NCBI GenBank assembly: GCA_022709695.1
Contig: JAKLII010000005.1
Coordinates: forward strand, 1 to 64,000
Length of the DNA stretch: 64,000 bases
Reading direction: 5' to 3'
DNA from: Bacteroidota bacterium
Lineage (GTDB): Bacteria; Bacteroidota; Bacteroidia; Bacteroidales; SKPS01
The translations under genes were made by a program, and so were the position numbers. Below the pieces are notes generated by a model, which worked only from the letters and a program-made list of their open reading frames with translations, made no database searches and was not told the origin of the DNA. Shown piece by piece: positions 1 through 64,000 of this stretch (positions within the stretch are counted from its first letter, which is position 1; every line of letters starts with the position of its first letter).

Positions 1-1
1 C

Positions 2-271
2 TTTGATCTTTGAACCCATCGGCTTCGCTTTCGCTGCGGTGCCTTCGGGAGCCTCAGGCACCGCGCTCAGGGCATCGGCTACGCAGCTTCCCCCACATGG
101 AACCTGGAACCTGGAACATTTCTTTGATCGTTGAACTTTGATCTTTGAACCCATCGGCTTCGCTTTCGCTGCGGTGCCTTCGGGAGCCTCAGGCACCGCG
201 CTCAGGGCATCGGCTACGCATCTTCCCTCACATGGAACATGGAACCTGGAACATTTCTTTGATCGTTGAAC
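2..271. repeat. 135-bp repeat, tandem copies 1 and 2
   Basis: Two head-to-tail copies of a 135-bp unit, about 2-136 and 137-271. Each begins TTTGATCTTTGAACCCATC and ends in TTTGATCGTTGAAC. Every unit holds a GC-rich hairpin with 9-bp perfect arms (GCGGTGCCT and AGGCACCGC). Two more tandem copies with the same 135-bp period lie at 1950-2190, on the other side of the ATPase gene at 356-1624. I see no gene in the first 355 bases. The structure looks like an extragenic palindromic repeat family. Confidence 0.85.
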
Positions 272-304
272 GTTTAAACGCTTGAACACTCGATCATTTG
301 CAAT

Positions 305-346
305 CCGGATCGCTTCGCTCCCGGGACTTCGCTTCGCTCAGCATTT
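305..346. repeat. 42-bp dispersed repeat, copy 1
   Basis: This 42-bp stretch, beginning CCGGATCGCTTCGCTCCCGG, recurs without a mismatch at 45238-45279. Both copies lie within about 70 bp of the 3' end of a minus-strand gene (the ATPase at 356 and yifB at 45307). The unit contains the direct repeat CTTCGCT. Confidence 0.85.
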
Positions 347-355
347 CCACATTTG

Positions 356-1624
356 CTACTTCTCCAGCAGCCATTTCCAGGCAGGGATTACCCGGATGGT
401 GGTGTCCTGTACCGGGATGATCTCTTCATGATTCCATGTGATGATCAGCAGGTTATTGGTACGTAGTTCAACGGATGCTTCAGTAAGTGCCGACAATTCT
501 CTTTTTCGGGTTTTCAGGGATGAGAGATCGAAACAGACCTGAATCAGTTGGTACATCAGGTGCCCCTGGCGCACTAGAAAATCAATTTCTTTGTTGTTTT
601 TTGTGCGATGATAGAACAGTTCGAATCCTGGCTGATTTCCGCGCCGCATGAGCTCAACAAGGATCATGTTTTCGAGCAGGTGACCCAAATTTGGAGATTG
701 TTCGAACGAGCGTGCCCCAACATATCCATTATCGATAACATACACCTTTTGGGGTTTTCGCTGGTGTAATTTCTGTTTTGTAGCATAGGCCGGAAGTGAA
801 ATCTGCAGAAACGCTTCGGTTAGGTAGCCACAGAACTTTTGCACAGTTGCGACACTGTTGAACTGCAAATCATTCTTTAACTGGTTATATGTAAATGGGT
901 TGGTGTAGTTGGTGATCATCCATGAAGCCAGATCATAGAGCTGTTTTGTTTGCCGGACCTGGAATCTTTTCAATATGTCCTTGAGTATGAGGGAGTCGAA
1001 CAGGGTTGAGAGATAGCCATTGCGCATTTCCGGATTTCGGACAACTTCCGGAAATCCACCATGGGTAAGGTATTGGTTCAGGGCATGCAGCATAACTCCC
1101 TGATCAGAAGGAGTATTGGCCGTTTCTGATTCCATGCTTTTGGAATTATAATGTAACATCTCCCTGAAACTGAATGGCCAGACTTTGATCTCTGTATAAC
1201 GACCGGTGAGTGAAGTTGCAAGCTCCCGGGAAAGTAGCCTTGCATTGGAACCGGTTATCACGAGATTGGTTCCGCGACGGGCCAGTTTGTTCACCCAAAT
1301 CTCCCAGCCATTAAGATTCTGAATTTCATCGAGCAGCAGGTAGTGGTAGTTGCCATACACCTCTTTCAACCCGCTGATCACCTCATCTTCATTGAATGCG
1401 GAGAGCAACTGGTCATCGTCGAAATTCAGGTATGCGAATTCCTGATCTTTAAGCATATTGATCGCCATGACTGATTTCCCGGCACGGCGGGGACCGGAAA
1501 TAAGCTTTATCAGCTCACTGTTCAGCAATTCTGTGGTCATTGACCTGTCTAGCCTGTCGATATACCTTTGACCCAGCAGATAGTCACGCTCAGCACGTTG
1601 TTGTTTTAGGACGGAAGTGATCAT
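356..1624 (-). CDS. AAA+ ATPase of the AAA_14/DUF4143 type
   Basis: A 422-residue cytoplasmic P-loop ATPase. The N-terminal AAA domain has Walker A GPRRAGKS (residues 44-51), Walker B YLLLDE (95-100) and a sensor-like ITGSN (123-127). The C-terminal part has the DUF4143 pattern, including NNKEIDFLVRQG near residue 345, which resembles the E-x-D core of PD-(D/E)XK-like folds. The cellular role of these proteins is not established; they are common, multi-copy and often patchily distributed in Bacteroidota. The gene stands alone between tandem 135-bp repeats. A -7 box (TATTTTTG on the minus strand) lies at 1643-1650, about 19 bp before the start codon, which supports the first ATG. Family assignment is firm, function is not. 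Confidence 0.85.
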   Translation of the reverse strand: MITSVLKQQRAERDYLLGQRYIDRLDRSMTTELLNSELIKLISGPRRAGKSVMAINMLKDQEFAYLNFDDDQLLSAFNEDEVISGLKEVYGNYHYLLLDEIQNLNGWEIWVNKLARRGTNLVITGSNARLLSRELATSLTGRYTEIKVWPFSFREMLHYNSKSMESETANTPSDQGVMLHALNQYLTHGGFPEVVRNPEMRNGYLSTLFDSLILKDILKRFQVRQTKQLYDLASWMITNYTNPFTYNQLKNDLQFNSVATVQKFCGYLTEAFLQISLPAYATKQKLHQRKPQKVYVIDNGYVGARSFEQSPNLGHLLENMILVELMRRGNQPGFELFYHRTKNNKEIDFLVRQGHLMYQLIQVCFDLSSLKTRKRELSALTEASVELRTNNLLIITWNHEEIIPVQDTTIRVIPAWKWLLEK

Positions 1625-1642
1625 TGTAAATGTTTAACTGAA

Positions 1643-1673
1643 CAAAAATAGACAATTTTATTCAGTACAACAA
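1643..1673 (-). promoter_or_regulatory. Bacteroidota-type promoter for the ATPase gene
   Basis: On the minus strand TATTTTTG (1643-1650) matches TAnnTTTG exactly, and a TTG lies 20 nt upstream (1671-1673). The start codon is at 1624. Confidence 0.5.
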
Positions 1674-1752
1674 TATTTATGAATATAAATAAATATCTTA
1701 TGGACCAGGGTACTGACTAAATACCATGCTTCTTTTTGCCAATGAGGCGCTA

Positions 1753-1942
1753 TTGGTTATTGGCGAGAAAAGCAGCCCCGAAGGTGATGAAAAAAAAGCC
1801 AACGGCCAACAGCCCTCTTTACCTTAACCAAAAAATGGTACGCTGCGCTGCAGCTTATAGATGTGTGGCGGGCCCTTATTGCTACAAATAGTACGCTGCT
1901 ACGCAGCTTCCCTCACATGGAACCTGGAACATTTCTTTGATC
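1753..1942. repeat. Module C repeat, copy 1 (about 190 bp)
   Basis: This segment runs from TTGGTTATTGGCGAG through CAGCCCCGAAGGT and GCCAACGGCCAACAG to CTCACATGGAACCTGGAACA. It is repeated in the same orientation at 3681-3873. The two copies bracket the DUF234 ATPase gene and one pair of 135-bp repeats. A shorter third copy is at about 7995-8072. No gene is visible in it. Confidence 0.8.
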
Positions 1943-1949
1943 ATTGAAC

Positions 1950-2190
1950 TTTAATCTTTGAACCCATCAGCTTCGCTTTCGCTGCGGTGCCTTCGGGAGC
2001 CTCAGGCACCGCGCTCAGGGCATCGGCTACGCAGCTTTCTTCACATGGAACATGGAACCTGGAACATTTCTTTGATCGTTGAACTTTGATCTTTGAACCC
2101 ATCAGCTTCGCTTTCGCTGCGGTGCCTTCGGGAGCCTCAGGCACCGCGCTCAGGGCATCGGCTACGCAGCTTCCTCACATGGAACCTGGA
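1950..2190. repeat. 135-bp repeat, tandem copies 3 and 4
   Basis: Copies begin at 1950 and 2085, the same 135-bp period as the pair at 2-271; the last is shortened at its right end. Because 135 is a multiple of three, a minus-strand frame stays open across both units and gives a 67-codon reading frame that repeats itself. I regard that frame as a by-product of the repeat and not a gene. Confidence 0.85.
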
Positions 2191-2224
2191 TCCCTGAACC
2201 TTTTCATTTGCCTGCCGTCCGAAC

Positions 2225-3577
2225 TCAGATAAAGAGCTGCTCCGGGGTAACAACCGTAATGCCCGGGGTATTGGCTTTCTTTTGTTGAAACAGCACCTTA
2301 CATATTTTTTCCGGAACGGGGAATGGCAGGTTGGCTGCTTTGCGTGTTAGAGAACCTGCCACTTCCCTGCTCCGATCTTTGTCAGACCATTTTGCCTCAC
2401 CTACCAGCAGCGCAGTGCCATCAGCCGAAAGGGCAACGATATCCAGCTCCATGGGTTTCCTGTCAAGACCTGTTCCCCACCAGCGGCTGGCCAGGTTAAA
2501 GCGGTGGCCGTCTATCACCATGCTCGCTACCGACAATCTGGAAAGGTGCTCCCAAATGGTTGAAATATAGGGGTCGAAACTCCCGGAAACATCTTCCCAT
2601 ACTTCATCTGTCATATCAAACTCCAGTCTGCTTTTATGGGGCACCAGAAAGGAAAAATAGAAATTCAGAAATGGATCATCGATTTTATATAGACTTCTCT
2701 TCGATGACCTTGGGGATTCGCCAAAGGGAATTTCACGCCGTACATATCCCTGATGCACAAGAAATGCCAGAGGCCTTGCCAGCTGGGTGGCAGGTTTACC
2801 GAGCCGTGCCGCAATTTCTGAAGGGCGGTGCGCTCCTACACCAATCAGGCTCAGGATGGAATATGCCTGCAGCGATGTACGTAACTCATCAGCAAACAGC
2901 CTCTCTGGCTCTTCGTACAGAATCCCGTTCTGATCCAGGATGCTCCTCCTTACCGCATCTTCAAATGATCCCCATGATTGCCTGATCTCCCAGTATCTGG
3001 GAACCCCACCCCATACCCCAAATTCCCGTATCGCCTCACAGGGGGTAAGCCCGAGAAATGTTTTCATTTCCCTCCATCCCATGGGTCTGATATGTATGAT
3101 CTCATCGCATCTGCCATAAAGAGGTGATGTTTTGTCGAAAACCATCGAGTGCATCATTTGCTGGGAGGAGCCGCAAAGGATCAGGTGGAACTGCATCTGA
3201 TGCCGTTGGTCGACGAAATTCTGAAGTACCGAAGGCAATTCCGGACTGTTTTTTACCAGGTAAGGAAACTCATCGATGCAAAGCACTGTATGCTTTTTGA
3301 GAACATTGTTCAGGCTCACAAACAAACTCTGCCAGTCGGGATACACGGCAGTGGCGAATCCCGGGACAACCCGTCCGGCCTGCATTGCCAGAGCGGCAAT
3401 CTGCAATGGCTTTTCCTGCAGATCGGCAGAGAAGTAGATCGTTTCGGGAGGAAGAGCCTGTTGCAGCAGGGTAGATTTTCCGCAACGCCGGCGTCCATAG
3501 AGGGCAATCAGCTGGGATCTTTCCCTTGCCAGCGCCGAATGGATTCTGAAAATCTCTTTTTCACGGTTTACAAACAT
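2225..3577 (-). CDS. AAA+ ATPase of the DUF234 (archaeal-type ATPase) family
   Basis: A 450-residue P-loop ATPase. Walker A is GRRRCGKS at residues 28-35 and the Walker B-like stretch is TVLCIDEF near 100. The C-terminal third has the DUF234 pattern, with MELDIVALSADGTALLVGEAKW near residue 390-410 fitting a PD-(D/E)XK nuclease-like core (D, then E-x-K). I place the start at MFVNREKE and not at the upstream ATG at 3607, because a TATTTTTG box at 3605-3612 overlaps that ATG and most family members begin right at an F-x-N/D-R-E motif. The function of the family is unknown. Module C repeats lie on both sides, so this looks like a separate cassette. Confidence 0.85.
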   Translation of the reverse strand: MFVNREKEIFRIHSALARERSQLIALYGRRRCGKSTLLQQALPPETIYFSADLQEKPLQIAALAMQAGRVVPGFATAVYPDWQSLFVSLNNVLKKHTVLCIDEFPYLVKNSPELPSVLQNFVDQRHQMQFHLILCGSSQQMMHSMVFDKTSPLYGRCDEIIHIRPMGWREMKTFLGLTPCEAIREFGVWGGVPRYWEIRQSWGSFEDAVRRSILDQNGILYEEPERLFADELRTSLQAYSILSLIGVGAHRPSEIAARLGKPATQLARPLAFLVHQGYVRREIPFGESPRSSKRSLYKIDDPFLNFYFSFLVPHKSRLEFDMTDEVWEDVSGSFDPYISTIWEHLSRLSVASMVIDGHRFNLASRWWGTGLDRKPMELDIVALSADGTALLVGEAKWSDKDRSREVAGSLTRKAANLPFPVPEKICKVLFQQKKANTPGITVVTPEQLFI

Positions 3578-3604
3578 TACAAAGGAATTTAATATTATGC
3601 ATGA

Positions 3605-3612
3605 CAAAAATA
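3605..3612 (-). promoter_or_regulatory. Promoter -7 box for the DUF234 ATPase gene
   Basis: TATTTTTG on the minus strand matches TAnnTTTG. Transcription would begin near 3598, leaving the ATG at 3577 as the first usable start. A TTG 22 nt further upstream (3635-3637) could be the -33 element. Confidence 0.5.
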
Positions 3613-3680
3613 ATGTATTAGATGCATATTATTACAAGTTACGAAGATTTTTTTTTGGTTTTATCATTTGGAGTCGGCAA

Positions 3681-3959
3681 TTGGCTATTGGCGAGAAAAT
3701 CAGCCCCGAAGGTAAAAAAAAAGCCAACGGCCAACAGTTAACGGCCCTCTTTACCTTAACCAAAAAATGGTACGCTGCGCTGCAGCTTTTTGATGTGCGG
3801 CGGGCCCTCATGGCTACAAAGAGTGCGCTGCTACACAGCTTCCCTCACATGGAACATGGAACATTTCTTTGATCCTTGAACCTTGATCCTTGAACTTCTA
3901 TCCCACTGATGCGCTTTCAGAATTTAACCATTTACCATTTACCATTTACAATTAACAAA
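3681..3959. repeat. Module C repeat, copy 2, with short-period AT-rich tail
   Basis: Positions 3681-3873 repeat the 1753-1942 segment in direct orientation with scattered substitutions. The remainder, 3874-3959, holds TTGATCCTTGAACC-type repeats and then ACCATTTACCATTTACC, an 8-bp period run that ends at the stop codon of the ABC ATPase. I see no coding sequence here. Confidence 0.75.
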
Positions 3960-5162
3960 TTACCTCCATTCTCCTTCGAGCTCAAACGGTGGCCACACGT
4001 CTTTTTCGGAACTGATCCTGAAGCTTTTGATGTTGTTGAGTCGGGCGAGGGGGGTTCCGCCCGGTTTTTCGGCAATCACCAGGGTAAGGTAGTACACCCC
4101 TTTGGAGAGTTGTATGCGGGGAAGGGTCAGCTGGATTTCGACGGAAGGCGAAGGGGTGAGGGGGTCGGAAATTTTGCCTACGGAAGCCAGGGTGTCATCG
4201 GAGAAGCTGATGGCCACCGGCTTCTGTTCCATGTCGGTGATCACGAGGGAGCACCAACCCTGTACAAGGCTTTGATCGATGGTGAGTTGCAGTGCAACCC
4301 TGAGGTCGGAAGTGCGGGGAATCACCGGTTGTGCTTCGATGCTGTCGTTGAGGATGATGGAATGGAGTTGAACGTTGGAATCGTCGCGGACGAAGTCGGG
4401 TTTCAGGGTAGGGATGGTGCTGTAATAGCGATCGATGCCTTCGGCCACCTCGCTGCCGGCAAACAGGCTGTTTCCGTTTTCCAGCACCAGCACCCGGTTA
4501 CAGAGGCGTGAAACGAGCTGCATGCTGTGCGACACGAAGATCACAGCCGAGCGGTCGATGATGCGGTCGATGAGGTTGAAGCATTTGAGGCGGAAGGCGA
4601 GGTCGCCCACAGCGAGTACTTCATCCACCAGCAGGATATCGGGGTCGAGGTGGGAGGCCACCGAGAAGCCGAGCCGAACCTTCATGCCGGAGCTGTAGTT
4701 CTGCACCGGGGTGTCGATGAACTCGCCGATCTCGGAGAACTCCACGATGGCACCGAACTTTGCATCAATCTCTTTGCGCGAAAAGCCCAGCACCGCACCG
4801 TTGTTGTAGATGTTTTCGCGGCCGGTGAGGATGGGGTTGAAACCGGTGCCCAGCTCGATGAGGGCCCCCACACGCCCCTGCATGGTGATGCTGCCGCGGT
4901 CGGGTTTGATGAGGCCGTTGAGCATCTTCAGCAGGGTGCTCTTGCCGGCGCCGTTGTGGCCGATCAGCCCCAGGCACCCGCCTCGCTTCAGCTGGAAACT
5001 TACGTCGTTAACCGCCCAGAACTCGTTTTTGCGCAGTTCATCACTCCTTTGCCGCCCCATCAGCTCGTTGCCGATGTCCTGCATGCCGTACCACAGCGAC
5101 CGTTTCAGGCTGCGGCAGAACTTCTTGCTAATGTGGTCAACGGTGATCAGGGTGTCGGACAT
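3960..5162 (-). CDS. ABC exporter ATPase, Wzt/TagH-like, with C-terminal substrate domain
   Basis: A 400-residue ATPase of the polysaccharide/O-antigen ABC export family. Walker A is GHNGAGKST (68-76), the signature is YSSGMKVRLGFS, and Walker B is ILLVDEVLAVGD. The ATPase core occupies about residues 5-250. The last 140 residues form a separate beta-rich domain, the place where Wzt proteins carry their glycan-recognition domain. Its partner is very likely the TagG/Wzm-type permease at 6677-7522, but the two are separated by a RhuM gene and two repeat blocks. Together with the O-antigen-ligase-like gene at 8057 they suggest export of a surface glycan. The substrate cannot be read from sequence. 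Confidence 0.88.
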   Translation of the reverse strand: MSDTLITVDHISKKFCRSLKRSLWYGMQDIGNELMGRQRSDELRKNEFWAVNDVSFQLKRGGCLGLIGHNGAGKSTLLKMLNGLIKPDRGSITMQGRVGALIELGTGFNPILTGRENIYNNGAVLGFSRKEIDAKFGAIVEFSEIGEFIDTPVQNYSSGMKVRLGFSVASHLDPDILLVDEVLAVGDLAFRLKCFNLIDRIIDRSAVIFVSHSMQLVSRLCNRVLVLENGNSLFAGSEVAEGIDRYYSTIPTLKPDFVRDDSNVQLHSIILNDSIEAQPVIPRTSDLRVALQLTIDQSLVQGWCSLVITDMEQKPVAISFSDDTLASVGKISDPLTPSPSVEIQLTLPRIQLSKGVYYLTLVIAEKPGGTPLARLNNIKSFRISSEKDVWPPFELEGEWR

Positions 5163-5240
5163 AGGGCAAAGTTAGGGAATTTTAGTTTGGAGTCAGGAGT
5201 TTATAACTTGAACCTTGATCGTTGATCCTTGAACCTTTTT

Positions 5241-5322
5241 ACCACTAAGGCACTGAGGACACTAAGAAACACTTAGTTAACAAATTCTTAGTGTTCCTCT
5301 GTGCCCTCCGTGCCTCAGTGGT
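5241..5322. repeat. 82-bp near-palindrome (module A), copy 1
   Basis: It begins ACCACTAAGGCACTGAGGAC and ends GTGCCCTCCGTGCCTCAGTGG plus T. The two halves are imperfect inverted copies, so the strand can fold into one long hairpin. A second copy at 6574-6655 differs at one base and has the same orientation. A half copy is at 34424-34462. It lies upstream of the ABC ATPase start (5162). Confidence 0.85.
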
Positions 5323-5332
5323 AAAGTCAACA

Positions 5333-5445
5333 GAATTAAAAATTAGAAATTAGAAATTTGGGGTTTGGGGATCTGATCAAGAATCAACCCTTGAGCGCTT
5401 GAACACTTGAACTCTCGAACATTTGAACACTTGAACATTTTCACC
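5333..5445. repeat. Module B repeat, copy 1
   Basis: AATTAGAAATTAGAAATTTG is followed by GGGTTTGGGGATCTGATCAA, GAATCAACCC and a run of TTGAACAC-type octamers. The same block is at 6419-6535. The interval 5163-5474 contains only module A, module B and short TTGAACC repeats, and no gene. Confidence 0.8.
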
Positions 5446-5474
5446 AGGCCTGGGGCTTTATCATCAACTTACCC

Positions 5475-6329
5475 TTAGACATCTGACAACTTTCTGATCA
5501 ATTCTTCTGCATCGAGATTGATGCGTGAGAATGCGAACCATTTCTTACCCAGATCTTTGAGTGAAGCCCCAATATGGTACACGGTTTTTTGGTCGATGAT
5601 CAGAAAACGATCATGGGATTTGTCGAATATTTTAAGTTCTATAGCCGGATACTGCGCGTTGTGGCGTTTCAGATCATTACTCAAAACCTGTTCTATTCTG
5701 GATGTATAGATTTCGGCACCAACTCCTGGTTGTCGTTTTGCCAGTAATGAAAGTACCGATTCGTCTATATAGTTGTCGATTAACACTATGCTTCGGGTAG
5801 CTTCTTTTATCAGTCCGCAAACAAACTCCCAGGCATCAAATATTTGGCCGTCGTAAAAGATGCCTTCCTTTTGCGGGAGATTGGTATTGATCAGCAACTC
5901 AAATTTTTGGTCATGCTCTATTAACTTTCTTTCTACTTTGTCGAGGCGATGACTGATGGCGTAGCCTTTCAGGAGGTATTCCTTCAATACTTTGTTCGCC
6001 CAGATACGGAATTGTGTTCCTTGATGCGATTTTACCCTATACCCGACAGATATGATCACATCAAGATTATAAAATGATAATTTCCTTCTTACCTTTCGGT
6101 TTCCTTCCATCTGAACTGTCAAGTATTCCTTGACAGTTGATTGGGGTTCCAATTCTCCTTCCCTGAAAATATTACTGATATGAAGACTGATGTTCTGCTT
6201 TGTAGCCTCGAATAGTTCAGCTAGTTGCGTTTGGGTAAGCCAAACCGTTTCATCTTCAATTCTGACCTCGATTTGAAAGTCTGGATTGTCGGATGTCCTA
6301 TATATAACAATTTCTGCCTGATTCATCAT
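5475..6329 (-). CDS. rhuM: RhuM family protein
   Basis: A 284-residue cytoplasmic protein. The first 130 residues match the RhuM domain found in genomic-island and toxin-like loci (IEDETVWLTQTQLAELFEA, then ISLHISNIFREGEL and FYNLDVIISVGYRVKS). The C-terminal half (LIDNYIDESVLSLLAKR, then KSHDRFLIIDQKTVYHIGAS) resembles a degenerate phospholipase-D-like fold with one H-x(3)-D-like motif. RhuM was named for a Salmonella island gene; its biochemical role is unsettled. A TATCTTTG box at 6335-6342 is so close to the ATG that the transcript would be nearly leaderless, or translation begins at the second Met (6326). The gene splits an ABC exporter pair and is bounded by direct repeats, which suggests insertion. 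Confidence 0.85.
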   Translation of the reverse strand: MMNQAEIVIYRTSDNPDFQIEVRIEDETVWLTQTQLAELFEATKQNISLHISNIFREGELEPQSTVKEYLTVQMEGNRKVRRKLSFYNLDVIISVGYRVKSHQGTQFRIWANKVLKEYLLKGYAISHRLDKVERKLIEHDQKFELLINTNLPQKEGIFYDGQIFDAWEFVCGLIKEATRSIVLIDNYIDESVLSLLAKRQPGVGAEIYTSRIEQVLSNDLKRHNAQYPAIELKIFDKSHDRFLIIDQKTVYHIGASLKDLGKKWFAFSRINLDAEELIRKLSDV

Positions 6330-6334
6330 GAAAG

Positions 6335-6342
6335 CAAAGATA
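6335..6342 (-). promoter_or_regulatory. Promoter -7 box for the RhuM gene
   Basis: TATCTTTG on the minus strand fits TAnnTTTG exactly and ends 6 nt before the ATG at 6329, implying an extremely short leader. Confidence 0.45.
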
Positions 6343-6360
6343 AAAATTTTCGACTTTTCA

Positions 6361-6676
6361 CGGCAGGAAGGTATGAGGGTACGAGTCGGGAGTCAACAGT
6401 CGTAAGTCGGCAGTCGATAGAATTAGAAATTAGAAATTAGAAACTGGGGGTTTGGGGATCTGATCAAGAATCAACCCCTGAGCGCTTGAACATTTGAACA
6501 CTTGAACACTTGAACACTCGAACATTTGAACCTTTTAAACCCTGGAACATTTCTTTGATCCTTGAACCTTTTCACCACTAAGGCACTGAGGACACTAAGA
6601 AACATTTAGTTAACAAATTCTTAGTGTTCCTCTGTGCCCTCCGTGCCTCAGTGGTTTTAAACTTTATAAACTCTTT
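6361..6676. repeat. Module B copy 2 and module A copy 2 with heptamer run
   Basis: The stretch opens with AGTCGGGAGTCAACAGTCG, a degenerate 7-bp period run. Module B copy 2 follows (6419-6535), then CTTTGATCCTTGAACC, then module A copy 2 (6574-6655). Compared with the left side of the RhuM gene the modules are in reverse order (A-B there, B-A here) but in the same orientation. No coding sequence is visible. Confidence 0.8.
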
Positions 6677-7522
6677 TCAGGATCCGATGCGTTCAATGAT
6701 CATCGGCATGGCGAGGCGGAAGACGATCAGGCTGAGGACAAACAGTACGAGGAACACCCCGCTCCAGATCCAGAAGGCGGGCATATCCAGGGGTGGCTGG
6801 GCTGTGAGCCAGTTGCGGGTTTGGGGGAGCAGCACTGCCAGTGGGTTGATTTTCATTAAGGCGGCGAGCATGCCGGAGCCGGGTCGGGGATAGATCACCG
6901 GGGTGAGGTACATCAGGAAGGGGAGGATGGCGCCGATACCCCGTTCCACGTCGGTAAAGAGCATCCCTGCCGGGGTAAGGGCAAGTCCGATGGCGTACCC
7001 CGACAGCATCATGGCAAGCAGCCCCACCGGCACCATCAGCAGCCCCTGCCACGAAATCTCCTGGCGGAACCACACCAGCATCAGTGCCAGGATTCCCAGT
7101 TTTATTACCATGCTGAATATCAGCTCGTAGATCCCCGATAGCAGGAGTCCTTCACGGGGGATATTGATTTTGGCGAGCATTGCTTTATTGGCGTTGATGC
7201 TGCGCAGGGGCGACATGATGGCTTCGCTGAAGATCTGCCACAGGATGGTACCGGTGAAGACAAACACAGGGTAGGAGATACCGGTATCGGCGATGCGCAT
7301 CACCCCGTTCTGGCGAAGGAAGATCCACAGCAGTGCGGTAAGCACCGGGGGGATCAGTGCCCAGGCAAACCCCAGCACCGATTGCCGGTACTGCGCTTTG
7401 AGGTTCCGTTTGAAGAGGCGGTACCCGAGCTCGTGGGCCGCGGGCAGGTCGTTCACAATGCCACGCAGGTGATGCCTGAGCGACTTGTTGGGGGCATTGG
7501 CAGAATAGATGGTGGTTCGCAC
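6677..7522 (-). CDS. ABC exporter permease, TagG/Wzm-like
   Basis: A 281-residue inner-membrane protein of the ABC-2 polysaccharide export class. It has a cytoplasmic N-terminus with LFKRNLKAQYRQSVLGFAWA, the amphipathic stretch typical of the family, followed by about six membrane segments (LIPPVLTALLWIFL, YPVFVFTGTILWQIF and others). It would form a dimer and pair with the ATPase encoded at 3960-5162 to move lipid-linked glycan across the inner membrane. The ATPase lies downstream on the same strand, with the RhuM cassette between. Its start at 7522 sits just after GGCTGTT repeats. Confidence 0.88.
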   Translation of the reverse strand: MRTTIYSANAPNKSLRHHLRGIVNDLPAAHELGYRLFKRNLKAQYRQSVLGFAWALIPPVLTALLWIFLRQNGVMRIADTGISYPVFVFTGTILWQIFSEAIMSPLRSINANKAMLAKINIPREGLLLSGIYELIFSMVIKLGILALMLVWFRQEISWQGLLMVPVGLLAMMLSGYAIGLALTPAGMLFTDVERGIGAILPFLMYLTPVIYPRPGSGMLAALMKINPLAVLLPQTRNWLTAQPPLDMPAFWIWSGVFLVLFVLSLIVFRLAMPMIIERIGS

Positions 7523-7534
7523 GATTTTTTGGCT

Positions 7535-7618
7535 GTTGGCTGTTGGCTGTTGACGGAAATAATCTCCAAAGATAGAATAGATATGCCAATAGCTAAACGC
7601 TAATGGCCAACAGCCTTT
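7535..7618. repeat. GGCTGTT heptamer repeats and inverted GGCCAACAGCC
   Basis: Three GGCTGTT units are followed by a mixed spacer and GGCCAACAGCC, whose reverse complement matches the heptamer run. The right arm overlaps the last codons of the four-helix-bundle gene ending at 7600. A related structure sits on the other side of that gene. Confidence 0.65.
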
Positions 7619-7965
7619 CTAAGTTTTTGTATGAACTGGTTGGTTTGTTTCTGTAGAATGTGTATCTCAGCAAGATACTTTTCCAGAGTTTCATTTGAAA
7701 TATAACCAATCTCCTTAGCAATGATAAGTTGTGTCTCAACCTCAAAAGATGAACCTATTGCAATTTCAAGATACCTGGCAAAATCTGTTTCTGACATCCG
7801 GGCAGAACCTTCTGCAATATTCGAAGCGATAGAAACAGCAGCCCGCTGAAGTTGACTGCTCAATCCATATTTTTCGCTGTTGGGAAATTTTTCAGACAGG
7901 AGGTAAATATCTTTTGCGATTACAACAGATTTTTTCCATATCTCAAACTTTCGGTAGTCACGCAT
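7600..7965 (-). CDS. Four-helix-bundle protein (23S rRNA intervening-sequence protein family)
   Basis: A 121-residue all-helical protein. FRKFEIWKKS at the N-terminus (here YRKFEIWKKSVVIAKDIY), then SSQLQRAAVSIASNIAEGSA and ARYLEIAIGSSFEVETQLI, are hallmark stretches of the IVP/S23 family, which is structurally related to the Avd accessory protein of diversity-generating retroelements. Most family members are free-standing genes of unknown function. The start codon directly abuts 6.7 copies of a 7-bp tandem repeat, leaving no room for a normal promoter other than inside the repeat. A second member of the family, with a stop inside, is at 44845-45201. Confidence 0.88.
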   Translation of the reverse strand: MRDYRKFEIWKKSVVIAKDIYLLSEKFPNSEKYGLSSQLQRAAVSIASNIAEGSARMSETDFARYLEIAIGSSFEVETQLIIAKEIGYISNETLEKYLAEIHILQKQTNQFIQKLRKAVGH

Positions 7966-8012
7966 GGCTATTGGCTATTGGCTATTGGCTATTGGCTATT
8001 GGCTATTGGCTA
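7966..8012. repeat. GGCTATT tandem repeat, 6.7 copies
   Basis: Six complete GGCTATT units and a partial seventh begin on the base next to the ATG of the four-helix-bundle gene. The run leads into module C copy 3. Confidence 0.95.
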
Positions 8013-8072
8013 AAAAATTAACCCCGAAGGTAATGAAAAAAGCCAACGGCTAACAGCTAACGGCCAACAGCC
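7995..8072. repeat. Module C core, copy 3
   Basis: TTGGCTATTGGCTAAAAAAT, ACCCCGAAGGTAATGAAAAA and GCCAACGGCTAACAG match the core of the copies at 1753 and 3681. The right end reaches into the last codons of the O-antigen-ligase-like gene (stop at 8057), so the repeat contributes the C-terminal codons of that protein. Confidence 0.7.
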
Positions 8073-10027
8073 TCTTTCGCCATCAGGTCTTCGAGGTATT
8101 TCATGTTCCGCACTACCTCCTTGTCCTTTTTGTAGTTCGGGATTTTTTTCAGCTCGTCGATCGCTTTCTGGTATTCCCCTTTCTGGAACCAGGCGCTGGC
8201 AAGGGCTTTACGTTCCTGTTTCAGGGCGGGTACCAGATCGGTGATGTAGGTGAGGCAGCTGATGAGGCTGTCGTATTGTTGATGTTTGCTGTATATCAAT
8301 CCCATACGGGAGATCGTCCACACATTTCCCGGGAACAGCTCCAGCGTTTTCCGGAACCCTTCGAGGGCCTGTTCGTCGCGCCCCAGGGCTGCATCCGACT
8401 TGGCCACATAGTATTCGGGGGGATAGGCCATGGGGTTGAGGCTGCGGAAGGGGTTCATCGATTTCTGGGCATAATGGATCGCTTCTTCGAATCGGTTTTG
8501 TTTTTCGGCCTGGATGGTCCGCTTCATATTCACTTCCATCTTCACAGATTGGTACCCGTAGATGATACCGAACCCATTCATCACAATGGCAGCGGCCAGC
8601 AGCAGTTTGGTATTGGTTTTAAGCGGTTTGCGCGGGAAAGCTTTGTGGTGCAGCACGATGGCGGCTGCAAGGTAAAGGGCCAGGTACACGGTATGGTTAA
8701 CCCGTTCGTAGGGGAAGGAGAAGAAGCTGATGCTGAGGTATCCGAGAATCCCTCCTGCAATAAGCAGGGCCAGCATCCGGTCGCGGGTATGGGGGCTGAA
8801 GAAGAACACCCGGAACAGGTAGTAGAACCCAAGGATGAACATCGCCAGGTAGAGAATCAACCCGAAAAGCCCTTTCTCGGCCCACACCCAGAGGAAGTCG
8901 TTGTGGGGCCTTCCCCAGTTTAGCGAGCTGATGGTAGAAAACATCCCTTTGCAGTAGGGTGCGATGAGCAGCTGCCAGTTGCCGGCCCCGACTCCTTCAT
9001 AGAACGGCCGTTCGTGGATCATCTGAAGGGTGGCCTTCCATACATTGAGACGGCTGATATTATGGGGTGAATTAAGATCTGTGATATTCTGTATCCTCCC
9101 CACTATGGAAAAATCATCAGGTTTCTTCGGAAGGGAATAGATGTACGTTACCCCTGCAGCAGCCAGCAAAACGGCAACAGCGATTCCGATGCGCCATGAA
9201 CGGGGAAGTTTTACCCTGTGTCCGGCGAAAATCAGAAAGAGCCCGGTTACGGCAGCACCGAGGGCAATACCTACCCAAACCGAACGGGTTTTCAGCAGGA
9301 GGATCATCACCAGGTTCAGGATCAGTGCCACGATGGAAATAAACCTCCACTCCCTGCGGAGGCTGTAGATCCCATAAATCAGGAACGGGAGCATGAGCAT
9401 CAGGGCATTGGAAAATTCATTCTTGTGCGACATCACCCCGATGACGGCATAGATGGATTCCCTGCGATCATCGAGCAGCGAGGGGCCGTTCATTACCTTA
9501 TCGAAATATTGCACCAGTCCGATGATAGATGCCAGGATGGCGGCCGCTGCGATCAGTTTGGGCAACTTCTCCTGCCACTGTTCATGAACCCTGAAGATGA
9601 GGGTGGCAAACACCATCACCCACAGGAACATGGAGGTGCGCACCATGTCGAAGTAGCTTTCGCGGGGGTTGATGGCCCACACCACCGAGAAAATGGTGAT
9701 GAGGAGGTAGGCTGCTGTAACCGGAAACAGCCATGAACGCAACGGGGAAAGGTCGAGGATGGCCAGGTTTTTCCTGTGGAACACCAAAATGGCCAGGATT
9801 ACCAGAAATCCGCTCACCACCATAAGGCGCGGCATCAGGGTTACATCCATGGCATCCTTGTAATAGAACACCGGAATAAACAGGATGAAGAATGCTGCGA
9901 AGAGGGCAAAGATGATACGGAAGGGCGAAGTTACCTGTGTTTTTTTGGCGGTATGGGTATCGCGTTTGGGGGCTGCAACCGGTTTGACGGGTTTGTGCGG
10001 CGGATGGTGGTTTTTTTGCTGTGCCAT
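8057..10027 (-). CDS. O-antigen ligase-like membrane protein with C-terminal TPRs
   Basis: A 656-residue polytopic membrane protein. After a basic N-terminus there are roughly ten membrane segments, a long periplasmic loop of the Wzy_C/O-antigen-ligase type (about residues 280-370, containing NVWKATLQMIHERPFYEGVG and PHNDFLWVWAEKG), and a C-terminal TPR region (about 480-640). WaaL/Wzy-type proteins join or polymerise undecaprenyl-linked glycans in the periplasm. I choose the start MAQQKNHH at 10027 and not the far-upstream ATG at 10372: a TACCTTTG -7 box lies at 10062-10069, and the upstream 115 codons overlap the divergent PASTA gene and look non-coding. It may act with the ABC exporter genes downstream. 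Confidence 0.82.
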   Translation of the reverse strand: MAQQKNHHPPHKPVKPVAAPKRDTHTAKKTQVTSPFRIIFALFAAFFILFIPVFYYKDAMDVTLMPRLMVVSGFLVILAILVFHRKNLAILDLSPLRSWLFPVTAAYLLITIFSVVWAINPRESYFDMVRTSMFLWVMVFATLIFRVHEQWQEKLPKLIAAAAILASIIGLVQYFDKVMNGPSLLDDRRESIYAVIGVMSHKNEFSNALMLMLPFLIYGIYSLRREWRFISIVALILNLVMILLLKTRSVWVGIALGAAVTGLFLIFAGHRVKLPRSWRIGIAVAVLLAAAGVTYIYSLPKKPDDFSIVGRIQNITDLNSPHNISRLNVWKATLQMIHERPFYEGVGAGNWQLLIAPYCKGMFSTISSLNWGRPHNDFLWVWAEKGLFGLILYLAMFILGFYYLFRVFFFSPHTRDRMLALLIAGGILGYLSISFFSFPYERVNHTVYLALYLAAAIVLHHKAFPRKPLKTNTKLLLAAAIVMNGFGIIYGYQSVKMEVNMKRTIQAEKQNRFEEAIHYAQKSMNPFRSLNPMAYPPEYYVAKSDAALGRDEQALEGFRKTLELFPGNVWTISRMGLIYSKHQQYDSLISCLTYITDLVPALKQERKALASAWFQKGEYQKAIDELKKIPNYKKDKEVVRNMKYLEDLMAKEAVGR

Positions 10028-10061
10028 GACAGAAGGGGTTATAGTGCGTTTTGGAGTATGA

Positions 10062-10069
10062 CAAAGGTA
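10062..10069 (-). promoter_or_regulatory. Promoter -7 box for the O-antigen-ligase-like gene
   Basis: TACCTTTG on the minus strand fits TAnnTTTG and lies 34 bp before the chosen ATG at 10027. Confidence 0.5.
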
Positions 10070-10170
10070 GAAAAACATACCAAAAGCCTGCTCCCTCAGG
10101 GCACTTTTTATGCACAATGCCGGCATGGCACCTGTTGGTAAGCATTGGTGTCCATGGTTTGGAATATTGT

Positions 10171-10178
10171 TATTTTTG
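10171..10178 (+). promoter_or_regulatory. Promoter -7 box for the PASTA gene
   Basis: TATTTTTG fits TAnnTTTG, and a TTG lies 23 nt upstream (10145-10147). It is downstream of the first in-frame ATG (10110), so it argues for the start at 10245. Confidence 0.5.
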
Positions 10179-10244
10179 CAGGCGTTAAGCAATAAACCAC
10201 CATTCAGGAAGTTAAACAACCTGGGTGAAAATAACCCCGACGGC

Positions 10245-10844
10245 ATGCAACTCGGCGAAATTTTACAATCGAGGAAATTTTTAAAGAACCTGTTGTACAT
10301 GGCCCTGCTCACAGTGGGCATATTGTGGGGGGCCATGGCTATATTAAAGGTGTATACACGGCATGGTGCCAATCATGTGGTGCCTGATTTCCGGGGGATG
10401 ACGCAGGAGCAGATTGAAGAAAACAGCGACTTCAACAAGTTCAGGGTGGTGGTATTTGATTCGATCTACGACAATTCCAGGCCGGGAGGGGTGGTGGTGG
10501 ATCAGGATCCCCCGGCCGGCACCGAGGTGAAGCGCAGCCGCACCATCAACCTTACGGTGGTCTCGAAGCAACAGGAGATGGTATTGTTGCCTGATCTGGG
10601 CAATACGGTGAGATCGGCCAGGAGCCAGCTCGAAGCCTACGGGCTGATGCCGGGCAGGGTGATTGAAGTGTACGGTGAATACGAAGGGCTGCTGATCGGC
10701 GTTTTGTATAACGGAAAGCGGCTGAGCGAAGGTGATAAGGTACCGCGGGGTGCCAGGATTGACATGGAGGTAAGTTCTTCCACGGTAAGTTCCGATTCAC
10801 TGACGGAAGATGACATGACCGGGATGCCCGATGAATCATTTTAA
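10245..10844 (+). CDS. PASTA domain membrane protein
   Basis: A 199-residue protein with one membrane segment near the N-terminus (LLYMALLTVGILWGAMAIL, about 17-35) and two extracytoplasmic PASTA-type repeats (about 42-112 and 113-180; VVVDQDPPAGTEVKRSRTINLTV is a characteristic end of a repeat). PASTA domains bind muropeptides or beta-lactams in Ser/Thr kinases and class B PBPs; here no kinase or transpeptidase domain is attached. The C-terminus is Ser/Asp-rich. It is followed 15 bp later by a T9SS cargo gene and then an RluD-type gene, an operon order I associate with Bacteroidota. The start is chosen from the promoter position and the membrane segment. Confidence 0.85.
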   Translation: MQLGEILQSRKFLKNLLYMALLTVGILWGAMAILKVYTRHGANHVVPDFRGMTQEQIEENSDFNKFRVVVFDSIYDNSRPGGVVVDQDPPAGTEVKRSRTINLTVVSKQQEMVLLPDLGNTVRSARSQLEAYGLMPGRVIEVYGEYEGLLIGVLYNGKRLSEGDKVPRGARIDMEVSSSTVSSDSLTEDDMTGMPDESF

Positions 10845-10859
10845 CAGAGAACGAAAACT

Positions 10860-12797
10860 ATGCGTATGATCCGAAGAATATCATTTCTGGCACTGATCAT
10901 CATTGCCTCAGGGATGCAGGTGCTTGTTGCCCAGCCGGGAGAGCGGCTCACACCCCTCTGGTCGAACCCGGTGCTACAGCAGAAGATACCCTCCGCTCCG
11001 GCATCCTCGAAAACAATCCTGAGCCTTCCGTTTGTGGAAGATTTCTCCTCAGGCCTGTTCTACCCCGATCCGCTGCGGTGGAGTGATGCGCTGGCCTATG
11101 TAAACTTTCACTACGCCGTGAGGCCACCCTCTGTGGGGGTAGCCACCCTGGATGCCCTCGACCGGTCAGGTGCCGTGTACCCAACCGCTACCGCTTTCCC
11201 CTTTCCGGCCGATACCCTCACTTCGCAGCCCATCACACTGGCCGCCAACAATCAGGCCGATTCCCTGTTTTTCAGTTTCCTGTACCAGCCCGAAGGGTTC
11301 GGGAATGCCCCCGAGCGCGACGACTCACTGCTCCTCGAGTTCTGGTCGGAAGCCCTGCAATCGTGGGTCCATAGGTGGTCAGACAGGGGCCGCTCCCTCG
11401 AGGCCTTCGCTGCCACCTACGGCAGCAACTGGCGCATGGTGGTGCTGGAGGTCGACAGCGCCCTCTTCTTCTCGCCCTCCTTCCGCTTCAGGTTCCGCAA
11501 CTTCGCCAGCATCACCGATGCCTCCCTCCCCGACTGGGGCGGTAATGTGGATATGTGGCACCTCGACTATATAGTCCTCAGCACTGAGCGCTCCATCACA
11601 GACACCCTGATTCACAACGATCTGGCATTCAGGGACTATCCAAAGTCAATGCTGGCAAAATACCATGCCATGCCGTGGAACCAGTACCTGGCAAACGCTG
11701 CCGGTGAAATGATCACTAGCCCCGATGATATCAGGGTCCCTTATTCTGTCTATTACTATAACACCACCAACCCGGTACTGCAAAACTTCACGGTGAAAAG
11801 CACTACAGGGGGTACCTCATACACCCCACCCCCCTACAGTTTCGGAAACCTCGTAATGCCTGTCGACACCTTTGTGAAACCCAACCCCAATGTGCCGCTG
11901 GCTGGGTTCACCTTTTCAGCTCCTTCACAACCCTATGCCGATTTCGAGATCACTGCAGCCATCTCCCCCTTCAGTTCCTCCGAAGCCATCAGAACCAACG
12001 ACACGGTATCGTTCTACCAGAAGTTTTACAACTATTATGCATACGACGACGGATCGGCAGAGGCAGGGTACGGGGTGAGCAGCTCAAACCCCAACGCCAC
12101 ACTACAGGTGGCACTGCAGTTCAGCCTGAATGTGCCCGATACCCTGCGGGCCGTACAGATCTGCTTCAACCAGGTGAAGGATCAGGCCAATAAGGAGCGC
12201 TTTACCCTGGCAGTATGGAATACCACCAGCGGCAATCCCGGTGACACCCTTTACACCGAGGCGGACCTCTTTCCGGTATTTGAGCCGGGGATCAACTGGT
12301 ACCATACGTACAAGCTTACCCGTCCTGTGCCGGTATCCGGATCATTCTGGGTGGGGTGGCAGCAAAAATCGGGAACCATGCTCAACGTGGGGTATGACAG
12401 GAACCGGAACGCCAAATCTTACCTCAGATATAATATCGGAAACGGTTGGGACAGCTCCCTTTTCGCTGGAGCTCTGATGATCAGGCCGGTGCTGGGAGAT
12501 ACGAATGAGGCATGGGTCAATATCCCAAAGCCGAAACCTTTGGCGGGAGTACGGCTATACCCCAATCCTGCCGGTCCGGTGTTATATGTGGAAGGGGCCA
12601 CCCCCGGTGAGGTCTTCCGTCTCGAATTTTACAACGGGCAGGGACAGCTGCTGAAAGTGGCCGAAGCTGCGGGGAGTACCTCTACCGACGGATTGCCGGA
12701 AGGGTTTTACGCAGTAAGGGTTTACCGTCCTGATACAGGAGCCCTGGTGGGCACCCACAAGCTGATTATCGCAAACGGGGGGCATGGCAATTACTGA
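10860..12797 (+). CDS. Secreted protein with T9SS type A C-terminal sorting domain
   Basis: A 645-residue exported protein. There is a signal peptide (IRRISFLALIIIASGMQVLVAQ) and a long beta-rich region without a domain I recognise. The C-terminal 75 residues are a clear T9SS sorting domain: VRLYPNPAGPVLYVEG, then FYNGQGQLLK, then LPEGFYAVRVY. Such proteins cross the outer membrane through the type IX system and are released or attached to the surface. No catalytic motif is visible. The stop codon overlaps the start of the downstream pseudouridine synthase gene by 14 bp, so the two are probably co-transcribed. Confidence 0.88.
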   Translation: MRMIRRISFLALIIIASGMQVLVAQPGERLTPLWSNPVLQQKIPSAPASSKTILSLPFVEDFSSGLFYPDPLRWSDALAYVNFHYAVRPPSVGVATLDALDRSGAVYPTATAFPFPADTLTSQPITLAANNQADSLFFSFLYQPEGFGNAPERDDSLLLEFWSEALQSWVHRWSDRGRSLEAFAATYGSNWRMVVLEVDSALFFSPSFRFRFRNFASITDASLPDWGGNVDMWHLDYIVLSTERSITDTLIHNDLAFRDYPKSMLAKYHAMPWNQYLANAAGEMITSPDDIRVPYSVYYYNTTNPVLQNFTVKSTTGGTSYTPPPYSFGNLVMPVDTFVKPNPNVPLAGFTFSAPSQPYADFEITAAISPFSSSEAIRTNDTVSFYQKFYNYYAYDDGSAEAGYGVSSSNPNATLQVALQFSLNVPDTLRAVQICFNQVKDQANKERFTLAVWNTTSGNPGDTLYTEADLFPVFEPGINWYHTYKLTRPVPVSGSFWVGWQQKSGTMLNVGYDRNRNAKSYLRYNIGNGWDSSLFAGALMIRPVLGDTNEAWVNIPKPKPLAGVRLYPNPAGPVLYVEGATPGEVFRLEFYNGQGQLLKVAEAAGSTSTDGLPEGFYAVRVYRPDTGALVGTHKLIIANGGHGNY

Positions 12798-13848
12798 GGA
12801 TCCCGAACTGTTTACAGGTGCTGACTCCGATCTGGGAGATGATCAGGAGCTTTTCGAACATCACCGAATCACAGCCGACAAGGGGCAGGGATTGCTCCGC
12901 ATCGACAAGTTCCTGATGACCCGCATCGATGGGGCCACCCGCACCCGCATCCAGCAGGCTGCCCATGCGGGGAATATCCTGGTAAACGGAAGTACCGTTA
13001 AACCCAATTACAGGGTTAAACCCCTGGACCTGATCACAATCGTACTTCCCACACCCCCGAGGGAGCTGGAGATTATCCCTGAAAATATACCTCTGGACAT
13101 CGTGTATGAAGACGACTGGCTGATGGTGGTGAACAAGCCCGCCGGACTGGTGGTGCATCCCGGTCACGCCAACTATACCGGCACCCTGCTCAACGCAGCC
13201 ACCTGGCACATCATGCATGCCACAGGCAAACCGGCTGCAGAAAGCATCCCGTGGCTGGTCCACCGTATCGACAAAAATACCAGTGGCCTGTTGCTGATAG
13301 CAAAGGATGAGCAGTCGCAAAACCGCCTGGCCGGGCAGTTTGCAGCACACACCATCAGCAGGTTGTATCTTGCCCTGGTATGGGGTTGTCCTTCACCTGC
13401 CGAGGGCACCATCAGGGAATATATTGGCCGTGGCCAGCGCGACCGGCGGGTGATGGAGGTATATCCCGATGGCAGTTACGGCCGGCATGCTGTAACCCAC
13501 TACCGGGTGCTGGAGGATTTCGGATATGTGAGCCTGGTGGAATGCCGCCTCGAGACGGGTCGCACCCACCAGATCAGGGCTCACTTCAAATATCTGGGGC
13601 ACCCGCTCTTCAATGATGAAACCTATGGCGGCAGCCGGATCCTGAAAGGGACTACCTTTGCACGCTACCGTCAGTTTGTGCTGGGATGTTTTCAGGCGAT
13701 CCCGCGTCAGGCACTCCATGCTGCCACCCTCGGCTTTGTGCACCCTCACACAGGAAAACAGGTCCATTTTGCCGCCGACCCCCCTGAGGATTTCGCCAAC
13801 GCACTCAACTGCTGGCGCGAATATGCCGCCCGGGGCAACCGCGACTGA
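12784..13848 (+). CDS. rluD: RluA-family 23S rRNA pseudouridine synthase (RluD-like)
   Basis: A 354-residue cytoplasmic enzyme converting specific uridines of large-subunit rRNA to pseudouridine. An S4 RNA-binding domain occupies about residues 40-90 (LRIDKFLMTRIDGATRTRIQ, then NGSTVKPNYRVKPLD). The catalytic domain follows, with the conserved HRIDKNTSGLLLIAKD at about 160-175; the Asp of RID is the catalytic residue. RLETGRTHQIRAHFKYLGHP is the second family motif. The N-terminus carries about 30 acidic residues beyond the usual start, so initiation may occur slightly later. The assignment to RluD, and not RluC, rests on general resemblance. Confidence 0.88.
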   Translation: MAITEDPELFTGADSDLGDDQELFEHHRITADKGQGLLRIDKFLMTRIDGATRTRIQQAAHAGNILVNGSTVKPNYRVKPLDLITIVLPTPPRELEIIPENIPLDIVYEDDWLMVVNKPAGLVVHPGHANYTGTLLNAATWHIMHATGKPAAESIPWLVHRIDKNTSGLLLIAKDEQSQNRLAGQFAAHTISRLYLALVWGCPSPAEGTIREYIGRGQRDRRVMEVYPDGSYGRHAVTHYRVLEDFGYVSLVECRLETGRTHQIRAHFKYLGHPLFNDETYGGSRILKGTTFARYRQFVLGCFQAIPRQALHAATLGFVHPHTGKQVHFAADPPEDFANALNCWREYAARGNRD

Positions 13849-13945
13849 AATTATTGGCGGGGTGTGTTCATTTTTTTCAATATGACCTTAAACAAAGATA
13901 GAATAACGTTGTTTAGTTCCCGTACCCATTCTGCTGACATACCGC

Positions 13946-14833
13946 ATGAGCCAGTATTCCATCAAGGATCTAGAGAAACTAACCGGCATTAAAGCCCACA
14001 CCATCCGGATATGGGAAAAACGGTACGGGATTGTAAATCCGGCCCGCACTGAATCGAACATCCGCCTCTATTCTAACTGTGACCTTAAGCGGTTGCTCAA
14101 CATTTCGATCCTTAACAAACATGGCCTGAAGATCTCGAATCTGGCCGTGATGTCGGCTGATGAGTTGAATGACAGGGTGTTGAATCTGATGTCGAACCAG
14201 CATGCCTATGAACATCAGATCGAAAACCTGGTGATGGCCATGGTGGATTTCAATGAAACCCGCTTCGAAAAAACCCTTGGGAATGCCGTGATTGAGCTGG
14301 GGTTTGAAGAAACCCTCATGAAGATTGTGTATCCGTTTTTTCAGAAAACCGGTATCCTCTGGCAAACCGGGGCCATCAGTCCTGCCCATGAGCACTTTGT
14401 CTCCAACCTGGTCAGGCAGAAAATTATCGCTGCCATCGAAAACCTTGAGCCCAAACACCCCCCCAGGGCCAAGTTGTTTTTACTGTTTCTGCATGAAACA
14501 GAATACCATGAACTTGGGCTGCTGTTTTACCATTATATCATAAAGAAGGTGGGGCACCGTGTGATGTACCTAGGGCAGGCCACCCCGATCGAAGATGTCC
14601 GCAAGGCTGCCTCTATCCACCACCCCGATTACCTCCTGACCAATTTCACCAGTCCGATTTCATCTTCCGATATTGACTCCTACCTCCATTCCCTCACCTT
14701 TATTTTTCCCGGTATTCCAATCTGTATCAGTGGAATGCAGCTCAATGGCCACCGTTTCGGACAGGAGTCACTGATCCGTCATGTCCCCGGCCCTATGGAG
14801 TTCAAGCAGGATCTTGTTGAACTTTTAAGGTAA
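13946..14833 (+). CDS. MerR-family regulator with B12-binding motifs (CarH/LitR-like)
   Basis: A 295-residue regulator. The MerR-type winged helix is at 3-75 (YSIKDLEKLTGIKAHTIRIW, then NIRLYSNCDLKRL). The C-terminal 200 residues match the cobalamin-binding module of AdoCbl-dependent photoreceptors: W139, nine residues, then E149-H150 (the Wx9EH motif), and E186-Y-H188-E-L-G191 (the ExHxxG motif whose His ligates cobalt). CarH/LitR represses in the dark as an AdoCbl tetramer and is released by light. These motifs are directly visible; light sensing is inferred. An ECF sigma gene follows on the same strand, a combination known from light-response loci, but no crt or photolyase gene is nearby. 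Some Bacteroidota members of this family may bind other cobalamins or none. Confidence 0.85.
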   Translation: MSQYSIKDLEKLTGIKAHTIRIWEKRYGIVNPARTESNIRLYSNCDLKRLLNISILNKHGLKISNLAVMSADELNDRVLNLMSNQHAYEHQIENLVMAMVDFNETRFEKTLGNAVIELGFEETLMKIVYPFFQKTGILWQTGAISPAHEHFVSNLVRQKIIAAIENLEPKHPPRAKLFLLFLHETEYHELGLLFYHYIIKKVGHRVMYLGQATPIEDVRKAASIHHPDYLLTNFTSPISSSDIDSYLHSLTFIFPGIPICISGMQLNGHRFGQESLIRHVPGPMEFKQDLVELLR

Positions 14834-15157
14834 GCCTCCCCCCTGTTTTCCCCATACTTACGTTTGATGCTTCTGCCTGTCAGAAGGCATCCCTTTAATA
14901 TCCATTTATACAGATATATAGAGATAATGTAACTGTTTAATCCGGAGGGCTGTTATCCTGCGTTATCTTAAACAGGACTTATCGGCATGAAATTTAGAAT
15001 GAAGATCAAAAAGTTTTGTAAAGAAATGTAAATCAAGCAATAAAGTTAATTCTTATTTAGAATACGTATAAATTGTTCAAAAAAAAGCTAAACAAAATTT
15101 GGATTTGTGTTTATTATGTCCGTACATTTGTTCAACAAAATTTAAAACAGAACCACG
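14834..15157. other. Intergenic region between the MerR and sigma factor genes
   Basis: This 324-bp AT-rich interval has no gene. An imperfect inverted repeat (GATGCTTCTG, then CAGAAGGCATC, about 14866-14891) could form a hairpin after the MerR gene but lacks a T-run. The right end holds the promoter at 15098-15130. I see nothing else in it. Confidence 0.6.
15098..15130 (+). promoter_or_regulatory. Promoter of the ECF sigma factor gene
   Basis: TTTG (15098-15101), 21 nt, then TACATTTG (15123-15130) matches the Bacteroidota -33/-7 pattern. The start codon is at 15158, giving a leader of about 20 nt. Confidence 0.6.
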
Positions 15158-15661
15158 ATGACAGCAATTGAGTTTAACTATCAGGTAACCGGTTTGAAAA
15201 AGAACCTCGAGTACTTTGCTTACAGCCTCACTGCCAATCAGGAAGATGCCAACGATCTGGTACAGGATACCTATCTGAAGGCCTTGTTGCATCGCGAAAA
15301 GTTTGTGAAGGAGGATAATCTGAAGGCGTGGATGTTCACCATCATGAAGAACACCTTCATCAACAAATACAGGCGGAATGTGAAGGCCAACACCATTATT
15401 GATGGCACGAAGGATCTTTACTACATGAACATTTCGCGTGAGAGCGGCTTTGCAGACCCGGTGTCGGTATGCAACACCAAAGACATTGAAGCAGCCATTG
15501 CCGCGCTGGAGGATGAGTACAAGATACCCTTCACCATGCATCTGAAGGGTTGGAAATACAAGGAAATTGCAGACAAGCTTAACATCAGTATCGGAACGGT
15601 AAAGAGCAGGATTTTCTTCACCCGGAAGAAACTGATGGCTAAGTTACAGGAGTTTGCCTGA
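15158..15661 (+). CDS. ECF-type RNA polymerase sigma factor
   Basis: A 167-residue sigma-70 family factor. Region 2 is at about 15-80 (YSLTANQEDANDLVQDTYLKAL, then LKAWMFTIMKNTFINKYRR), and region 4 is at about 110-165 (IPFTMHLKGWKYKEIADKLN, then IGTVKSRIFFTRKKL). No anti-sigma gene adjoins it, so control is not by the usual co-encoded membrane anti-sigma; the MerR regulator upstream is the obvious candidate. Its own promoter and a terminator immediately after the stop suggest a monocistronic transcript. In Bacteroidota a related MerR/sigma pair often stands before carotenoid genes, which are absent here. Confidence 0.9.
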   Translation: MTAIEFNYQVTGLKKNLEYFAYSLTANQEDANDLVQDTYLKALLHREKFVKEDNLKAWMFTIMKNTFINKYRRNVKANTIIDGTKDLYYMNISRESGFADPVSVCNTKDIEAAIAALEDEYKIPFTMHLKGWKYKEIADKLNISIGTVKSRIFFTRKKLMAKLQEFA

Positions 15662-15682
15662 TGGATTTCAAAGGACAGGAGG

Positions 15683-15711
15683 GGCTGCCGGGTTACGGCA
15701 GCCTTTTTTTT
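15683..15711 (+). terminator. Rho-independent terminator after the sigma factor gene
   Basis: GGCTGCCG (15683-15690), a 5-nt loop and CGGCAGCC (15696-15703) form a perfect 8-bp GC-rich stem followed by eight T (15704-15711). Confidence 0.92.
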
Positions 15712-15712
15712 G

Positions 15713-16351
15713 TCAGTGCAGCTTTGAGCCGATCAGGTGCATAAACTCGGCACGGGTTTTATCGATGAGGAAAGCGCCTGTAAAATCGGAGGTGGTGGTC
15801 ACGGAATTTTGTTTCTGAATGCCGCGCATGGCCATGCAAAGGTGCACCGCCTCAATCACCACGGCAACACCCAGCGGATGGAGGGCATCCTGGATACACT
15901 GTTTGATCTGGGTGGTGAGGCGTTCCTGCACCTGTAACCTGCGGGCGAAGGCATCCACAACCCGTGGAATCTTGCTGAGCCCAACGATATGTTTGTTGGG
16001 GATATAGGCCACATGTGCCTTCCCGAAGAAAGGGATCATGTGGTGTTCGCACATCGAGTAAATTTCGATGTCCTTCACAATTACCATCTGTTTGTAATCC
16101 TCCTCGAACATGGCCGAACGCAGGATCTCATCGGGATTCAGATCATAACCGTGGGTGAGGAACTGTATGGCTTTGGCTACCCTAACCGGGGTATCCATCA
16201 ACCCTTCGCGGTCAGGGTCTTCACCGATAGTACTCAGGATATTCCTGTATAAAGGTGCCAGGGTGTTAATCTTCTCAGGATTGTAAAGATCGATTTTTTC
16301 ATATCCGTCCATCTCTTCGTATCCGTCCATCAGGTTTTCTTTTTTCATCAT
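15713..16351 (-). CDS. folE: GTP cyclohydrolase I
   Basis: A 212-residue cytoplasmic enzyme converting GTP to 7,8-dihydroneopterin triphosphate, the entry to folate and, with QueD, to queuosine. The zinc ligands are visible in [12 protein letters not shown] (about residue 104) and in HLCMAMRG (about 175). [20 protein letters not shown] near residue 45 is the conserved substrate-binding region. An N-terminal stretch repeating [13 protein letters not shown] precedes the core and is probably dispensable. It lies 75 bp after queD on the same strand, with two palindromic elements between them. Confidence 0.95.
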
Positions 16352-16370
16352 AGGGTTTATTTTTTAATAC

Positions 16371-16432
16371 GGGCAACGCATGCGTTGCCCTTACGATATA
16401 GGATGGGGCAAGGCATGCGTTGCCCTTACGAT
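16371..16432. repeat. Two palindromic GCATGC elements in tandem
   Basis: A perfect 20-bp palindrome (GGGCAACGCATGCGTTGCCC, 16371-16390) is followed 35 bp later by a copy with one changed base (16406-16425). Both continue into TTACGAT; in the second copy those bases are the final Ser codon and TAA stop of queD. A closely related 26-bp palindrome is at 50427-50452. They may act as transcription terminators or REP-type elements. Confidence 0.85.
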
Positions 16433-16851
16433 CCGTAGTATTCGACATAGTTGTTTTCGGTCTCTTCGATGCGTACCCGGTAAAGGGTTGCACCTGTGTT
16501 GTGGATACCGGGGGCCAGCTCGTTCCAGATGGCGATGGCGAGGTTTTCGGTACTGGCCATCTTTCCGGCCATGAAGTCCACCTCCAGATTGATGTTTTTA
16601 TGATCGAGCTTGCTGATCACTTTCTCACGGATATGCTCGCCCAGCCACTTCAGATTGATCAGAAATCCGGTTTCAGGATTCAGGGGTCCGGCCACCGTTA
16701 CATACAGCACATAATTATGCCCGTGCCAGTTCGGGTTCGAGCATTTGCCAAACACCTCCTCGTTTTTCAGGTCTGTATAATCGGGCCTGAAAAGGCGGTG
16801 TGCTGCATTGAACCGTTCCCGGCGGGTGATATGGATGTGAGGTTCCATCAT
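16426..16851 (-). CDS. queD: 6-carboxytetrahydropterin synthase
   Basis: A 141-residue member of the 6-pyruvoyltetrahydropterin synthase family. It acts on dihydroneopterin triphosphate, the FolE product, in the pathway to queuosine. Zinc-binding histidines are visible in RFNAAHRL and NWHGHNY, and the catalytic Cys lies in GKCSNPNWHGH. The conserved E near the C-terminus is in RVRIEETENN. Its position just upstream of folE on the same strand supports the pathway role. The last codons and the stop belong to a palindromic repeat. QueC, QueE and QueF are not in the window. Confidence 0.92.
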   Translation of the reverse strand: MMEPHIHITRRERFNAAHRLFRPDYTDLKNEEVFGKCSNPNWHGHNYVLYVTVAGPLNPETGFLINLKWLGEHIREKVISKLDHKNINLEVDFMAGKMASTENLAIAIWNELAPGIHNTGATLYRVRIEETENNYVEYYGS

Positions 16852-16873
16852 TATTGTTTAAGTCTAAACATAA

Positions 16874-17683
16874 TTAGTTCAACAATGTTGGCATTACCGG
16901 CAGATAAACTTTTTGGGTTTGCATATAGGCCCATAGCAGTTGACGTTTTTCTTCCGAAGAAAAACCTTGAATATCAGCCAGAAAAGCCCTGAATGTATCC
17001 ATCAGTTGCTGTCTGACAGGGGTATCGGGGATGATAAAATGCCAGCGTACCGGTGGGGCAAAGGGGTTGGAAATCTCCCAGTAATACTTTCCGGGGGGAA
17101 GGGAATCAGGGCTGATCAGGGAGAGCGTTTTCACCGAATCGGTGAGGGTATCTGTGATGATCGTTTTAAATTTCTGGTTCAGCAAACGGAAGGTTACTGT
17201 CTGATTACCAGGATTTCTGAAAAAGAACAGGATGGTATCGGAAAGGATGGTGGCGCTGTCGCCGGGCAGGCGCGAGGGTTCATCCCCTCTCACCACCCCT
17301 CCCGGTGCATTGGTCCTGGTGTTTTGGTTTTTCATCGCCTCCCATACCATAATAAAGTACCGTACACTTGTGGAGGCCCCGGCTTTTTTGATCATTTGCT
17401 GCACCTGCGCATAGGTGTAGGATCCCTTTTTATCAAGGGTAACCCTTTTCTCGTCGCGGCTGATGATGGTCATGGAGCCGGTGCCAAGGTTGATTACATC
17501 ACCGGGAATCAGTTTTTCTCCGTGAAAATTTCTGATAACCGTTTGATTCCGTTTTAACTGAACATCTCCGGAAGAATTGTAAATCAGCAATTCCGCGCTC
17601 TGGCCCGAAGCAGTAAACCCGAAGCCATACATCAAAATGCAGATGATCAGTAACTGTTGTCTGCGCATGGGGTCACGATTCAT
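16874..17683 (-). CDS. Exported FecR-like protein of unknown function
   Basis: A 269-residue protein with a signal peptide (RRQQLLIICILMYGFGFTASGQ). Residues 30-95 (GDVQLKRNQTVIRNFHGEKLIPGDVINLGTGSMTIISRDEKRVTLDKKGSYTYAQV) resemble a FecR-type beta-rich domain in which a scaffold of the kind 'L-x-x-G-D-x-I-x-T-G' surrounds a regulated surface. The rest contains a beta-sandwich-like stretch (TILFFFRNPGNQTVTFRLLN, then LPPGKYYWEIS). No membrane anchor or catalytic motif is visible. Its first ATG overlaps the end of the CHASE2 gene by 11 bp; a second ATG at 17668 would remove the overlap. It is the last gene of the caspase/CHASE2 operon. Confidence 0.65.
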   Translation of the reverse strand: MNRDPMRRQQLLIICILMYGFGFTASGQSAELLIYNSSGDVQLKRNQTVIRNFHGEKLIPGDVINLGTGSMTIISRDEKRVTLDKKGSYTYAQVQQMIKKAGASTSVRYFIMVWEAMKNQNTRTNAPGGVVRGDEPSRLPGDSATILSDTILFFFRNPGNQTVTFRLLNQKFKTIITDTLTDSVKTLSLISPDSLPPGKYYWEISNPFAPPVRWHFIIPDTPVRQQLMDTFRAFLADIQGFSSEEKRQLLWAYMQTQKVYLPVMPTLLN

Positions 17684-18863
17684 CAGGTTTCACGAAAAGG
17701 CTTCTGTAGGGGATGAATTTTTTCCATCGGTTCATCACAAAGATATACAGATTCAGGACTCCGCCGGTCAGCACCACGCAGGTTAGCAGGTATTTTACGG
17801 TGAATGCGACGGCAAAGTTGCTGAAAAGCATGAAGGATGCCCACAACACCACCACAAAGGCAACGAGTTGGGCGGCAAGGCTGGTGATATCGAACGCCAG
17901 GGGCCATCGGAGGGACAAATGGATCATCAGGCATACAAACAGCATCATCAGGATAAAACTCACCAGGTAAACCAGCCAGTCCGGCACCCTGCTGATCCAC
18001 GCCTGCTGCATGATCATTGAGAGGATATTGGCATGCACAACGATGCCGTACATATCGGGGCGCCGGTTCACTTCCATCCCGAATCCCACAGGGGTGAAAT
18101 ATCTGTCCGACTGATCTTCGGAATTCTGCATCAGGCCACCGCAAAAACCCAGCAGTACGATTTTCCCCTTTACCAGTGGGAGCAGGGCTTCCGGTTCATT
18201 CAGGACGGAGCTGCCCGGCAGGATCCTGAAGGCCTGTTCATCACCGGTATAGTTGATCATTTCAGTCGGGTGGTTCTTTCTGAAGGGTTTGAAGGTGCCA
18301 TCTGCCGGCAGGGAAGCAGCCATCTCAACCGCAAACGAATGGATGGGTTCCGGGGTCGCAGGAATCACGGGCTGGTAGTCACGTACGGTCTGGGTTCCTG
18401 CAGCGTTGGTAAGCAGGCCGGCATGCCCGTACCTGAATTCCGGAAGGTGCCAGTATCGGGGATCAGGTTTTCCTTCCTGATCGAAAGGCAATGACAGCAC
18501 CACCAAATCGCGGTGGCGCAGGAGGGTTTCCTGCAGCAGCGAGTCATACGGGGTATGCAGCGCCTCTGAAAAGAAGATATCAATGCCCAGAACAGCTGGT
18601 GGGGCGGTGGCAATATGGTTGATCAGATCACTCAGCTCCAGGCGGTCGAGGTTTTCGATATTGATGATGACAATGGAGGTATCGGCTTTGTGGTTTGCTA
18701 CGGACGAGAAATAGAGGTCGTTGAGGTTGATGCTTTCGATGGTTTTTGCGATGTAATTCAGTGGTTTGAATGATACGTTGACCAGCAGGTAGAGGAGCCA
18801 GAGTGTCAGGAATATCAGCAGGGTAATCAGAAAGGACTCGAACCAGAGCAGTTTTTTTCGCAT
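17673..18863 (-). CDS. CHASE2 sensor protein without output domain
   Basis: A 396-residue membrane protein. One membrane segment (FLITLLIFLTLWLLYLLVNV, about 12-31) leads to an extracytoplasmic CHASE2 domain (about 35-290; note DTSIVIINIENLDRLELSDL and VLGIDIFFSEALHTPYDSLL, and GKIVLLGFCGG). Three more membrane segments follow (about 292-372), and the protein ends after a 20-residue tail. CHASE2 domains normally feed a kinase, cyclase or phosphodiesterase; here no such domain is attached. The gene is 15 bp after the metacaspase-like gene and overlaps the FecR-like gene, so all three are probably one transcript. A role in sensing an envelope signal is inference. Confidence 0.85.
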   Translation of the reverse strand: MRKKLLWFESFLITLLIFLTLWLLYLLVNVSFKPLNYIAKTIESINLNDLYFSSVANHKADTSIVIINIENLDRLELSDLINHIATAPPAVLGIDIFFSEALHTPYDSLLQETLLRHRDLVVLSLPFDQEGKPDPRYWHLPEFRYGHAGLLTNAAGTQTVRDYQPVIPATPEPIHSFAVEMAASLPADGTFKPFRKNHPTEMINYTGDEQAFRILPGSSVLNEPEALLPLVKGKIVLLGFCGGLMQNSEDQSDRYFTPVGFGMEVNRRPDMYGIVVHANILSMIMQQAWISRVPDWLVYLVSFILMMLFVCLMIHLSLRWPLAFDITSLAAQLVAFVVVLWASFMLFSNFAVAFTVKYLLTCVVLTGGVLNLYIFVMNRWKKFIPYRSLFVKPDES

Positions 18864-18878
18864 GATGGTATGGGGTTA

Positions 18879-20879
18879 TCAGGGGGTTATCTGAAAGAGC
18901 AGGGTTTGGGTGCAGGCACTGGTATTCTCCGTTTCCCGGGCACTGCGTGTGGCGTTATTCTTTCCGGTCATGGTGAAAATCTGCCGGCTCACCGGGTCGT
19001 TTCCGCCATCGCGGAGCAGGGAAGGGGGCCCGGGTTTGAAGGCATCCCGCAGGTCGAGCGTGTAAGGGGTGGCAATGCAGACAAACAATTCATTACCGGC
19101 AGGTGGCTCCACGATCAGAGGCCCTGAGATGTAGCTGTTGCCGGGTTCGAGGTACAGATCGTGCATGGAATGCCGGGGAGCCATCGGTCCGGGTATCAGG
19201 ATGTTGACAAACTGATCCGGCTGGATGTCGAGAAGGTTGAAATATACCGGGAGTTCACCCGTGTTGGTGATTTTTACCCTGAGAGTATCCCCCGGGTAGA
19301 ACAGCGGCAACGAACCATCGGCAGGGGTAGATGCAGGATTTCCTTTGTTGTCGAGGATTTCCAGCACGATTTCGGTACGGTCCGATTTCTCCTCATAGCT
19401 CCGCAGTAGCATGGCTCTGGCATACATCCATAGCCGCTCAGCGACAGTATTCATAAGTGTTTCAGGCTTGATTTTCAGTGCATCAGGTACCGTCAGCAGC
19501 ATGGTGCCGGGTGCCGTCATCAGATACAGCGCACCCGACAGCGAATCGAACCTGGCAATTGCTGCCGATGGGGTTTTCCCGAACCGGATGAATGGATACT
19601 GATCTGGCAGGACGGTAAAAATGGAATCAAGCGCACCGGGAAGATCTTCGGTGAAAAGCCCGGCACCTATTCCATCGTAGCCTTTTCGGGTCACCCTGCA
19701 CAGGGTGTTGAGGAGGGAGTCGGCCGGCAGAACTGCTCCCGAATCGGGTGTGATTACGGACAAAAACAGGGTTGTCGTGACCACCGTTCCTTCCGAAAGG
19801 GTGATACTTGCCTCTGCGTTGGAAAGATCGGGCAACACAAATGCCACACGGGTGCCTGTCGACAGGCCATTCAGGGAGCCCGCCTCTACCAGGATCAGGG
19901 AATCCCCTGTGATTCCGGTGACGGTGTATCCATCTGCGGGTAACGGCACATCGCCCCCAAAGAGTAACGCATCGAGGGATCCTTCGGCCTGTGGTTGCTG
20001 CCAGGGGTGTGCAGAGGCAAATAGATGACGGATCTGTTGGTACACCTGCCGGTAAAGCCTGTCGCCGTCTGTCTGTTCGAGGGCCCGGCAGAATGCCCAG
20101 GTCAGGGAGCCCATCGAAGTCCCGTCGGGCAGTGAATACTCATAGTTGTTCTGTCCGGCTGCAGAGGCAGATATTACGGTGAGGGGTGCTGATTGCGATT
20201 CATTGGGTATCAGCCCCAGCCCCGGATCCTCAGATGATGGGCCGCTTCTCAGATTCGTCGCACCATTAAACGGGGTATCACTGCCTCTGACGATCCCCTG
20301 CCCACGGGTGGCTGTGCCACTGTGACAGGCATCCACCAGCATAAGGACACTGCCGGTGGGTCCGGCTTTATTCTGCAGCATCGACAGCAGCACCTGCAGG
20401 GTATCATCCCGCAGATGCCGCTCCCCTTCATATACTCCCCTGATGTAGTATTTCCCTGCATCCCAGGGGATCAGGGCCTCGTCGTATCCGTCCGCTTCAT
20501 CACCGTTCTGATCTGCAATCTGTTGTCCGTGCCCGCTGAAGTGCACCAGCAGGTGATCTCCGGGGTTAACAGTTGCCGCGAATGCCGAAATAGCATCCAC
20601 AATCCCCCGGAAGGTGGCCCCGCTGTCGGCAAGCAACATGATGTTCTCACGGGCAAACCCCTGTTTGAGGAGGCCTGATGTGATCGCCACCGCATCGGTG
20701 GCCGCATTGATTTTTGTCCAGCCAGAGGTGGAGGCCGGATAATCCCCGATGGCAATGATCAAAGCCCGCCTTACCGGTAAGGGCTGTTCAACCCGAACGG
20801 AATCAAGGTCCTGTGCTGAAATACCACAACCGGTAAACGTGGAGAGCAGTATCAGCATTACCGCAGCGGTATTCCTCAT
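18879..20879 (-). CDS. Exported metacaspase-like protease (peptidase C14 family)
   Basis: A 666-residue protein with a signal peptide containing a possible lipobox (FTGC, Cys18). The caspase domain is at about 38-300. The His-Cys dyad is intact: H117 in VHFSGHGQQ and C185 in LMLVDACHSGT. DGYDEALIPWD (130-140) is the acidic stretch found in metacaspases, which cleave after Arg/Lys and usually need calcium. A middle region (320-480) is of unknown type. The last 160 residues (YPGDTLRVKITNTGELPVYF, then FVNILIPGP) resemble DUF4384-like C-terminal domains that accompany bacterial caspases. It heads an operon with the CHASE2 and FecR-like genes. Substrate and activating signal are unknown. Confidence 0.85.
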   Translation of the reverse strand: MRNTAAVMLILLSTFTGCGISAQDLDSVRVEQPLPVRRALIIAIGDYPASTSGWTKINAATDAVAITSGLLKQGFARENIMLLADSGATFRGIVDAISAFAATVNPGDHLLVHFSGHGQQIADQNGDEADGYDEALIPWDAGKYYIRGVYEGERHLRDDTLQVLLSMLQNKAGPTGSVLMLVDACHSGTATRGQGIVRGSDTPFNGATNLRSGPSSEDPGLGLIPNESQSAPLTVISASAAGQNNYEYSLPDGTSMGSLTWAFCRALEQTDGDRLYRQVYQQIRHLFASAHPWQQPQAEGSLDALLFGGDVPLPADGYTVTGITGDSLILVEAGSLNGLSTGTRVAFVLPDLSNAEASITLSEGTVVTTTLFLSVITPDSGAVLPADSLLNTLCRVTRKGYDGIGAGLFTEDLPGALDSIFTVLPDQYPFIRFGKTPSAAIARFDSLSGALYLMTAPGTMLLTVPDALKIKPETLMNTVAERLWMYARAMLLRSYEEKSDRTEIVLEILDNKGNPASTPADGSLPLFYPGDTLRVKITNTGELPVYFNLLDIQPDQFVNILIPGPMAPRHSMHDLYLEPGNSYISGPLIVEPPAGNELFVCIATPYTLDLRDAFKPGPPSLLRDGGNDPVSRQIFTMTGKNNATRSARETENTSACTQTLLFQITP

Positions 20880-20912
20880 GGCAGCAGGCAGGTATCAGGG
20901 TGCAGAAGCAAT

Positions 20913-20920
20913 CAAAATTA
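20913..20920 (-). promoter_or_regulatory. Promoter -7 box for the metacaspase-like operon
   Basis: TAATTTTG on the minus strand fits TAnnTTTG and lies 33 bp before the ATG at 20879. Confidence 0.45.
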
Positions 20921-20973
20921 GTATTTTCTGTGTACAATGACTCTCCGGAAACAGATTATTGCGATTTTCTCTG

Positions 20974-20981
20974 TAATTTTG
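20974..20981 (+). promoter_or_regulatory. Promoter -7 box for the caspase-FGE gene
   Basis: TAATTTTG fits TAnnTTTG and lies 23 bp before the ATG at 21005. The two divergent -7 boxes in this 125-bp gap have the same 8-base sequence. Confidence 0.45.
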
Positions 20982-21004
20982 AATCGGAAAGAAGAGCGAT
21001 CACC

Positions 21005-23107
21005 ATGAAAATCCGGAATCTGAATAATCTGTGGGTAATTGCCGGCATGATGATCATGCTGGCAGGCAGCGTGTATGCTCAGGACCGTGGACTCAGGCCG
21101 GTTACCGTGAAAATTGAGGGGCAGCCCACCACCCTGTACAAACAGAGCCACGCCTTGATCATCGGAGTGTATGATTATACGGGAGGCTGGAGGCCACTCC
21201 CCGGTGTGAAGGCCGACATCGCGGAGGTAAAGAAATCCCTGGAGCAGACCGGCTTTAACGTAGTGGTATCGGAGAATGGCACCAAGGAGCAGATCAATAA
21301 GGCGATTACGGATTTCATCTACAAATACGGGCAGAATGTTGATAACCGGCTGCTGATTTATTATGCAGGGCATGGACACACAGTCAGAACTGCCTATGAC
21401 GATAACCTCGGGTACATTGTTCCGGTAAATGCCCCTGACCCTACCACAGATCTGGCAGGGTTCCAGGCGATGTCCATCGAAATGAAGGCCATTGAGATTT
21501 TTGCTTACAGCATCCAGTCGAAGCATGCCCTGTTTCTCTTTGATGCCTGTTTTGCAGGCTCGCTGTTTGATATGCGAAGTGCTGTAAGTGAAGCCATTAC
21601 ACAAAAGACCACCCGTTTTGTGCGGCAATTCATCACCAGTGGCAGTGCAGATGAAAAAGTACCGGACGAGAGCATCTTCAGGCGTGAATTTGTAACGGCC
21701 ATTACCACCGACGAAGCGGATTACGATAAGGATGGGTTTCTTACCGGCAGCGAACTCGGATTTTACCTGCAGAGCAAGGTGGAGAGTTACAGTGGCAACA
21801 CCCAGCATCCGCAGTTCGGGAAAATCAGAAATCCAAAGCTCGACAAGGGGGATTTTGTGTTCAGGATCCCGGAAAAGGGAGAAACCGTCCCTGAGGCTCC
21901 GGCAGTATCCACCGGTACTGAGCCTGCCCTGGCACAGAAACCTGCGGCAGAACCTCAGGATAAAGCGCAGCCCTCTTCGCGGGAGGCTCCGGTAACAGCT
22001 CCCAAACCGGTGGCAGAGCAGAAGGCTGCCGAACCCCGTGAGGATTATGAGGAATTTAAGTACCGCAAGCCCGCCGAAGGACAGAACCCGCAGGAGGCAG
22101 CCGGTGCAGCCTCCAAAGGGCACATCGAAATCAGTGCACAGATTGCAGGGGATGTATGGATTGACGGGGTATTTCGCCAGCGTACCCTGGCAGGGGGTAT
22201 CGTGGTGGTCAGGAACCTTGTGCCCGGCCCTCACTGGGTGGAGCTCAGGGGTAACGATTCCTGGTCAGATACCGTGATGGTGGAAAACGGGCAAATTGTG
22301 TATGTAACCGCCGAAAAGCAGAAGCTCTTCAGAATCGGTGATTTCAGTGTTCCATTTGGTGGCACTGAGATCAAAATGTGCGGCATCCCGGGAGGTACCT
22401 TTATGTTTGGCAAGGGGGATGAAAACCCCGGAAGCTCCATGACAGTGGAAAATTTTTCCATCATGAAGTATGAGGTTTCCGTGGTGGAGTTTAAAAAGTT
22501 TATTGAGGATACAGGATACAGGACGGATGCGGAGCGGCACACCGGGGATTTCGGCAGCGTGATCCTCAAGGGCACCTCACAGGAAAACAAGGACGGCGTC
22601 AACTGGAAATGCAGCTCCGATGGTTTTTTACGCCCCCAGCTTTCGTATAATCACCCGGTCATCCATGTGAGCTGGAACGATGCGGTTGCCTATGCTGCCT
22701 GGCTGTCGGAGAAAACAGGCATGAACTGGAGGCTTCCCGATGAAGCGGAATGGGAATATGCGGCCCGTGGTGGTGAGGATTGGCGCTATGCCGGCAGCGA
22801 CTCTGCGGATGCAGTGGCATGGCACTGGAAGAACTCCAACAGGTCAACACAGACACCCGGGCTGAAGAAAGGCAACGGATTTGGCATTTACGATATGTCG
22901 GGTAATGTAAGGGAATGGTGTATGGATCAAGTAAATACAGGTGAAGCAGAACCTCTGTCCGGACAGCCCTTCTCGATACGGCGCCCAGCCAGGGGTGGCA
23001 GCAGCGATATGATGCCGAACTTCTGTGAGGTAACTTCCCGCAGTTTGTTTCCGCAGGAATACCGTAATCACAGTACCGGTTTCAGGCTTGTTCTGGAGCC
23101 TAAATGA
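21005..23107 (+). CDS. Exported caspase-PEGA-FGE (sulfatase-modifying factor-like) fusion
   Basis: A 700-residue exported protein with signal peptide (LWVIAGMMIMLAGSVYAQ). The caspase domain is at about 45-290 with H123 in YYAGHGH and C182 in LFLFDACFAGS. A Pro/Ala/Glu-rich linker (about 300-365) leads to a PEGA-like domain (370-440: GDVWIDGVFRQRTLAGGIVV, then LVPGPHWVELRG). The C-terminal 245 residues are an FGE/SUMF1 domain (GGTFMFGKGDENPG, MNWRLPDEAEWEYAARGGED, GIYDMSGNVREWCMD, TGFRLVLE). FGE folds in such fusions are often binding and not enzymatic. I take the start at 21005 because a TAATTTTG box is at 20974 and the signal peptide begins there. It is divergent from a second caspase gene and overlaps galE by ATGA. 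Confidence 0.87.
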   Translation: MKIRNLNNLWVIAGMMIMLAGSVYAQDRGLRPVTVKIEGQPTTLYKQSHALIIGVYDYTGGWRPLPGVKADIAEVKKSLEQTGFNVVVSENGTKEQINKAITDFIYKYGQNVDNRLLIYYAGHGHTVRTAYDDNLGYIVPVNAPDPTTDLAGFQAMSIEMKAIEIFAYSIQSKHALFLFDACFAGSLFDMRSAVSEAITQKTTRFVRQFITSGSADEKVPDESIFRREFVTAITTDEADYDKDGFLTGSELGFYLQSKVESYSGNTQHPQFGKIRNPKLDKGDFVFRIPEKGETVPEAPAVSTGTEPALAQKPAAEPQDKAQPSSREAPVTAPKPVAEQKAAEPREDYEEFKYRKPAEGQNPQEAAGAASKGHIEISAQIAGDVWIDGVFRQRTLAGGIVVVRNLVPGPHWVELRGNDSWSDTVMVENGQIVYVTAEKQKLFRIGDFSVPFGGTEIKMCGIPGGTFMFGKGDENPGSSMTVENFSIMKYEVSVVEFKKFIEDTGYRTDAERHTGDFGSVILKGTSQENKDGVNWKCSSDGFLRPQLSYNHPVIHVSWNDAVAYAAWLSEKTGMNWRLPDEAEWEYAARGGEDWRYAGSDSADAVAWHWKNSNRSTQTPGLKKGNGFGIYDMSGNVREWCMDQVNTGEAEPLSGQPFSIRRPARGGSSDMMPNFCEVTSRSLFPQEYRNHSTGFRLVLEPK

Positions 23108-24141
23108 TCAGGAAGAATCCTATGAAAAGAATACTTGTCACCGGTGGTACCGGATATATCGGATCCCATACGGCAGTGGCACTGCTGGAAGCCGGCCTTG
23201 AGGTGGTATTGCTTGATAACCTCTCAAACAGCTACCGGTGGGTCGCTGACAGGGTTGTACAGATCTCAGGCCGCCAGGTTCAGTTTGCGGAGGTAGATCT
23301 CATCAACCGTGAGCAACTGCATGGTTTTTTTGGCCGGCAGGAGCCCTTCGACGGGGTGATTCACTTCGCTGCACTCAAGGCAGTGGGTGAGTCGGTGGAG
23401 AATCCCCTCCTCTATTACCGGAACAACATTGGGGGGCTGATGAACCTGCTGGAAGCGATGCAGCTTTCTGGCTCCGGAAACCTGGTGTTTTCCTCAAGTT
23501 GTACGGTGTACGGCAACCCTGAGCAGGTGCCTGTTGATGAGGCATGCCCGTTGCAGCCTGCCATGTCGCCCTATGGCAACACCAAACGGATCGCGGAAGA
23601 GATGATCCGCGATCAGGTGCAGGTGGGAAAACTCAGGGCGGTTGCCCTGCGCTATTTCAACCCGGTGGGGGCACACCCTTCGGCACTCCTGGGCGAACTC
23701 CCGATGGGCATCCCCAACAACCTGATGCCCTTCATCGCACAGACCGCCATCGGCATCAGGGAACGGCTGCTGGTATTCGGGAATGACTATCCCACCCCCG
23801 ATGGCACAGCGATCCGGGATTATATTCACATCACCGACCTGGCAGATGCCCACGTAAAAGCCATACACCGGCTGCTTTCCGTTGAATCTCCGGAGCCCTG
23901 GGAGATCTTTAACCTGGGTACCGGCAAAGGCTATTCAGTGTTGGAGATGATCAACGCGTTTGAAACAGTCAACGGAGTGAAAGTACCCTGGCAATATGCC
24001 CCGCGCCGTCAGGGCGACATCCCCGCCATCTGGGCCAACCCGGCCAAAGCACAACAGCTGCTGGGATGGAAGGCCACAAGGAACCTGACAGACATGGTGG
24101 CGTCAGCCTGGAAATGGCAGATGGCACTGCAAAACCGATAA
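23104..24141 (+). CDS. galE: UDP-glucose 4-epimerase
   Basis: A 345-residue cytoplasmic SDR enzyme interconverting UDP-glucose and UDP-galactose (or the N-acetyl forms). The NAD-binding motif TGGTGYIGSHT begins near residue 14, and the catalytic YxxxK is in SPYGNTKRIAEEM (about 155-167) with Ser/Thr in FSSSCTVYG. The C-terminal region has the usual NLGTGKGYSVLEMI. The ATG overlaps the stop of the caspase-FGE gene by 4 bp; a second ATG at 23122 fits the family's usual start better. It is followed 19 bp later by rfbB, so both supply nucleotide sugars for surface glycans. Confidence 0.94.
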   Translation: MIRKNPMKRILVTGGTGYIGSHTAVALLEAGLEVVLLDNLSNSYRWVADRVVQISGRQVQFAEVDLINREQLHGFFGRQEPFDGVIHFAALKAVGESVENPLLYYRNNIGGLMNLLEAMQLSGSGNLVFSSSCTVYGNPEQVPVDEACPLQPAMSPYGNTKRIAEEMIRDQVQVGKLRAVALRYFNPVGAHPSALLGELPMGIPNNLMPFIAQTAIGIRERLLVFGNDYPTPDGTAIRDYIHITDLADAHVKAIHRLLSVESPEPWEIFNLGTGKGYSVLEMINAFETVNGVKVPWQYAPRRQGDIPAIWANPAKAQQLLGWKATRNLTDMVASAWKWQMALQNR

Positions 24142-24160
24142 TGCATCAACATAAAAAACC

Positions 24161-25213
24161 ATGAAAAAAATACTGATCACCGGCGGAGCCGGGTTTATAG
24201 GATCACATGTGGTGCGGCACTTTGTGAAAAAGTACCCGCACTATACCATCTTTAATCTGGATAAACTTACCTATGCAGGTAACCTTGTCAATCTGGCCGA
24301 TGTGGAATCGGCAGAGAACTACCGGTTTATTAAAGCCGATATCAACGATGCCGCACTGATGCAGCAACTTTTCGCCGATCACGGATTCGACGCGGTAATC
24401 CACCTGGCCGCCGAATCGCATGTCGATCGCTCCATCGCCAGTCCGAATGAGTTTGTATTCACCAACATTGTGGGCACCGTGAACCTGCTGAATGCGGCAC
24501 GTCACAGCTGGCAGGGCCGTTTCGACGGAAAGCTGTTTTACCATGTCTCCACCGACGAAGTGTACGGGTCGCTGGGAGAGGAAGGGATGTTTACCGAAGA
24601 GACCGCCTACGATCCCCGAAGCCCCTATTCCGCTTCAAAGGCCAGCTCCGATCATCTGGTAAGGGCCTATTTTCATACCTTCGGATTGCCGGTGATGATT
24701 TCGAACTGCTCCAATAATTATGGTCCAAACCAGTTCCCCGAGAAACTTATACCTCTGTTTATCAATAATATAAGACATAATAAGCCTTTACCGGTCTATG
24801 GCAAGGGGGAGAATGTGCGTGACTGGCTGTATGTGATTGACCATGCGGTGGCCATCGATACCATTTTTCACAGCGGGCGGATAGGGGAGACCTTCAACAT
24901 CGGCGGGCACAACGAATGGAAGAACATTGATCTGATCAAACTGATGTGCAGTATCCTGGACCGTAAGCTGGGCCGGGATCCCGGTACCAGTGCCCGGCTG
25001 ATTACCTATGTGAAGGACCGTGCGGGGCACGATCTCCGCTATGCCATCGACTCCTCGAAGCTGCAGCGGGAGCTGGGCTGGGTACCATCGTTGCAGTTCG
25101 AAGAGGGGATTGAGCTTACCATCAACTGGTACCTCGAAAACCAGGCATGGCTCGACTCTGTCACCAGCGGTGCCTATCAGCAATACTATGAGGCCATGTA
25201 CCTGGGGCGGTAA
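24161..25213 (+). CDS. rfbB: dTDP-glucose 4,6-dehydratase
   Basis: A 350-residue cytoplasmic SDR enzyme converting dTDP-glucose to dTDP-4-keto-6-deoxyglucose, the second step to dTDP-rhamnose. It shows the NAD motif TGGAGFIGSHV at the N-terminus, HLAAESHVDRSIASP (about 85), the STDEVYGSLGE catalytic segment and YxxxK in SPYSASKASSDHL. NCSNNYGPNQFPEKLIPLFI is the family's signature. rfbA, rfbC and rfbD are not adjacent, so the other steps are encoded elsewhere. Confidence 0.95.
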   Translation: MKKILITGGAGFIGSHVVRHFVKKYPHYTIFNLDKLTYAGNLVNLADVESAENYRFIKADINDAALMQQLFADHGFDAVIHLAAESHVDRSIASPNEFVFTNIVGTVNLLNAARHSWQGRFDGKLFYHVSTDEVYGSLGEEGMFTEETAYDPRSPYSASKASSDHLVRAYFHTFGLPVMISNCSNNYGPNQFPEKLIPLFINNIRHNKPLPVYGKGENVRDWLYVIDHAVAIDTIFHSGRIGETFNIGGHNEWKNIDLIKLMCSILDRKLGRDPGTSARLITYVKDRAGHDLRYAIDSSKLQRELGWVPSLQFEEGIELTINWYLENQAWLDSVTSGAYQQYYEAMYLGR

Positions 25214-25226
25214 AAGGGCATTTTTG

Positions 25227-25234
25227 TATTTTTG
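25227..25234 (+). promoter_or_regulatory. Promoter -7 box for fabD
   Basis: TATTTTTG fits TAnnTTTG and lies 36 bp before the fabD ATG, after the rfbB stop. Confidence 0.5.
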
Positions 25235-25269
25235 CACCCCGATGTAGTAAAACCTAAACTGAAAACAAT

Positions 25270-26151
25270 ATGAAAGCATATGTATTCCCGGGTCAGGGAG
25301 CCCAGTTTGTGGGTATGGGAAAAGACCTGTACGACCGATTTGATGAAGCCAGAGCCATGTTTGGGAAGGCCAATGAAATCCTCGGCTTTCGCATCACCGA
25401 TCTGATGTTTGCCGGCACCGACGAAGACCTGCGCCAGACCAGGGTCACGCAGCCTGCGATTTTCCTCCATTCGGTGATCTTGGCAAAAATGGTGGGCAAA
25501 GAATTCCGTCCGGAGCTCACCGCAGGCCACTCCCTGGGGGAATTTTCGGCACTGGTGGCTTCAGGCGCCATCTCGTTTGAAGATGGCTTGAAACTGGTGT
25601 ATGCGCGAGCCATGGCCATGCAGAAGGCATGCGAGGCAGAGCCCTCCACGATGGCTGCCATTCTGGGACTGGATGATGCAGTGGTGGAAAGCATCTGTGC
25701 TGAAATTGACGAGGTGGTGGTACCTGCCAACTACAACTCTCCTGGGCAGCTCGTGATATCCGGCTCAATGGCAGGTATCGATCTCGCCTGTGAAAAGCTT
25801 AAGGCCGCAGGCGCCAAACGAGCCCTCCCGCTCAAAGTGGGCGGTGCCTTCCACTCCCCCCTCATGGAACCGGCCCGTGTGGAACTGGCCGAAGCCATCA
25901 AAAACACCCCGTTCAGCAAACCCATCTGCCCGGTGTACCAGAATGTGGATGCCAAACCGCACTGCGACCCGGATGAGATCAGGGAAAATCTCATTGCACA
26001 GCTCACGGCACCGGTACGCTGGACCCAGATCATGGAAAACATGGCATCCCATGGCATGAAGGAGCTCATTGAGGTGGGCCCGGGCAACGTGCTGCAGGGG
26101 CTGGTGAAGAAGGTGGCACCGGACGTGGTGGCAAGCGGTGCAGCGGTTTGA
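25270..26151 (+). CDS. fabD: Malonyl-CoA:ACP transacylase
   Basis: A 293-residue cytoplasmic enzyme moving malonyl from CoA to acyl carrier protein for fatty-acid elongation. The N-terminal FPGQGAQFVGMG is the family signature, the active Ser is in GHSLGEFSALV near residue 92, the Arg that holds the malonyl carboxylate is in VYARAMAMQ, and the catalytic His is in GGAFHSPLM near 200. IEVGPGNVLQGLVKK closes the domain. Own promoter; no other fab gene adjoins it. Confidence 0.96.
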   Translation: MKAYVFPGQGAQFVGMGKDLYDRFDEARAMFGKANEILGFRITDLMFAGTDEDLRQTRVTQPAIFLHSVILAKMVGKEFRPELTAGHSLGEFSALVASGAISFEDGLKLVYARAMAMQKACEAEPSTMAAILGLDDAVVESICAEIDEVVVPANYNSPGQLVISGSMAGIDLACEKLKAAGAKRALPLKVGGAFHSPLMEPARVELAEAIKNTPFSKPICPVYQNVDAKPHCDPDEIRENLIAQLTAPVRWTQIMENMASHGMKELIEVGPGNVLQGLVKKVAPDVVASGAAV

Positions 26152-26213
26152 CAGGAGTTAGGAGCTTTAAGGTATAAGTGATAAGTTATGAGTTATGAGT
26201 GTTTTAACTCCTG
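26152..26213. repeat. Inverted repeat enclosing short-period run after fabD
   Basis: CAGGAGTTA (26152-26160) and its exact complement TAACTCCTG (26205-26213) enclose a run of the type GATAAGTTATGAGTTATGAG. The left arm starts on the base after the fabD stop. It may stabilise the mRNA end or belong to the short-period repeat class seen elsewhere in the window. Confidence 0.6.
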
Positions 26214-26265
26214 GCTCTGAACTTTTAATGGCATACAGATGTTATCCGGATAAAGAATTATAAGG

Positions 26266-27207
26266 ATGCACCGCCGGATACTGTTTTTGAGTGTTGGATT
26301 ATGGATAATTCTGTTGCCGGGTTGTGTGCATACCAGAAACAACAACAACGGAACTATGACCTACCGGACACTAACCCCTGAAGAGGAGCGCGTTATCGTT
26401 AATAAAGGCACCGAACGTCCGTTCACCGGCGAGTATTATCAGCACAAAGAGAAAGGAACCTATCACTGTAAACGTTGTGATGCCCCCCTGTACCGGTCGG
26501 AGGATAAGTTCGATTCAGGATGCGGGTGGCCCAGCTTTGATGATGAGATCCCGGGTGCGGTGAAACGGGTGCCTGATGCTGACGGATACCGTACTGAAAT
26601 TGTGTGTGCCAATTGTGGCGGTCACCTCGGCCATGTATTTGAAGGTGAGCGATTTACAGAAAAGAACACGCGCCATTGTGTCAATTCCATCTCCATGATA
26701 TTTAAAAAGGAAGATACCATGCAAAAAACCGATACTGCCATCTTTGCCGGCGGCTGCTTCTGGGGTGTTGAGCACCACTTTCTGAACAAACCCGGTGTAA
26801 TTTCCACCACCGTGGGATACATCGGGGGTCATAAGGATCACCCCACCTACGAGGAAGTCTGTACAGGAAAGACCGGTCACGCTGAAGCGATGCAGGTGAT
26901 TTTCGATCCTGCCCGGGTATCCTACCAGGAGCTGGCCATCCTGTTTTTCGAGATTCACGACTTTACGCAGGTGAACGGGCAGGGACCTGATATTGGTGAG
27001 CAATACCGTTCGGAAGTATTCTATCTGGATGAAAATCAGAAGAAAACCATTGAAGAGTTGTTCAGTATCCTGAAAGATAAAGGGTATAAAGTGGCTACAA
27101 AGCTTACTCCGGCCACCAAATTCTGGGAAGCTGAAAACTACCATCAGGAGTATTACAGCAGGAAGGGGAGCAAACCCTATTGCCACGCTTACCGGAAGGT
27201 ATTTTGA
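26266..27207 (+). CDS. msrBA: Bifunctional MsrB-MsrA methionine sulfoxide reductase, exported lipoprotein
   Basis: A 313-residue fusion. A lipoprotein signal (ILFLSVGLWIILLPGC, lipobox LPGC, Cys20) sends it to the periplasmic face. MsrB is at about 37-145, with zinc CxxC pairs in CKRCDAPL and CANCGGHL and the catalytic Cys in RHCVNS (about 138), and reduces R-sulfoxides. MsrA is at about 152-310, with the catalytic Cys in GGCFWG (about 163), and reduces S-sulfoxides. The order B then A is the less usual one compared with PilB-like A-B fusions. It repairs oxidised envelope proteins, and reductant probably comes from a TlpA-like protein. It stands alone. Confidence 0.92.
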   Translation: MHRRILFLSVGLWIILLPGCVHTRNNNNGTMTYRTLTPEEERVIVNKGTERPFTGEYYQHKEKGTYHCKRCDAPLYRSEDKFDSGCGWPSFDDEIPGAVKRVPDADGYRTEIVCANCGGHLGHVFEGERFTEKNTRHCVNSISMIFKKEDTMQKTDTAIFAGGCFWGVEHHFLNKPGVISTTVGYIGGHKDHPTYEEVCTGKTGHAEAMQVIFDPARVSYQELAILFFEIHDFTQVNGQGPDIGEQYRSEVFYLDENQKKTIEELFSILKDKGYKVATKLTPATKFWEAENYHQEYYSRKGSKPYCHAYRKVF

Positions 27208-27324
27208 GTAGGCAGTCGACAGTCGGTAGTCGAGAGTTGGTAGTTGGGGATCTTTATTTATACGCTGATAAGCAAAGGGTTACAAAGACATGGTTAGGTT
27301 ATTAACCCTCATCACGGGGCGGTT

Positions 27325-28446
27325 TCAAATGACAAAGTCACGAAAATTGTCTCTGTGAATTACTGATATTTCCGATTTGTAGGCATTCAGAAATGTTACC
27401 GGAGTTCTGGGTTTCTTTCTGGGGTTAAGCTTGATCTCGAATGCGGAGATTACCCCGTTTTGCTCTTCCAGATAATCGATTTCCTGTTGTTGGGTAGTTC
27501 TCCAAAAGTAATCATTAGCAAATCTTTGGTTGAATTGGTTGAATTTTTTGCGCTCGCTGATGATAAAATTTTCCCATAAAGCTCCTGTGTCTGTCCGGAT
27601 GGCGAAAGGTTGTAATTGACCAATCACAGCATTTCGTATTCCATTATCATAGAAATAGATTTTCTTTCCTGATTTGATTTCGTTTCTGAGGTTTCTGCTG
27701 AAAGAGCCTACCCTGAAAATAATAAAGGCCTGCTCGAGGATATAGATGTATCTTTCAACAGTTTTAGGATCAAGACCTGTGAGTTGTCCCAGCTCCTGAT
27801 ACGAGACTTCATTCCCAATCTGGAATGCCAATGCCTGAAGAAGCTTTCTGATTTCATCCGGCTTCTTCAGATTCCCATACTGAAGGATGTCTTTAAAGAG
27901 ATAGCTGTCAGCGAGTTCCCGTAAAGTTACCTCCTCATCATGGGTTTGATTCAATACATCCGGATACATTCCGAACACCAATCGGTTTTCCAGATCCTGC
28001 TCCGCTTTCAGGTACCCGGAATAATCCTGCCACTCTTTCCAGGATATAGGGTACAGGAAAAACGTTCTTTTTCTTCCTGTGAGTGATTCCTGGGTTGCTG
28101 ATGCCAGCTCGAATGAAGAGGAGCCACTTAATAACAACTGAACCTCTCTGAACGTATCTGTTATCAGCTTGGCGGTAATGCCAATCTGACGGATTCGCTG
28201 AGCTTCATCAATAAGGATGATTGTGTTCTTTCCAATGAGTTGCCTGAGCTGTTCTGTATTAGGTAAATCAAGAATATTTCTGATCGTAGGATCGTCTGCA
28301 TTCAATCTGAGTGACGGGGCATCCATCCTATTGAGCAATTCATTCAGGAGCGTTGTTTTACCCACCTGACGTGGGCCATACAAGAGAATAGTTTTTCCTT
28401 TGAAGATGGTTTCTTCCAAGGTTTGGAGCATGAGTCTCGGAATCAT
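27325..28446 (-). CDS. AAA+ ATPase of the AAA_14/DUF4143 type
   Basis: A 373-residue P-loop ATPase. Walker A is GPRQVGKT (24-31) and Walker B is IILIDEAQ (76-83); LLSGSSSFEL follows as the sensor stretch. The C-terminal DUF4143 region ends with EIDYLEEQNGVISAFEIK near residue 330-347, an E-x-D...E-x-K layout of PD-(D/E)XK-like folds. Function is unestablished. It is distinct in sequence from the one at 356-1624. The promoter -7 box at 28461-28468 is only 15 bp from the first ATG, so the second ATG at 28428 is also possible. Five inverted half-sites lie just upstream. Confidence 0.87.
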   Translation of the reverse strand: MIPRLMLQTLEETIFKGKTILLYGPRQVGKTTLLNELLNRMDAPSLRLNADDPTIRNILDLPNTEQLRQLIGKNTIILIDEAQRIRQIGITAKLITDTFREVQLLLSGSSSFELASATQESLTGRKRTFFLYPISWKEWQDYSGYLKAEQDLENRLVFGMYPDVLNQTHDEEVTLRELADSYLFKDILQYGNLKKPDEIRKLLQALAFQIGNEVSYQELGQLTGLDPKTVERYIYILEQAFIIFRVGSFSRNLRNEIKSGKKIYFYDNGIRNAVIGQLQPFAIRTDTGALWENFIISERKKFNQFNQRFANDYFWRTTQQQEIDYLEEQNGVISAFEIKLNPRKKPRTPVTFLNAYKSEISVIHRDNFRDFVI

Positions 28447-28460
28447 AGCAGCTTTTTTTG

Positions 28461-28549
28461 CAAAAATAGTATATTTCAGGAATTAAATCCCGAAAAAATA
28501 TAATAATACGGGAATAGGATCCCGAAATATCATAATATTTCGGGAATAT
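28461..28549 (-). promoter_or_regulatory. Promoter and half-site array upstream of the AAA+ gene
   Basis: TATTTTTG on the minus strand (28461-28468) is the -7 box. Upstream of it, copies of the half-site ATATTTCGGGAAT or its complement occur at 28471-28484 (one changed base), 28488-28492, 28509-28513, 28520-28530 and 28535-28549. The last two form an 11-bp perfect inverted repeat with a 4-nt centre. This looks like an operator array, but no regulator gene is adjacent. Confidence 0.5.
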
Positions 28550-28613
28550 AGGTGTAATAGTACCTTTTCCGGTCAATTTTCCTACAGGATGAACCGTTGC
28601 TCCCTGAATGCTT

Positions 28614-29393
28614 TCAAAATCTTTTCAACCCCCTGTACCGCGCAGCCCGTTGCTGCTCAGGCGTCATTTTGGGTTCGGTGTAAAGCGCCTGCTCCCAGTC
28701 GCCATAGATGGCGTTGGGCAGGATGATGTATTTTTCCCCGAAGCTCTTTTTCTGGTCGTGGATTCGGTTCTTCCGGTCTTCCCCCCTGGCGGTTTCAAAG
28801 ATATCGCTGAAGTCGTTCAGGTTATCCCCGATGAGCAGGATGACTTCGTACCTGGCGGCAATCTCTTTTCTGCGCGATTCCTTTTCATTCTCCTTGATAC
28901 GCAGGAGCAGATCCTCGTCCTTTGCCACAGGAATCCCCAGGCTTTGCAGGTTGTTTTTTGTTGCTTCTCGGAACTCCTCCTTCCGGTTGGAAATATAGAT
29001 CACCTGCACACCGAGTTTCTGCGCCTGCAGGATAAATTCCACAGCGCCCGGTATTGCTTCTGCTTTTGCAAGCATGCACCACTCTTTCCATTGCGCGGGA
29101 TAACGGATGTTGTCGGTAATGCATTTAGCTTCGTAGGGGGAGTTGTCGAGTACCGTTTCGTCCAGGTCCATCACCACTGCCAGCCTTTCAGCGCTCCCTT
29201 TTTTGCGTACCGTCTGCTGCATCCTTGCGGTTGCCAGGTTGTAGGTCTGATAACAGAGGGCAGCATATTCCGGCGCCTGCTGGTGATACAGTACCGCCAT
29301 GGTGAGGTGGTCGTTCTCGGAAACGAAAGGCTTGTCTGCAGCGGTAAGCAGGGCAAACAGCAAGAGCAAAGGGAGGTATCGCAGTATTTTCAT
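28614..29393 (-). CDS. 5'-nucleotidase/acid phosphatase of the e(P4) family
   Basis: A 259-residue exported HAD-type phosphatase. The signal peptide is ILRYLPLLLLFALLTAADKP; no lipobox Cys is visible, unlike the lipoprotein e(P4) of Haemophilus. The nucleophile motif DLDETVLD is at about residue 73, and SNRKEEFREATKNNL, then LLIGDNLNDFSD, are the later HAD motifs. The family removes phosphate from nucleotides such as NMN or AMP in the periplasm. The start is chosen from the signal peptide; the upstream in-frame ATG overlaps nifJ. The gene is 13 bp after the nifJ stop, so it may be co-transcribed. Confidence 0.88.
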   Translation of the reverse strand: MKILRYLPLLLLFALLTAADKPFVSENDHLTMAVLYHQQAPEYAALCYQTYNLATARMQQTVRKKGSAERLAVVMDLDETVLDNSPYEAKCITDNIRYPAQWKEWCMLAKAEAIPGAVEFILQAQKLGVQVIYISNRKEEFREATKNNLQSLGIPVAKDEDLLLRIKENEKESRRKEIAARYEVILLIGDNLNDFSDIFETARGEDRKNRIHDQKKSFGEKYIILPNAIYGDWEQALYTEPKMTPEQQRAARYRGLKRF

Positions 29394-29406
29394 GCCGACT
29401 GCCGAC

Positions 29407-32400
29407 TTACTTGCTGAAATCCATCGCTGCAAGCCTTTCGTAACTTGCATAACGCCATTTGGCGTTCTCTTCGGCAGCCTGGAACAGTTCAACGGCGGTT
29501 TGCGGGAAAGATTTCTTGAGCGACAGGTACCGCACTTCCGAATTCAGGAAACTCTGGAACAGATCCCACTTCGGAGGTTTGGAGTCGAGCTGGAACGGGG
29601 TTTTCCCCTCTTTTTCCAGTTCGGGGTTGTAGCGGTAGAGGTGCCAGTAGCCGGCTTCCACTGCTTTATCGGCCTGATCCTGTGTTTTGCCCATCCCGTT
29701 GCGGAGCCCGTGGTTGATACAGGGGGCGTAGGCAATAATGATGGAAGGGCCTTTGTAGGCTTCTGCCTCTTTAACAGCTTTCATGAACTGATTCTGGCTG
29801 GCACCCATAGCCACCTGTGCTACGTATACATAGCCATAGGTCATGGCCATGGCGCCCAGGTCTTTTTTGCGAACCTTCTTTCCGCTGGCGGCAAATTTGG
29901 CCACGGCACCCGCTGGGGTGGATTTCGACGACTGTCCACCGGTATTGGAATATACCTCAGTGTCCAGGACCAGCAGGTTCACATCGGCACCGCTGGCAAG
30001 CACGTGGTCGAGTCCGCCGTACCCGATATCGTAGGCCCAGCCGTCACCACCAAAGATCCATACCGACTTCTTCACGAAATACTGTTTCAGCCCCACCAGT
30101 TCCTTTGCCACAGGATGGTTCATCTTCTCAAGAACCGGCAACACCTTTTCAGAGGCTTCCCTGGAGGCTTCCCCATCATCTTTGCTGTCGATCCATTGCT
30201 GCAGGGCTTCTTTGGTTTCTGCCGGAAGTTCTTCGTTGAGCAATACCAGCATACGTTCTTTGATCCTGTCCCTGAGCTTGTTTACACCCAGTGCCATACC
30301 AAGTCCGTATTCGGCATTGTCTTCGAACAGGGAGTTGGCCCATGCCGGTCCATGCCCTTTTTCATTTTCGCTGTAAGGGGTTGAAGGGGCCGATCCGCCA
30401 TAAATGGAGGAGCAGCCGGTAGCGTTGGCCACCATCATACGGTCGCCATAGAGCTGTGTGATGAGTTTGATGTAAGGTGTTTCACCGCATCCTGCGCATG
30501 CACCCGAGAATTCAAACAGCGGCTGGGAAAACTGGCTGTTCTTCACACTCTTTAATTTATCCACAGGGGTTTTGTAGCCTACCCTGGCATGCATATACTC
30601 AAACCTTTCGATTTCAGCTTCCTGTGTACCGAGAGGCTTCATCTCAAGGGCTTTCTGGGGAGCAGGACATACATCGGCGCAGTTGCCGCAACCGGTGCAG
30701 TCGAGCGGGCTCACCTGAATCCTGAATTCCAGTCCTTCAAAAGCAGCACCCTTGATGGGCTGTGATACCGTACCAGCCGGTGCCTTGGCCTTATCGCCGG
30801 CGTTGAGCAGGAAGGGGCGGATGGCAGCGTGAGGACATACAAACGCACATTGGTTACACTGAATACAATTCTCGGGAACCCAGGCGGGTACATGCACTGC
30901 AATACCCCGTTTTTCGAAACGTGTGGTACCGGAGGGGAAGGTTCCGTCTTCGCGGTCGAGGAAAGCACTTACCGGAAGGTCATCCCCCTTCATGGCATTG
31001 ATCGGGTAAACCACATCTTTCACAAAGGCCGGGAGGTCAGTGGTGCCATTGGTCTTCTCATCCTTCAGGCTGGCCCATTCGGCAGGGATTTCCACCTTCA
31101 CCGGCTGGCCGCCACGATCCACTGCTTCATTGTTCATCTTCACGATGTCTTCACCCTTGAGTCCAAACGATTTGGTGATGAACTTCTTCATTTGCGTTAC
31201 CGCAAGCTCGTAAGGAATTACATCGGCGATTTTGAAGAATGCCGACTGCATAATGGTGTTGGTGCGCCCTCCGAGTCCGATTTCTTCAGCAATTTCAGTC
31301 GCATTGATAATGTAGAAGTTGATTTTCTTTTCAGCAAGGTACCGTTTCATGTGGTTGGGGAGCCTGCGCTTGGTCTCTTCCACATCCCAGATGCTGTTAA
31401 GCAGGAAGGTACCACCTTCCCTGAGCCCTTTGAGCATATCGTATTTATCGAGGTAGGCCGGCACATGGCAGGCGATAAAGTCGGCTACATTCACCAGGTA
31501 AGGTGCCCTGATCACCTCATCTCCAAAACGGAGGTGCGAGGTGGTAACACCGCCCGATTTCTTCGAGTCGTAGGCAAAATAGGCCTGGCAGTATTTGTTG
31601 GTATTCTCTCCGATGATTTTGATGGAGTTCTTGTTGGCTCCAACGGTGCCATCGGCGCCGATGCCGTAAAATTTGGCGCTGTAAGTACTGCGGGGCACTA
31701 CGCTGATTTCAGGAAGCAGCGGGAGTGACCTGAACGTCACATCATCCACGATGCCAACGGTAAACTGGTTTTTCGGTTCGGCCAGCTTCAGGTTTTCAAA
31801 TACGGCGATCATCATCGAAGGAGTGGTGTCCTTGGAGCTGAGTCCGTAGCGGCCACCCACGATCAGGGGAGCATTTTTGGTTCCGTAGAAAAGGTCTTTC
31901 ACATCAAGGTACAGCGGGTCGCCATTGGCACCCGGTTCCTTGGTGCGGTCAAGTACGGCAATGCGCTTCACGCTTTTCGGAATCACATTGAAGAAGTATT
32001 TTGCAGAGAAGGGACGGTACAGGTGCACCGACACCACCCCGGTTTTTTCCCCTTTGGCATTCAGATGATCCACCACGGTGCGTATGGTTTCGGTGATCGA
32101 ACCCATGGCAATGATGATGTTTTCTGCATCGGGGGCGCCATAATACACGAACGGGTGGTACTCCCTGCCACACATCCTGCTGATCTGCTGCATATAATCC
32201 TCAACGATATCGGGTACTGCATCGTAGAAGCGGTTGGCTGCCTCGCGGCTCTGGAAATAAATGTCGGGGTTCTGGGCGGTGCCGCGTGTTATGGGATGTT
32301 CGGGGTTCAGGGCATGGTCGCGGAAAGCCTGCAATGCTTCCTGGTCGATGAGCGGAGCCAGATCCTCAGTCTCGAAATATTCCACCTTCTGGATCTCATG

Positions 32401-32937
32401 TGAGGTGCGGAACCCATCGAAGAAATGGAGAAAGGGAACGCGTGACCTGATGGCCGCCAGGTGGGCGATAGCTGCAATATCCATGATCTCCTGAACGCTT
32501 CCGGTTGCCAGCATGGCGAAACCGGTATGGCGTGTGCTCATGACATCGCTGTGGTCGCCGAAAATCGAAAGGGCCTGAGCAGCAAGGCTGCGTGCCGAAA
32601 CATGAAATACACCCGGAAGGAGCTCACCGGCAATCTTGTACATATTGGGGATCATCAGCAGGAGACCCTGCGATGCGGTATAGGTACTTGTGAGTGAACC
32701 TGCCTGCAGCGAGCCGTGAACCGCACCGGCGGCTCCTCCTTCACTCTGCATCTCGGTCACCTGCACCGTCTCCCCGAAAATATTCTTCCGTCCGAATGCT
32801 GCCCATTCGTCGACATACTCCGCCATGGTGGAGGATGGGGTGATCGGATAGATGGCAGCGTTTTCGCTGAACATATACGCCACATGACTGGCTGCATAGT
32901 TACCGTCGCAGGTGATAAACTTCTTTTGCTTATTCAT
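29407..32937 (-). CDS. nifJ: Pyruvate:ferredoxin (flavodoxin) oxidoreductase
   Basis: A 1176-residue single-chain enzyme oxidising pyruvate to acetyl-CoA and CO2 and reducing ferredoxin or flavodoxin. Domains in order: alpha-type (1-250), transketolase-C-like (250-390), gamma-type (410-610), a two-cluster ferredoxin domain (about 680-780, with CIQCNQCAFVCPHA near 690 and CTGCGNCADVCPAP near 750), and a TPP-binding beta domain (about 800-1170, with GACAGCGETPY and GDGWAYDIGYGGLDHVLASG). Length is the family norm. It indicates anaerobic fermentation. A dihydroorotate-dehydrogenase-like gene is divergent, a pairing I associate with Bacteroidales. Confidence 0.97.
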   Translation of the reverse strand: MNKQKKFITCDGNYAASHVAYMFSENAAIYPITPSSTMAEYVDEWAAFGRKNIFGETVQVTEMQSEGGAAGAVHGSLQAGSLTSTYTASQGLLLMIPNMYKIAGELLPGVFHVSARSLAAQALSIFGDHSDVMSTRHTGFAMLATGSVQEIMDIAAIAHLAAIRSRVPFLHFFDGFRTSHEIQKVEYFETEDLAPLIDQEALQAFRDHALNPEHPITRGTAQNPDIYFQSREAANRFYDAVPDIVEDYMQQISRMCGREYHPFVYYGAPDAENIIIAMGSITETIRTVVDHLNAKGEKTGVVSVHLYRPFSAKYFFNVIPKSVKRIAVLDRTKEPGANGDPLYLDVKDLFYGTKNAPLIVGGRYGLSSKDTTPSMMIAVFENLKLAEPKNQFTVGIVDDVTFRSLPLLPEISVVPRSTYSAKFYGIGADGTVGANKNSIKIIGENTNKYCQAYFAYDSKKSGGVTTSHLRFGDEVIRAPYLVNVADFIACHVPAYLDKYDMLKGLREGGTFLLNSIWDVEETKRRLPNHMKRYLAEKKINFYIINATEIAEEIGLGGRTNTIMQSAFFKIADVIPYELAVTQMKKFITKSFGLKGEDIVKMNNEAVDRGGQPVKVEIPAEWASLKDEKTNGTTDLPAFVKDVVYPINAMKGDDLPVSAFLDREDGTFPSGTTRFEKRGIAVHVPAWVPENCIQCNQCAFVCPHAAIRPFLLNAGDKAKAPAGTVSQPIKGAAFEGLEFRIQVSPLDCTGCGNCADVCPAPQKALEMKPLGTQEAEIERFEYMHARVGYKTPVDKLKSVKNSQFSQPLFEFSGACAGCGETPYIKLITQLYGDRMMVANATGCSSIYGGSAPSTPYSENEKGHGPAWANSLFEDNAEYGLGMALGVNKLRDRIKERMLVLLNEELPAETKEALQQWIDSKDDGEASREASEKVLPVLEKMNHPVAKELVGLKQYFVKKSVWIFGGDGWAYDIGYGGLDHVLASGADVNLLVLDTEVYSNTGGQSSKSTPAGAVAKFAASGKKVRKKDLGAMAMTYGYVYVAQVAMGASQNQFMKAVKEAEAYKGPSIIIAYAPCINHGLRNGMGKTQDQADKAVEAGYWHLYRYNPELEKEGKTPFQLDSKPPKWDLFQSFLNSEVRYLSLKKSFPQTAVELFQAAEENAKWRYASYERLAAMDFSK

Positions 32938-33271
32938 AACAAAAATATTTTAAGTGTCTGATTATTAGTTTTATCCGTTTTCAACCGGAAAATCGCTACG
33001 AAATTACAGAATTTCCCTGATACAGGGTTTACGGGTATCTGAATAATGACTCTAAAACGGTAATTTAGACCGATTATAAAGTTGGCCGGGCATTGTTTGA
33101 TATTGATGCATTTTTAGTGCTGTTTGGAATCAAAGGTTGATTTCCGGGAAAGGGTTTTCGATTTCCCAAAATTGACAGCATGGAAAAAGATTTACCTTTT
33201 TTTGTCCTAACATTGAACAACCTGATATTCTATCTGTTTAACCATAAATTAAACAAAACACACGGACCACT
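32938..33271. promoter_or_regulatory. Divergent control region of nifJ and the dihydroorotate-dehydrogenase-like gene
   Basis: The 334-bp gap has no gene. It contains two small dyads that could be operators: CCCTGATACAGGG (33015-33027) and AATCAA-AGG-TTGATT (33128-33142). No TAnnTTTG match is exact; TAACATTG on the plus strand near 33208 is the closest. Assignment of the dyads is tentative. Confidence 0.35.
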
Positions 33272-34285
33272 ATGGCAAATTTACGAACGACCTACATGGG
33301 GATTGAATTGAAGAATCCCATTATCATCGGCGCAAGCAATATGGTGATGGACCTGAAGTTTGCGAAAAAGCTTGAAGAAGCCGGTGCAGCCGCACTGGTG
33401 TACAAGTCGCTTTTTGAAGAGCAGGTATTGTTTGAGCGCATTCAACTCCAGAATGACCTGGAGGCGTTTAATGAAATCAATGCCGAGATGCAGCGGTTGT
33501 TCCCAGAAGTTGAACATGCCGGTCCGCAGGAATACCTTGTGAACCTGAAGAAACTGAAGGAATCGGTGAACATCCCGGTGTTTGCCAGCCTGAACTGCCT
33601 GCACAAAGAAACATGGGTAGAGTATGCACAGCTAATCCAGGATACCGGTGTGGATGGCATTGAGCTCAATTTCTACGCAATGCCGGAGGAGTTTGACCGC
33701 GATGCCAGACTGATTGAAGACCAGCAGCTTGAAACCCTGTTCGAGGTGAAGAAGAAGCTGAGGATCCCCGTTGCCGTTAAGCTGAGCCCTTTCTACTCAA
33801 ATCCGTTGCAGGTGATCAGCCGGATGGACGATGAGGATGTGAATGCTTTTGTGCTTTTCAACCGGTTCTTCCAGCCCGATATCGACCTGGAGAACATGAA
33901 GCTCCATTTCCCGTACAACCTTACCCCTGAATCGGATAACCGCTTAACCCTCCGTTTCGCCGGTCTCCTCTATGGCAATATCAATGCGGACATCTGTGCC
34001 AACACCGGTATTTTCACCGCCAACGACGTGATCAAGATGCTGCTGGCCGGCGCCTCTTCGGTGCAGGTGGTAAGTGCCGTGATGAAAAACGGTGCCGACC
34101 ATATCAAAGGGATGCTTGAAGGGATTGAGAAATGGATGGATGCGAAAGGGTTCGGCTACATCAACCAGTTCCAGGGTAAACTGGCCCGTCAGAAAATCAA
34201 GGATCCGTTTGCGTACAAACGTGCCCAGTATGTGGATATCCTGCTGAAATCCAGGGATTTCTACAAGACCTATCCTCTCCGGTAG
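33272..34285 (+). CDS. Dihydroorotate dehydrogenase-like flavoprotein
   Basis: A 337-residue TIM-barrel protein of the DHOD-like flavoenzyme group. Typical parts are MGIELKNPIIIGASNMVMDL at the N-terminus, VDGIELNFYAMPEE (about 128), IPVAVKLSPFYSNP (about 165) and the phosphate-binding region LLAGASSVQVVSAVMKNGADH (about 255). The usual Cys or Ser base of true PyrD enzymes is not obvious, and sequence near residue 110-115 (FASLNCLHKETWV) is unlike class 1A or 1B. I expect a role other than pyrimidine synthesis. Its divergence from nifJ suggests shared control in central anaerobic metabolism. Confidence 0.82.
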   Translation: MANLRTTYMGIELKNPIIIGASNMVMDLKFAKKLEEAGAAALVYKSLFEEQVLFERIQLQNDLEAFNEINAEMQRLFPEVEHAGPQEYLVNLKKLKESVNIPVFASLNCLHKETWVEYAQLIQDTGVDGIELNFYAMPEEFDRDARLIEDQQLETLFEVKKKLRIPVAVKLSPFYSNPLQVISRMDDEDVNAFVLFNRFFQPDIDLENMKLHFPYNLTPESDNRLTLRFAGLLYGNINADICANTGIFTANDVIKMLLAGASSVQVVSAVMKNGADHIKGMLEGIEKWMDAKGFGYINQFQGKLARQKIKDPFAYKRAQYVDILLKSRDFYKTYPLR

Positions 34286-34638
34286 TCGGCAGTTGGTAGT
34301 CAGCAGTCAGTAGTTGGCTTTTCGTCAAAATTTTAGCCCGATAGGTAAGGGTAAAATGCCAGTGTCCACCAGCTGACGGCTATCATCCTTTATATTATTT
34401 TATTGACAATCAGATTTTTCTTTAACCACAAAGGCACTGAGGGCACCGAGGAACACGGAGGGAATTCTTGCGTGATTTCAAAAATCAGTGAAAATCATAA
34501 GTAATCCGCGTCATCCGCGTTCTTTATGTGGCCCGCAGATCCCGCTGATCTCCGCAGATTTTTTTCCTTTTTCCTTTTGCCCTTTGCCTTTTGCCTTTCC
34601 CTACTTTTGCATCACCAATGATATGATGCACTACTGCG
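34286..34638. repeat. Intergenic repeats before mutS2
   Basis: No gene in these 353 bp. From left to right: a heptamer run (AGTCGGCAGTTGGTAGTC, 34285-34316); a half copy of module A (AACCACAAAGGCACTGAGGG, 34424-34462); and short runs (CCGCGTCATCCGCG, GCAGATCCCGCTGATCTCCG, TTTGCCTTTTGCC). The mutS2 promoter is at 34602-34609. Confidence 0.7.
34602..34609 (+). promoter_or_regulatory. Promoter -7 box for mutS2
   Basis: TACTTTTG fits TAnnTTTG and lies 29 bp before the ATG. TTTG elements in the preceding pyrimidine run (34576-34579) could be the -33 box at 22 nt. Confidence 0.45.
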
Positions 34639-37083
34639 ATGATTTTTCCGGAGGGTTTTGAACAGAAGATTGGTTTCGACAGGGTTAGGGAGATGCTGTT
34701 GCAGGCATGCCGAAATCCCATGTCACGCACGTTGGTTGCAGAGATGGCATTCAGCCCGGAGCATGCGGAGGTGACGCTCCGCACGGGCATGGTGCACGAA
34801 TATGTGCGGGTGCTGAGTGAAGTCTATGGCCATCCTGACGGAGTGGTGGACGATTACATATGGCTCCCTGAAAGGATCCGGATCCCGGGTTCATGGTTTG
34901 AGCCGGAACACTTGCCGGGCTTCCACGACGCCCTCAGGGCGATTGAGGACTACCTCCTTTTCTTCCGCCATCACACCGCTGCTCCTTTACTGGCGGGACT
35001 GTCACGCGATATCACGGTCGATGCCCAAATGATCACCTCCATCGGAGCACTTCTCAACCAGCAGGGGGAAATCCGCGACGACGCAACCCCTGAACTTGCC
35101 ACCATCCGCAGGGAACTGAACCTTGCAAGAGCCCGGAGCGAACGTGTGCTGAAGAAGGTGCTGCGCGAATCCATTGCCTCGGGAGTGCTTCCGAAAGATA
35201 CCGATTACACCGTAAAGGACGGACGTTTTGTGATCCCGGTGCCTGCTGCCCGCAAACGGCAGATCAGGGGGTATGTGCACGACGAATCGGCTACCGGGCA
35301 AACCTGCTACATCGAGCCCGCCGAGATGGTGGAGCTCTCCAACGAGATCCGGGAGCTGGAGCTCGCCGAACGCCGGGAGATTATCCGTATTATGGTGGGA
35401 GTGGCTGATCTGATACGCCCCTCGGCACCGGAGCTGCATGCAGCCTTCCGGTATGCAGGAAAGCTCGATTTCATAAGGGCTAAGGCACGGCTGGCCCTGC
35501 AGATCCGTGCAGTATTGCCGCAGATTGAAGACCGGCCCGTGATCGGATGGCGGAACGCTGTCCACCCGCTGCTGTACCTGGCTTTCAGGGAGCAGAAAAG
35601 GGAAGTGGTGCCCCTCAGCCTTTCGCTGAATACCTCCGACAGGATACTGGTAATTTCAGGACCCAATGCCGGCGGAAAATCAGTATGCCTCAAGACTGCC
35701 GGCCTGTTGCAGTACATGCTGCAGTGCGGGTTGCTGATTCCGGTTGACCCCAACTCCACAGCCGGGATCTTTTCCGGATTGTTCATCGACATCGGGGATG
35801 AGCAATCGATCGAAAACGACCTGAGTACCTACTCCTCCCACCTGGTGAATCTGAACAAACTGTTGCAGGTGGCCGGTTCCGGATTGCTCTTTCTGATCGA
35901 CGAGATGGGTAGCGGCACCGAACCGGAGAGCGGTGGTGCCATTGCCGAGGCAGCGCTGGAAGCGCTGGCAGCCACGGGTGCCATGGGGATCGTTACCACC
36001 CACTATGCCAACCTGAAAGGGCTGGCAGGTGTGGTTCCCGGTATCCTGAACGGAGCCATGCTGTTCGATACCAACCACATGAAACCCATGTTCAGGCTGA
36101 AAACAGGGAAGCCCGGCAGCTCCTTTGCCTTCGAAATAGCAGCCCGCACCGGGTTACCCGATGCGTTGCTGGAAAAAGCGAAGGATAAAGTCGGAAGGGC
36201 CCGGTTTGAATTCGAATATCAGATTCAGCAGTTCGAAACCGAAAAGGAAGCCCTGGAGAAGAAGAAACAGGAGATGCAGGTGGCAGATGCTTTTCTGGCT
36301 GAGATGCTGGCGAAATATACCGCGCTGTACGAGAAGCTGGAAGCCTCCCGCAAAGAGGTGCTGCAGCAGGCGAAAGCAGAGGCGAAGGGAATCCTCTCCG
36401 ATGCAAACCGCATGATTGAAAAGACCATCCGTGAGATCCGGGAGTCAGAGGCACAGAAAGAGTCCGTGAAGGCCGCCCGTGAAGCACTCCGGAAGGATGC
36501 GGCCGAGCTCACGGAATCAGAGCCTCAGCCGGTCCCTGTGCCCGCAAGGGACCATGCAATCCGTATCGAAAAGAAACGGAAAACACAGCAGGCGCAGGAA
36601 GAAGTTCTGAAAATGAAGCAGAAAAAATTGGAACCGGGCGATTTTGTGCGCATGAAAGGGCATACAAGCCCCGGGCAGATCATCAGGCTGGATGGCACGA
36701 AGGCTCTTGTGGCTTTCGACAACCTGAAAATAGAGGTGCCCACGGAGCAACTGGAACGTTCTGCCCCTCCTGCCAAACAAAACCGGAATATCGCTGTTCA
36801 TACAGATGTGTTGAAGGACCTGAGGAACCGGAGTGAGAACTTTAAACCCGGCATCGATGTGCGGGGTAAACGTGCGGAGGAGGTTCTGACGGAGGTAAGC
36901 AGACTGATTGATGATGCTATTTGGTTGAATATAAAGGAATTATCAATATTGCACGGGAAAGGTGACGGAATTCTCCGCAAGGTAATCAGAGATTTTCTCG
37001 CAGGGGTACCGCAAGTTTTGTCGTTTTCAGATGCCCATATTGAGCAGGGGGGACACGGAATCACCAGAATTATCCTGAAATAA
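34639..37083 (+). CDS. mutS2: MutS2 endonuclease/ribosome-rescue ATPase
   Basis: An 814-residue ATPase. The MutS core and clamp domains are at about 1-320. The ATPase has Walker A GPNAGGKSVCLK (about 341-352) and Walker B LLFLIDEMGSGTEPESG (about 415-430). A long coiled coil (about 510-630, rich in K and E) leads to a KOW-like piece and a C-terminal Smr nuclease domain (738-814, IDVRGKRAEEVLTEVSRLID and SILHGKGDGILRKVI). MutS2 suppresses recombination and splits collided ribosomes; it does not do mismatch repair, which is the job of MutS at 61848. The first 20 nt after the stop lead to a DUF302 gene. Confidence 0.95.
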   Translation: MIFPEGFEQKIGFDRVREMLLQACRNPMSRTLVAEMAFSPEHAEVTLRTGMVHEYVRVLSEVYGHPDGVVDDYIWLPERIRIPGSWFEPEHLPGFHDALRAIEDYLLFFRHHTAAPLLAGLSRDITVDAQMITSIGALLNQQGEIRDDATPELATIRRELNLARARSERVLKKVLRESIASGVLPKDTDYTVKDGRFVIPVPAARKRQIRGYVHDESATGQTCYIEPAEMVELSNEIRELELAERREIIRIMVGVADLIRPSAPELHAAFRYAGKLDFIRAKARLALQIRAVLPQIEDRPVIGWRNAVHPLLYLAFREQKREVVPLSLSLNTSDRILVISGPNAGGKSVCLKTAGLLQYMLQCGLLIPVDPNSTAGIFSGLFIDIGDEQSIENDLSTYSSHLVNLNKLLQVAGSGLLFLIDEMGSGTEPESGGAIAEAALEALAATGAMGIVTTHYANLKGLAGVVPGILNGAMLFDTNHMKPMFRLKTGKPGSSFAFEIAARTGLPDALLEKAKDKVGRARFEFEYQIQQFETEKEALEKKKQEMQVADAFLAEMLAKYTALYEKLEASRKEVLQQAKAEAKGILSDANRMIEKTIREIRESEAQKESVKAAREALRKDAAELTESEPQPVPVPARDHAIRIEKKRKTQQAQEEVLKMKQKKLEPGDFVRMKGHTSPGQIIRLDGTKALVAFDNLKIEVPTEQLERSAPPAKQNRNIAVHTDVLKDLRNRSENFKPGIDVRGKRAEEVLTEVSRLIDDAIWLNIKELSILHGKGDGILRKVIRDFLAGVPQVLSFSDAHIEQGGHGITRIILK

Positions 37084-37090
37084 AAACACT

Positions 37091-37570
37091 ATGGCAGCAG
37101 CAGGTTGGATTATCGGTATCGTATCTATTTTGGTTTTAGCATGGATGATCTGGTACTTCAGACGAAACGCCATCGAATCGTTCAGCACTGCCGCGCCGTT
37201 CGAGAAAATGGAGGCAACCCTGGTGAATACCATTCAGGAGGCAGGCTGGAAACTGTTATCGATGCACGACATTCAGGCCAGGCTTGTAGGAGCCGGATTT
37301 GATGTGAAGCGGATTGCCGTGTACGAGATCTGCCGTCCTGATTATGCGGCTGCGGTGCTTGAAAAGGATACGAACAAGCGTTTTTCGGCGCTGATGCCCT
37401 GCAGGATCTCCATCTACGAGATGCAGGATGGAACTACCGGTATGTCCATGATCAATGCGGACCTGCTGGCAACCCTCTTCGGAGGTGTGGTGAAAAGGAT
37501 CATGGGGAAGGCAGCATCCGAATCGGAAATCATTATTCACAAAGCCATTAAAACAGCAGAGCATGAATGA
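37091..37570 (+). CDS. DUF302 protein with N-terminal membrane anchor
   Basis: A 159-residue protein. One membrane segment (WIIGIVSILVLAWMIWYF, 6-23) leads to a DUF302 domain of about 110 residues (KMEATLVNTIQEAGWKLLSM, then YEICRPDYAAAVLEKDTNK and MPCRISIYEMQDGTTGMSMI). The DUF302 fold is found in envelope-related proteins of unknown role. It is 7 bp after mutS2 and its stop overlaps the next gene by 8 bp, so the three are one transcript. Confidence 0.8.
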   Translation: MAAAGWIIGIVSILVLAWMIWYFRRNAIESFSTAAPFEKMEATLVNTIQEAGWKLLSMHDIQARLVGAGFDVKRIAVYEICRPDYAAAVLEKDTNKRFSALMPCRISIYEMQDGTTGMSMINADLLATLFGGVVKRIMGKAASESEIIIHKAIKTAEHE

Positions 37571-37826
37571 AATGGAGCAACCTGCCGGAGAGCAGCAGGA
37601 AGATAAGAAACCCGGGAAAAAATCGTGGAAGGAATACCTGCACCCCGGTGCCATCATAGGTATTGTGCTGGGAGCTGTGGGGGGATATCTGTACTATTAT
37701 TTTATAGGATGCAGGTCAGGAAGTTGCCCCATTAACTCAAACCCATGGATATCAACATTATGGGGCCTGTTGATAGGCTACCTGCTGGGCGATATGTTCC
37801 GTTTCAGAAAGAAGAAAACTTCGTAG
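37563..37826 (+). CDS. Small membrane protein, DUF6132-like
   Basis: An 87-residue protein. A charged N-terminus (about 25 residues, rich in E, Q and K) leads to two membrane segments (AIIGIVLGAVGGYLYYYFIG and ISTLWGLLIGYLLGDMF) joined by CRSGSCPINSNPW. The two Cys in CxxxC of this loop are typical of a small family (DUF6132) often found with sulfur-transfer or redox genes. Function is unknown. It overlaps the DUF302 gene. Confidence 0.75.
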   Translation: MNEMEQPAGEQQEDKKPGKKSWKEYLHPGAIIGIVLGAVGGYLYYYFIGCRSGSCPINSNPWISTLWGLLIGYLLGDMFRFRKKKTS

Positions 37827-37940
37827 ACTCTTACGAAGATATTTTCCCGTACTTCTGATTGCGTCGGTTTTTTCAGGATATTTGCGGGTTGGCAGAATTC
37901 GTATGGGTTTTATAGGTAATCCCATTAAAATCTCCTGATT

Positions 37941-39029
37941 ATGACCTTCAGAAAATTCATTTGGTATCTGTGCGTGTATCTGTTGTTTGCCCAGCCATTC
38001 CTGGTAAAAGGGCAAACCCAGATGACAGGGGTTTTTGCGGATGACTCCCTGATGGTGATGACGCGTTACAACCAGGGGCGTGGTCGGATGCTATACAATC
38101 AGGGTGTGAGCTCAATGCAGCAGGGTAATTTTCAGGGCGCCCTGCAGCAATTTTCAGAGGCGCTTACTTTTGATTCTGAGTTGTCAGAAGCATATTACAA
38201 CCGTGGGATAGCCCAACTGCGGCTCAGGAACGAGGTGGAGGCAATGCTGGATATTGCTTCTGCGATCCAGCTTGATCCCCGCCCTGAATATTACTACGGC
38301 CGTGCCCTCATTGCCGTGAAACGTAATGACCTCAATTCGGCCTTGTCGGATATGCAGCGCGCCAGTCAATCAGATCCGCCCCCCCCCGATCTCCTGCTTA
38401 GTATCGGCATACTCCAGTTACGGCTGGGTAATGTATCTGCTGCCCTTGATGCCTTTACCAGGCTCAGCCGCACCGACAAGCTAAACACCCGGGCCATCAA
38501 CGGACTTGCTATGGTATACCTTCAGCTGGGCGATACAGCTTCGGCTTCCGAAAAACTTGCAGAGTCGATCGAAGCAGATTCTGCGCAGACTGATGTACTG
38601 ATGCTGATGGGTGATCTGTCGATGAAGGCTTCAAGATTGCCCGAAGCCATGGATTATTTCGGAAAGGCGCTGGCCCTGGACGGGAAAAACCATCAGGCAC
38701 TGAATGCCCTGGCGGTGGTTTATTTGCTCACCAAAAACACCGATTCGGCATTCTATTACAGCAAATCAGCCATCAACGCCAATCCGGGTTATCCCCCTTC
38801 ATGGAATACCAGCGGGATGGTTTTTTATCTGAACAAGGACTATCAGAAAGCAGAAGCCGATTATTCGATGGCCATATCCCTTGCACCCGGCATGTGGAAA
38901 GCCTATTACAACCGTGCCCTCTCCCGTGAGATGCAGCGCAACGATCAGGGTGCCTGCGACGACTGGAAAAAAGCAGGTGATAACGGAGTGAAGGAAGCCA
39001 GAGAACAATATCTTCAGAACTGTGAATAA
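37941..39029 (+). CDS. Exported TPR protein
   Basis: A 362-residue protein with a signal peptide (FIWYLCVYLLFAQPFLVKGQ). It is built of about nine tetratricopeptide repeats (for example LQQFSEALTFDSELSEAYYN, AMDYFGKALALDGKNHQALN and ADYSMAISLAPGMWKAYYN), so it is a protein-interaction scaffold in the periplasm. It precedes the PorE-like gene by 15 bp on the same strand, so the two are likely made together. No enzymatic motif. Confidence 0.85.
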   Translation: MTFRKFIWYLCVYLLFAQPFLVKGQTQMTGVFADDSLMVMTRYNQGRGRMLYNQGVSSMQQGNFQGALQQFSEALTFDSELSEAYYNRGIAQLRLRNEVEAMLDIASAIQLDPRPEYYYGRALIAVKRNDLNSALSDMQRASQSDPPPPDLLLSIGILQLRLGNVSAALDAFTRLSRTDKLNTRAINGLAMVYLQLGDTASASEKLAESIEADSAQTDVLMLMGDLSMKASRLPEAMDYFGKALALDGKNHQALNALAVVYLLTKNTDSAFYYSKSAINANPGYPPSWNTSGMVFYLNKDYQKAEADYSMAISLAPGMWKAYYNRALSREMQRNDQGACDDWKKAGDNGVKEAREQYLQNCE

Positions 39030-39044
39030 ACCGGAGGATCAGCT

Positions 39045-41066
39045 ATGAGATACATACTCGTTTTAACAGTGTTTATTGGATTCTCTGTGTTGTTGCAGGC
39101 TCAGGATGTGCCCTTTGAGCGCTCTGCCTTTCCGGGGCAGCGCAAAGAGCTAAGGGTGGCGAAAAAACAGATGCAAAAAGGGATCAAGCTGGCTGGAAAG
39201 GGAGAGGTTGAGCGGAAGGAAGCGCTCGATCTCCTGTTGTCAGCCCATGCCTTCAATCCGAGCAATGCCCGCCTGAACTATACCATTGGCACTGTGCTGT
39301 ACAAAAGTGCCGACCCGCACCTCTCCCTGCCTTATTTCGAAAAAGCTTACTCCCTGAATCAAAAGGTTGCCCCCGACATTTTTTTTCTGCTGGGAAGGGC
39401 GTACCATCTGAACCACTATTTTGAACTTGCGGTATCCTTTTATCAGGAGTATGCCGGGATGATCGATGGCAAGGAGAAGAAACGGATGCTCCCGGTGGTT
39501 ACCCGTTTAAGCCATCAGGCCACATTCGGGGACAGCCTGGTAAACCATCCGACGGCCATCTTCGTTGACAATATGGGCAACAGGATAAACTCTGTTTTCC
39601 CGGAATATGGGCCTGTGCTGATCCCTGACGGACAAAAGCTCTGGTTTACATCACGGAGACCCGGTAGCACAGGGGGAAATACCGATAAAAGCGAGCAGTT
39701 TTTCGAAGACATCTACCTGCTTGAAAAAGTAGGAGGAACCTGGAGTGAACCCATCAACCCGGGTGAACCACTAAACACCGAGAAACATGAATCCACCTCG
39801 GGATATTCCCCTGCCGGCAACAACCTGGTGGTCAGACGGGGAAACCCTTCCGGAGATCTTTATCTGGCGGAAGGAAATATGCCAAAGGAAGTAATGCTGA
39901 GCAAACTATCCAAAAGGATCAACTCAGGGGATGATGAAACCACCATTACCTTTTCCCCCGACAGCACCAGGGTGTGGTTTGTGAGCACCCGCAAAAGGGG
40001 ATATGGAGGAAAGGATATCTGGATGTGCCAGGCAAAACCCAAAGGGGGTTGGCGAAAGGCCGTCAATGCGGGTCCTCAGATCAATACTCCCGGGAATGAG
40101 GAATCACCCTTCATCTCTGCCGACGGAAAAACACTCTGTTTCAGCTCCGACGGCCATCCGGGAATGGGTGGATTTGACATATTCCGTACCACCCTCGAAG
40201 GGGGTGTATATTCGGTTCCGGTAAATATGGGATACCCTGTGAATTCTGCTGCAGATGACCTGTTCTTCTCGCTCGACAGCAGGGGCAGGAACGGATATCT
40301 GGCCTCCGCACGAATGGGTGGCAACGGCTCCTTCGACCTGTACCGTGTACGGATTGTGGATGCCGAAAAACCACTGCTCTACCAGACCGATTCCTTTAAG
40401 ATTGAACTGGCATTGCCCGGTCCTGAAACCCCGGAACCTATGCCGGCGCTGAAACCCTATGAGCCTGTAATCCTGGTCCGGGGCACACTCTCCGATGCCA
40501 CCTCAGGAGCAACCCTTTCCGGTTCAGTATCGCTTTTTGAACAACCTGCCGGCCGGTTGTTGGCTTCCCTGCAAAGTTCGCCTTCAGGAACATTTCTGGT
40601 GAATGTACCTGCACGGCAGGAATATTTGCTTGCTACGCTCATCAAAGGGTATCTGCCCGTTCTGGAACCATTGGATGTAAGCCGGATGGAACTCTATGCC
40701 TCCGTGCAACTACCGGTCAAACTTACCCCGGCAGCCCCGGGAGCAGTATTGTACCTGAAAAACACCCGCTTCGCCACCAACGACTCGATCCTGCCTGCCG
40801 ATGACAACAGAGAACTCGAGATACTGGCCTCCTTCATGAAAATGCATGAAAACCTGGGCATCAGGATCCTGGGTTTTGCCACCTCCTCCGAGGATACTGC
40901 GGTATTGCCCGCTGCCAGAGCCGCCGCTGTGTATAACTTCCTCATCGCCAAAGGTATTTTCACCGGCAGGATGAATGTGGATCAATCCGCATCCGTGCCG
41001 GGAACCGAATCCACTGCTCCGGCTACCCCCGCAAATTTTGTCAGGATCGTAATCTTTCAAATATAA
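39045..41066 (+). CDS. PorE-like protein (TPR, beta-propeller, CRD, OmpA-like)
   Basis: A 673-residue exported protein with signal peptide (YILVLTVFIGFSVLLQAQ). Order of parts: a TPR region (about 30-150), PD40/WD40-like propeller blades (about 170-440; DSTRVWFVSTRKRGYGGKDI and GKTLCFSSDGHPGMGGFDIF), a carboxypeptidase-regulatory-like fold (about 475-560) and a degenerate OmpA-like domain (590-670). This layout and length equal those of PorE of the type IX secretion system (about 670 residues), which links the T9SS ring to peptidoglycan. Several other Bacteroidota proteins share parts of this layout. The OmpA-like part lacks the usual D-x(n)-R peptidoglycan pocket in clear form. Confidence 0.75.
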   Translation: MRYILVLTVFIGFSVLLQAQDVPFERSAFPGQRKELRVAKKQMQKGIKLAGKGEVERKEALDLLLSAHAFNPSNARLNYTIGTVLYKSADPHLSLPYFEKAYSLNQKVAPDIFFLLGRAYHLNHYFELAVSFYQEYAGMIDGKEKKRMLPVVTRLSHQATFGDSLVNHPTAIFVDNMGNRINSVFPEYGPVLIPDGQKLWFTSRRPGSTGGNTDKSEQFFEDIYLLEKVGGTWSEPINPGEPLNTEKHESTSGYSPAGNNLVVRRGNPSGDLYLAEGNMPKEVMLSKLSKRINSGDDETTITFSPDSTRVWFVSTRKRGYGGKDIWMCQAKPKGGWRKAVNAGPQINTPGNEESPFISADGKTLCFSSDGHPGMGGFDIFRTTLEGGVYSVPVNMGYPVNSAADDLFFSLDSRGRNGYLASARMGGNGSFDLYRVRIVDAEKPLLYQTDSFKIELALPGPETPEPMPALKPYEPVILVRGTLSDATSGATLSGSVSLFEQPAGRLLASLQSSPSGTFLVNVPARQEYLLATLIKGYLPVLEPLDVSRMELYASVQLPVKLTPAAPGAVLYLKNTRFATNDSILPADDNRELEILASFMKMHENLGIRILGFATSSEDTAVLPAARAAAVYNFLIAKGIFTGRMNVDQSASVPGTESTAPATPANFVRIVIFQI

Positions 41067-41128
41067 TAAACATCTTAGTACACTAAATATACAGGGTATC
41101 CGTTATCCCCGCCAAAAGTAATCCTTCC

Positions 41129-43963
41129 ATGATCAGATTTTTCCGTTTGCTGCCATTAATGGCAGTAGTGTGTCTTCCTTTTATCATTAACGGACAGAAC
41201 CCTGCAAGGGTCACGATGCATGGGATCCTTCATGATACCACCGGTATGGGGATTTCCTCCGCCACGGTCATGCTGCTGAACCCTGCGGACTCCACCCTTG
41301 TGAGTTTTACCTCAAGCGACAAGACCGGTCATTTCAGATTCAACAGTGTGAAGAATGAGCCATGGCTGCTCAAGGTGTCCCATGTAGCTTTCATGCCGTA
41401 TCAGAAAAGTACGGAGCGGTATGCACGGGCAGATGCGGATCTGGGCATCATCCGGATGGAGCCATTTTCCCAGATTCTGATGCAGGTGGTGGTGAAGGAT
41501 GCCAGGGCACCCATTAAAATTCACGGAGACACCGTTGAATATGATGTTTCCACATTCAAGGTGCCGCCGGGATCTACGGTGGAGGATCTGATCAAAAGAC
41601 TTCCCGGAATCGAGGTGGATGAATCGGGGAACATCTCCTCCCAGGGAAAAAATGTGAAACGGGTGTATGTGGATGGGAAAAGTTTCTTTGGGGATGACCC
41701 GAAAACCGTAACCCAGAACCTTGGTTCTGAGGCCATCCGGAAGGTGCAGGTGTATGACGAAAAATCGGAACAGGCAAAGATTACCGGGCAACCTGAAAGA
41801 GCCTCGGAGAAGGCGATGAACCTGGAACTGAAGGAGGATTTCAAAAAGGGTTCTTTCGGAAAAGCGACCCTTGCCGGTGGCACGGAAGAGCGCTGGGCAG
41901 CCAAGGCGAATTACAACCGTTTCGACGAAAAGCAGCAGCTCTCCTTTATCGGGTATGCCAATAATATCAACCAGTCGGGCGTAAACTGGGAAGATTACAG
42001 GGAGTTCAAGGGTCAGGCCGGTTTTGGTGATTTCTCCGAATATACCTTTGGTTTTTCGGGTGGAAACCGAAGGATGTTCAGATCCGATTTTTCATCCGAT
42101 GTCCCGATCAGCCGGGACTCCGATAAAGGATTTTCCAGAAGCTTTGGTGCAGGGGCAAACTATAATTACGATAACAAGAAAACCACCTTCAATGCCAGTT
42201 ACTTTTACAGCGGATCAACCCTGTGGCTTGACCAGTTTTCTCAGAAAAGAACCTTCCTCCCCGACAGTATTATCTTCTCAGCAGATACGCTGAATATGAC
42301 CGATTTCCGTGGGAATCACTCCTTGTCATCCAGGATCAGCCACGAGTTTGATTCCACTTCCGTCATCTCTGCCAAGATGAGCATGAGCCTTACCCCTTCG
42401 GAATCAAGTTCCGGCCGTGAGCAGTGGTTTGCCTTTAATGATACCTATTTCAACCATCTGACTACCGGTGATGAGTCCCGGAACCTGTCGGGAAGAGTAA
42501 ATGCCCAGGCCATGTATCGCAAGAGTTTTAAAAAGACGGGAAGGTCTTTTGCGGCAAGCACTGTGTATTCCTACTCGGGTACCAATGGGGAGGAGAACCT
42601 CAATTCAATCAATAAATTCTTCTCGGCATCCAGTTTTACAGAACAGGTGGATCAGCTCAATGACAATACCAATGCGTCCCGGTCGCTGAGTGCAAACCTT
42701 CTCTATTCAGATGCCTTTTCGAAGCGGTTTTACTGGAACACCTTTTACAATTTTAATTCAACCGTACAGCAGAGAAGCAACGAGGTTACCGATGGCCTTC
42801 TTTCCGGAAATCCCAGGGTCGACAGCCTCTCTTATTTTTTCAGCAACCCCAATCAGTACAACCGCCTGGGAACCGTTCTGATGTATAGTTATAAGGGAAC
42901 CGAAGCATCTGCAGGTGTTGCAGCGGAAAACCTTCAAATCACCGGAGCTTACGCTAACCGCGAAGGAGAGGAGTGGATCGGTGAACCCCTCACCCGGTCA
43001 TTCAACAATTTAACGCCGTATGTTAGTGTGAGCCAGGAGTTTGAAAACGGAATTTTCGTTGAAACTGGCTATAGCTACAACATCGAGGCCCCTTCCATGT
43101 CCAATCTGCTGCCACGGCCGGCCATCAGCAATCCACTGTTCATTTCTTTGGGAAATCCTGATCTCAAGCCTCAGAAATCGCATGACCTCAGTGGCTCGCT
43201 CCACTACTGGAATCAGGCCTCTTTTTCGAGTGTGGGGGTAAACATCAACTATTACCGCTACGACCAGAATATTGTACAGCGCATAACCACGGTGTTTATC
43301 GATTCTATCGGGTTGCGCACCATTACCCGCCCCGAAAACCTGAAAGGAGGCGACAACCTTAACGCCTTTTTATGGTCCAGTTTTCCGATCGTAAAAACCA
43401 TCCTTACCATGAGTCTCAATGGAAGCTACTCCATGGGTTCAAGCCCTGCCTACGTGAATGACATACTGAATGAAACCAGTAACCAGGGTTATTCAGCCGG
43501 CGTGGGCTTTAACCTCACCCCCGGCAACAAACTGTCCCTGAGCCTGAACGGACGGATATCGGCCAATCTGATTTCGTATTCAATCCAAAAGTCCCATAAT
43601 CAGCAAATATATAACCAGTCAGCCTCCGCCACCGTCAGGTACCAGTTCATGCAAAAAACCTTCTTCGAAAGCAATTTCAGCTACACCAGCTACCAGAATG
43701 AAAGTTTTGGTTTCGACCAGGATATTCCTCTCTGGAATGCATCCCTGCGCAGGATCTTTGGGGCGAAGAACAGGCTGGAGATCCGGCTGGCCGCATTTGA
43801 TGTGCTGAACAAAAGGATCGGGATTACCCAGAACGGCAATCAGAACTACGCCATTCAGACTGTTTCCAATACCCTGGGCAGGTACTATATGCTGAGTGCA
43901 AGCTATAACATCAAGGGGTATGACCTGAAAGGGCAGCAGGGCAGGAGAAGAGGGTTTTTCTGA
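41129..43963 (+). CDS. Outer-membrane beta-barrel protein with carboxypeptidase-regulatory and plug domains
   Basis: A 944-residue outer-membrane protein. After a signal peptide (FFRLLPLMAVVCLPFIINGQ) come a carboxypeptidase-regulatory-like domain (26-110, TMHGILHDTTGMGISSATVML), a plug-like domain (about 130-230, VEDLIKRLPGIEVDESGNIS and VKRVYVDGKSFFGDDPKTV) and about 22 barrel strands. It is of the TonB-dependent-receptor-like group (CarboxypepD_reg/OMP_b-brl_3) that is abundant in Bacteroidota. No clear TonB box is visible. The GLPGLI gene follows after 68 bp, a pairing seen in many Bacteroidota, so the two may function together, perhaps in metal or ligand uptake. Confidence 0.87.
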   Translation: MIRFFRLLPLMAVVCLPFIINGQNPARVTMHGILHDTTGMGISSATVMLLNPADSTLVSFTSSDKTGHFRFNSVKNEPWLLKVSHVAFMPYQKSTERYARADADLGIIRMEPFSQILMQVVVKDARAPIKIHGDTVEYDVSTFKVPPGSTVEDLIKRLPGIEVDESGNISSQGKNVKRVYVDGKSFFGDDPKTVTQNLGSEAIRKVQVYDEKSEQAKITGQPERASEKAMNLELKEDFKKGSFGKATLAGGTEERWAAKANYNRFDEKQQLSFIGYANNINQSGVNWEDYREFKGQAGFGDFSEYTFGFSGGNRRMFRSDFSSDVPISRDSDKGFSRSFGAGANYNYDNKKTTFNASYFYSGSTLWLDQFSQKRTFLPDSIIFSADTLNMTDFRGNHSLSSRISHEFDSTSVISAKMSMSLTPSESSSGREQWFAFNDTYFNHLTTGDESRNLSGRVNAQAMYRKSFKKTGRSFAASTVYSYSGTNGEENLNSINKFFSASSFTEQVDQLNDNTNASRSLSANLLYSDAFSKRFYWNTFYNFNSTVQQRSNEVTDGLLSGNPRVDSLSYFFSNPNQYNRLGTVLMYSYKGTEASAGVAAENLQITGAYANREGEEWIGEPLTRSFNNLTPYVSVSQEFENGIFVETGYSYNIEAPSMSNLLPRPAISNPLFISLGNPDLKPQKSHDLSGSLHYWNQASFSSVGVNINYYRYDQNIVQRITTVFIDSIGLRTITRPENLKGGDNLNAFLWSSFPIVKTILTMSLNGSYSMGSSPAYVNDILNETSNQGYSAGVGFNLTPGNKLSLSLNGRISANLISYSIQKSHNQQIYNQSASATVRYQFMQKTFFESNFSYTSYQNESFGFDQDIPLWNASLRRIFGAKNRLEIRLAAFDVLNKRIGITQNGNQNYAIQTVSNTLGRYYMLSASYNIKGYDLKGQQGRRRGFF

Positions 43964-44031
43964 TGAGCAATGCCATATCCGAATTTAAGAAACCTTTATA
44001 TAATGGTGCAATCCGGTAAATTCCTGATGGT

Positions 44032-44805
44032 ATGAAAAAGAACCTGGTATGTGTGGGTATCGTGCTGATATTTGGCAGTTTGCTTTTTGCATCATCCATT
44101 ACGGCACAGGACTCCGTCTCAGTTGTAAGCTACAATCTGAACAAAGACTGGCTGAAAATGATCGAAGGGGTGCCCTGGTTCACACCCCAGCAAAAGGAGC
44201 GGGCAAGGTATATGTGGGGCAACCGTACCTCATTTACCACGCATGCAAAACTGTGGTACAGCGATACGGTTTCGTATTACTGTGATATTCCGGATGAGGA
44301 GGAGATACGGTTTGGCTACACCCAGGATCCGTTTCTGATCCGGCGCAATTTTTCCACCATGACTACCTATGATGTAATCAAATGGCTGGGTAAAACCCAG
44401 GTCATTGAAGATACCCTCATCATGCCCCAATGGAAAATCCTGAATGATGTGCGGGAAATTGCGGGCCATATCTGCATGAGCGCAGCCATTACCGATACCG
44501 TCAAAGGGCAGTACATTGTGGCATGGTTTGCTTTGGACATCGCTTCTCCTGCCGGTCCCGAAAGGTTGTGTGGCCTTCCGGGGCTGATCCTGGGCGTTGA
44601 GATCAACAACGGAGCCCTCGAAATTATGGCCCAATCCGTCACAAAGGAGCCCCTGACCACCCAGCTTGATATTCCACACCGGTTTAACGGAAAGAAAATC
44701 AAGGGGAAGCACATCACCGAAACCGGTTATCAGCTCATGGTTCAGAAATACATGGACGAGAAGCGAGAAACCATGGATTATCCTTTTTGGGGAATCCGTT
44801 ACTAA
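44032..44805 (+). CDS. GLPGLI family exported protein
   Basis: A 257-residue exported protein with signal peptide (LVCVGIVLIFGSLLFASSITAQ). The family-naming motif is present as GLPGLILGVEINNG near residue 184. Members of this family are beta-rich periplasmic or surface proteins of unknown function, usually next to an outer-membrane beta-barrel gene, as here. The stop codon is the first bases of an 8-bp tandem repeat. Confidence 0.9.
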   Translation: MKKNLVCVGIVLIFGSLLFASSITAQDSVSVVSYNLNKDWLKMIEGVPWFTPQQKERARYMWGNRTSFTTHAKLWYSDTVSYYCDIPDEEEIRFGYTQDPFLIRRNFSTMTTYDVIKWLGKTQVIEDTLIMPQWKILNDVREIAGHICMSAAITDTVKGQYIVAWFALDIASPAGPERLCGLPGLILGVEINNGALEIMAQSVTKEPLTTQLDIPHRFNGKKIKGKHITETGYQLMVQKYMDEKRETMDYPFWGIRY

Positions 44806-44840
44806 TGTGTAAATGTGTAAATGTGTAAATGTGTAAATGG
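44804..44840. repeat. ATGTGTAA octamer tandem repeat
   Basis: About 4.5 copies of ATGTGTAA, beginning on the GLPGLI stop codon. A run of the inverted sense (CATTTTCACATTTTCACATT) is at 45275-45304, on the other side of the four-helix-bundle pseudogene. Confidence 0.9.
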
Positions 44841-44844
44841 ATTG

Positions 44845-45201
44845 TCACTTATTTTGCTTGCTGGTAATGATAATCTTTGCTATAAGTTTCCTGATATCGT
44901 AGATTTGAGTTAAAAGAATTTCACATTGGGTACTTGGGCAGATTTCTCTGCAAATCAATAACCAATAGATTGTTTCTTCACATCCCTTTGCTGCGATTTT
45001 GAATTTATGCACAAAATCAGGTCTGCTTTCGGCACATTGTGCTTCATGGATATTGGCACCTATTAAAGTTCCAGACCTTGAAAGTTGATTTTATATAATT
45101 CTTTCACCATTGGTATTCAATTTATTACAATACCTAATCACGTGTAAAGCAAAATCAAAGCTCTTATCCAGAATGATATTCTTCCGCTCTTCCATTTTCA
45201 T
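44845..45201 (-). pseudogene. Four-helix-bundle (IVP) gene broken by an in-frame TAA
   Basis: A single reading frame of 119 codons runs from ATG at 45201 to TGA at 44845 with one internal TAA (45091-45093) after codon 36. The first part reads MKMEERKNIILDKSFDFALH, then VIRYCNKLN. After the stop the same frame gives NQLSRSGTLIGANIHEAQCA, then FKIAAKGCEETIYWLLICRE and LLTQIYDIRKLIAKIIITSK. The RSGT-IGANI-EA segment is the conserved core of the family. No frameshift is needed; a single base change (for example from a Lys, Gln, Tyr or Leu codon) explains the stop. A recent nonsense mutation, a recoded codon or a sequencing error are all possible. Repeats flank both sides. Confidence 0.85.
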
Positions 45202-45237
45202 GATTAAAATCCAACAAATTAATCTCACATTTCCATC

Positions 45238-45304
45238 CCGGATCGCTTCGCTCCCGGGACTTCGCTTCGCTCAGCATTTTCACATTTTCACATTTCCACA
45301 TTTT
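45238..45304. repeat. 42-bp dispersed repeat copy 2 with TTTCACA run
   Basis: Positions 45238-45279 equal 305-346 exactly. The following bases (45275-45304) are a TTTTCACA/TTTCCACA 8-bp period run ending just before the yifB stop. Confidence 0.85.
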
Positions 45305-45306
45305 CT

Positions 45307-46845
45307 TTACCCGGCCCAATTCTTCCGGTCGAGGCTTCTGAAGTGGATGGCTTCGGCCATGTGGTGCGCCTGGATGTGGGGGGCTCCTTCCAGGTCTGCG
45401 ACAGTGCGCGACACTTTCAGGATGCGGTCATAGGCCCTGGCGGAGAGGCCAAGCTTCTCCATAGCATTTTTCAGGATGGCGGACCCCGCCGCATCGAGTT
45501 TGCAGTACTGCCTCAGGGCACGACTGCTCATGTGGGCATTGCAGTATACCCCCTGCAGCTCGCTGAAGCGCAACTCCTGGATTTGCCGTGCCCTGATCAC
45601 CCGTTCGCGAACGGCATGGCTCTTCTCGCTTTCGGTGGTGCGGCTCAGCTCCTGATAAGGTACGGGGGTAACTTCAATGTGGATGTCGATGCGGTCGAGC
45701 AGCGGCCCTGAGATTTTATTCAGGTAGCGCTGCACGATGGGTTGACCGCATACACACTCTTTTTCCGGGTGGTTGTAATATCCGCAGGGGCAGGGGTTCA
45801 TGGCTGCGATGAGCATGAAACTGGCCGGATAATCCACACTGAACCTGGCCCGCGAGATTGTTACCCGCCGCTCCTCCATCGGCTGCCGCATCACCTCCAG
45901 CACCGTAGGCTTGAATTCCGGCAGCTCATCCAGAAACAGTACCCCGTTGTGTGCCAGCGAGATCTCTCCGGGCTGTGGCCATGAGCCGCCGCCTACCAGG
46001 GCAACATCCGAGATGGTATGGTGGGGCGACCGGAACGGCCGTACCCGGATGAGGCCATCTTTCCTGCGGAGTTTTCCTGCCACCGAATGGATCTTGGTGG
46101 TCTCCAGTGCTTCCTGCAGATGCAGCGGCGGCAGGATAGAGGGGAGCCGCTTGGCCAGCATCGTCTTCCCTGCTCCCGGAGGCCCGATGAGGAGGGCATT
46201 ATGCCCCCCTGCCGCAGCGATCTCCAGCGCCCGCTTGATGTTCTCCTGCCCCTTCACATCCGAAAAATCGAACTCGTAGCTTTCTACCCCCTGAAAAAAG
46301 GCCTCCCGCGTATTGATTTTCACTGGCTGGAGCGAAGGGGTGCCGTTAAAGATGTTTATTACCTCCAGCAGCGACTCCGCTCCATACACATCGATCTTAT
46401 CCACGATGGCCGCCTCCATTACGTTGGCTTTTGGCAGGATGAGCCCCTCAAACCCCTCTTTCCGGGTTTGGATGGCAATGGGCAGTGCCCCCTTGATGGG
46501 TTTCAGCAACCCGTCGAGCGACAGCTCGCCCATGATTACAAATTTTCCAACCCGCTCATGTTTAATCTGTTCTGAAGCGGCAAGGATGCCAATGGCCAGG
46601 GGCAGGTCATATGCCGAACCCTCCTTCCGGATGTCGGCAGGAGCCATGTTGATCACCGTTTTTTTCCCGGGGAGCTTTAATCCGAAATGTTTCAGTGCCG
46701 ACTCGATGCGCTGCTGGCTCTCCTTCACGGCACTGTCGGGCAAACCCACCAGCATAAAGTTAACCCCTTGATCTACATTTACTTCAATGGTAATGGTAAT
46801 GGCATCGATGCCCAGAATCGTACTTCCGAATGTTTTTACAAGCAT
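45307..46845 (-). CDS. yifB: YifB/ComM family Mg-chelatase-like AAA+ ATPase
   Basis: A 512-residue cytoplasmic AAA+ protein. The N-terminal Lon-protease-S5-like domain (1-190) precedes the ATPase with Walker A GPPGAGKT (221-228) and Walker B VLFLDELPEF. RVTISRARFSVDYPASFMLIAAMNPCPCGYY is the conserved middle stretch; the Cys cluster CPCGYYNHPEKECVCG fits a zinc-binding element. ComM homologues act as hexameric helicases in branch migration of recombination intermediates. Length is normal for the family. It is convergent with the GLPGLI gene. Confidence 0.94.
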   Translation of the reverse strand: MLVKTFGSTILGIDAITITIEVNVDQGVNFMLVGLPDSAVKESQQRIESALKHFGLKLPGKKTVINMAPADIRKEGSAYDLPLAIGILAASEQIKHERVGKFVIMGELSLDGLLKPIKGALPIAIQTRKEGFEGLILPKANVMEAAIVDKIDVYGAESLLEVINIFNGTPSLQPVKINTREAFFQGVESYEFDFSDVKGQENIKRALEIAAAGGHNALLIGPPGAGKTMLAKRLPSILPPLHLQEALETTKIHSVAGKLRRKDGLIRVRPFRSPHHTISDVALVGGGSWPQPGEISLAHNGVLFLDELPEFKPTVLEVMRQPMEERRVTISRARFSVDYPASFMLIAAMNPCPCGYYNHPEKECVCGQPIVQRYLNKISGPLLDRIDIHIEVTPVPYQELSRTTESEKSHAVRERVIRARQIQELRFSELQGVYCNAHMSSRALRQYCKLDAAGSAILKNAMEKLGLSARAYDRILKVSRTVADLEGAPHIQAHHMAEAIHFRSLDRKNWAG

Positions 46846-46975
46846 ACTGCAATCGTTTGCCAGTATAGATGATTGAAACCGGAAAAAAGGAAACCGGACG
46901 AAAGATATTTGTCAACATCCTGCGTCCGGAGTCCACCCACACACGATGAAAATGAAAATAATCCGCTTATAGAGA

Positions 46976-47329
46976 TTAACGGATTTTCACAAGAATTTCG
47001 TCTTTGGCCACCCTTTCGCCGATCTTAAAACAGATCTCTTCCACAATACCCCCTTCAACGGCCAGAATGTCATTCTTCATCTTCATGGCTTCCAGTATCA
47101 CCAGCTTGTCGCCCGGTTTTACCTTTGCTCCCACAGCCACGTACGCTTTCCGCATTACACCCGGGATAGCCGCTTTCACGATTTTTAGGTTAACCGGTTC
47201 GTAGGGCTTTCTTTTTTTATACTTCTCGGTGAGAATTGTATCATAACTGTCGTCCCCAACCTGCAACGATTCAAGTTTCTTTTCAGGCACAGGGTGCAGT
47301 TCCTCACGGTACAGATTGATATCTTCCAT
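46976..47329 (-). CDS. Biotin carboxyl carrier protein
   Basis: A 117-residue carrier. The last 70 residues are a biotinyl domain with the target Lys in EAMKMKND (about 83). The N-terminal 45 residues are charged and differ from classical AccB. It follows the carboxyltransferase gene by 13 bp, so it is the carrier for that enzyme in a propionyl-CoA carboxylase or methylmalonyl-CoA decarboxylase-type complex. No biotin carboxylase gene is adjacent. Confidence 0.9.
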   Translation of the reverse strand: MEDINLYREELHPVPEKKLESLQVGDDSYDTILTEKYKKRKPYEPVNLKIVKAAIPGVMRKAYVAVGAKVKPGDKLVILEAMKMKNDILAVEGGIVEEICFKIGERVAKDEILVKIR

Positions 47330-47342
47330 AGTATCGGTTTGA

Positions 47343-48890
47343 TCAGAACGGTGGTATACCGTGTTTCTTTACAGGATTTTTCACATCTTTGTTTTTGCTG
47401 ATTTCGAGTGCATGGAGAACAAACTTACGGGTATCAGCCGGTTCGATCACAGCATCTACATATCCGTAGGCTGCTGCCACGTATGGGTTGGCAAATTTGT
47501 CCTTATACTCCTTGATCTTGAGCTTACGCATCTCTTCCGGGTTTTCGGCCGTGGTGATCTCTTTGCGGAAGATGATATTGGCAGCTCCTTCGGGGCCCAT
47601 CACTGCGATCTCGGCCGTGGGCCATGCGAATACAAAGTCCGCACGCAGGTGGTTCGAACACATGGCGATGTACCCTCCTCCGTAGGCCTTCCGCAGGATC
47701 ACGGTGGCTTTCGGGACGGTAGCTTCGCTGTAGGCATACAGCACCTTGGCGCCATGGCGGATTACGCCGGCATGCTCCTGGTCGATGCCCGGCAGGTATC
47801 CCGGCAGATCCACAAGGGTCACCAGCGGAATATTGAAAGCATCGCAGAACCGGATAAACCGTGCCGCTTTATCGGAGGAATCCACATCAAGCACCCCTGC
47901 CAGCACCAGAGGCTGGTTGGCTACGAAGCCCACCGTCTGGCCGTTCATTCTGGCAAAGCCAATAACGATATTGGCAGCCCACCGCTCCTGCACTTCGAAG
48001 AATTTCGAATCGTCACAGATGGCCATGATGATGTTGCGTACATCGTAGGGCTGCTTGGGGTTGGTAGGGAATATCTCGTTGATCTTGTAGGTACGGCTGC
48101 GGGGATTTTTTGGCGGATAGGGATCGGCCGTTTTGGTATTATTCCATGGGATATAGCTTACCAGCTCCTTGATCTGCTCAAAGCACATCTGCTCGCTTTC
48201 GGCATAGAAATGGGCATTTCCGGTGATGGAGGCATGCACTTTGGCACCTCCGAGGTCTTCCATCGAGATCTCTTCGCCGATCACGGTTTTTATCACCTCC
48301 GGACCGGTGATGAACATTTTGGAGATCTTATCCACCACAAACACGAAGTCGGTGAGGGCAGGGGAATACACAGCGCCTCCGGCACACGGGCCCAGGATCA
48401 CTGAGATCTGCGGGATGTATCCCGAGGCCTGGGTGTTGCGGAAGAAAATTTCGCCGTAACCTGCCAGGGAATTCACCCCTTCCTGGATGCGGGCACCGCC
48501 CGAGTCGTTGATGCCGATGATGGGCACCTTCAGCTTCATGGCGTGGTCCATGATCTTGGCAATCTTCTTGGCATGCATATAACCAAGGGAACCACCTGCC
48601 ACGGTGAAATCCTGGGCATAAATACACACCGGATGCCCCTGGATGGTGCCGGTGCCGGTAATCACGCCATCGCCCGGCAGGTATTTCTTGTCCATCTCGA
48701 AATCCCGTCCGGCATGCTCAACAAAAAGATCGTATTCGTGGAAAGATTCTTTATCGAGGAGCGAAAGAATACGCTCCCTGGCGGTGAGTTTGCCGCCTGC
48801 CTTCTGTTTTTCTATCGCCTGGGAACCACCACCCTGCACAGCCTCCTGCATCCGCTTCTTCAGATCGCTGGTCTTGGTTTTTAACGACAT
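47343..48890 (-). CDS. Acyl-CoA carboxylase carboxyltransferase subunit (PccB/MmdA-like)
   Basis: A 515-residue carboxyltransferase. The two crotonase-like halves are visible: CoA-binding GGSLGYMHAKKIAKIMDHAM with GINDSGGARIQEGVNSLAGY (about 130-150) in the first half, and LVTLVDLPGYLPGIDQEHAG with AYGGGYIAMCSNHL (about 355-420) in the second. It moves carboxyl between biotin and propionyl-CoA (PccB) or from methylmalonyl-CoA (MmdA). In Bacteroidales the latter drives propionate formation with a sodium pump, but no OadB-like membrane subunit is in the window, so the direction cannot be settled. It is transcribed with the carrier gene downstream. Confidence 0.93.
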   Translation of the reverse strand: MSLKTKTSDLKKRMQEAVQGGGSQAIEKQKAGGKLTARERILSLLDKESFHEYDLFVEHAGRDFEMDKKYLPGDGVITGTGTIQGHPVCIYAQDFTVAGGSLGYMHAKKIAKIMDHAMKLKVPIIGINDSGGARIQEGVNSLAGYGEIFFRNTQASGYIPQISVILGPCAGGAVYSPALTDFVFVVDKISKMFITGPEVIKTVIGEEISMEDLGGAKVHASITGNAHFYAESEQMCFEQIKELVSYIPWNNTKTADPYPPKNPRSRTYKINEIFPTNPKQPYDVRNIIMAICDDSKFFEVQERWAANIVIGFARMNGQTVGFVANQPLVLAGVLDVDSSDKAARFIRFCDAFNIPLVTLVDLPGYLPGIDQEHAGVIRHGAKVLYAYSEATVPKATVILRKAYGGGYIAMCSNHLRADFVFAWPTAEIAVMGPEGAANIIFRKEITTAENPEEMRKLKIKEYKDKFANPYVAAAYGYVDAVIEPADTRKFVLHALEISKNKDVKNPVKKHGIPPF

Positions 48891-49044
48891 ACCTTTATCA
48901 GTTTAATGATCAATGGGTTAATTGGCTTTTACGCGGGAAAAGGAGCTGCTTGCCCCTTCTTTTCCTACTGCAAATATAAGGGATTTTATTCGCCAAACAA
49001 TTTTTTCGGCCTGCAGTCGACTGTCGACTGCCGACTCATTTCCT

Positions 49045-49052
49045 TATCTTTG
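49045..49052 (+). promoter_or_regulatory. Promoter -7 box for the YjbR-type gene
   Basis: TATCTTTG fits TAnnTTTG and lies 21 bp before the ATG at 49074. The region just upstream carries the heptamer run CAGTCGACTGTCGACTGCCG (49014-49033). Confidence 0.5.
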
Positions 49053-49073
49053 CCATACAACAACCCAATACAC

Positions 49074-49427
49074 ATGGACATCGAACAGATGCGCAGCTAC
49101 TGCCTCTCAAAGCCGGGAACCACCGAAGATTTTCCCTTTGATGAAGAAACTCTGGTAATCAGGGTAATGCAGAAAATCTTCGCAATCATCCCCCTCGAGC
49201 GGGGTGCCTGTATCAGCCTGAAATGTGAACCCGAAAAGGCCCTCTTCCTCCGCGACCATTACCAGGCGGTGGAACCTGCCTGGCATATGAATAAAACCCA
49301 CTGGAACCAGGTGTGGGGCAACCGCGATGCGAAACCTGAGGAGATCAAAAGCTGGATAGACCATTCCTATGAGCTCATCGTGGATTCCCTCCCAAAAAAG
49401 GTGCAGGCGGAGCTGAAGTCATTATAA
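49074..49427 (+). CDS. MmcQ/YjbR family protein
   Basis: A 117-residue protein of the MmcQ/YjbR family, a small DNA-binding-like fold of unknown function. Typical pieces: LSKPGTTEDFPFDEETLVIR (about 10-30), KCEPEKALFLRDHY (about 50-60), NKTHWNQVWG (about 75-85) and IDHSYELIVDSLPKK at the end. The promoter at 49045 and family length fix the start at 49074 and not at 48906. ddl follows 30 bp later. Confidence 0.9.
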   Translation: MDIEQMRSYCLSKPGTTEDFPFDEETLVIRVMQKIFAIIPLERGACISLKCEPEKALFLRDHYQAVEPAWHMNKTHWNQVWGNRDAKPEEIKSWIDHSYELIVDSLPKKVQAELKSL

Positions 49428-49457
49428 TTGGTAAGTTTGCGCGGTCAATCACCCTCT

Positions 49458-50429
49458 ATGAAAAAGAACATTGCCATACTTGCCGGCGGAAATTCGGGGG
49501 AACACCAGATCTCCCTCAACAGCGCCTCCCTCATCCTCGAACACATCGATCCCAAAAAATTCGCACCGTACCTGGTTGTGATTAATGGCAGCAACTGGAT
49601 CTGCCGTACTCCAGACGGGGACTACCCGTTGAATATCAGCGACTTCACGGTAAAAACAGGCGGAGACAACCTTCGATTCGATGCAGTCTTCAACATCATC
49701 CACGGTACCCCGGGCGAAGACGGAATGATCCAGGGCTACTTCGACATGCTGGGCATACCCTACACCTCCTCGGGCAGGCTCACCTCAGCCCTTACCTTTA
49801 ATAAATACATGTGCAGCCGGTTTGTATCCTCTGCAGGATGTGTTTCTACCGCCGATGCTGTGCTCATCAGAAAGGGAGCTGAAGTCAATCCGGATGATAT
49901 CCTGGCAGTTACCGGACTGCCCTGCTTCGTGAAGCCCAACAATGGGGGCAGCAGTGTGGGGATGACCAAGGTGAAGGTGGCCGAAAAGCTGCAGGCAGCG
50001 ATCCGCAAAGCCATGAAGCACGACACAGAGGTGCTGGTGGAGGCCTTTGTAAAGGGAACCGAAGTCACCTGTGGCGTTTTCTCCGACAGGGGTAAAATGG
50101 TGGTACTGCCCCTCACCGAAATCGTATCCAAAAGGGAATACTTCGATTTTACCGCCAAATACAAGGGGAAATCAGAAGAAATTACCCCGGCCCGCATCCC
50201 CGGAGAGGCAGAAACAGACATCAAGCGCATCTCTTCAATCCTATACCGCCATCTCGGTTGTCGCGGCGTAGTCCGTTTCGATTACATCCTGACCCCAGAA
50301 GGGCCTTATTTCCTGGAAGTGAACACCATCCCCGGCATGTCGCGCGAAAGCATCATCCCCCAGATGCTCGCCCACCACGGAATGGCGTTGAAGGATTTTA
50401 TCACCGCGATGATAAAAAATGTGTTGTAG
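49458..50429 (+). CDS. ddl: D-alanine--D-alanine ligase
   Basis: A 323-residue cytoplasmic ATP-grasp ligase forming D-Ala-D-Ala for peptidoglycan. AGGNSGEHQISLNSA at the N-terminus, HGTPGEDGMIQGYFDMLGIP (about 82-101), ATP-grasp LPCFVKPNNGGSSVGMTKV (about 155), and the metal/substrate region YFLEVNTIPGMSRESIIPQM near the C-terminus are all present. The stop TAG is the left end of a perfect 26-bp palindrome. rdgB is convergent. The start at 49458 is chosen because the N-terminus then begins with the family's KKNIAILAGG. Confidence 0.95.
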   Translation: MKKNIAILAGGNSGEHQISLNSASLILEHIDPKKFAPYLVVINGSNWICRTPDGDYPLNISDFTVKTGGDNLRFDAVFNIIHGTPGEDGMIQGYFDMLGIPYTSSGRLTSALTFNKYMCSRFVSSAGCVSTADAVLIRKGAEVNPDDILAVTGLPCFVKPNNGGSSVGMTKVKVAEKLQAAIRKAMKHDTEVLVEAFVKGTEVTCGVFSDRGKMVVLPLTEIVSKREYFDFTAKYKGKSEEITPARIPGEAETDIKRISSILYRHLGCRGVVRFDYILTPEGPYFLEVNTIPGMSRESIIPQMLAHHGMALKDFITAMIKNVL

Positions 50430-50452
50430 GGTCAACGCATGCGTTGACCCTA
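50427..50452. terminator. 26-bp perfect palindrome holding both stop codons of ddl and rdgB
   Basis: The left half is TAGGGTCAACGCA and the right half is its exact reverse complement. Its first three bases are the ddl stop codon and its last three, read on the minus strand, are the rdgB stop codon. As RNA it gives a 12-13 bp stem in either direction but without T-runs. The core CAACGCATGCGTTG equals that of the palindromes at 16371-16432. A bidirectional terminator or REP-type element is likely. Confidence 0.8.
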
Positions 50453-51046
50453 TCGGGGTAAAAACTCCACCATCCGCCATATCGCCTCATACCGGTGGCT
50501 GATGCGGTTTTTTTCTTCCGGGGGCAGATTGCCGAACGATTGGTCATACCCTTTGGGCCTGAAAACAGGATCGTAACCAAACCCCCTGGTCCCTTCCGGA
50601 GCGGCCAGGATCTCACCCTCCACGATTCCTTCGAAAAGATGCTCCCTCCCTTCAAGGATGAGGCTTACCACCGTTCTGAACCTGGCTTTCCGGTTCTCTT
50701 TCCCTTCCAACATCTGTAAAAGTTTCCGGATGTTGTTGGCAGCAATAGCCTCCTCTCCTGCAAAACGGGCAGAATGTACCCCCGGGGCCCCGCCAAGTGC
50801 CTCCACCTCCAACCCTGTATCATCAGAAAAACAATCCATTCCGGTCATCCGGTATACAAACCACGACTTGGCAGAAGCATTCCCCTCCAGGGTGTCCTCC
50901 TCTTCAGGGATATCACCTGAAAAACCGGTGTCCCGCAAATTCTTCAGTGTAAAAAGTTCACCAGAAGGGCTTTGGGTTAAGATATGCTGCACCTCTTCGA
51001 ACTTGTGCAGGTTCATGGTGGCCATCAGCAGGATTCTTTTTTCCAT
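50450..51046 (-). CDS. rdgB: Non-canonical purine NTP pyrophosphatase
   Basis: A 198-residue Ham1/RdgB-type enzyme hydrolysing dITP, XTP and ITP to monophosphates. Conserved pieces are MATMNLHKFEEVQHIL at the start (substrate binding), DCFSDDTGLEVEALGGAPGVHSARFAG (about 73-99, with catalytic Asp residues) and GFGYDPVFRPKGYDQSFGNL (about 155-174). The last codons belong to the palindrome shared with ddl. A TAGTTTTG box is at 51066-51073. Confidence 0.95.
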   Translation of the reverse strand: MEKRILLMATMNLHKFEEVQHILTQSPSGELFTLKNLRDTGFSGDIPEEEDTLEGNASAKSWFVYRMTGMDCFSDDTGLEVEALGGAPGVHSARFAGEEAIAANNIRKLLQMLEGKENRKARFRTVVSLILEGREHLFEGIVEGEILAAPEGTRGFGYDPVFRPKGYDQSFGNLPPEEKNRISHRYEAIWRMVEFLPR

Positions 51047-51065
51047 GTCGTGATTTTATAGGCCG

Positions 51066-51073
51066 CAAAACTA
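51066..51073 (-). promoter_or_regulatory. Promoter -7 box for rdgB
   Basis: TAGTTTTG on the minus strand fits TAnnTTTG and lies 19 bp before the rdgB ATG (51046). Confidence 0.5.
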
Positions 51074-51131
51074 CGAATTCACCGTTTGCACTGCTCGATT
51101 TCATACCTTTACCGCAGATAAAAACAACCAC

Positions 51132-52373
51132 ATGTCCTGGTCAGGTGCTGTTTTTCGCGAAAACGTAGTGATTGCCGCAGGATCAGTAAGGAGCCACCTG
51201 CTGCGCAGCATCCTTACCATGCTGATCATCGCATTCGGAATCACCGCTTTGGTGGGTATCCTCACCGCCATCGATTCCATCCGGTACTCCCTCACCAGTG
51301 AATTCAGCCGCATGGGCGCCAACACCTTTTCAATCCGCAACCGGCAGATGTTTGTGGAGGGGGATATGGATTCACGTCCGTCGCCTCCCATCACCTATAA
51401 GGAGGCTGCTGCCTTTAAGGAGAAATTTTCAGGGAAGGGGTTGGTATCTTTCTTTGCCTGGGGAGGGATTCCCACCACAGTGAAATATGGCAATGTAAAA
51501 ACCCATCCCAATATTTCTGTGATGGGCTGTGATGAGAATTACCTGGTAACTTCCGGGTATTCACTCAGTGCGGGCAGAAATTTCTCGTTACTCGAAACCG
51601 AAGCAGGCTCCAATGTGGCCATTATCGGGAGCGTACTCTCAGAACGACTGTTCCGTTCGGTAGTGGATCCCATGGGAAAGATGATCTCCGTGGGAAGTGT
51701 GAAATACCGTGTGATCGGGGTGCTGGAGTCGAAAGGTTCGTCCATGGGCTTTTCGAACGACAACAACCTTTTTGTGCCGGTGAATAATATCAGGCGATAT
51801 CATCCCAACCTCAACCGTTCCTATGAGATCAATGTAAAGGCGACTGACCCGACAGCCATGCAGGGGACCCTGTCTGAAGCCAGGGCGCTCTTCAGGAACA
51901 TCAGGAGGCTCGATCCGCGGGAAGCGGAGAACTTTGCAGTGGAAACCAGCGACAACCTGGTAAGGATGCTCGTCGATAATATATCCACCATCACCCTGGC
52001 AGCTACCTTCATTGGGCTCATTACCCTGTTGGGTGCGGCCATCGGACTTATGAACATCATGCTCGTGAGTGTCACAGAGCGCACTCGTGAGATCGGCATC
52101 CGGAAGGCGATGGGAGCTACTGCGTCCGTGATCCGCAATCAGTTTCTCATTGAGGCTGTGGTAATCGGTATCTTCGGAGGCATCATCGGCATCCTCACCG
52201 GGATGCTTGTGGGGAATATCACCACCCTCCTGACAGGTGGGGTATTCATTGTGCCATGGGGCTGGATGTTCATGGGGGTGTCGCTGTGCATACTTGTAGG
52301 ACTGCTTTCCGGGCTATACCCTGCAAGCAGGGCTGCCCGCCTCGATCCGATTGAATCCCTCAGGTACGAATAG
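51132..52373 (+). CDS. MacB/FtsX-family ABC transporter permease
   Basis: A 413-residue inner-membrane permease. One N-terminal membrane segment (SILTMLIIAFGITALVGILT, about 25-45), a periplasmic MacB_PCD domain (about 50-275), and three C-terminal segments (about 285-400) with VSVTERTREIGIRKAMGAT just after the first, the hallmark of the FtsX fold. Such permeases need a separate MacB/LolD-type ATPase, which is not adjacent. They act in lipoprotein release, peptide export or cell-wall regulation. The stop is followed after 112 bp by an unknown exported protein gene. Confidence 0.9.
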   Translation: MSWSGAVFRENVVIAAGSVRSHLLRSILTMLIIAFGITALVGILTAIDSIRYSLTSEFSRMGANTFSIRNRQMFVEGDMDSRPSPPITYKEAAAFKEKFSGKGLVSFFAWGGIPTTVKYGNVKTHPNISVMGCDENYLVTSGYSLSAGRNFSLLETEAGSNVAIIGSVLSERLFRSVVDPMGKMISVGSVKYRVIGVLESKGSSMGFSNDNNLFVPVNNIRRYHPNLNRSYEINVKATDPTAMQGTLSEARALFRNIRRLDPREAENFAVETSDNLVRMLVDNISTITLAATFIGLITLLGAAIGLMNIMLVSVTERTREIGIRKAMGATASVIRNQFLIEAVVIGIFGGIIGILTGMLVGNITTLLTGGVFIVPWGWMFMGVSLCILVGLLSGLYPASRAARLDPIESLRYE

Positions 52374-52431
52374 CAAAATTGACCGGCAAACGAAAATGAC
52401 CGGCTATACGTTAATCCACCTAAACTGGTTT

Positions 52432-52462
52432 TTTGCCACATCAGGGTGTTGTGGTATATTTG
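52432..52462 (+). promoter_or_regulatory. Strong Bacteroidota promoter for the gene at 52486
   Basis: TTTG (52432-52435), 19 nt, then TATATTTG (52455-52462) is a full consensus. The ATG is at 52486, which rules out the upstream in-frame ATG at 52351. Confidence 0.65.
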
Positions 52463-52485
52463 TAAATGAAAAAGTAATCTTCTGT

Positions 52486-54060
52486 ATGAAAGCCCGGATC
52501 CTTCTGTTACTGTTTGCCTTCCTCAGTGTAGCCCGCTTTTCCGGTCGTGCACAGGAACTGGTAAGGCTGGAGCTGGAGGCTTCCGATCTTTCATTGCCCT
52601 ACTATACCATTCCTGTGGCACAGAAAGGGGTGATCGTCTTCAGGGCTACCGAGACGAATGCCCGGCGCGCCTCAGGATGGGAACTTCTGCACTATGATAC
52701 CGGTTTTCAGCCGGTTGAGAAAAAGCGCCTCGACATCCCCTCCCGGCTGACCTTCGCAGGATGGGAGGTGAATGATTCATTTCTGGTGCTGCTGTTTCTG
52801 GCTGAACCCCCGGGGATCGAAGGGAGAATAGCGATCTACCATCTGGATCAGAAGTCAGTTACTGCTGTGAATTTTGAAGTTGCCGACCTCAGGCCCGACG
52901 ATCTCTTCCTGCTCCTTTCAGGTGATATCTGGTACTTTGGCGGTACCATCCTGGTACGGAAATCAGGAGCCAAAAGGGGAAATACAACTCAGAACAACCT
53001 GTTCCTCCTTACCGGGAGCTGCACGGGCGACACCTTTGCACAACACAGGTCTTTTATCCCCGAAATGACGGAAATTGCCCATATACAGACAGATGAGGTT
53101 CATTCCGGCCTTCTCTTGGCAGCACGCGTCTCCACGGGTAAGTATCAGGAAAATATGGAGATCAGAAGAATTTCCCGGGAGGGGTTCCTTCAGCCCATGC
53201 CCATGTTTACGGTGGATTTCAGAGATAAATATCCGGTGGATATTACCTTCTCCAACAACTCGGGAAACCTTGTTCTTACCGGTACCTATGGCATACGCCA
53301 GAAAAAATCATGGAAGAATAACTCCCAGGTAATGGCGGAAGGGGTTTTCTACCAGGCTGCTGATTCTACAGTAAATATCCCCCGGGGGTACTATCCTTTT
53401 TCGAACTTCGGAAAGCTTCCGGTCGATTTCATGAAAGTCTATTTTGAAAAAGCCTCAGGCAACAGCCAGCGGAGAGGAGACCGGAATTCAGGTTACAGGA
53501 TGCTGCTCCATGATAACACCTATACCTATAAAAATCAAAGCATTCTGGTAGCAGAAGCCTACTATCCGGAGTACGAATATGAGAACCGTACCCAGTTCTA
53601 TTCCTCTCCGTACAGCTATTACGGCTACTACTATCCCGGCTATTACGACAACGGAAGCCGCTGGGTCTTTAAAGGATTCAGATATGCCTATGCCATCGTG
53701 GCGGCATTCGACTCTGCAGGGGGGCTCACCTGGGAAAATGCCTTCGAAACCTCGAATATCCTCGACAGGAACCTCACCGCCCGCCTGACGGTGAAACCCA
53801 TCGGTGAAGAAGTGGTGCTGGTGTATGCCTTTGATGGGAAAATATGGTATAGGGTTTTAACGGGAAATGAGGTGATTGTTGACAAGGAAAGTATTCCGGT
53901 AGAGTTGTTGTCCCCTTCTGAACGCATTCGCGAGAACCAGTCAATGTACCTCTCCCAGTGGTACAACCGCTATTTCCTGGTATGGGGCCGGCATACCATT
54001 GTGAATAATGATGGAAGAAGCAGGACTGTGTATTATTGCAATAAACTGGCGTTTGAATGA
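52486..54060 (+). CDS. Exported protein of unknown function
   Basis: A 524-residue exported protein with a signal peptide (ILLLLFAFLSVARFSGRAQ). It is beta-rich and has no catalytic motif I recognise. A Tyr-rich segment is near residue 365-400 (QFYSSPYSYYGYYYPGYYDN), where 12 of 20 residues are aromatic or Gly. Repeated W, F and G-x-F patterns suggest a beta-propeller. The stop overlaps the downstream Omp85-family gene start (ATGA), so translation is coupled and a shared role in the outer membrane is plausible. I do not recognise the family. Confidence 0.75.
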   Translation: MKARILLLLFAFLSVARFSGRAQELVRLELEASDLSLPYYTIPVAQKGVIVFRATETNARRASGWELLHYDTGFQPVEKKRLDIPSRLTFAGWEVNDSFLVLLFLAEPPGIEGRIAIYHLDQKSVTAVNFEVADLRPDDLFLLLSGDIWYFGGTILVRKSGAKRGNTTQNNLFLLTGSCTGDTFAQHRSFIPEMTEIAHIQTDEVHSGLLLAARVSTGKYQENMEIRRISREGFLQPMPMFTVDFRDKYPVDITFSNNSGNLVLTGTYGIRQKKSWKNNSQVMAEGVFYQAADSTVNIPRGYYPFSNFGKLPVDFMKVYFEKASGNSQRRGDRNSGYRMLLHDNTYTYKNQSILVAEAYYPEYEYENRTQFYSSPYSYYGYYYPGYYDNGSRWVFKGFRYAYAIVAAFDSAGGLTWENAFETSNILDRNLTARLTVKPIGEEVVLVYAFDGKIWYRVLTGNEVIVDKESIPVELLSPSERIRENQSMYLSQWYNRYFLVWGRHTIVNNDGRSRTVYYCNKLAFE

Positions 54061-56522
54061 AATCAGCACACGGCCTGCACAAAACGAAACGCTCATTACG
54101 GCTCCTGGCAACAGGGGGTGTGTTCATGTGCATTGTCGCGATGACCTCGTGCTCCCTTACTTCCAATCTCAGGGAGGATGAATTTCTGTTGAAGAAGAAC
54201 AGAATCAGGGTGATAGCTGATGATCAGACCCTGAACTTCCAGACCGGGGACCTCGAGCGCTACTACCGCCAGAAACCCAACAAAAGGATGTTCAAACTGG
54301 TTCCCTTTCATGCCGCTGCCTACAATTTCGGTGAGAGAATCACACTGCATGATTCAGCAGGGTTTTCACCTACAGCAAAATGGTTCTGGAAGCGAAGGGA
54401 AGGCTTGCGCTCGTGGATCATAAGAAACGGTGAACCTCCGGTTGTGCTGGACACCGTGGCAGCAGACAGAACGGTCTCCCAGATGGAGTCGTTCCTGTTT
54501 ACCAGGGGCCATTTCTCCGCCAGGGCGGAGCGGTACGTTCAGCCCCGGCAGAGAAAAAAAGCGGTGGTAACCTATATGGTGTACCCGGGTGAAGGACACC
54601 GCATCAGGCACTTCACAAACGATATTGCAACCCCCGGGGTGAAAAGAATTTACGATGCGGCAAAAGGCGGTTCCCTCATCAGGGAGGGGGCGGGGTATGA
54701 TGAAAAGCTGCTCCAGCAGGAGCGCGACCGGATTACCCGTATCCTCAAGGACAGTGGTTATTACCACTTTAACAAAGCGTATATCACCGTAGAAGTGGAT
54801 ACTTTTATACCGGAGAACTTGCTGGATGTCCATTTCAGAATCCTCGACCAGAGTTTTCAGTCATCCTCAGGAAGCGATGAGATTATCACATTGCCCCATA
54901 AGCCAAGCCGAATCCGGAAGGTTATTATCAATCCTGAATATGAAGGGATCTTTGCCGAAAAGAATTACCGTATCCTTCAGGTGGAATCAGGATCACACAG
55001 GAATGGCAATACCGTGGTATATGAACTGTTGACTGCCGGTGAACCGGTGTATGATCCTGCGATGCTTATCAGGAATATTCTGATTGAACCGGGAAATTTC
55101 TACTCATTGCTGGATGTGGAACGCACCTACCTCTACCTGTCGGACCTCGGCAATTTCAGGAATATCACCATCTCTTTTACGGATGTTACTGATGAGGATG
55201 TTTCTTTTTCTGATACTTCTGTGCTCTGGATCGATTGCTATATCAACCTTGCACGTGAATTAAAGCAGGCTTATGAGGTCAGGATGGACCTTACCAACCG
55301 TGCCGGCGACCCCGGTGTGGCTACGAACCTTGTGTATCAGAACCGCAACCTTTTCAGGGGGGCCGAAAATCTTGGCATTACCGTGAAAGGTGCCCTGGAA
55401 GTGCAGCAGGTGTTGGATCAAACGGTCCCTAACGACCAGATATTCAGTGGACTGCCATTCAATACCATTGAACTGGGAGCAGAAGCCGATATCAGGATTC
55501 CCCGCCTGGTTGCCCCTGTGAACCCTCGCCGGTTACCCAAAACCTTTCTGCCAAAAACGCGCTTTTCAGGGGGGGTAAACTTTCAGCAACGACCTGATTT
55601 TAAGCGGTATGTTACAAAAATTGCTACCAGTTACGAGTGGCATTACCGGAGCAATGCCGTGATGGCCTTCAGCCCGCTCGAAGTGAATGCCGTTAGCATA
55701 TTTCCTGAGCAGAGTTTCATCGATAAACTCATAGCGCTCAATGATCCCAGGCTGCTGAATTCGTACACCGATCACCTGGTAACTGCCATGACCTATACCC
55801 TGGTGATCGACAACCAGGGGGATAAGACCCGTCGGAGATTCTCCTACACACGCATTGGCCTGGAGTCTTCGGGACTACTGGTTAATGCTTTGCGGAATCC
55901 CTTGAACTACACCCTTAATAACGATGGGATTGCGATGATTTTCAACATCCCCTATGCCCAGTATATCCGTGCCGATGTGGACTACCGCCGCTTTTTCCGC
56001 CTCCGTCAGCCGGAACACCTGGTAGCTGCAAGGGTATACCTGGGCTTGGGTAATCCTTACGGAAATTCAATTGTGCTCCCTTTTGAGAAGAGTTTCTACG
56101 TAGGTGGGGCCAATGGTATCAGGGCATGGCAGGTGAGAAGCCTTGGGCCTGGAACCTACCACGACAACACCACCCTTACCCGCTTCGACCGTACAGGCGA
56201 TCTGGGTATTGAAGCCAGTGTGGAATATCGCTTTCCGATGTACAGTACACTGCATGGTGCCTTTTTCCTCGATGCCGGAAATGTATGGCTGAAAAATAAA
56301 AACGACAAATACCCGGGCGGTGAGTTTCAGATGCGTAACTTCATCGGGGAGATGGGCCTTGGTACCGGATTTGGGCTGCGTATCGTCTCCTTTTTCGTCA
56401 TCCGCCTCGATGCCGGCATCCGTGTGCACGACCCTTCAAGAGACCCCGACGACCGGTGGGTGATCGATGAATTCAGGCTGCGGAGGATCAACTGGAACTT
56501 TGGTATCGGTTATTCCATCTGA
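54057..56522 (+). CDS. BamA/TamA-family (Omp85) outer-membrane protein with lipobox
   Basis: An 821-residue Omp85-superfamily protein. Its N-terminus has a lipoprotein-type signal (FMCIVAMTSCSL; Cys32), which is unusual for a beta-barrel insertase. Three or four POTRA-like domains (about 40-420) lead to a 16-strand barrel (about 430-821), ending in RINWNFGIGYSI. The characteristic VRGF/IRGF loop-6 motif appears as VGGANGIRAWQVRSLGPG (about 680-697). It may help assemble or secrete outer-membrane proteins. True BamA normally lacks the lipobox and is not shown elsewhere in the window, so this is more likely a TamA-like paralogue. Confidence 0.82.
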   Translation: MKSAHGLHKTKRSLRLLATGGVFMCIVAMTSCSLTSNLREDEFLLKKNRIRVIADDQTLNFQTGDLERYYRQKPNKRMFKLVPFHAAAYNFGERITLHDSAGFSPTAKWFWKRREGLRSWIIRNGEPPVVLDTVAADRTVSQMESFLFTRGHFSARAERYVQPRQRKKAVVTYMVYPGEGHRIRHFTNDIATPGVKRIYDAAKGGSLIREGAGYDEKLLQQERDRITRILKDSGYYHFNKAYITVEVDTFIPENLLDVHFRILDQSFQSSSGSDEIITLPHKPSRIRKVIINPEYEGIFAEKNYRILQVESGSHRNGNTVVYELLTAGEPVYDPAMLIRNILIEPGNFYSLLDVERTYLYLSDLGNFRNITISFTDVTDEDVSFSDTSVLWIDCYINLARELKQAYEVRMDLTNRAGDPGVATNLVYQNRNLFRGAENLGITVKGALEVQQVLDQTVPNDQIFSGLPFNTIELGAEADIRIPRLVAPVNPRRLPKTFLPKTRFSGGVNFQQRPDFKRYVTKIATSYEWHYRSNAVMAFSPLEVNAVSIFPEQSFIDKLIALNDPRLLNSYTDHLVTAMTYTLVIDNQGDKTRRRFSYTRIGLESSGLLVNALRNPLNYTLNNDGIAMIFNIPYAQYIRADVDYRRFFRLRQPEHLVAARVYLGLGNPYGNSIVLPFEKSFYVGGANGIRAWQVRSLGPGTYHDNTTLTRFDRTGDLGIEASVEYRFPMYSTLHGAFFLDAGNVWLKNKNDKYPGGEFQMRNFIGEMGLGTGFGLRIVSFFVIRLDAGIRVHDPSRDPDDRWVIDEFRLRRINWNFGIGYSI

Positions 56523-56523
56523 T

Positions 56524-57987
56524 ATGTCCCGCCCCCATTCCTTTGATGCCAAACGGTTTGAATCCTCCCTGCTGCAGGAATTCCCCTACGAACCCACCCG
56601 GTGCCAGCGGGAAGCCATAAGCCTGTTATCATCATTCCTTGCAGATCCTGAGCCTGACAGGCTCTTTTTGTTGCAGGGGTATGCCGGAACCGGCAAAACC
56701 ACCCTCATCAGCGCATTCGTCAATGCCCTCGATAAATGGAAGATAAGAACACGTCTGCTGGCACCCACGGGCAGGGCTGCAAAAGTGCTGGGTGGTTATT
56801 CGGGGAAGGACGCCCATACCATCCACCGGTATATCTATCTGGTATACACTGCCCCCGATGGAAAAACCGTGATTGTGCCCAGACAGAACAATCTCCGTGA
56901 TACGGTGTTCATTGTAGATGAAGTTTCGATGATCTCCGGGCACGAACAGGCTGAAGAGGAACATCAGCCCTTCAGGGAACGGAATCTGCTGAGCGACCTC
57001 ATCAGACATGTGTACGAGGCTGAAAACTGCCGCATGGTATTCATCGGCGACAAAGCACAACTTCCTCCGGTAGGCACCCGGTTAAGCCCTGCCATGGATG
57101 CAAGGCAGCTAAAATCCTCCTTTGGCCTGAATATTAACACCCATACCCTGGATGAAGTGGTGCGGCAGGAAGCGTTGTCCGGAATCCTCGGGAATGCCAC
57201 CAGCATCAGAAACCGGATCGACCAAAGCGACTTCGGTTTCCCGTTTTTTACGCTCTTCAAAAAGGATGTCAACCCCTTGTCGGGAATGGATCTTATGGAT
57301 GAACTCTCCGGGGCCTTTTCCAGGCACAACCCTTTTGGTTCTGTCATCATCACCCGGTCCAACAAAAGGGCCAACCTCTATAACCGCGAAATCAGGGGCC
57401 GGATCCTTGGCAGGGAGTATGAACTGGAAGGGGGCGACCTTATGATGGTGGTGAAGAACAACTACTTCTGGCTGCCGGAAGGGAGCAGCGCGGGGTTCAT
57501 CGCCAACGGCGACCTTATCGAAATCCTGCGCGTCAGAAACACCTCCGAACGTTACGGCTTCAGGTTCGCAGATGCATTGATACGGTTGGTCGATTACCCC
57601 GATGAAAAAGAGCTGGAAGTAAAAATACTCCTTTCGGCCATCGACGCAGAAAGTGCATCCCTGACCCGAAAGGAGCAGGTTGCCCTGTTTCACGCCGTAT
57701 CTGATGAAATTGCAGAAGGGGATGCCCCTGACGGAGTCAGAGGTGTGAGCCGGCACCCCTGGTATAATGCCCTGCAGGTGAAATTTGCCTATGCCCTTAC
57801 CTGTCATAAAACCCAGGGTGGGCAATGGGAAAATGTGTTCCTCGATCAGGGTTGGCTCACCGACGAAATGCTTAACGAGGAGTTTTTCAGATGGCTCTAT
57901 ACGGCCGTTACAAGGGCAACCAAAAAGCTGTACCTGCTTGGTTTCAGGGACCAGTACCTTACCGGAAATGAGGAAGAGGAAAACTAA
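56524..57987 (+). CDS. RecD-like/UvrD_C_2 superfamily 1 helicase
   Basis: A 487-residue DNA helicase. Q-motif-like RCQREAISLL is near 22, Walker A GYAGTGKTT near 53, VFIVDEVSMIS near 128 (motif II) and VFIGDKAQLPPVGTR near 172 (motif III). The UvrD_C_2 domain is near the C-terminus with KFAYALTCHKTQGGQWENVF (about 420). It resembles RecD2/Dda-type 5'-3' helicases but is short. I choose the start at 56524 because the upstream codons lie in the Omp85 gene. The gene begins 1 base after that gene's stop. Confidence 0.87.
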   Translation: MSRPHSFDAKRFESSLLQEFPYEPTRCQREAISLLSSFLADPEPDRLFLLQGYAGTGKTTLISAFVNALDKWKIRTRLLAPTGRAAKVLGGYSGKDAHTIHRYIYLVYTAPDGKTVIVPRQNNLRDTVFIVDEVSMISGHEQAEEEHQPFRERNLLSDLIRHVYEAENCRMVFIGDKAQLPPVGTRLSPAMDARQLKSSFGLNINTHTLDEVVRQEALSGILGNATSIRNRIDQSDFGFPFFTLFKKDVNPLSGMDLMDELSGAFSRHNPFGSVIITRSNKRANLYNREIRGRILGREYELEGGDLMMVVKNNYFWLPEGSSAGFIANGDLIEILRVRNTSERYGFRFADALIRLVDYPDEKELEVKILLSAIDAESASLTRKEQVALFHAVSDEIAEGDAPDGVRGVSRHPWYNALQVKFAYALTCHKTQGGQWENVFLDQGWLTDEMLNEEFFRWLYTAVTRATKKLYLLGFRDQYLTGNEEEEN

Positions 57988-58000
57988 CAGCCATTTTGAT

Positions 58001-58008
58001 TACCTTTG
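58001..58008 (+). promoter_or_regulatory. Promoter -7 box for the small beta-barrel gene
   Basis: TACCTTTG fits TAnnTTTG and lies 51 bp before the ATG at 58060, after the helicase stop. Confidence 0.4.
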
Positions 58009-58059
58009 CCACCCCTGCCGACAATAGATATCCGTATTGCCCGTTTGTTGCCTATGATC

Positions 58060-58815
58060 ATGAAACGAATTTCCCTGCTTCCGCTCCTGCTGTTTATTGC
58101 TTTCGGCGCAAATGCCCAGTTGAATGTGAAGGATCAGCCGGTTAAAATCTGGTTTCTTCAGCCTCAGATAGGAGTCCAGTTTCCGATGGGCGACATGAAG
58201 GACCGGTTCTATACGAATACAGCCATCGGGTTCGGACTGAGTCTGAAAACCTCCGGCAACTGGCTCATGGGAGTCGATTGGAACTACCTCTTTGCCGAAA
58301 AAGTGCGGAATGAGGACCAGATCCTGGCCAACATCACTACCAGCGAAGGCTATGTGATCGACCAGACCGGGGTTTTTGCCAATATCTACTTCAGGGAGAG
58401 AGGGTTTACAGCTTCACTGAAGGGTGGGAAACTCTGGAATACCAGCTGGGGCAACCCCAACAGCGGTGTCGTGCTGATGGGATCGCTGGGGGCACTCCAA
58501 CACCGGATCCGCATCGAAAACTACGAAAATACCGCACCCCAGCTGCAGGATGATTACAAGAAGGGGTATGATAAGCTTACTTTGGGTCCGGCGGCTTCGG
58601 TGTACCTGGGGTATCTCCGGTTCAGCAACCATAAACTCACCAACTTTGCATTTGGGGTCGAATACCTCTACTCCCCGTCACGCAGCATGCGTGATTACGA
58701 TTTTATACTGATGGGCAAGGATGAATCCATCCGGAACGATCAGTTGATTACCCTCCGGTTTTCGTGGGCTATACCGGTGTACAACAGGGCACCGCGTGAA
58801 TTCTATTACAACTGA
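58060..58815 (+). CDS. Small outer-membrane beta-barrel protein, unknown role
   Basis: A 251-residue exported protein with a signal peptide (ISLLPLLLFIAFGANAQ). Alternating hydrophobic strands (WFLQPQIGVQFPMGDM, TGVFANIYFRERGFTASLKG, LTLGPAASVYLGYLRFS) and the last strand LITLRFSWAIPVYNR suggest an 8- to 10-strand barrel of the PorT/OmpW-like sort. The PorT resemblance is general; I cannot assign it. An ATG six bases upstream (58054) is also possible. kdtA follows after 11 bp. Confidence 0.7.
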   Translation: MKRISLLPLLLFIAFGANAQLNVKDQPVKIWFLQPQIGVQFPMGDMKDRFYTNTAIGFGLSLKTSGNWLMGVDWNYLFAEKVRNEDQILANITTSEGYVIDQTGVFANIYFRERGFTASLKGGKLWNTSWGNPNSGVVLMGSLGALQHRIRIENYENTAPQLQDDYKKGYDKLTLGPAASVYLGYLRFSNHKLTNFAFGVEYLYSPSRSMRDYDFILMGKDESIRNDQLITLRFSWAIPVYNRAPREFYYN

Positions 58816-58826
58816 TTAACCCCAAG

Positions 58827-60062
58827 ATGTTCAGAATCCTCTACGGTGCAGTTCTCCAACTCTATGTGCTGATAATCCGCCTGGTATCGTGGCGCAACCA
58901 TAAAGCTGCCCTCTGGATCCGGGGGAGAAGGGGGCTGCAGGAGAAAATAAAGAGCGTGATCTCTGCTGATGACCGTGTGATCTGGTTTCATGCCTCCTCC
59001 CTCGGAGAGTTTGAACAGGGGCGCCCACTGCTTGAAGCACTGCGGGAACAATTACCGGATCACAGGTTTCTCCTTACCTTTTTCTCCCCGTCAGGATATG
59101 AAGTGCAGAAAAATTATCCGAAAGCTGATCTGGTCACTTATCTGCCTATCGACACCTACCGCAGGATGCGCAAATTTGTGGATGCGGTTAATCCGGAGGT
59201 GCTTTTTATTATTAAGTACGAATTCTGGTACAACCTGTTCGATCTGATGCGCAGGCGGCATACTCCGGTATTTCTGGTATCCGGAATTTTCAGGCCTAAA
59301 CAGCACTTTTTCAGATGGTATGGCAGCTGGTTTGTGAAAAATCTGAAGGCCATCACATGGTTCTTTGTGCAGGATGATGTATCCGTAAATCTGTTGGCCG
59401 GAGTAGATTACCACAATGTGGAAAGGGTAGGGGATACCCGTTTCGACAGGGTGGCCGGGATCGCCTCTGAACCCTTTGATCACCCGTCCGTTCCCGGGTG
59501 GGCAGGTGAAGATCCTGTAATTGTGGCAGGCAGTACCTGGCCGGCTGATGAGGAACTGATCCTCAGGGCTGTGCAGCAGTTCCCATCCCTGAAGTGGATT
59601 ATTGCACCTCACCAGGTACACCCGGCAAATATCGACAGGCTTCTCCAGTATTTTCCTCCTGAAACCTGCAGACTGTCAGAGCTCTCCCCCGCTTTTAATG
59701 GAAGAGTCGTGGTGGTGGATTCCATCGGGCTCCTGAGCCGGCTGTACCGTTATGCACGGATTGCATACGTGGGCGGTGGCTTTGGCAAGGGAATCCATAA
59801 TATCGCCGAGGCAGCTGTGTACGGGTGCCCGGTAATCTTTGGTCCGAACCACAGACAATTCCGCGAAGCCCTGGCGCTTATTGACTGCGGCGGAGGTTTC
59901 ACCGTAAGCGACGCAGACCGGTTGCTGGAAGTGCTTACACCCCTTGTTACAGATGAGAACAGGCGAAATGAAGCCGCACAGGCTGCCGGATCCTACATAC
60001 ACACAGGTGCAGGTGCCACAAACCAGATACTCAAAAAAGTGCTTCCTTACTGCTCCCGGTAG
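58827..60062 (+). CDS. kdtA: 3-deoxy-D-manno-octulosonic acid transferase
   Basis: A 411-residue inner-membrane-associated GT30 enzyme adding Kdo from CMP-Kdo to lipid A precursor. The N-terminal segment LYVLIIRLVSWRNHKAALWI is the membrane-associated helix. VIWFHASSLGEFEQGRPLLE near residue 50-70 contains the catalytic Glu, LFIIKYEFWYNLFDLMRR is at about 125-142, and IAYVGGGFGKGIHNIAEAAVYGCPVIFGPNH near 310 is the sugar-nucleotide-binding region. Its stop overlaps the 3' end of the convergent TlpA-like gene by 16 bp. Co-transcription with the beta-barrel gene upstream is likely. Confidence 0.94.
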   Translation: MFRILYGAVLQLYVLIIRLVSWRNHKAALWIRGRRGLQEKIKSVISADDRVIWFHASSLGEFEQGRPLLEALREQLPDHRFLLTFFSPSGYEVQKNYPKADLVTYLPIDTYRRMRKFVDAVNPEVLFIIKYEFWYNLFDLMRRRHTPVFLVSGIFRPKQHFFRWYGSWFVKNLKAITWFFVQDDVSVNLLAGVDYHNVERVGDTRFDRVAGIASEPFDHPSVPGWAGEDPVIVAGSTWPADEELILRAVQQFPSLKWIIAPHQVHPANIDRLLQYFPPETCRLSELSPAFNGRVVVVDSIGLLSRLYRYARIAYVGGGFGKGIHNIAEAAVYGCPVIFGPNHRQFREALALIDCGGGFTVSDADRLLEVLTPLVTDENRRNEAAQAAGSYIHTGAGATNQILKKVLPYCSR

Positions 60063-61456
60063 CGAATCACCAGATTGGCGTATAAGGTAGGGATATTCAA
60101 AGGCTTATCAGTAATTACCCCATTTTCATCCAATAAGAGCATTACAGGGGTAACCGTTATGTTAAACTGATCCAGGACGTTGGATACCAGTCCTTTGTAA
60201 TCTGATACATTGATAAAGTCCAATCCGAATTTCCGGATGGTTTGCTGGAGGGTATCCTGTGTGTCGGCGAAGGCAAACCCATAAATCTTCAGCCCTTTCT
60301 CTTTGTATTGCTGGTTGACCTTCACCAAATCGGGAAGGATCGCTTCGCAATGTTCACATCCCGGGCTCCAGAATACCAAAAGGGTCCGGGTGCCCAACTC
60401 TTCCAGCAGGCAGGCTTTTGTCCCTTCCGGGGTGGTTCCGCATACCTCCGGAATCAGGTTGCCGATGGTCGTGTTTCGGATAGCTTCAACCCTCTGCCTG
60501 TAAACTTTCTGCAGGGTGGGGTTTGCCAGAGGGGACTTCAGATAATGGTTTTCAATCAGATGTATAAACACCTGCTCCCATACGCCCACCTCGAAATTCT
60601 TTATAAACAGATCGATACAATACTGATACACTACCGGATTAACCTTTGCCTTCTGTAACACATCTTCGGTGAGTGAGATATAGGTTTCCGTTGAAGGGGT
60701 CTGTCCGAAGGAACGCATGTAGTCGTTGATCATCACCTGCAGTACCTCGGTGTACAGCATCCTGGAATCTCCGAAATCGAGTCTGTCGAAGAAGTGAGCC
60801 CGGTACCAGGATTCTTCCGTTGGCCAGGGCTCTCCGCCATGGACCAGGTAAAACCGGTAATCGGGTTTCTGAAATGCCCAGATCAGTTTTGGGGCCAGCA
60901 TGCCGGGATAATCCTGCTTGAGCTTCAGCACATAATCGAACTTTCGCTTATCGAGGGTGTCAGAACGTTGTTCCAGCAGGTCCAGTTCCCTGGAGGGTTT
61001 CCCCTGATTGGCATAATAGATTTTCCTGCCACGGGCAATAACGTCATCAAGGGTATCCTGAATCCGGAAGTAATACCTCCAGTAGTCGAACAGCAAACGG
61101 TTCTCTTCCGACCGGTGCACCTGCATCCTGTCGATGATATAGGGGGTGGTCGATTCCAGCACAGTCACCTCACCGGTGAAGATGATGTCAGTAAAAAGTG
61201 TGTCGTTGAATACAATTTTATAAACCCCGTGCTGAAGCGGGGTCTCCCCTTTGAAGATCGCTGTATCTCCTTTCAGATAGCAGGAGTCCACTGCCACCAC
61301 TTCCCCTCCGTACACCTGGCAAAGCCATGCCATGGTATCCCTGGTACCGTGAAGTACATAGGTGATATCGTAACGCTGTGATGATTGTCCGAAACTGTGT
61401 ATGGAAAATGCCAGCATCAGAGCCAGCAGGGGTAATCGGAATGCAGGTTTCTTCAT
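60047..61456 (-). CDS. TlpA-like thiol:disulfide oxidoreductase with DUF4369/DUF5106-like region
   Basis: A 469-residue exported protein. A signal peptide (FRLPLLALMLAFSIHSFGQ) leads to a beta-rich DUF4369-like domain (about 25-130), a helical DUF5106-like region (about 130-320) and a thioredoxin-fold C-terminus (about 325-469) with the redox pair C-E-H-C in FWSPGCEHCEAILPDLV (about 362-378). It would reduce or isomerise disulfides, or deliver electrons, in the periplasm. CEHC is an unusual dipeptide between the cysteines. Start chosen from the signal peptide (upstream ATG at 61537 lies inside tRNA-Leu). The msrBA product is a possible partner, by inference only. Confidence 0.88.
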   Translation of the reverse strand: MKKPAFRLPLLALMLAFSIHSFGQSSQRYDITYVLHGTRDTMAWLCQVYGGEVVAVDSCYLKGDTAIFKGETPLQHGVYKIVFNDTLFTDIIFTGEVTVLESTTPYIIDRMQVHRSEENRLLFDYWRYYFRIQDTLDDVIARGRKIYYANQGKPSRELDLLEQRSDTLDKRKFDYVLKLKQDYPGMLAPKLIWAFQKPDYRFYLVHGGEPWPTEESWYRAHFFDRLDFGDSRMLYTEVLQVMINDYMRSFGQTPSTETYISLTEDVLQKAKVNPVVYQYCIDLFIKNFEVGVWEQVFIHLIENHYLKSPLANPTLQKVYRQRVEAIRNTTIGNLIPEVCGTTPEGTKACLLEELGTRTLLVFWSPGCEHCEAILPDLVKVNQQYKEKGLKIYGFAFADTQDTLQQTIRKFGLDFINVSDYKGLVSNVLDQFNITVTPVMLLLDENGVITDKPLNIPTLYANLVIRYREQ

Positions 61457-61469
61457 GGTGCCGGGGATT

Positions 61470-61495
61470 AAAAAAACCTGGCAACAGTTGCCAGG
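61470..61495 (-). terminator. Rho-independent terminator after tRNA-Leu
   Basis: CCTGGCAAC (61477-61485), one base, and GTTGCCAGG (61487-61495) form a 9-bp perfect hairpin. On the minus strand it is followed by seven T (61476-61470). Confidence 0.9.
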
Positions 61496-61502
61496 AGTGT
61501 TG

Positions 61503-61587
61503 TACCCGGAGCCGGGATCGAACCGGCACGAACTCAATGTTCATTGGATTTTAAGTCCAACGCGTCTACCAATTCCGCCATCCGGGC
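61503..61587 (-). tRNA. tRNA-Leu (anticodon UAA)
   Basis: An 85-nt tRNA with a 7-bp acceptor stem (GCCCGGA paired with TCCGGGT), D-arm GGCGGAATTGGTAGACGCG, anticodon stem TTGGA/TCCAA with loop CTTAAAA (anticodon UAA), a variable arm (TGAACATTGAG) typical of a class II tRNA, and T-arm GCCGGTTCGATCCCGGC. CCA is not encoded. Confidence 0.95.
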
Positions 61588-61623
61588 ACTCAGGGCGCTG
61601 AACCCGGGGCCTTTAAACCAAAT

Positions 61624-61641
61624 ACCCGCCTGTGGGCGGGT
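61624..61641. other. 7-bp hairpin between the two tRNAs
   Basis: ACCCGCC (61624-61630), a 4-nt loop and GGCGGGT (61635-61641). It has no T-run, so it may be a processing or weak termination structure. Confidence 0.45.
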
Positions 61642-61691
61642 GGTTTCTGGTTTTCAGCCCTCTTCTGTTTTCAGAACTGGGTTTCTTATGG

Positions 61692-61764
<73 letters not shown>

Positions 61765-61847
61765 TTATTGAGAACAGGAGTGCAAAAATACATCATTTTT
61801 TAAAACGACAAATATTTTTATCTGATAATATGAAACCCCTTGGTCAA

Positions 61848-64000
61848 CTAGCCCTTCTTTCTTCCGTACAAACGCTCCCTGATGGTATGCAGCTTCATCA
61901 AAGCCTCTACCGGGGTGAGCCTGTCGATGTCGGTGCTGAGAATATCATCCCGGATCTGCTCCAGCAGCGGGTCGTCGAGCTGGATAAAACTCAGCTGGAA
62001 AGCATCCTGTGCAGGCTTCTTTTTTGGGGTGGCAGTTTCCTGTCCCAGGACATCCCCGGTATGGGTTGATTCCAGCTGCTTCAGGATATGGGTCGCCCTC
62101 TCGATGGTTTTTCCGGGCATCCCGGCCATCTGCGCAACGTGAATTCCAAAGCTGTGTTCACTCCCACCTGCTGCCAGCTTTCTCAGGAAAATTACCTTGT
62201 TGTTTAGCTCCTTCACGGTGACATGGAAATTCTGTATCCTCGGTTTCACCCTGGCCAGCTCGTTCAGTTCATGGTAATGGGTGGCAAAGAGTACCCTGGG
62301 CCTGAACCGGGGATGGTCGTGCAGGTACTCAGCGATGGCCCAGGCAATGGATATGCCATCGTAGGTGGCTGTCCCCCGGCCGATTTCATCCAGGATGATC
62401 AGGCTCCGGTTCGAGATATTATTCAGGATGCTTGCCGTTTCATTCATCTCTACCATAAACGTCGATTCCCCTGAAGAGATGTTGTCGGATGCACCTACCC
62501 GTGTGAAGATCTTGTCTACAATGCCAATTTTTGCCGATGCCGCAGGAACAAATGAACCCATCTGGGCCATCAGGGTGATCAGTGCGGTTTGACGCAGCAA
62601 GGCCGATTTTCCCGACATATTGGGCCCGGTGAGTATAATGATCTGCTGCTTGTCCTGATCCAGGTATACGTCGTTGGGGATATACCGTTCCCCTTCCTGC
62701 AGGAACCGCTCTATCACCGGATGCCGCCCCTCCTTTATTTCGAGCCGGTACCCTGCATTGATCTCCGGCCTTACATACTGATGCTTTTCTGCAACCCTGG
62801 CAAAAGATAACAGGCAGTCGAGCCGCCCAAGCAAGCTTGCATTCAGCTGCACAGGGACGATATAATCCGACAGCGCCACTACCAGCGAATCGTAGAGTTG
62901 CTGTTCAAGTACCTGTATCTTTTCTTCGGCACCAAGGATTTTAGTTTCAAATACCTTCAGCTCTTCAGTGATGTATCGCTCGGCACCTGTCAGGGTCTGC
63001 TTGCGGATCCACTCTCCCGGAACTTTATGCTTATGGGAATTGGTAACTTCGATGTAATATCCGAAAACATTGTTAAACCCCACCTTCAGGCTTGTGATGC
63101 CGGTGGCCCTGATTTCCCGCTCCTGCATCCCGCGGAGGTAATCCTTGGCCGACCCCGACAGCGAACGGTACTCGTCGAGCTCTGCCGATACCCCGGCACG
63201 GAGCACCCCACCTTTGGTGATCTGCACCGGAGGTTCCTCCTCGACTTCACGGGTAATCCGGTCGGAGATGGTTTTGCAGGGGTTCAGCTGCTCACCCAGT
63301 TTCACCAGGTGTTCGACCCCGCTGGCGGCACACGCCTCCTTCAGGGGTTCAATGGCCATCAGCGCCCTGTTCAGTTGCACCACCTCCCTGGGGTTGATCC
63401 GGCCGGTGGCTGCCTTTGAGATAATCCTTTCCAGATCCCCGCACAGCTTCAGCTGCTGGGCCAGCATGTCGCTGAATTCCCCGTTTTGCATCAGAAAGTC
63501 TACCAGGTCGTGCCGCTCCCTGATCACCTGCTCTTCCTTCAGGGGTGAAACAATCCAGCGCCGCATCATGCGGGAACCCATCGGAGTAAGGGTGAGATCC
63601 AGAATATCGGATAAGGTTCGGGCCTGCTCGTGCGGGGAGGAGAGCAACTCCAGATTCCGGATGGTGAACCTGTCGAGCCAAACGAAACGCTCCTCCTCGA
63701 TGCGGCTGATACGGGTGATATGGCTTCGCCGTTCATGGTGCGTCTCACTGAGGTAATGGATGGCAGCACCCGCAGCAATGATCCCGTGTTCAAGCTCCTC
63801 AACCCCGAAACCCTTGAGGCTCCGTGTGCCGAAATGTCGTATCAGACAATCATATCCGAACTCCCGGGTAAACACCCATTCATCAAAGGAGTTGGTGTAA
63901 TAATTCCCGAAATCTTCCGCAAACTGCCGGAGCCGGTTCCTCTGTACAATCACCTCACTCGGCTGGAAGCTCTGCAGCAGTTTGTCTATATAGTTTTTGG
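61848..64000 (-). CDS. mutS: DNA mismatch repair protein MutS (partial, 5' end beyond window)
   Basis: The last 717 or so residues of MutS, reading through to the right edge (NYIDKLLQSFQPSEVIVQRN at 63998-63939). The lever and clamp domains lead to Walker A LTGPNMSGKSALLRQ and the Walker B region SLIILDEIGRGTATYDGISI with the ABC signature-like GASDNISSGESTFMVEM. HYHELNEL and the helix-turn-helix end (HTGDVL region) follow. The mismatch-binding N-terminus (Phe-x-Glu) lies outside. The ATG at 63953 is internal and should not be used as the start. It initiates mismatch repair with MutL. Confidence 0.97.
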   Translation of the reverse strand, partial: KNYIDKLLQSFQPSEVIVQRNRLRQFAEDFGNYYTNSFDEWVFTREFGYDCLIRHFGTRSLKGFGVEELEHGIIAAGAAIHYLSETHHERRSHITRISRIEEERFVWLDRFTIRNLELLSSPHEQARTLSDILDLTLTPMGSRMMRRWIVSPLKEEQVIRERHDLVDFLMQNGEFSDMLAQQLKLCGDLERIISKAATGRINPREVVQLNRALMAIEPLKEACAASGVEHLVKLGEQLNPCKTISDRITREVEEEPPVQITKGGVLRAGVSAELDEYRSLSGSAKDYLRGMQEREIRATGITSLKVGFNNVFGYYIEVTNSHKHKVPGEWIRKQTLTGAERYITEELKVFETKILGAEEKIQVLEQQLYDSLVVALSDYIVPVQLNASLLGRLDCLLSFARVAEKHQYVRPEINAGYRLEIKEGRHPVIERFLQEGERYIPNDVYLDQDKQQIIILTGPNMSGKSALLRQTALITLMAQMGSFVPAASAKIGIVDKIFTRVGASDNISSGESTFMVEMNETASILNNISNRSLIILDEIGRGTATYDGISIAWAIAEYLHDHPRFRPRVLFATHYHELNELARVKPRIQNFHVTVKELNNKVIFLRKLAAGGSEHSFGIHVAQMAGMPGKTIERATHILKQLESTHTGDVLGQETATPKKKPAQDAFQLSFIQLDDPLLEQIRDDILSTDIDRLTPVEALMKLHTIRERLYGRKKG

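Follow-up and report, generated by a model that had tools for sequence, protein, structure and literature searches.

CHASE2 usually heads transmembrane receptors, and the locus described here raises the question of what such a sensor acts on when it carries no output domain and is encoded beside two exported caspase-like proteases. It lies in a stretch of 64,000 nucleotides from a Bacteroidota bacterium (hereafter, the window) and consists of the following features.

16874..17683, minus strand: exported CHASE2-partner protein, 269 aa (ORF, AlphaFold2 model, fold matches, family profile)
17673..18863, minus strand: CHASE2 protein, 396 aa (Pfam CHASE2, hydropathy)
18879..20879, minus strand: exported metacaspase-like C14 protease, 666 aa, His117/Cys185 (Pfam C14, dyad)
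20880..21004, no strand: divergent gap, 125 bp, with one outward TAATTTTG per side (pattern scan)
20913..20920, minus strand: putative -7 element TAATTTTG for the caspase-CHASE2-partner genes (consensus match only)
20974..20981, plus strand: putative -7 element TAATTTTG for the caspase-FGE gene (consensus match only)
21005..23107, plus strand: exported caspase fused to an FGE/SUMF1-like domain, 700 aa, His123/Cys182 (Pfam C14 and FGE-sulfatase)

The four genes reported in the first-pass annotation are all present, with the minus-strand genes, transcribed in the order 666-aa C14 protease, 396-aa CHASE2 protein and 269-aa exported protein, overlapping by 11 nt or lying 15 nt apart, and with a divergent gap of 125 bp. 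Both caspases and the small partner protein have signal-peptide-like N-termini, in agreement with the exported location proposed for them. The Bacteroidota -7-type promoter word is TAnnTTTG, which TAATTTTG fits, and the divergent gap contains two occurrences against about 0.08 expected from the 42 that a pattern scan counted over 64 kb. On the minus strand, the sequence TATCTTTG at 17738-17745, within the end of the CHASE2 gene and about 55 nt ahead of the partner start, is a possible internal promoter. The third (partner) gene is followed after 22 bp, on the minus strand, by a 6-pyruvoyl-tetrahydropterin-synthase-type gene and a GTP cyclohydrolase I gene (15713-16851); between these two lies a 27-nt direct repeat, also forming a near-perfect 23-nt inverted repeat (GGGCAACGCATGCGTTGCCC; 16368-16432).

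The 396-aa protein matches Pfam CHASE2 with an E value of 4.5e-21 (76 bits against a cut-off of 26.3) and is the only CHASE2 match in the genome of the window (3.39 Mb). Neither a second Pfam or NCBIfam family nor a kinase, cyclase or other output domain was detected in it, bearing out its earlier description as an orphan sensor, and its C-terminal tail is short (about 20-25 residues). The same genome contains only two C14 matches, namely the two caspases of the locus, which score 69.5 and 64.7 bits (Pfam Peptidase_C14, cut-off 21.4; E 4.3e-19 for the 666-aa protease and 1.3e-17 for the 700-aa protein) and both retain the His-Cys dyad that had been noted, at His117/Cys185 (HFSGHG, DACHSG) and His123/Cys182 (YYAGHG, DACFAG), respectively. 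The 666-aa protease resembles the metacaspase-1 and GSU0716 structures by sequence match, and a DUF4384-like region near residues 530-610, lying under the Pfam cut-off (19 versus 27 bits), is also marked by an iterated profile in its orthologues. Its closest relatives elsewhere (about 18 loci) do not adjoin CHASE2, which counts against a functional module. Both caspases fall far under the cut-off of NF047832, the EACC1-associated caspase (31.3 and 52.9 versus 140 bits; NCBIfam), and in PADLOC the generic caspase model alone was matched, with no partner model of a defence system.

The fusion of the second caspase to an FGE/SUMF1 domain holds, the FGE-sulfatase match having an E value of 7.3e-47 (160.6 bits against a Pfam cut-off of 23.3), and the PEGA domain formerly placed between caspase and FGE is unconfirmed, the isolated region having failed to match Pfam at a threshold as loose as E 10. 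No orthologue with the full caspase-FGE architecture was found among 247 genomes of the same class as the window. In the caspase tree, the caspase domain of this protein falls into a seven-row clade (support 100, 51-61% identity) together with L161_2, which is also a caspase-FGE protein, L161_4, two partner-caspase fusions described below and two further proteins from CHASE2-bearing genomes for which linkage to CHASE2 was not seen; five rows thus lie at CHASE2 loci, and because the background rows of this tree come mostly from CHASE2 genomes, the clade is no measure of exclusivity. Judged from the tree, the caspase of the divergent caspase-FGE gene is of the subfamily that is also used in the partner-caspase fusions.

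The 269-aa partner was modelled by AlphaFold2 with a mean pLDDT of 86.5, and the model predicts a signal peptide, an N-terminal beta domain (about 32-90), helices, an Ig-like beta sandwich (about 135-220) and a C-terminal helical hairpin; longer relatives, in a family of about 270-350 aa that is without a Pfam entry, have TPR-like helices at the C-terminal end. Residues 28-104 gave their best structural match, with Z 8.8 across 74 residues, to 5ix9 ('cell surface anchoring domain'), a resemblance that may reflect a common arrangement, and no FecR structure was among the structural matches listed for this domain; Foldseek returned Ig/FN3-type matches alone, with low TM-score. The label 'FecR-like' given to this protein is not upheld, as none of 80 family members matches Pfam FecR at E 0.05 and none of the isolated N-domains does so at E 10. 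A FecR anti-sigma protein was also considered and rejected in view of the N-terminal signal peptide, the lack of a cytoplasmic domain and the lack of a Pfam FecR match. Any likeness of the beta domain to FecR would be one of fold at most. The window partner itself has no Pfam match. Two of the 80 partner proteins match DUF928 weakly and, because DUF928 genes adjoin CHASE2 in Nostoc, the family may extend to cyanobacteria.

A single-sequence search of genome contigs with the window CHASE2 gave no match, and an alignment-based query found 411 relatives; a phylum-wide search mostly yielded frames of about 730 aa, probably CHASE2-cyclase proteins of other classes, which were excluded. The neighbourhoods gathered were those of orphan CHASE2 genes whose detection did not depend on caspases, except that two loci (L128, L129) had first been obtained via a caspase search. 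Mechanical gene calling and scoring with iterated profiles gave 111 non-redundant loci. In 84 of these, the partner is the next same-strand gene downstream or is fused, and in 93 it lies within 2.5 kb, some of the loci without it being cut by contig ends; the gap between the two genes has a median of 3 bp and is at most 50 bp in 80 of 96 cases. CHASE2 and its partner are thus the conserved core. The order caspase, CHASE2, partner recurs with the same type of caspase in L163, L167 (Labilibacter marinus) and L188, in L202 with one small ORF separating caspase from CHASE2, and in L175 with a different caspase type.

The loci vary in several other respects. Nine loci of Cyclobacteriaceae type (L098, L103, L165, L197, L204, L205, L207, L208, L216) have one CHASE2 gene followed by two tandem partner genes at a syntenic site, often with a meaB-like gene nearby on the opposite strand, and have no linked protease. 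CHASE2 genes occur in tandem in L195, L107 and L117, the first of which has four consecutive partner genes. In L113, L114 and L119, apparently of Ignavibacteria type, NfeD-like and SPFH/stomatin-like genes (named by eye) come after the pair, whose partner was called in L114 only.

An exported cysteine protease was found within 8 kb in 35 of the 111 loci, of C14 type in 29, papain-like C1 in 8 and CHAT in 5, one ORF (L175_10) being counted both as C14 and as CHAT; in 29 loci a same-strand protease lies no more than 3 kb away, and in nine a caspase is the immediate same-strand upstream neighbour. The first-pass annotation had named a lack of co-occurrence between CHASE2 and the caspase gene in relatives as an outcome contrary to its proposal, and co-occurrence was found: 14 caspase-linked loci were seen in 40 genomes against 0.65 expected (Poisson P 1e-14, a value that ignores shared ancestry and takes its expectation from about 175 C14 domains spread over some 176 Mb, with genome sizes rounded). 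In the CHASE2 tree, caspase linkage takes 11 changes, at least seven of them forced by well-supported branches, and in the caspase tree, the linked caspases are spread over several subfamilies with at least 11 forced label changes, which indicates repeated recruitment or loss of linkage.

Several results count against a module. No protease was detected within 8 kb in 76 of the 111 loci or beside any CHASE2 gene of a mainly Cytophagales clade of 31 rows, and five of the 40 genomes with the pair have no C14 match. Co-occurrence at the genome level is likewise modest: in an even sample of the class of the window, 20 of the 34 genomes with CHASE2 have caspases, as do 94 of the 262 others (Fisher P 0.014, kinship ignored; one genome was scored by hand, since the fast search had missed a caspase that is seen in L099). 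The association of caspase and CHASE2 is therefore real but loose, linkage being a recurrent minority and many pairs standing alone. As to the other proteases, exported papain-like C1 proteases lie on the same strand by or near the pair in L106, L111, L104, L170, L171, L176, L177 and L194, and those of L104 and L106, the two checked in Pfam, carry a C-terminal DUF4384, the domain that the iterated profile marks at the end of the window caspase too. TPR-CHAT proteins lie near the pair in L253 (10000-13341) and in L246, L254, L200 and L209; in the last four loci the partner and CHASE2 genes are divergent and not in series.

The strongest hint of a mechanism comes from gene fusions. In L122 and L225, the ORF directly after CHASE2 combines the partner N-domain, a C14 caspase with intact motifs and an outer-membrane beta-barrel-like domain, the barrel match being above cut-off in L122 only, and no separate partner gene was found in either locus. 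Since the fusion ORF takes the place of the partner, the protease has replaced the Ig/TPR half, and the partner N-domain is likely, from this arrangement of domains, the part that faces CHASE2. The two fusions probably represent one event, because the CHASE2 rows of both loci share one four-row clade. In L132, CHASE2 and partner form a single 750-aa reading frame, for which an AlphaFold2 model, with an alignment built from in-frame read-through rows, predicts membrane-length helices at 7-25, 304-328, 333-359, 366-401 and 410-428; with five helices and the CHASE2 domain outside, the partner would be outside too, given the inferred orientation. The pTM of this model, 0.60, was counted against the module, and so was the fact that no interface was predicted.

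Comparison with a genome of the same genus (G001) bears on the unity of the locus. The genes flanking it are collinear with those of the window, all four genes are absent as one block, and the tetrahydropterin gene is directly followed by a galE-like gene. The comparison covers a single event, which may be a gain in the window or a loss in G001, and this was counted against the module. The tetrahydropterin and GTP cyclohydrolase I genes are present in G001 too and are therefore older neighbours, outside the block. As judged from this comparison, the divergent caspase-FGE gene is part of the block. A foreign origin of the block finds no support, its composition being native (GC 0.531 versus 0.511 for the window), and no obvious flanking repeats were found. 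Because of the conservation data and the empty site, the grouping of the four genes goes beyond chance.

Taking these results together, we give a probability of about one half to the reading that the four-gene block is an envelope sensor-adaptor-protease module working on the periplasmic side. In the mechanism that we envisage, CHASE2 would be an inner-membrane protein whose sensory domain faces the periplasm, where a ligand would activate it, and which has only short cytoplasmic tails; the exported small protein would be its dedicated partner and relay the signal, probably touching CHASE2 through its N-terminal beta domain and the effector through its Ig/TPR-like half. The exported metacaspase-like protease would be the effector that cuts its substrates, so that signal and response would both lie outside the inner membrane, and the divergent caspase-FGE protein may be a second effector or a substrate-handling partner of the same block. 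The first-pass annotation had proposed an envelope-signal module in which a CHASE2/FecR pair senses and the two proteases respond. The proposal is supported in part: the conserved pair, the above-chance linkage to exported C14 proteases, the fusions and the presence or absence of the block as a unit speak for it, whereas the minority of caspase linkage (29/111) and the occurrence of the pair with C1, with CHAT or alone speak against it, and by the tests applied the partner is not a FecR anti-sigma protein.

The main rival is that the pair is a general, stand-alone envelope sensor or scaffold of non-proteolytic function, located at a site favoured for envelope-gene cargo, the proteases being mere neighbours. 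That most pairs are without a linked protease, that the mainly Cytophagales clade has the pair alone, in many loci beside a meaB-like gene, and that the neighbouring proteases come from unrelated clans (C14 and CHAT versus papain C1) would all be expected of such a scaffold, whereas the partner-caspase fusions straight after CHASE2 at two loci, the nine caspases immediately upstream on the same strand and the linkage P of 1e-14 would not; we regard this explanation as rather unlikely. The order of events might instead be reversed, with the exported caspases cleaving the partner or CHASE2 and the signal then passing to a cytoplasmic or membrane output. Inward signalling would be normal for CHASE2 receptors and the caspase gene is the first of the minus-strand group, but the CHASE2 tail is short and has no output domain, and the fusion sets the caspase in the position of the partner, which makes this direction improbable. 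An accidental assembly of four unrelated genes, with a separate function of the caspase-FGE protein, would accord with the lack of a full-length orthologue of the latter in the 247 genomes of the class, yet it appears very improbable against the conservation of the pair, the recurring trio, the fusions, the presence of the block in the window and its absence from G001, and the five rows of the seven-row caspase clade that lie at CHASE2 loci.

The sensor-adaptor-protease module is worth comparing with known systems. In LapD-LapG, an inner-membrane sensor governs a periplasmic cysteine protease, LapG not being a caspase; the likeness to the proposed module is one of layout, a sensor set over a periplasmic protease, together with the match of the partner N-domain to 5ix9, and is an analogy only. 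Any resemblance of the partner to the transmembrane anti-sigma regulators of the FecR type would be confined to its N-terminal beta domain; the partner is exported and soluble, with no Pfam match or cytoplasmic anti-sigma part, and is encoded next to CHASE2 instead of an ECF sigma factor. A caspase and CHASE2 occur on one polypeptide in Trichodesmium erythraeum IMS101, the caspase being predicted to be cytoplasmic (PMC2853523, PMC3501461); a C14 domain is likewise coupled to a CHASE2 sensor in the window, where, however, CHASE2 is separate, the caspases have signal-peptide-like N-termini and CHASE2 has a third protein, exported as well, for its constant partner. In Nostoc punctiforme, a CHASE2 gene lies beside a DUF928 gene and WD40 proteins (PMC5587647), a cluster for which an exported caspase is not reported and which may be linked to the present family, as the two weak DUF928 matches among 80 partners hint. 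Proteins combining C14 caspase and FGE-sulfatase domains are known in bacteria including Haliscomenobacter (PMC3501461), but the window gene differs in standing divergently beside a caspase-CHASE2-partner group. A survey of conflict systems describes CHASE2 as a variable domain and caspases also in networks of the TRADD-N/EACC1 type (PMC8195603), from which the window caspases differ in their predicted export and in scoring far under the EACC1-associated caspase cut-off. In the literature searched, which lies mostly outside subscription journals, neither a split, exported caspase-CHASE2 arrangement nor the partner family is described, and no paper joins CHASE2 with caspase and FecR, or CHASE2 with CHAT.

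A broader reading, which we put forward tentatively and hold to be doubtful rather than probable, is that the locus represents a receptor class of wide distribution: an output-less CHASE2 of the inner membrane would act through a dedicated exported adaptor on interchangeable proteases of the same side (caspase, CHAT or papain-like), in some lineages through a chain reaching an outer-membrane barrel, so that the architecture of a transmembrane receptor would serve outside-to-outside signalling. Caspases of bacteria are mostly treated as enzymes of death or defence that act in the cytoplasm, and the present data suggest a recurring control of envelope, not intracellular, proteolysis in Bacteroidota and relatives. 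If true, caspases would gain a role in the envelope together with an upstream regulator amenable to genetic tests, the orphan CHASE2 proteins, sensors without a visible output, would gain a function, and a name would be given to the partner family, which has no Pfam entry though it accompanies most orphan CHASE2 proteins.
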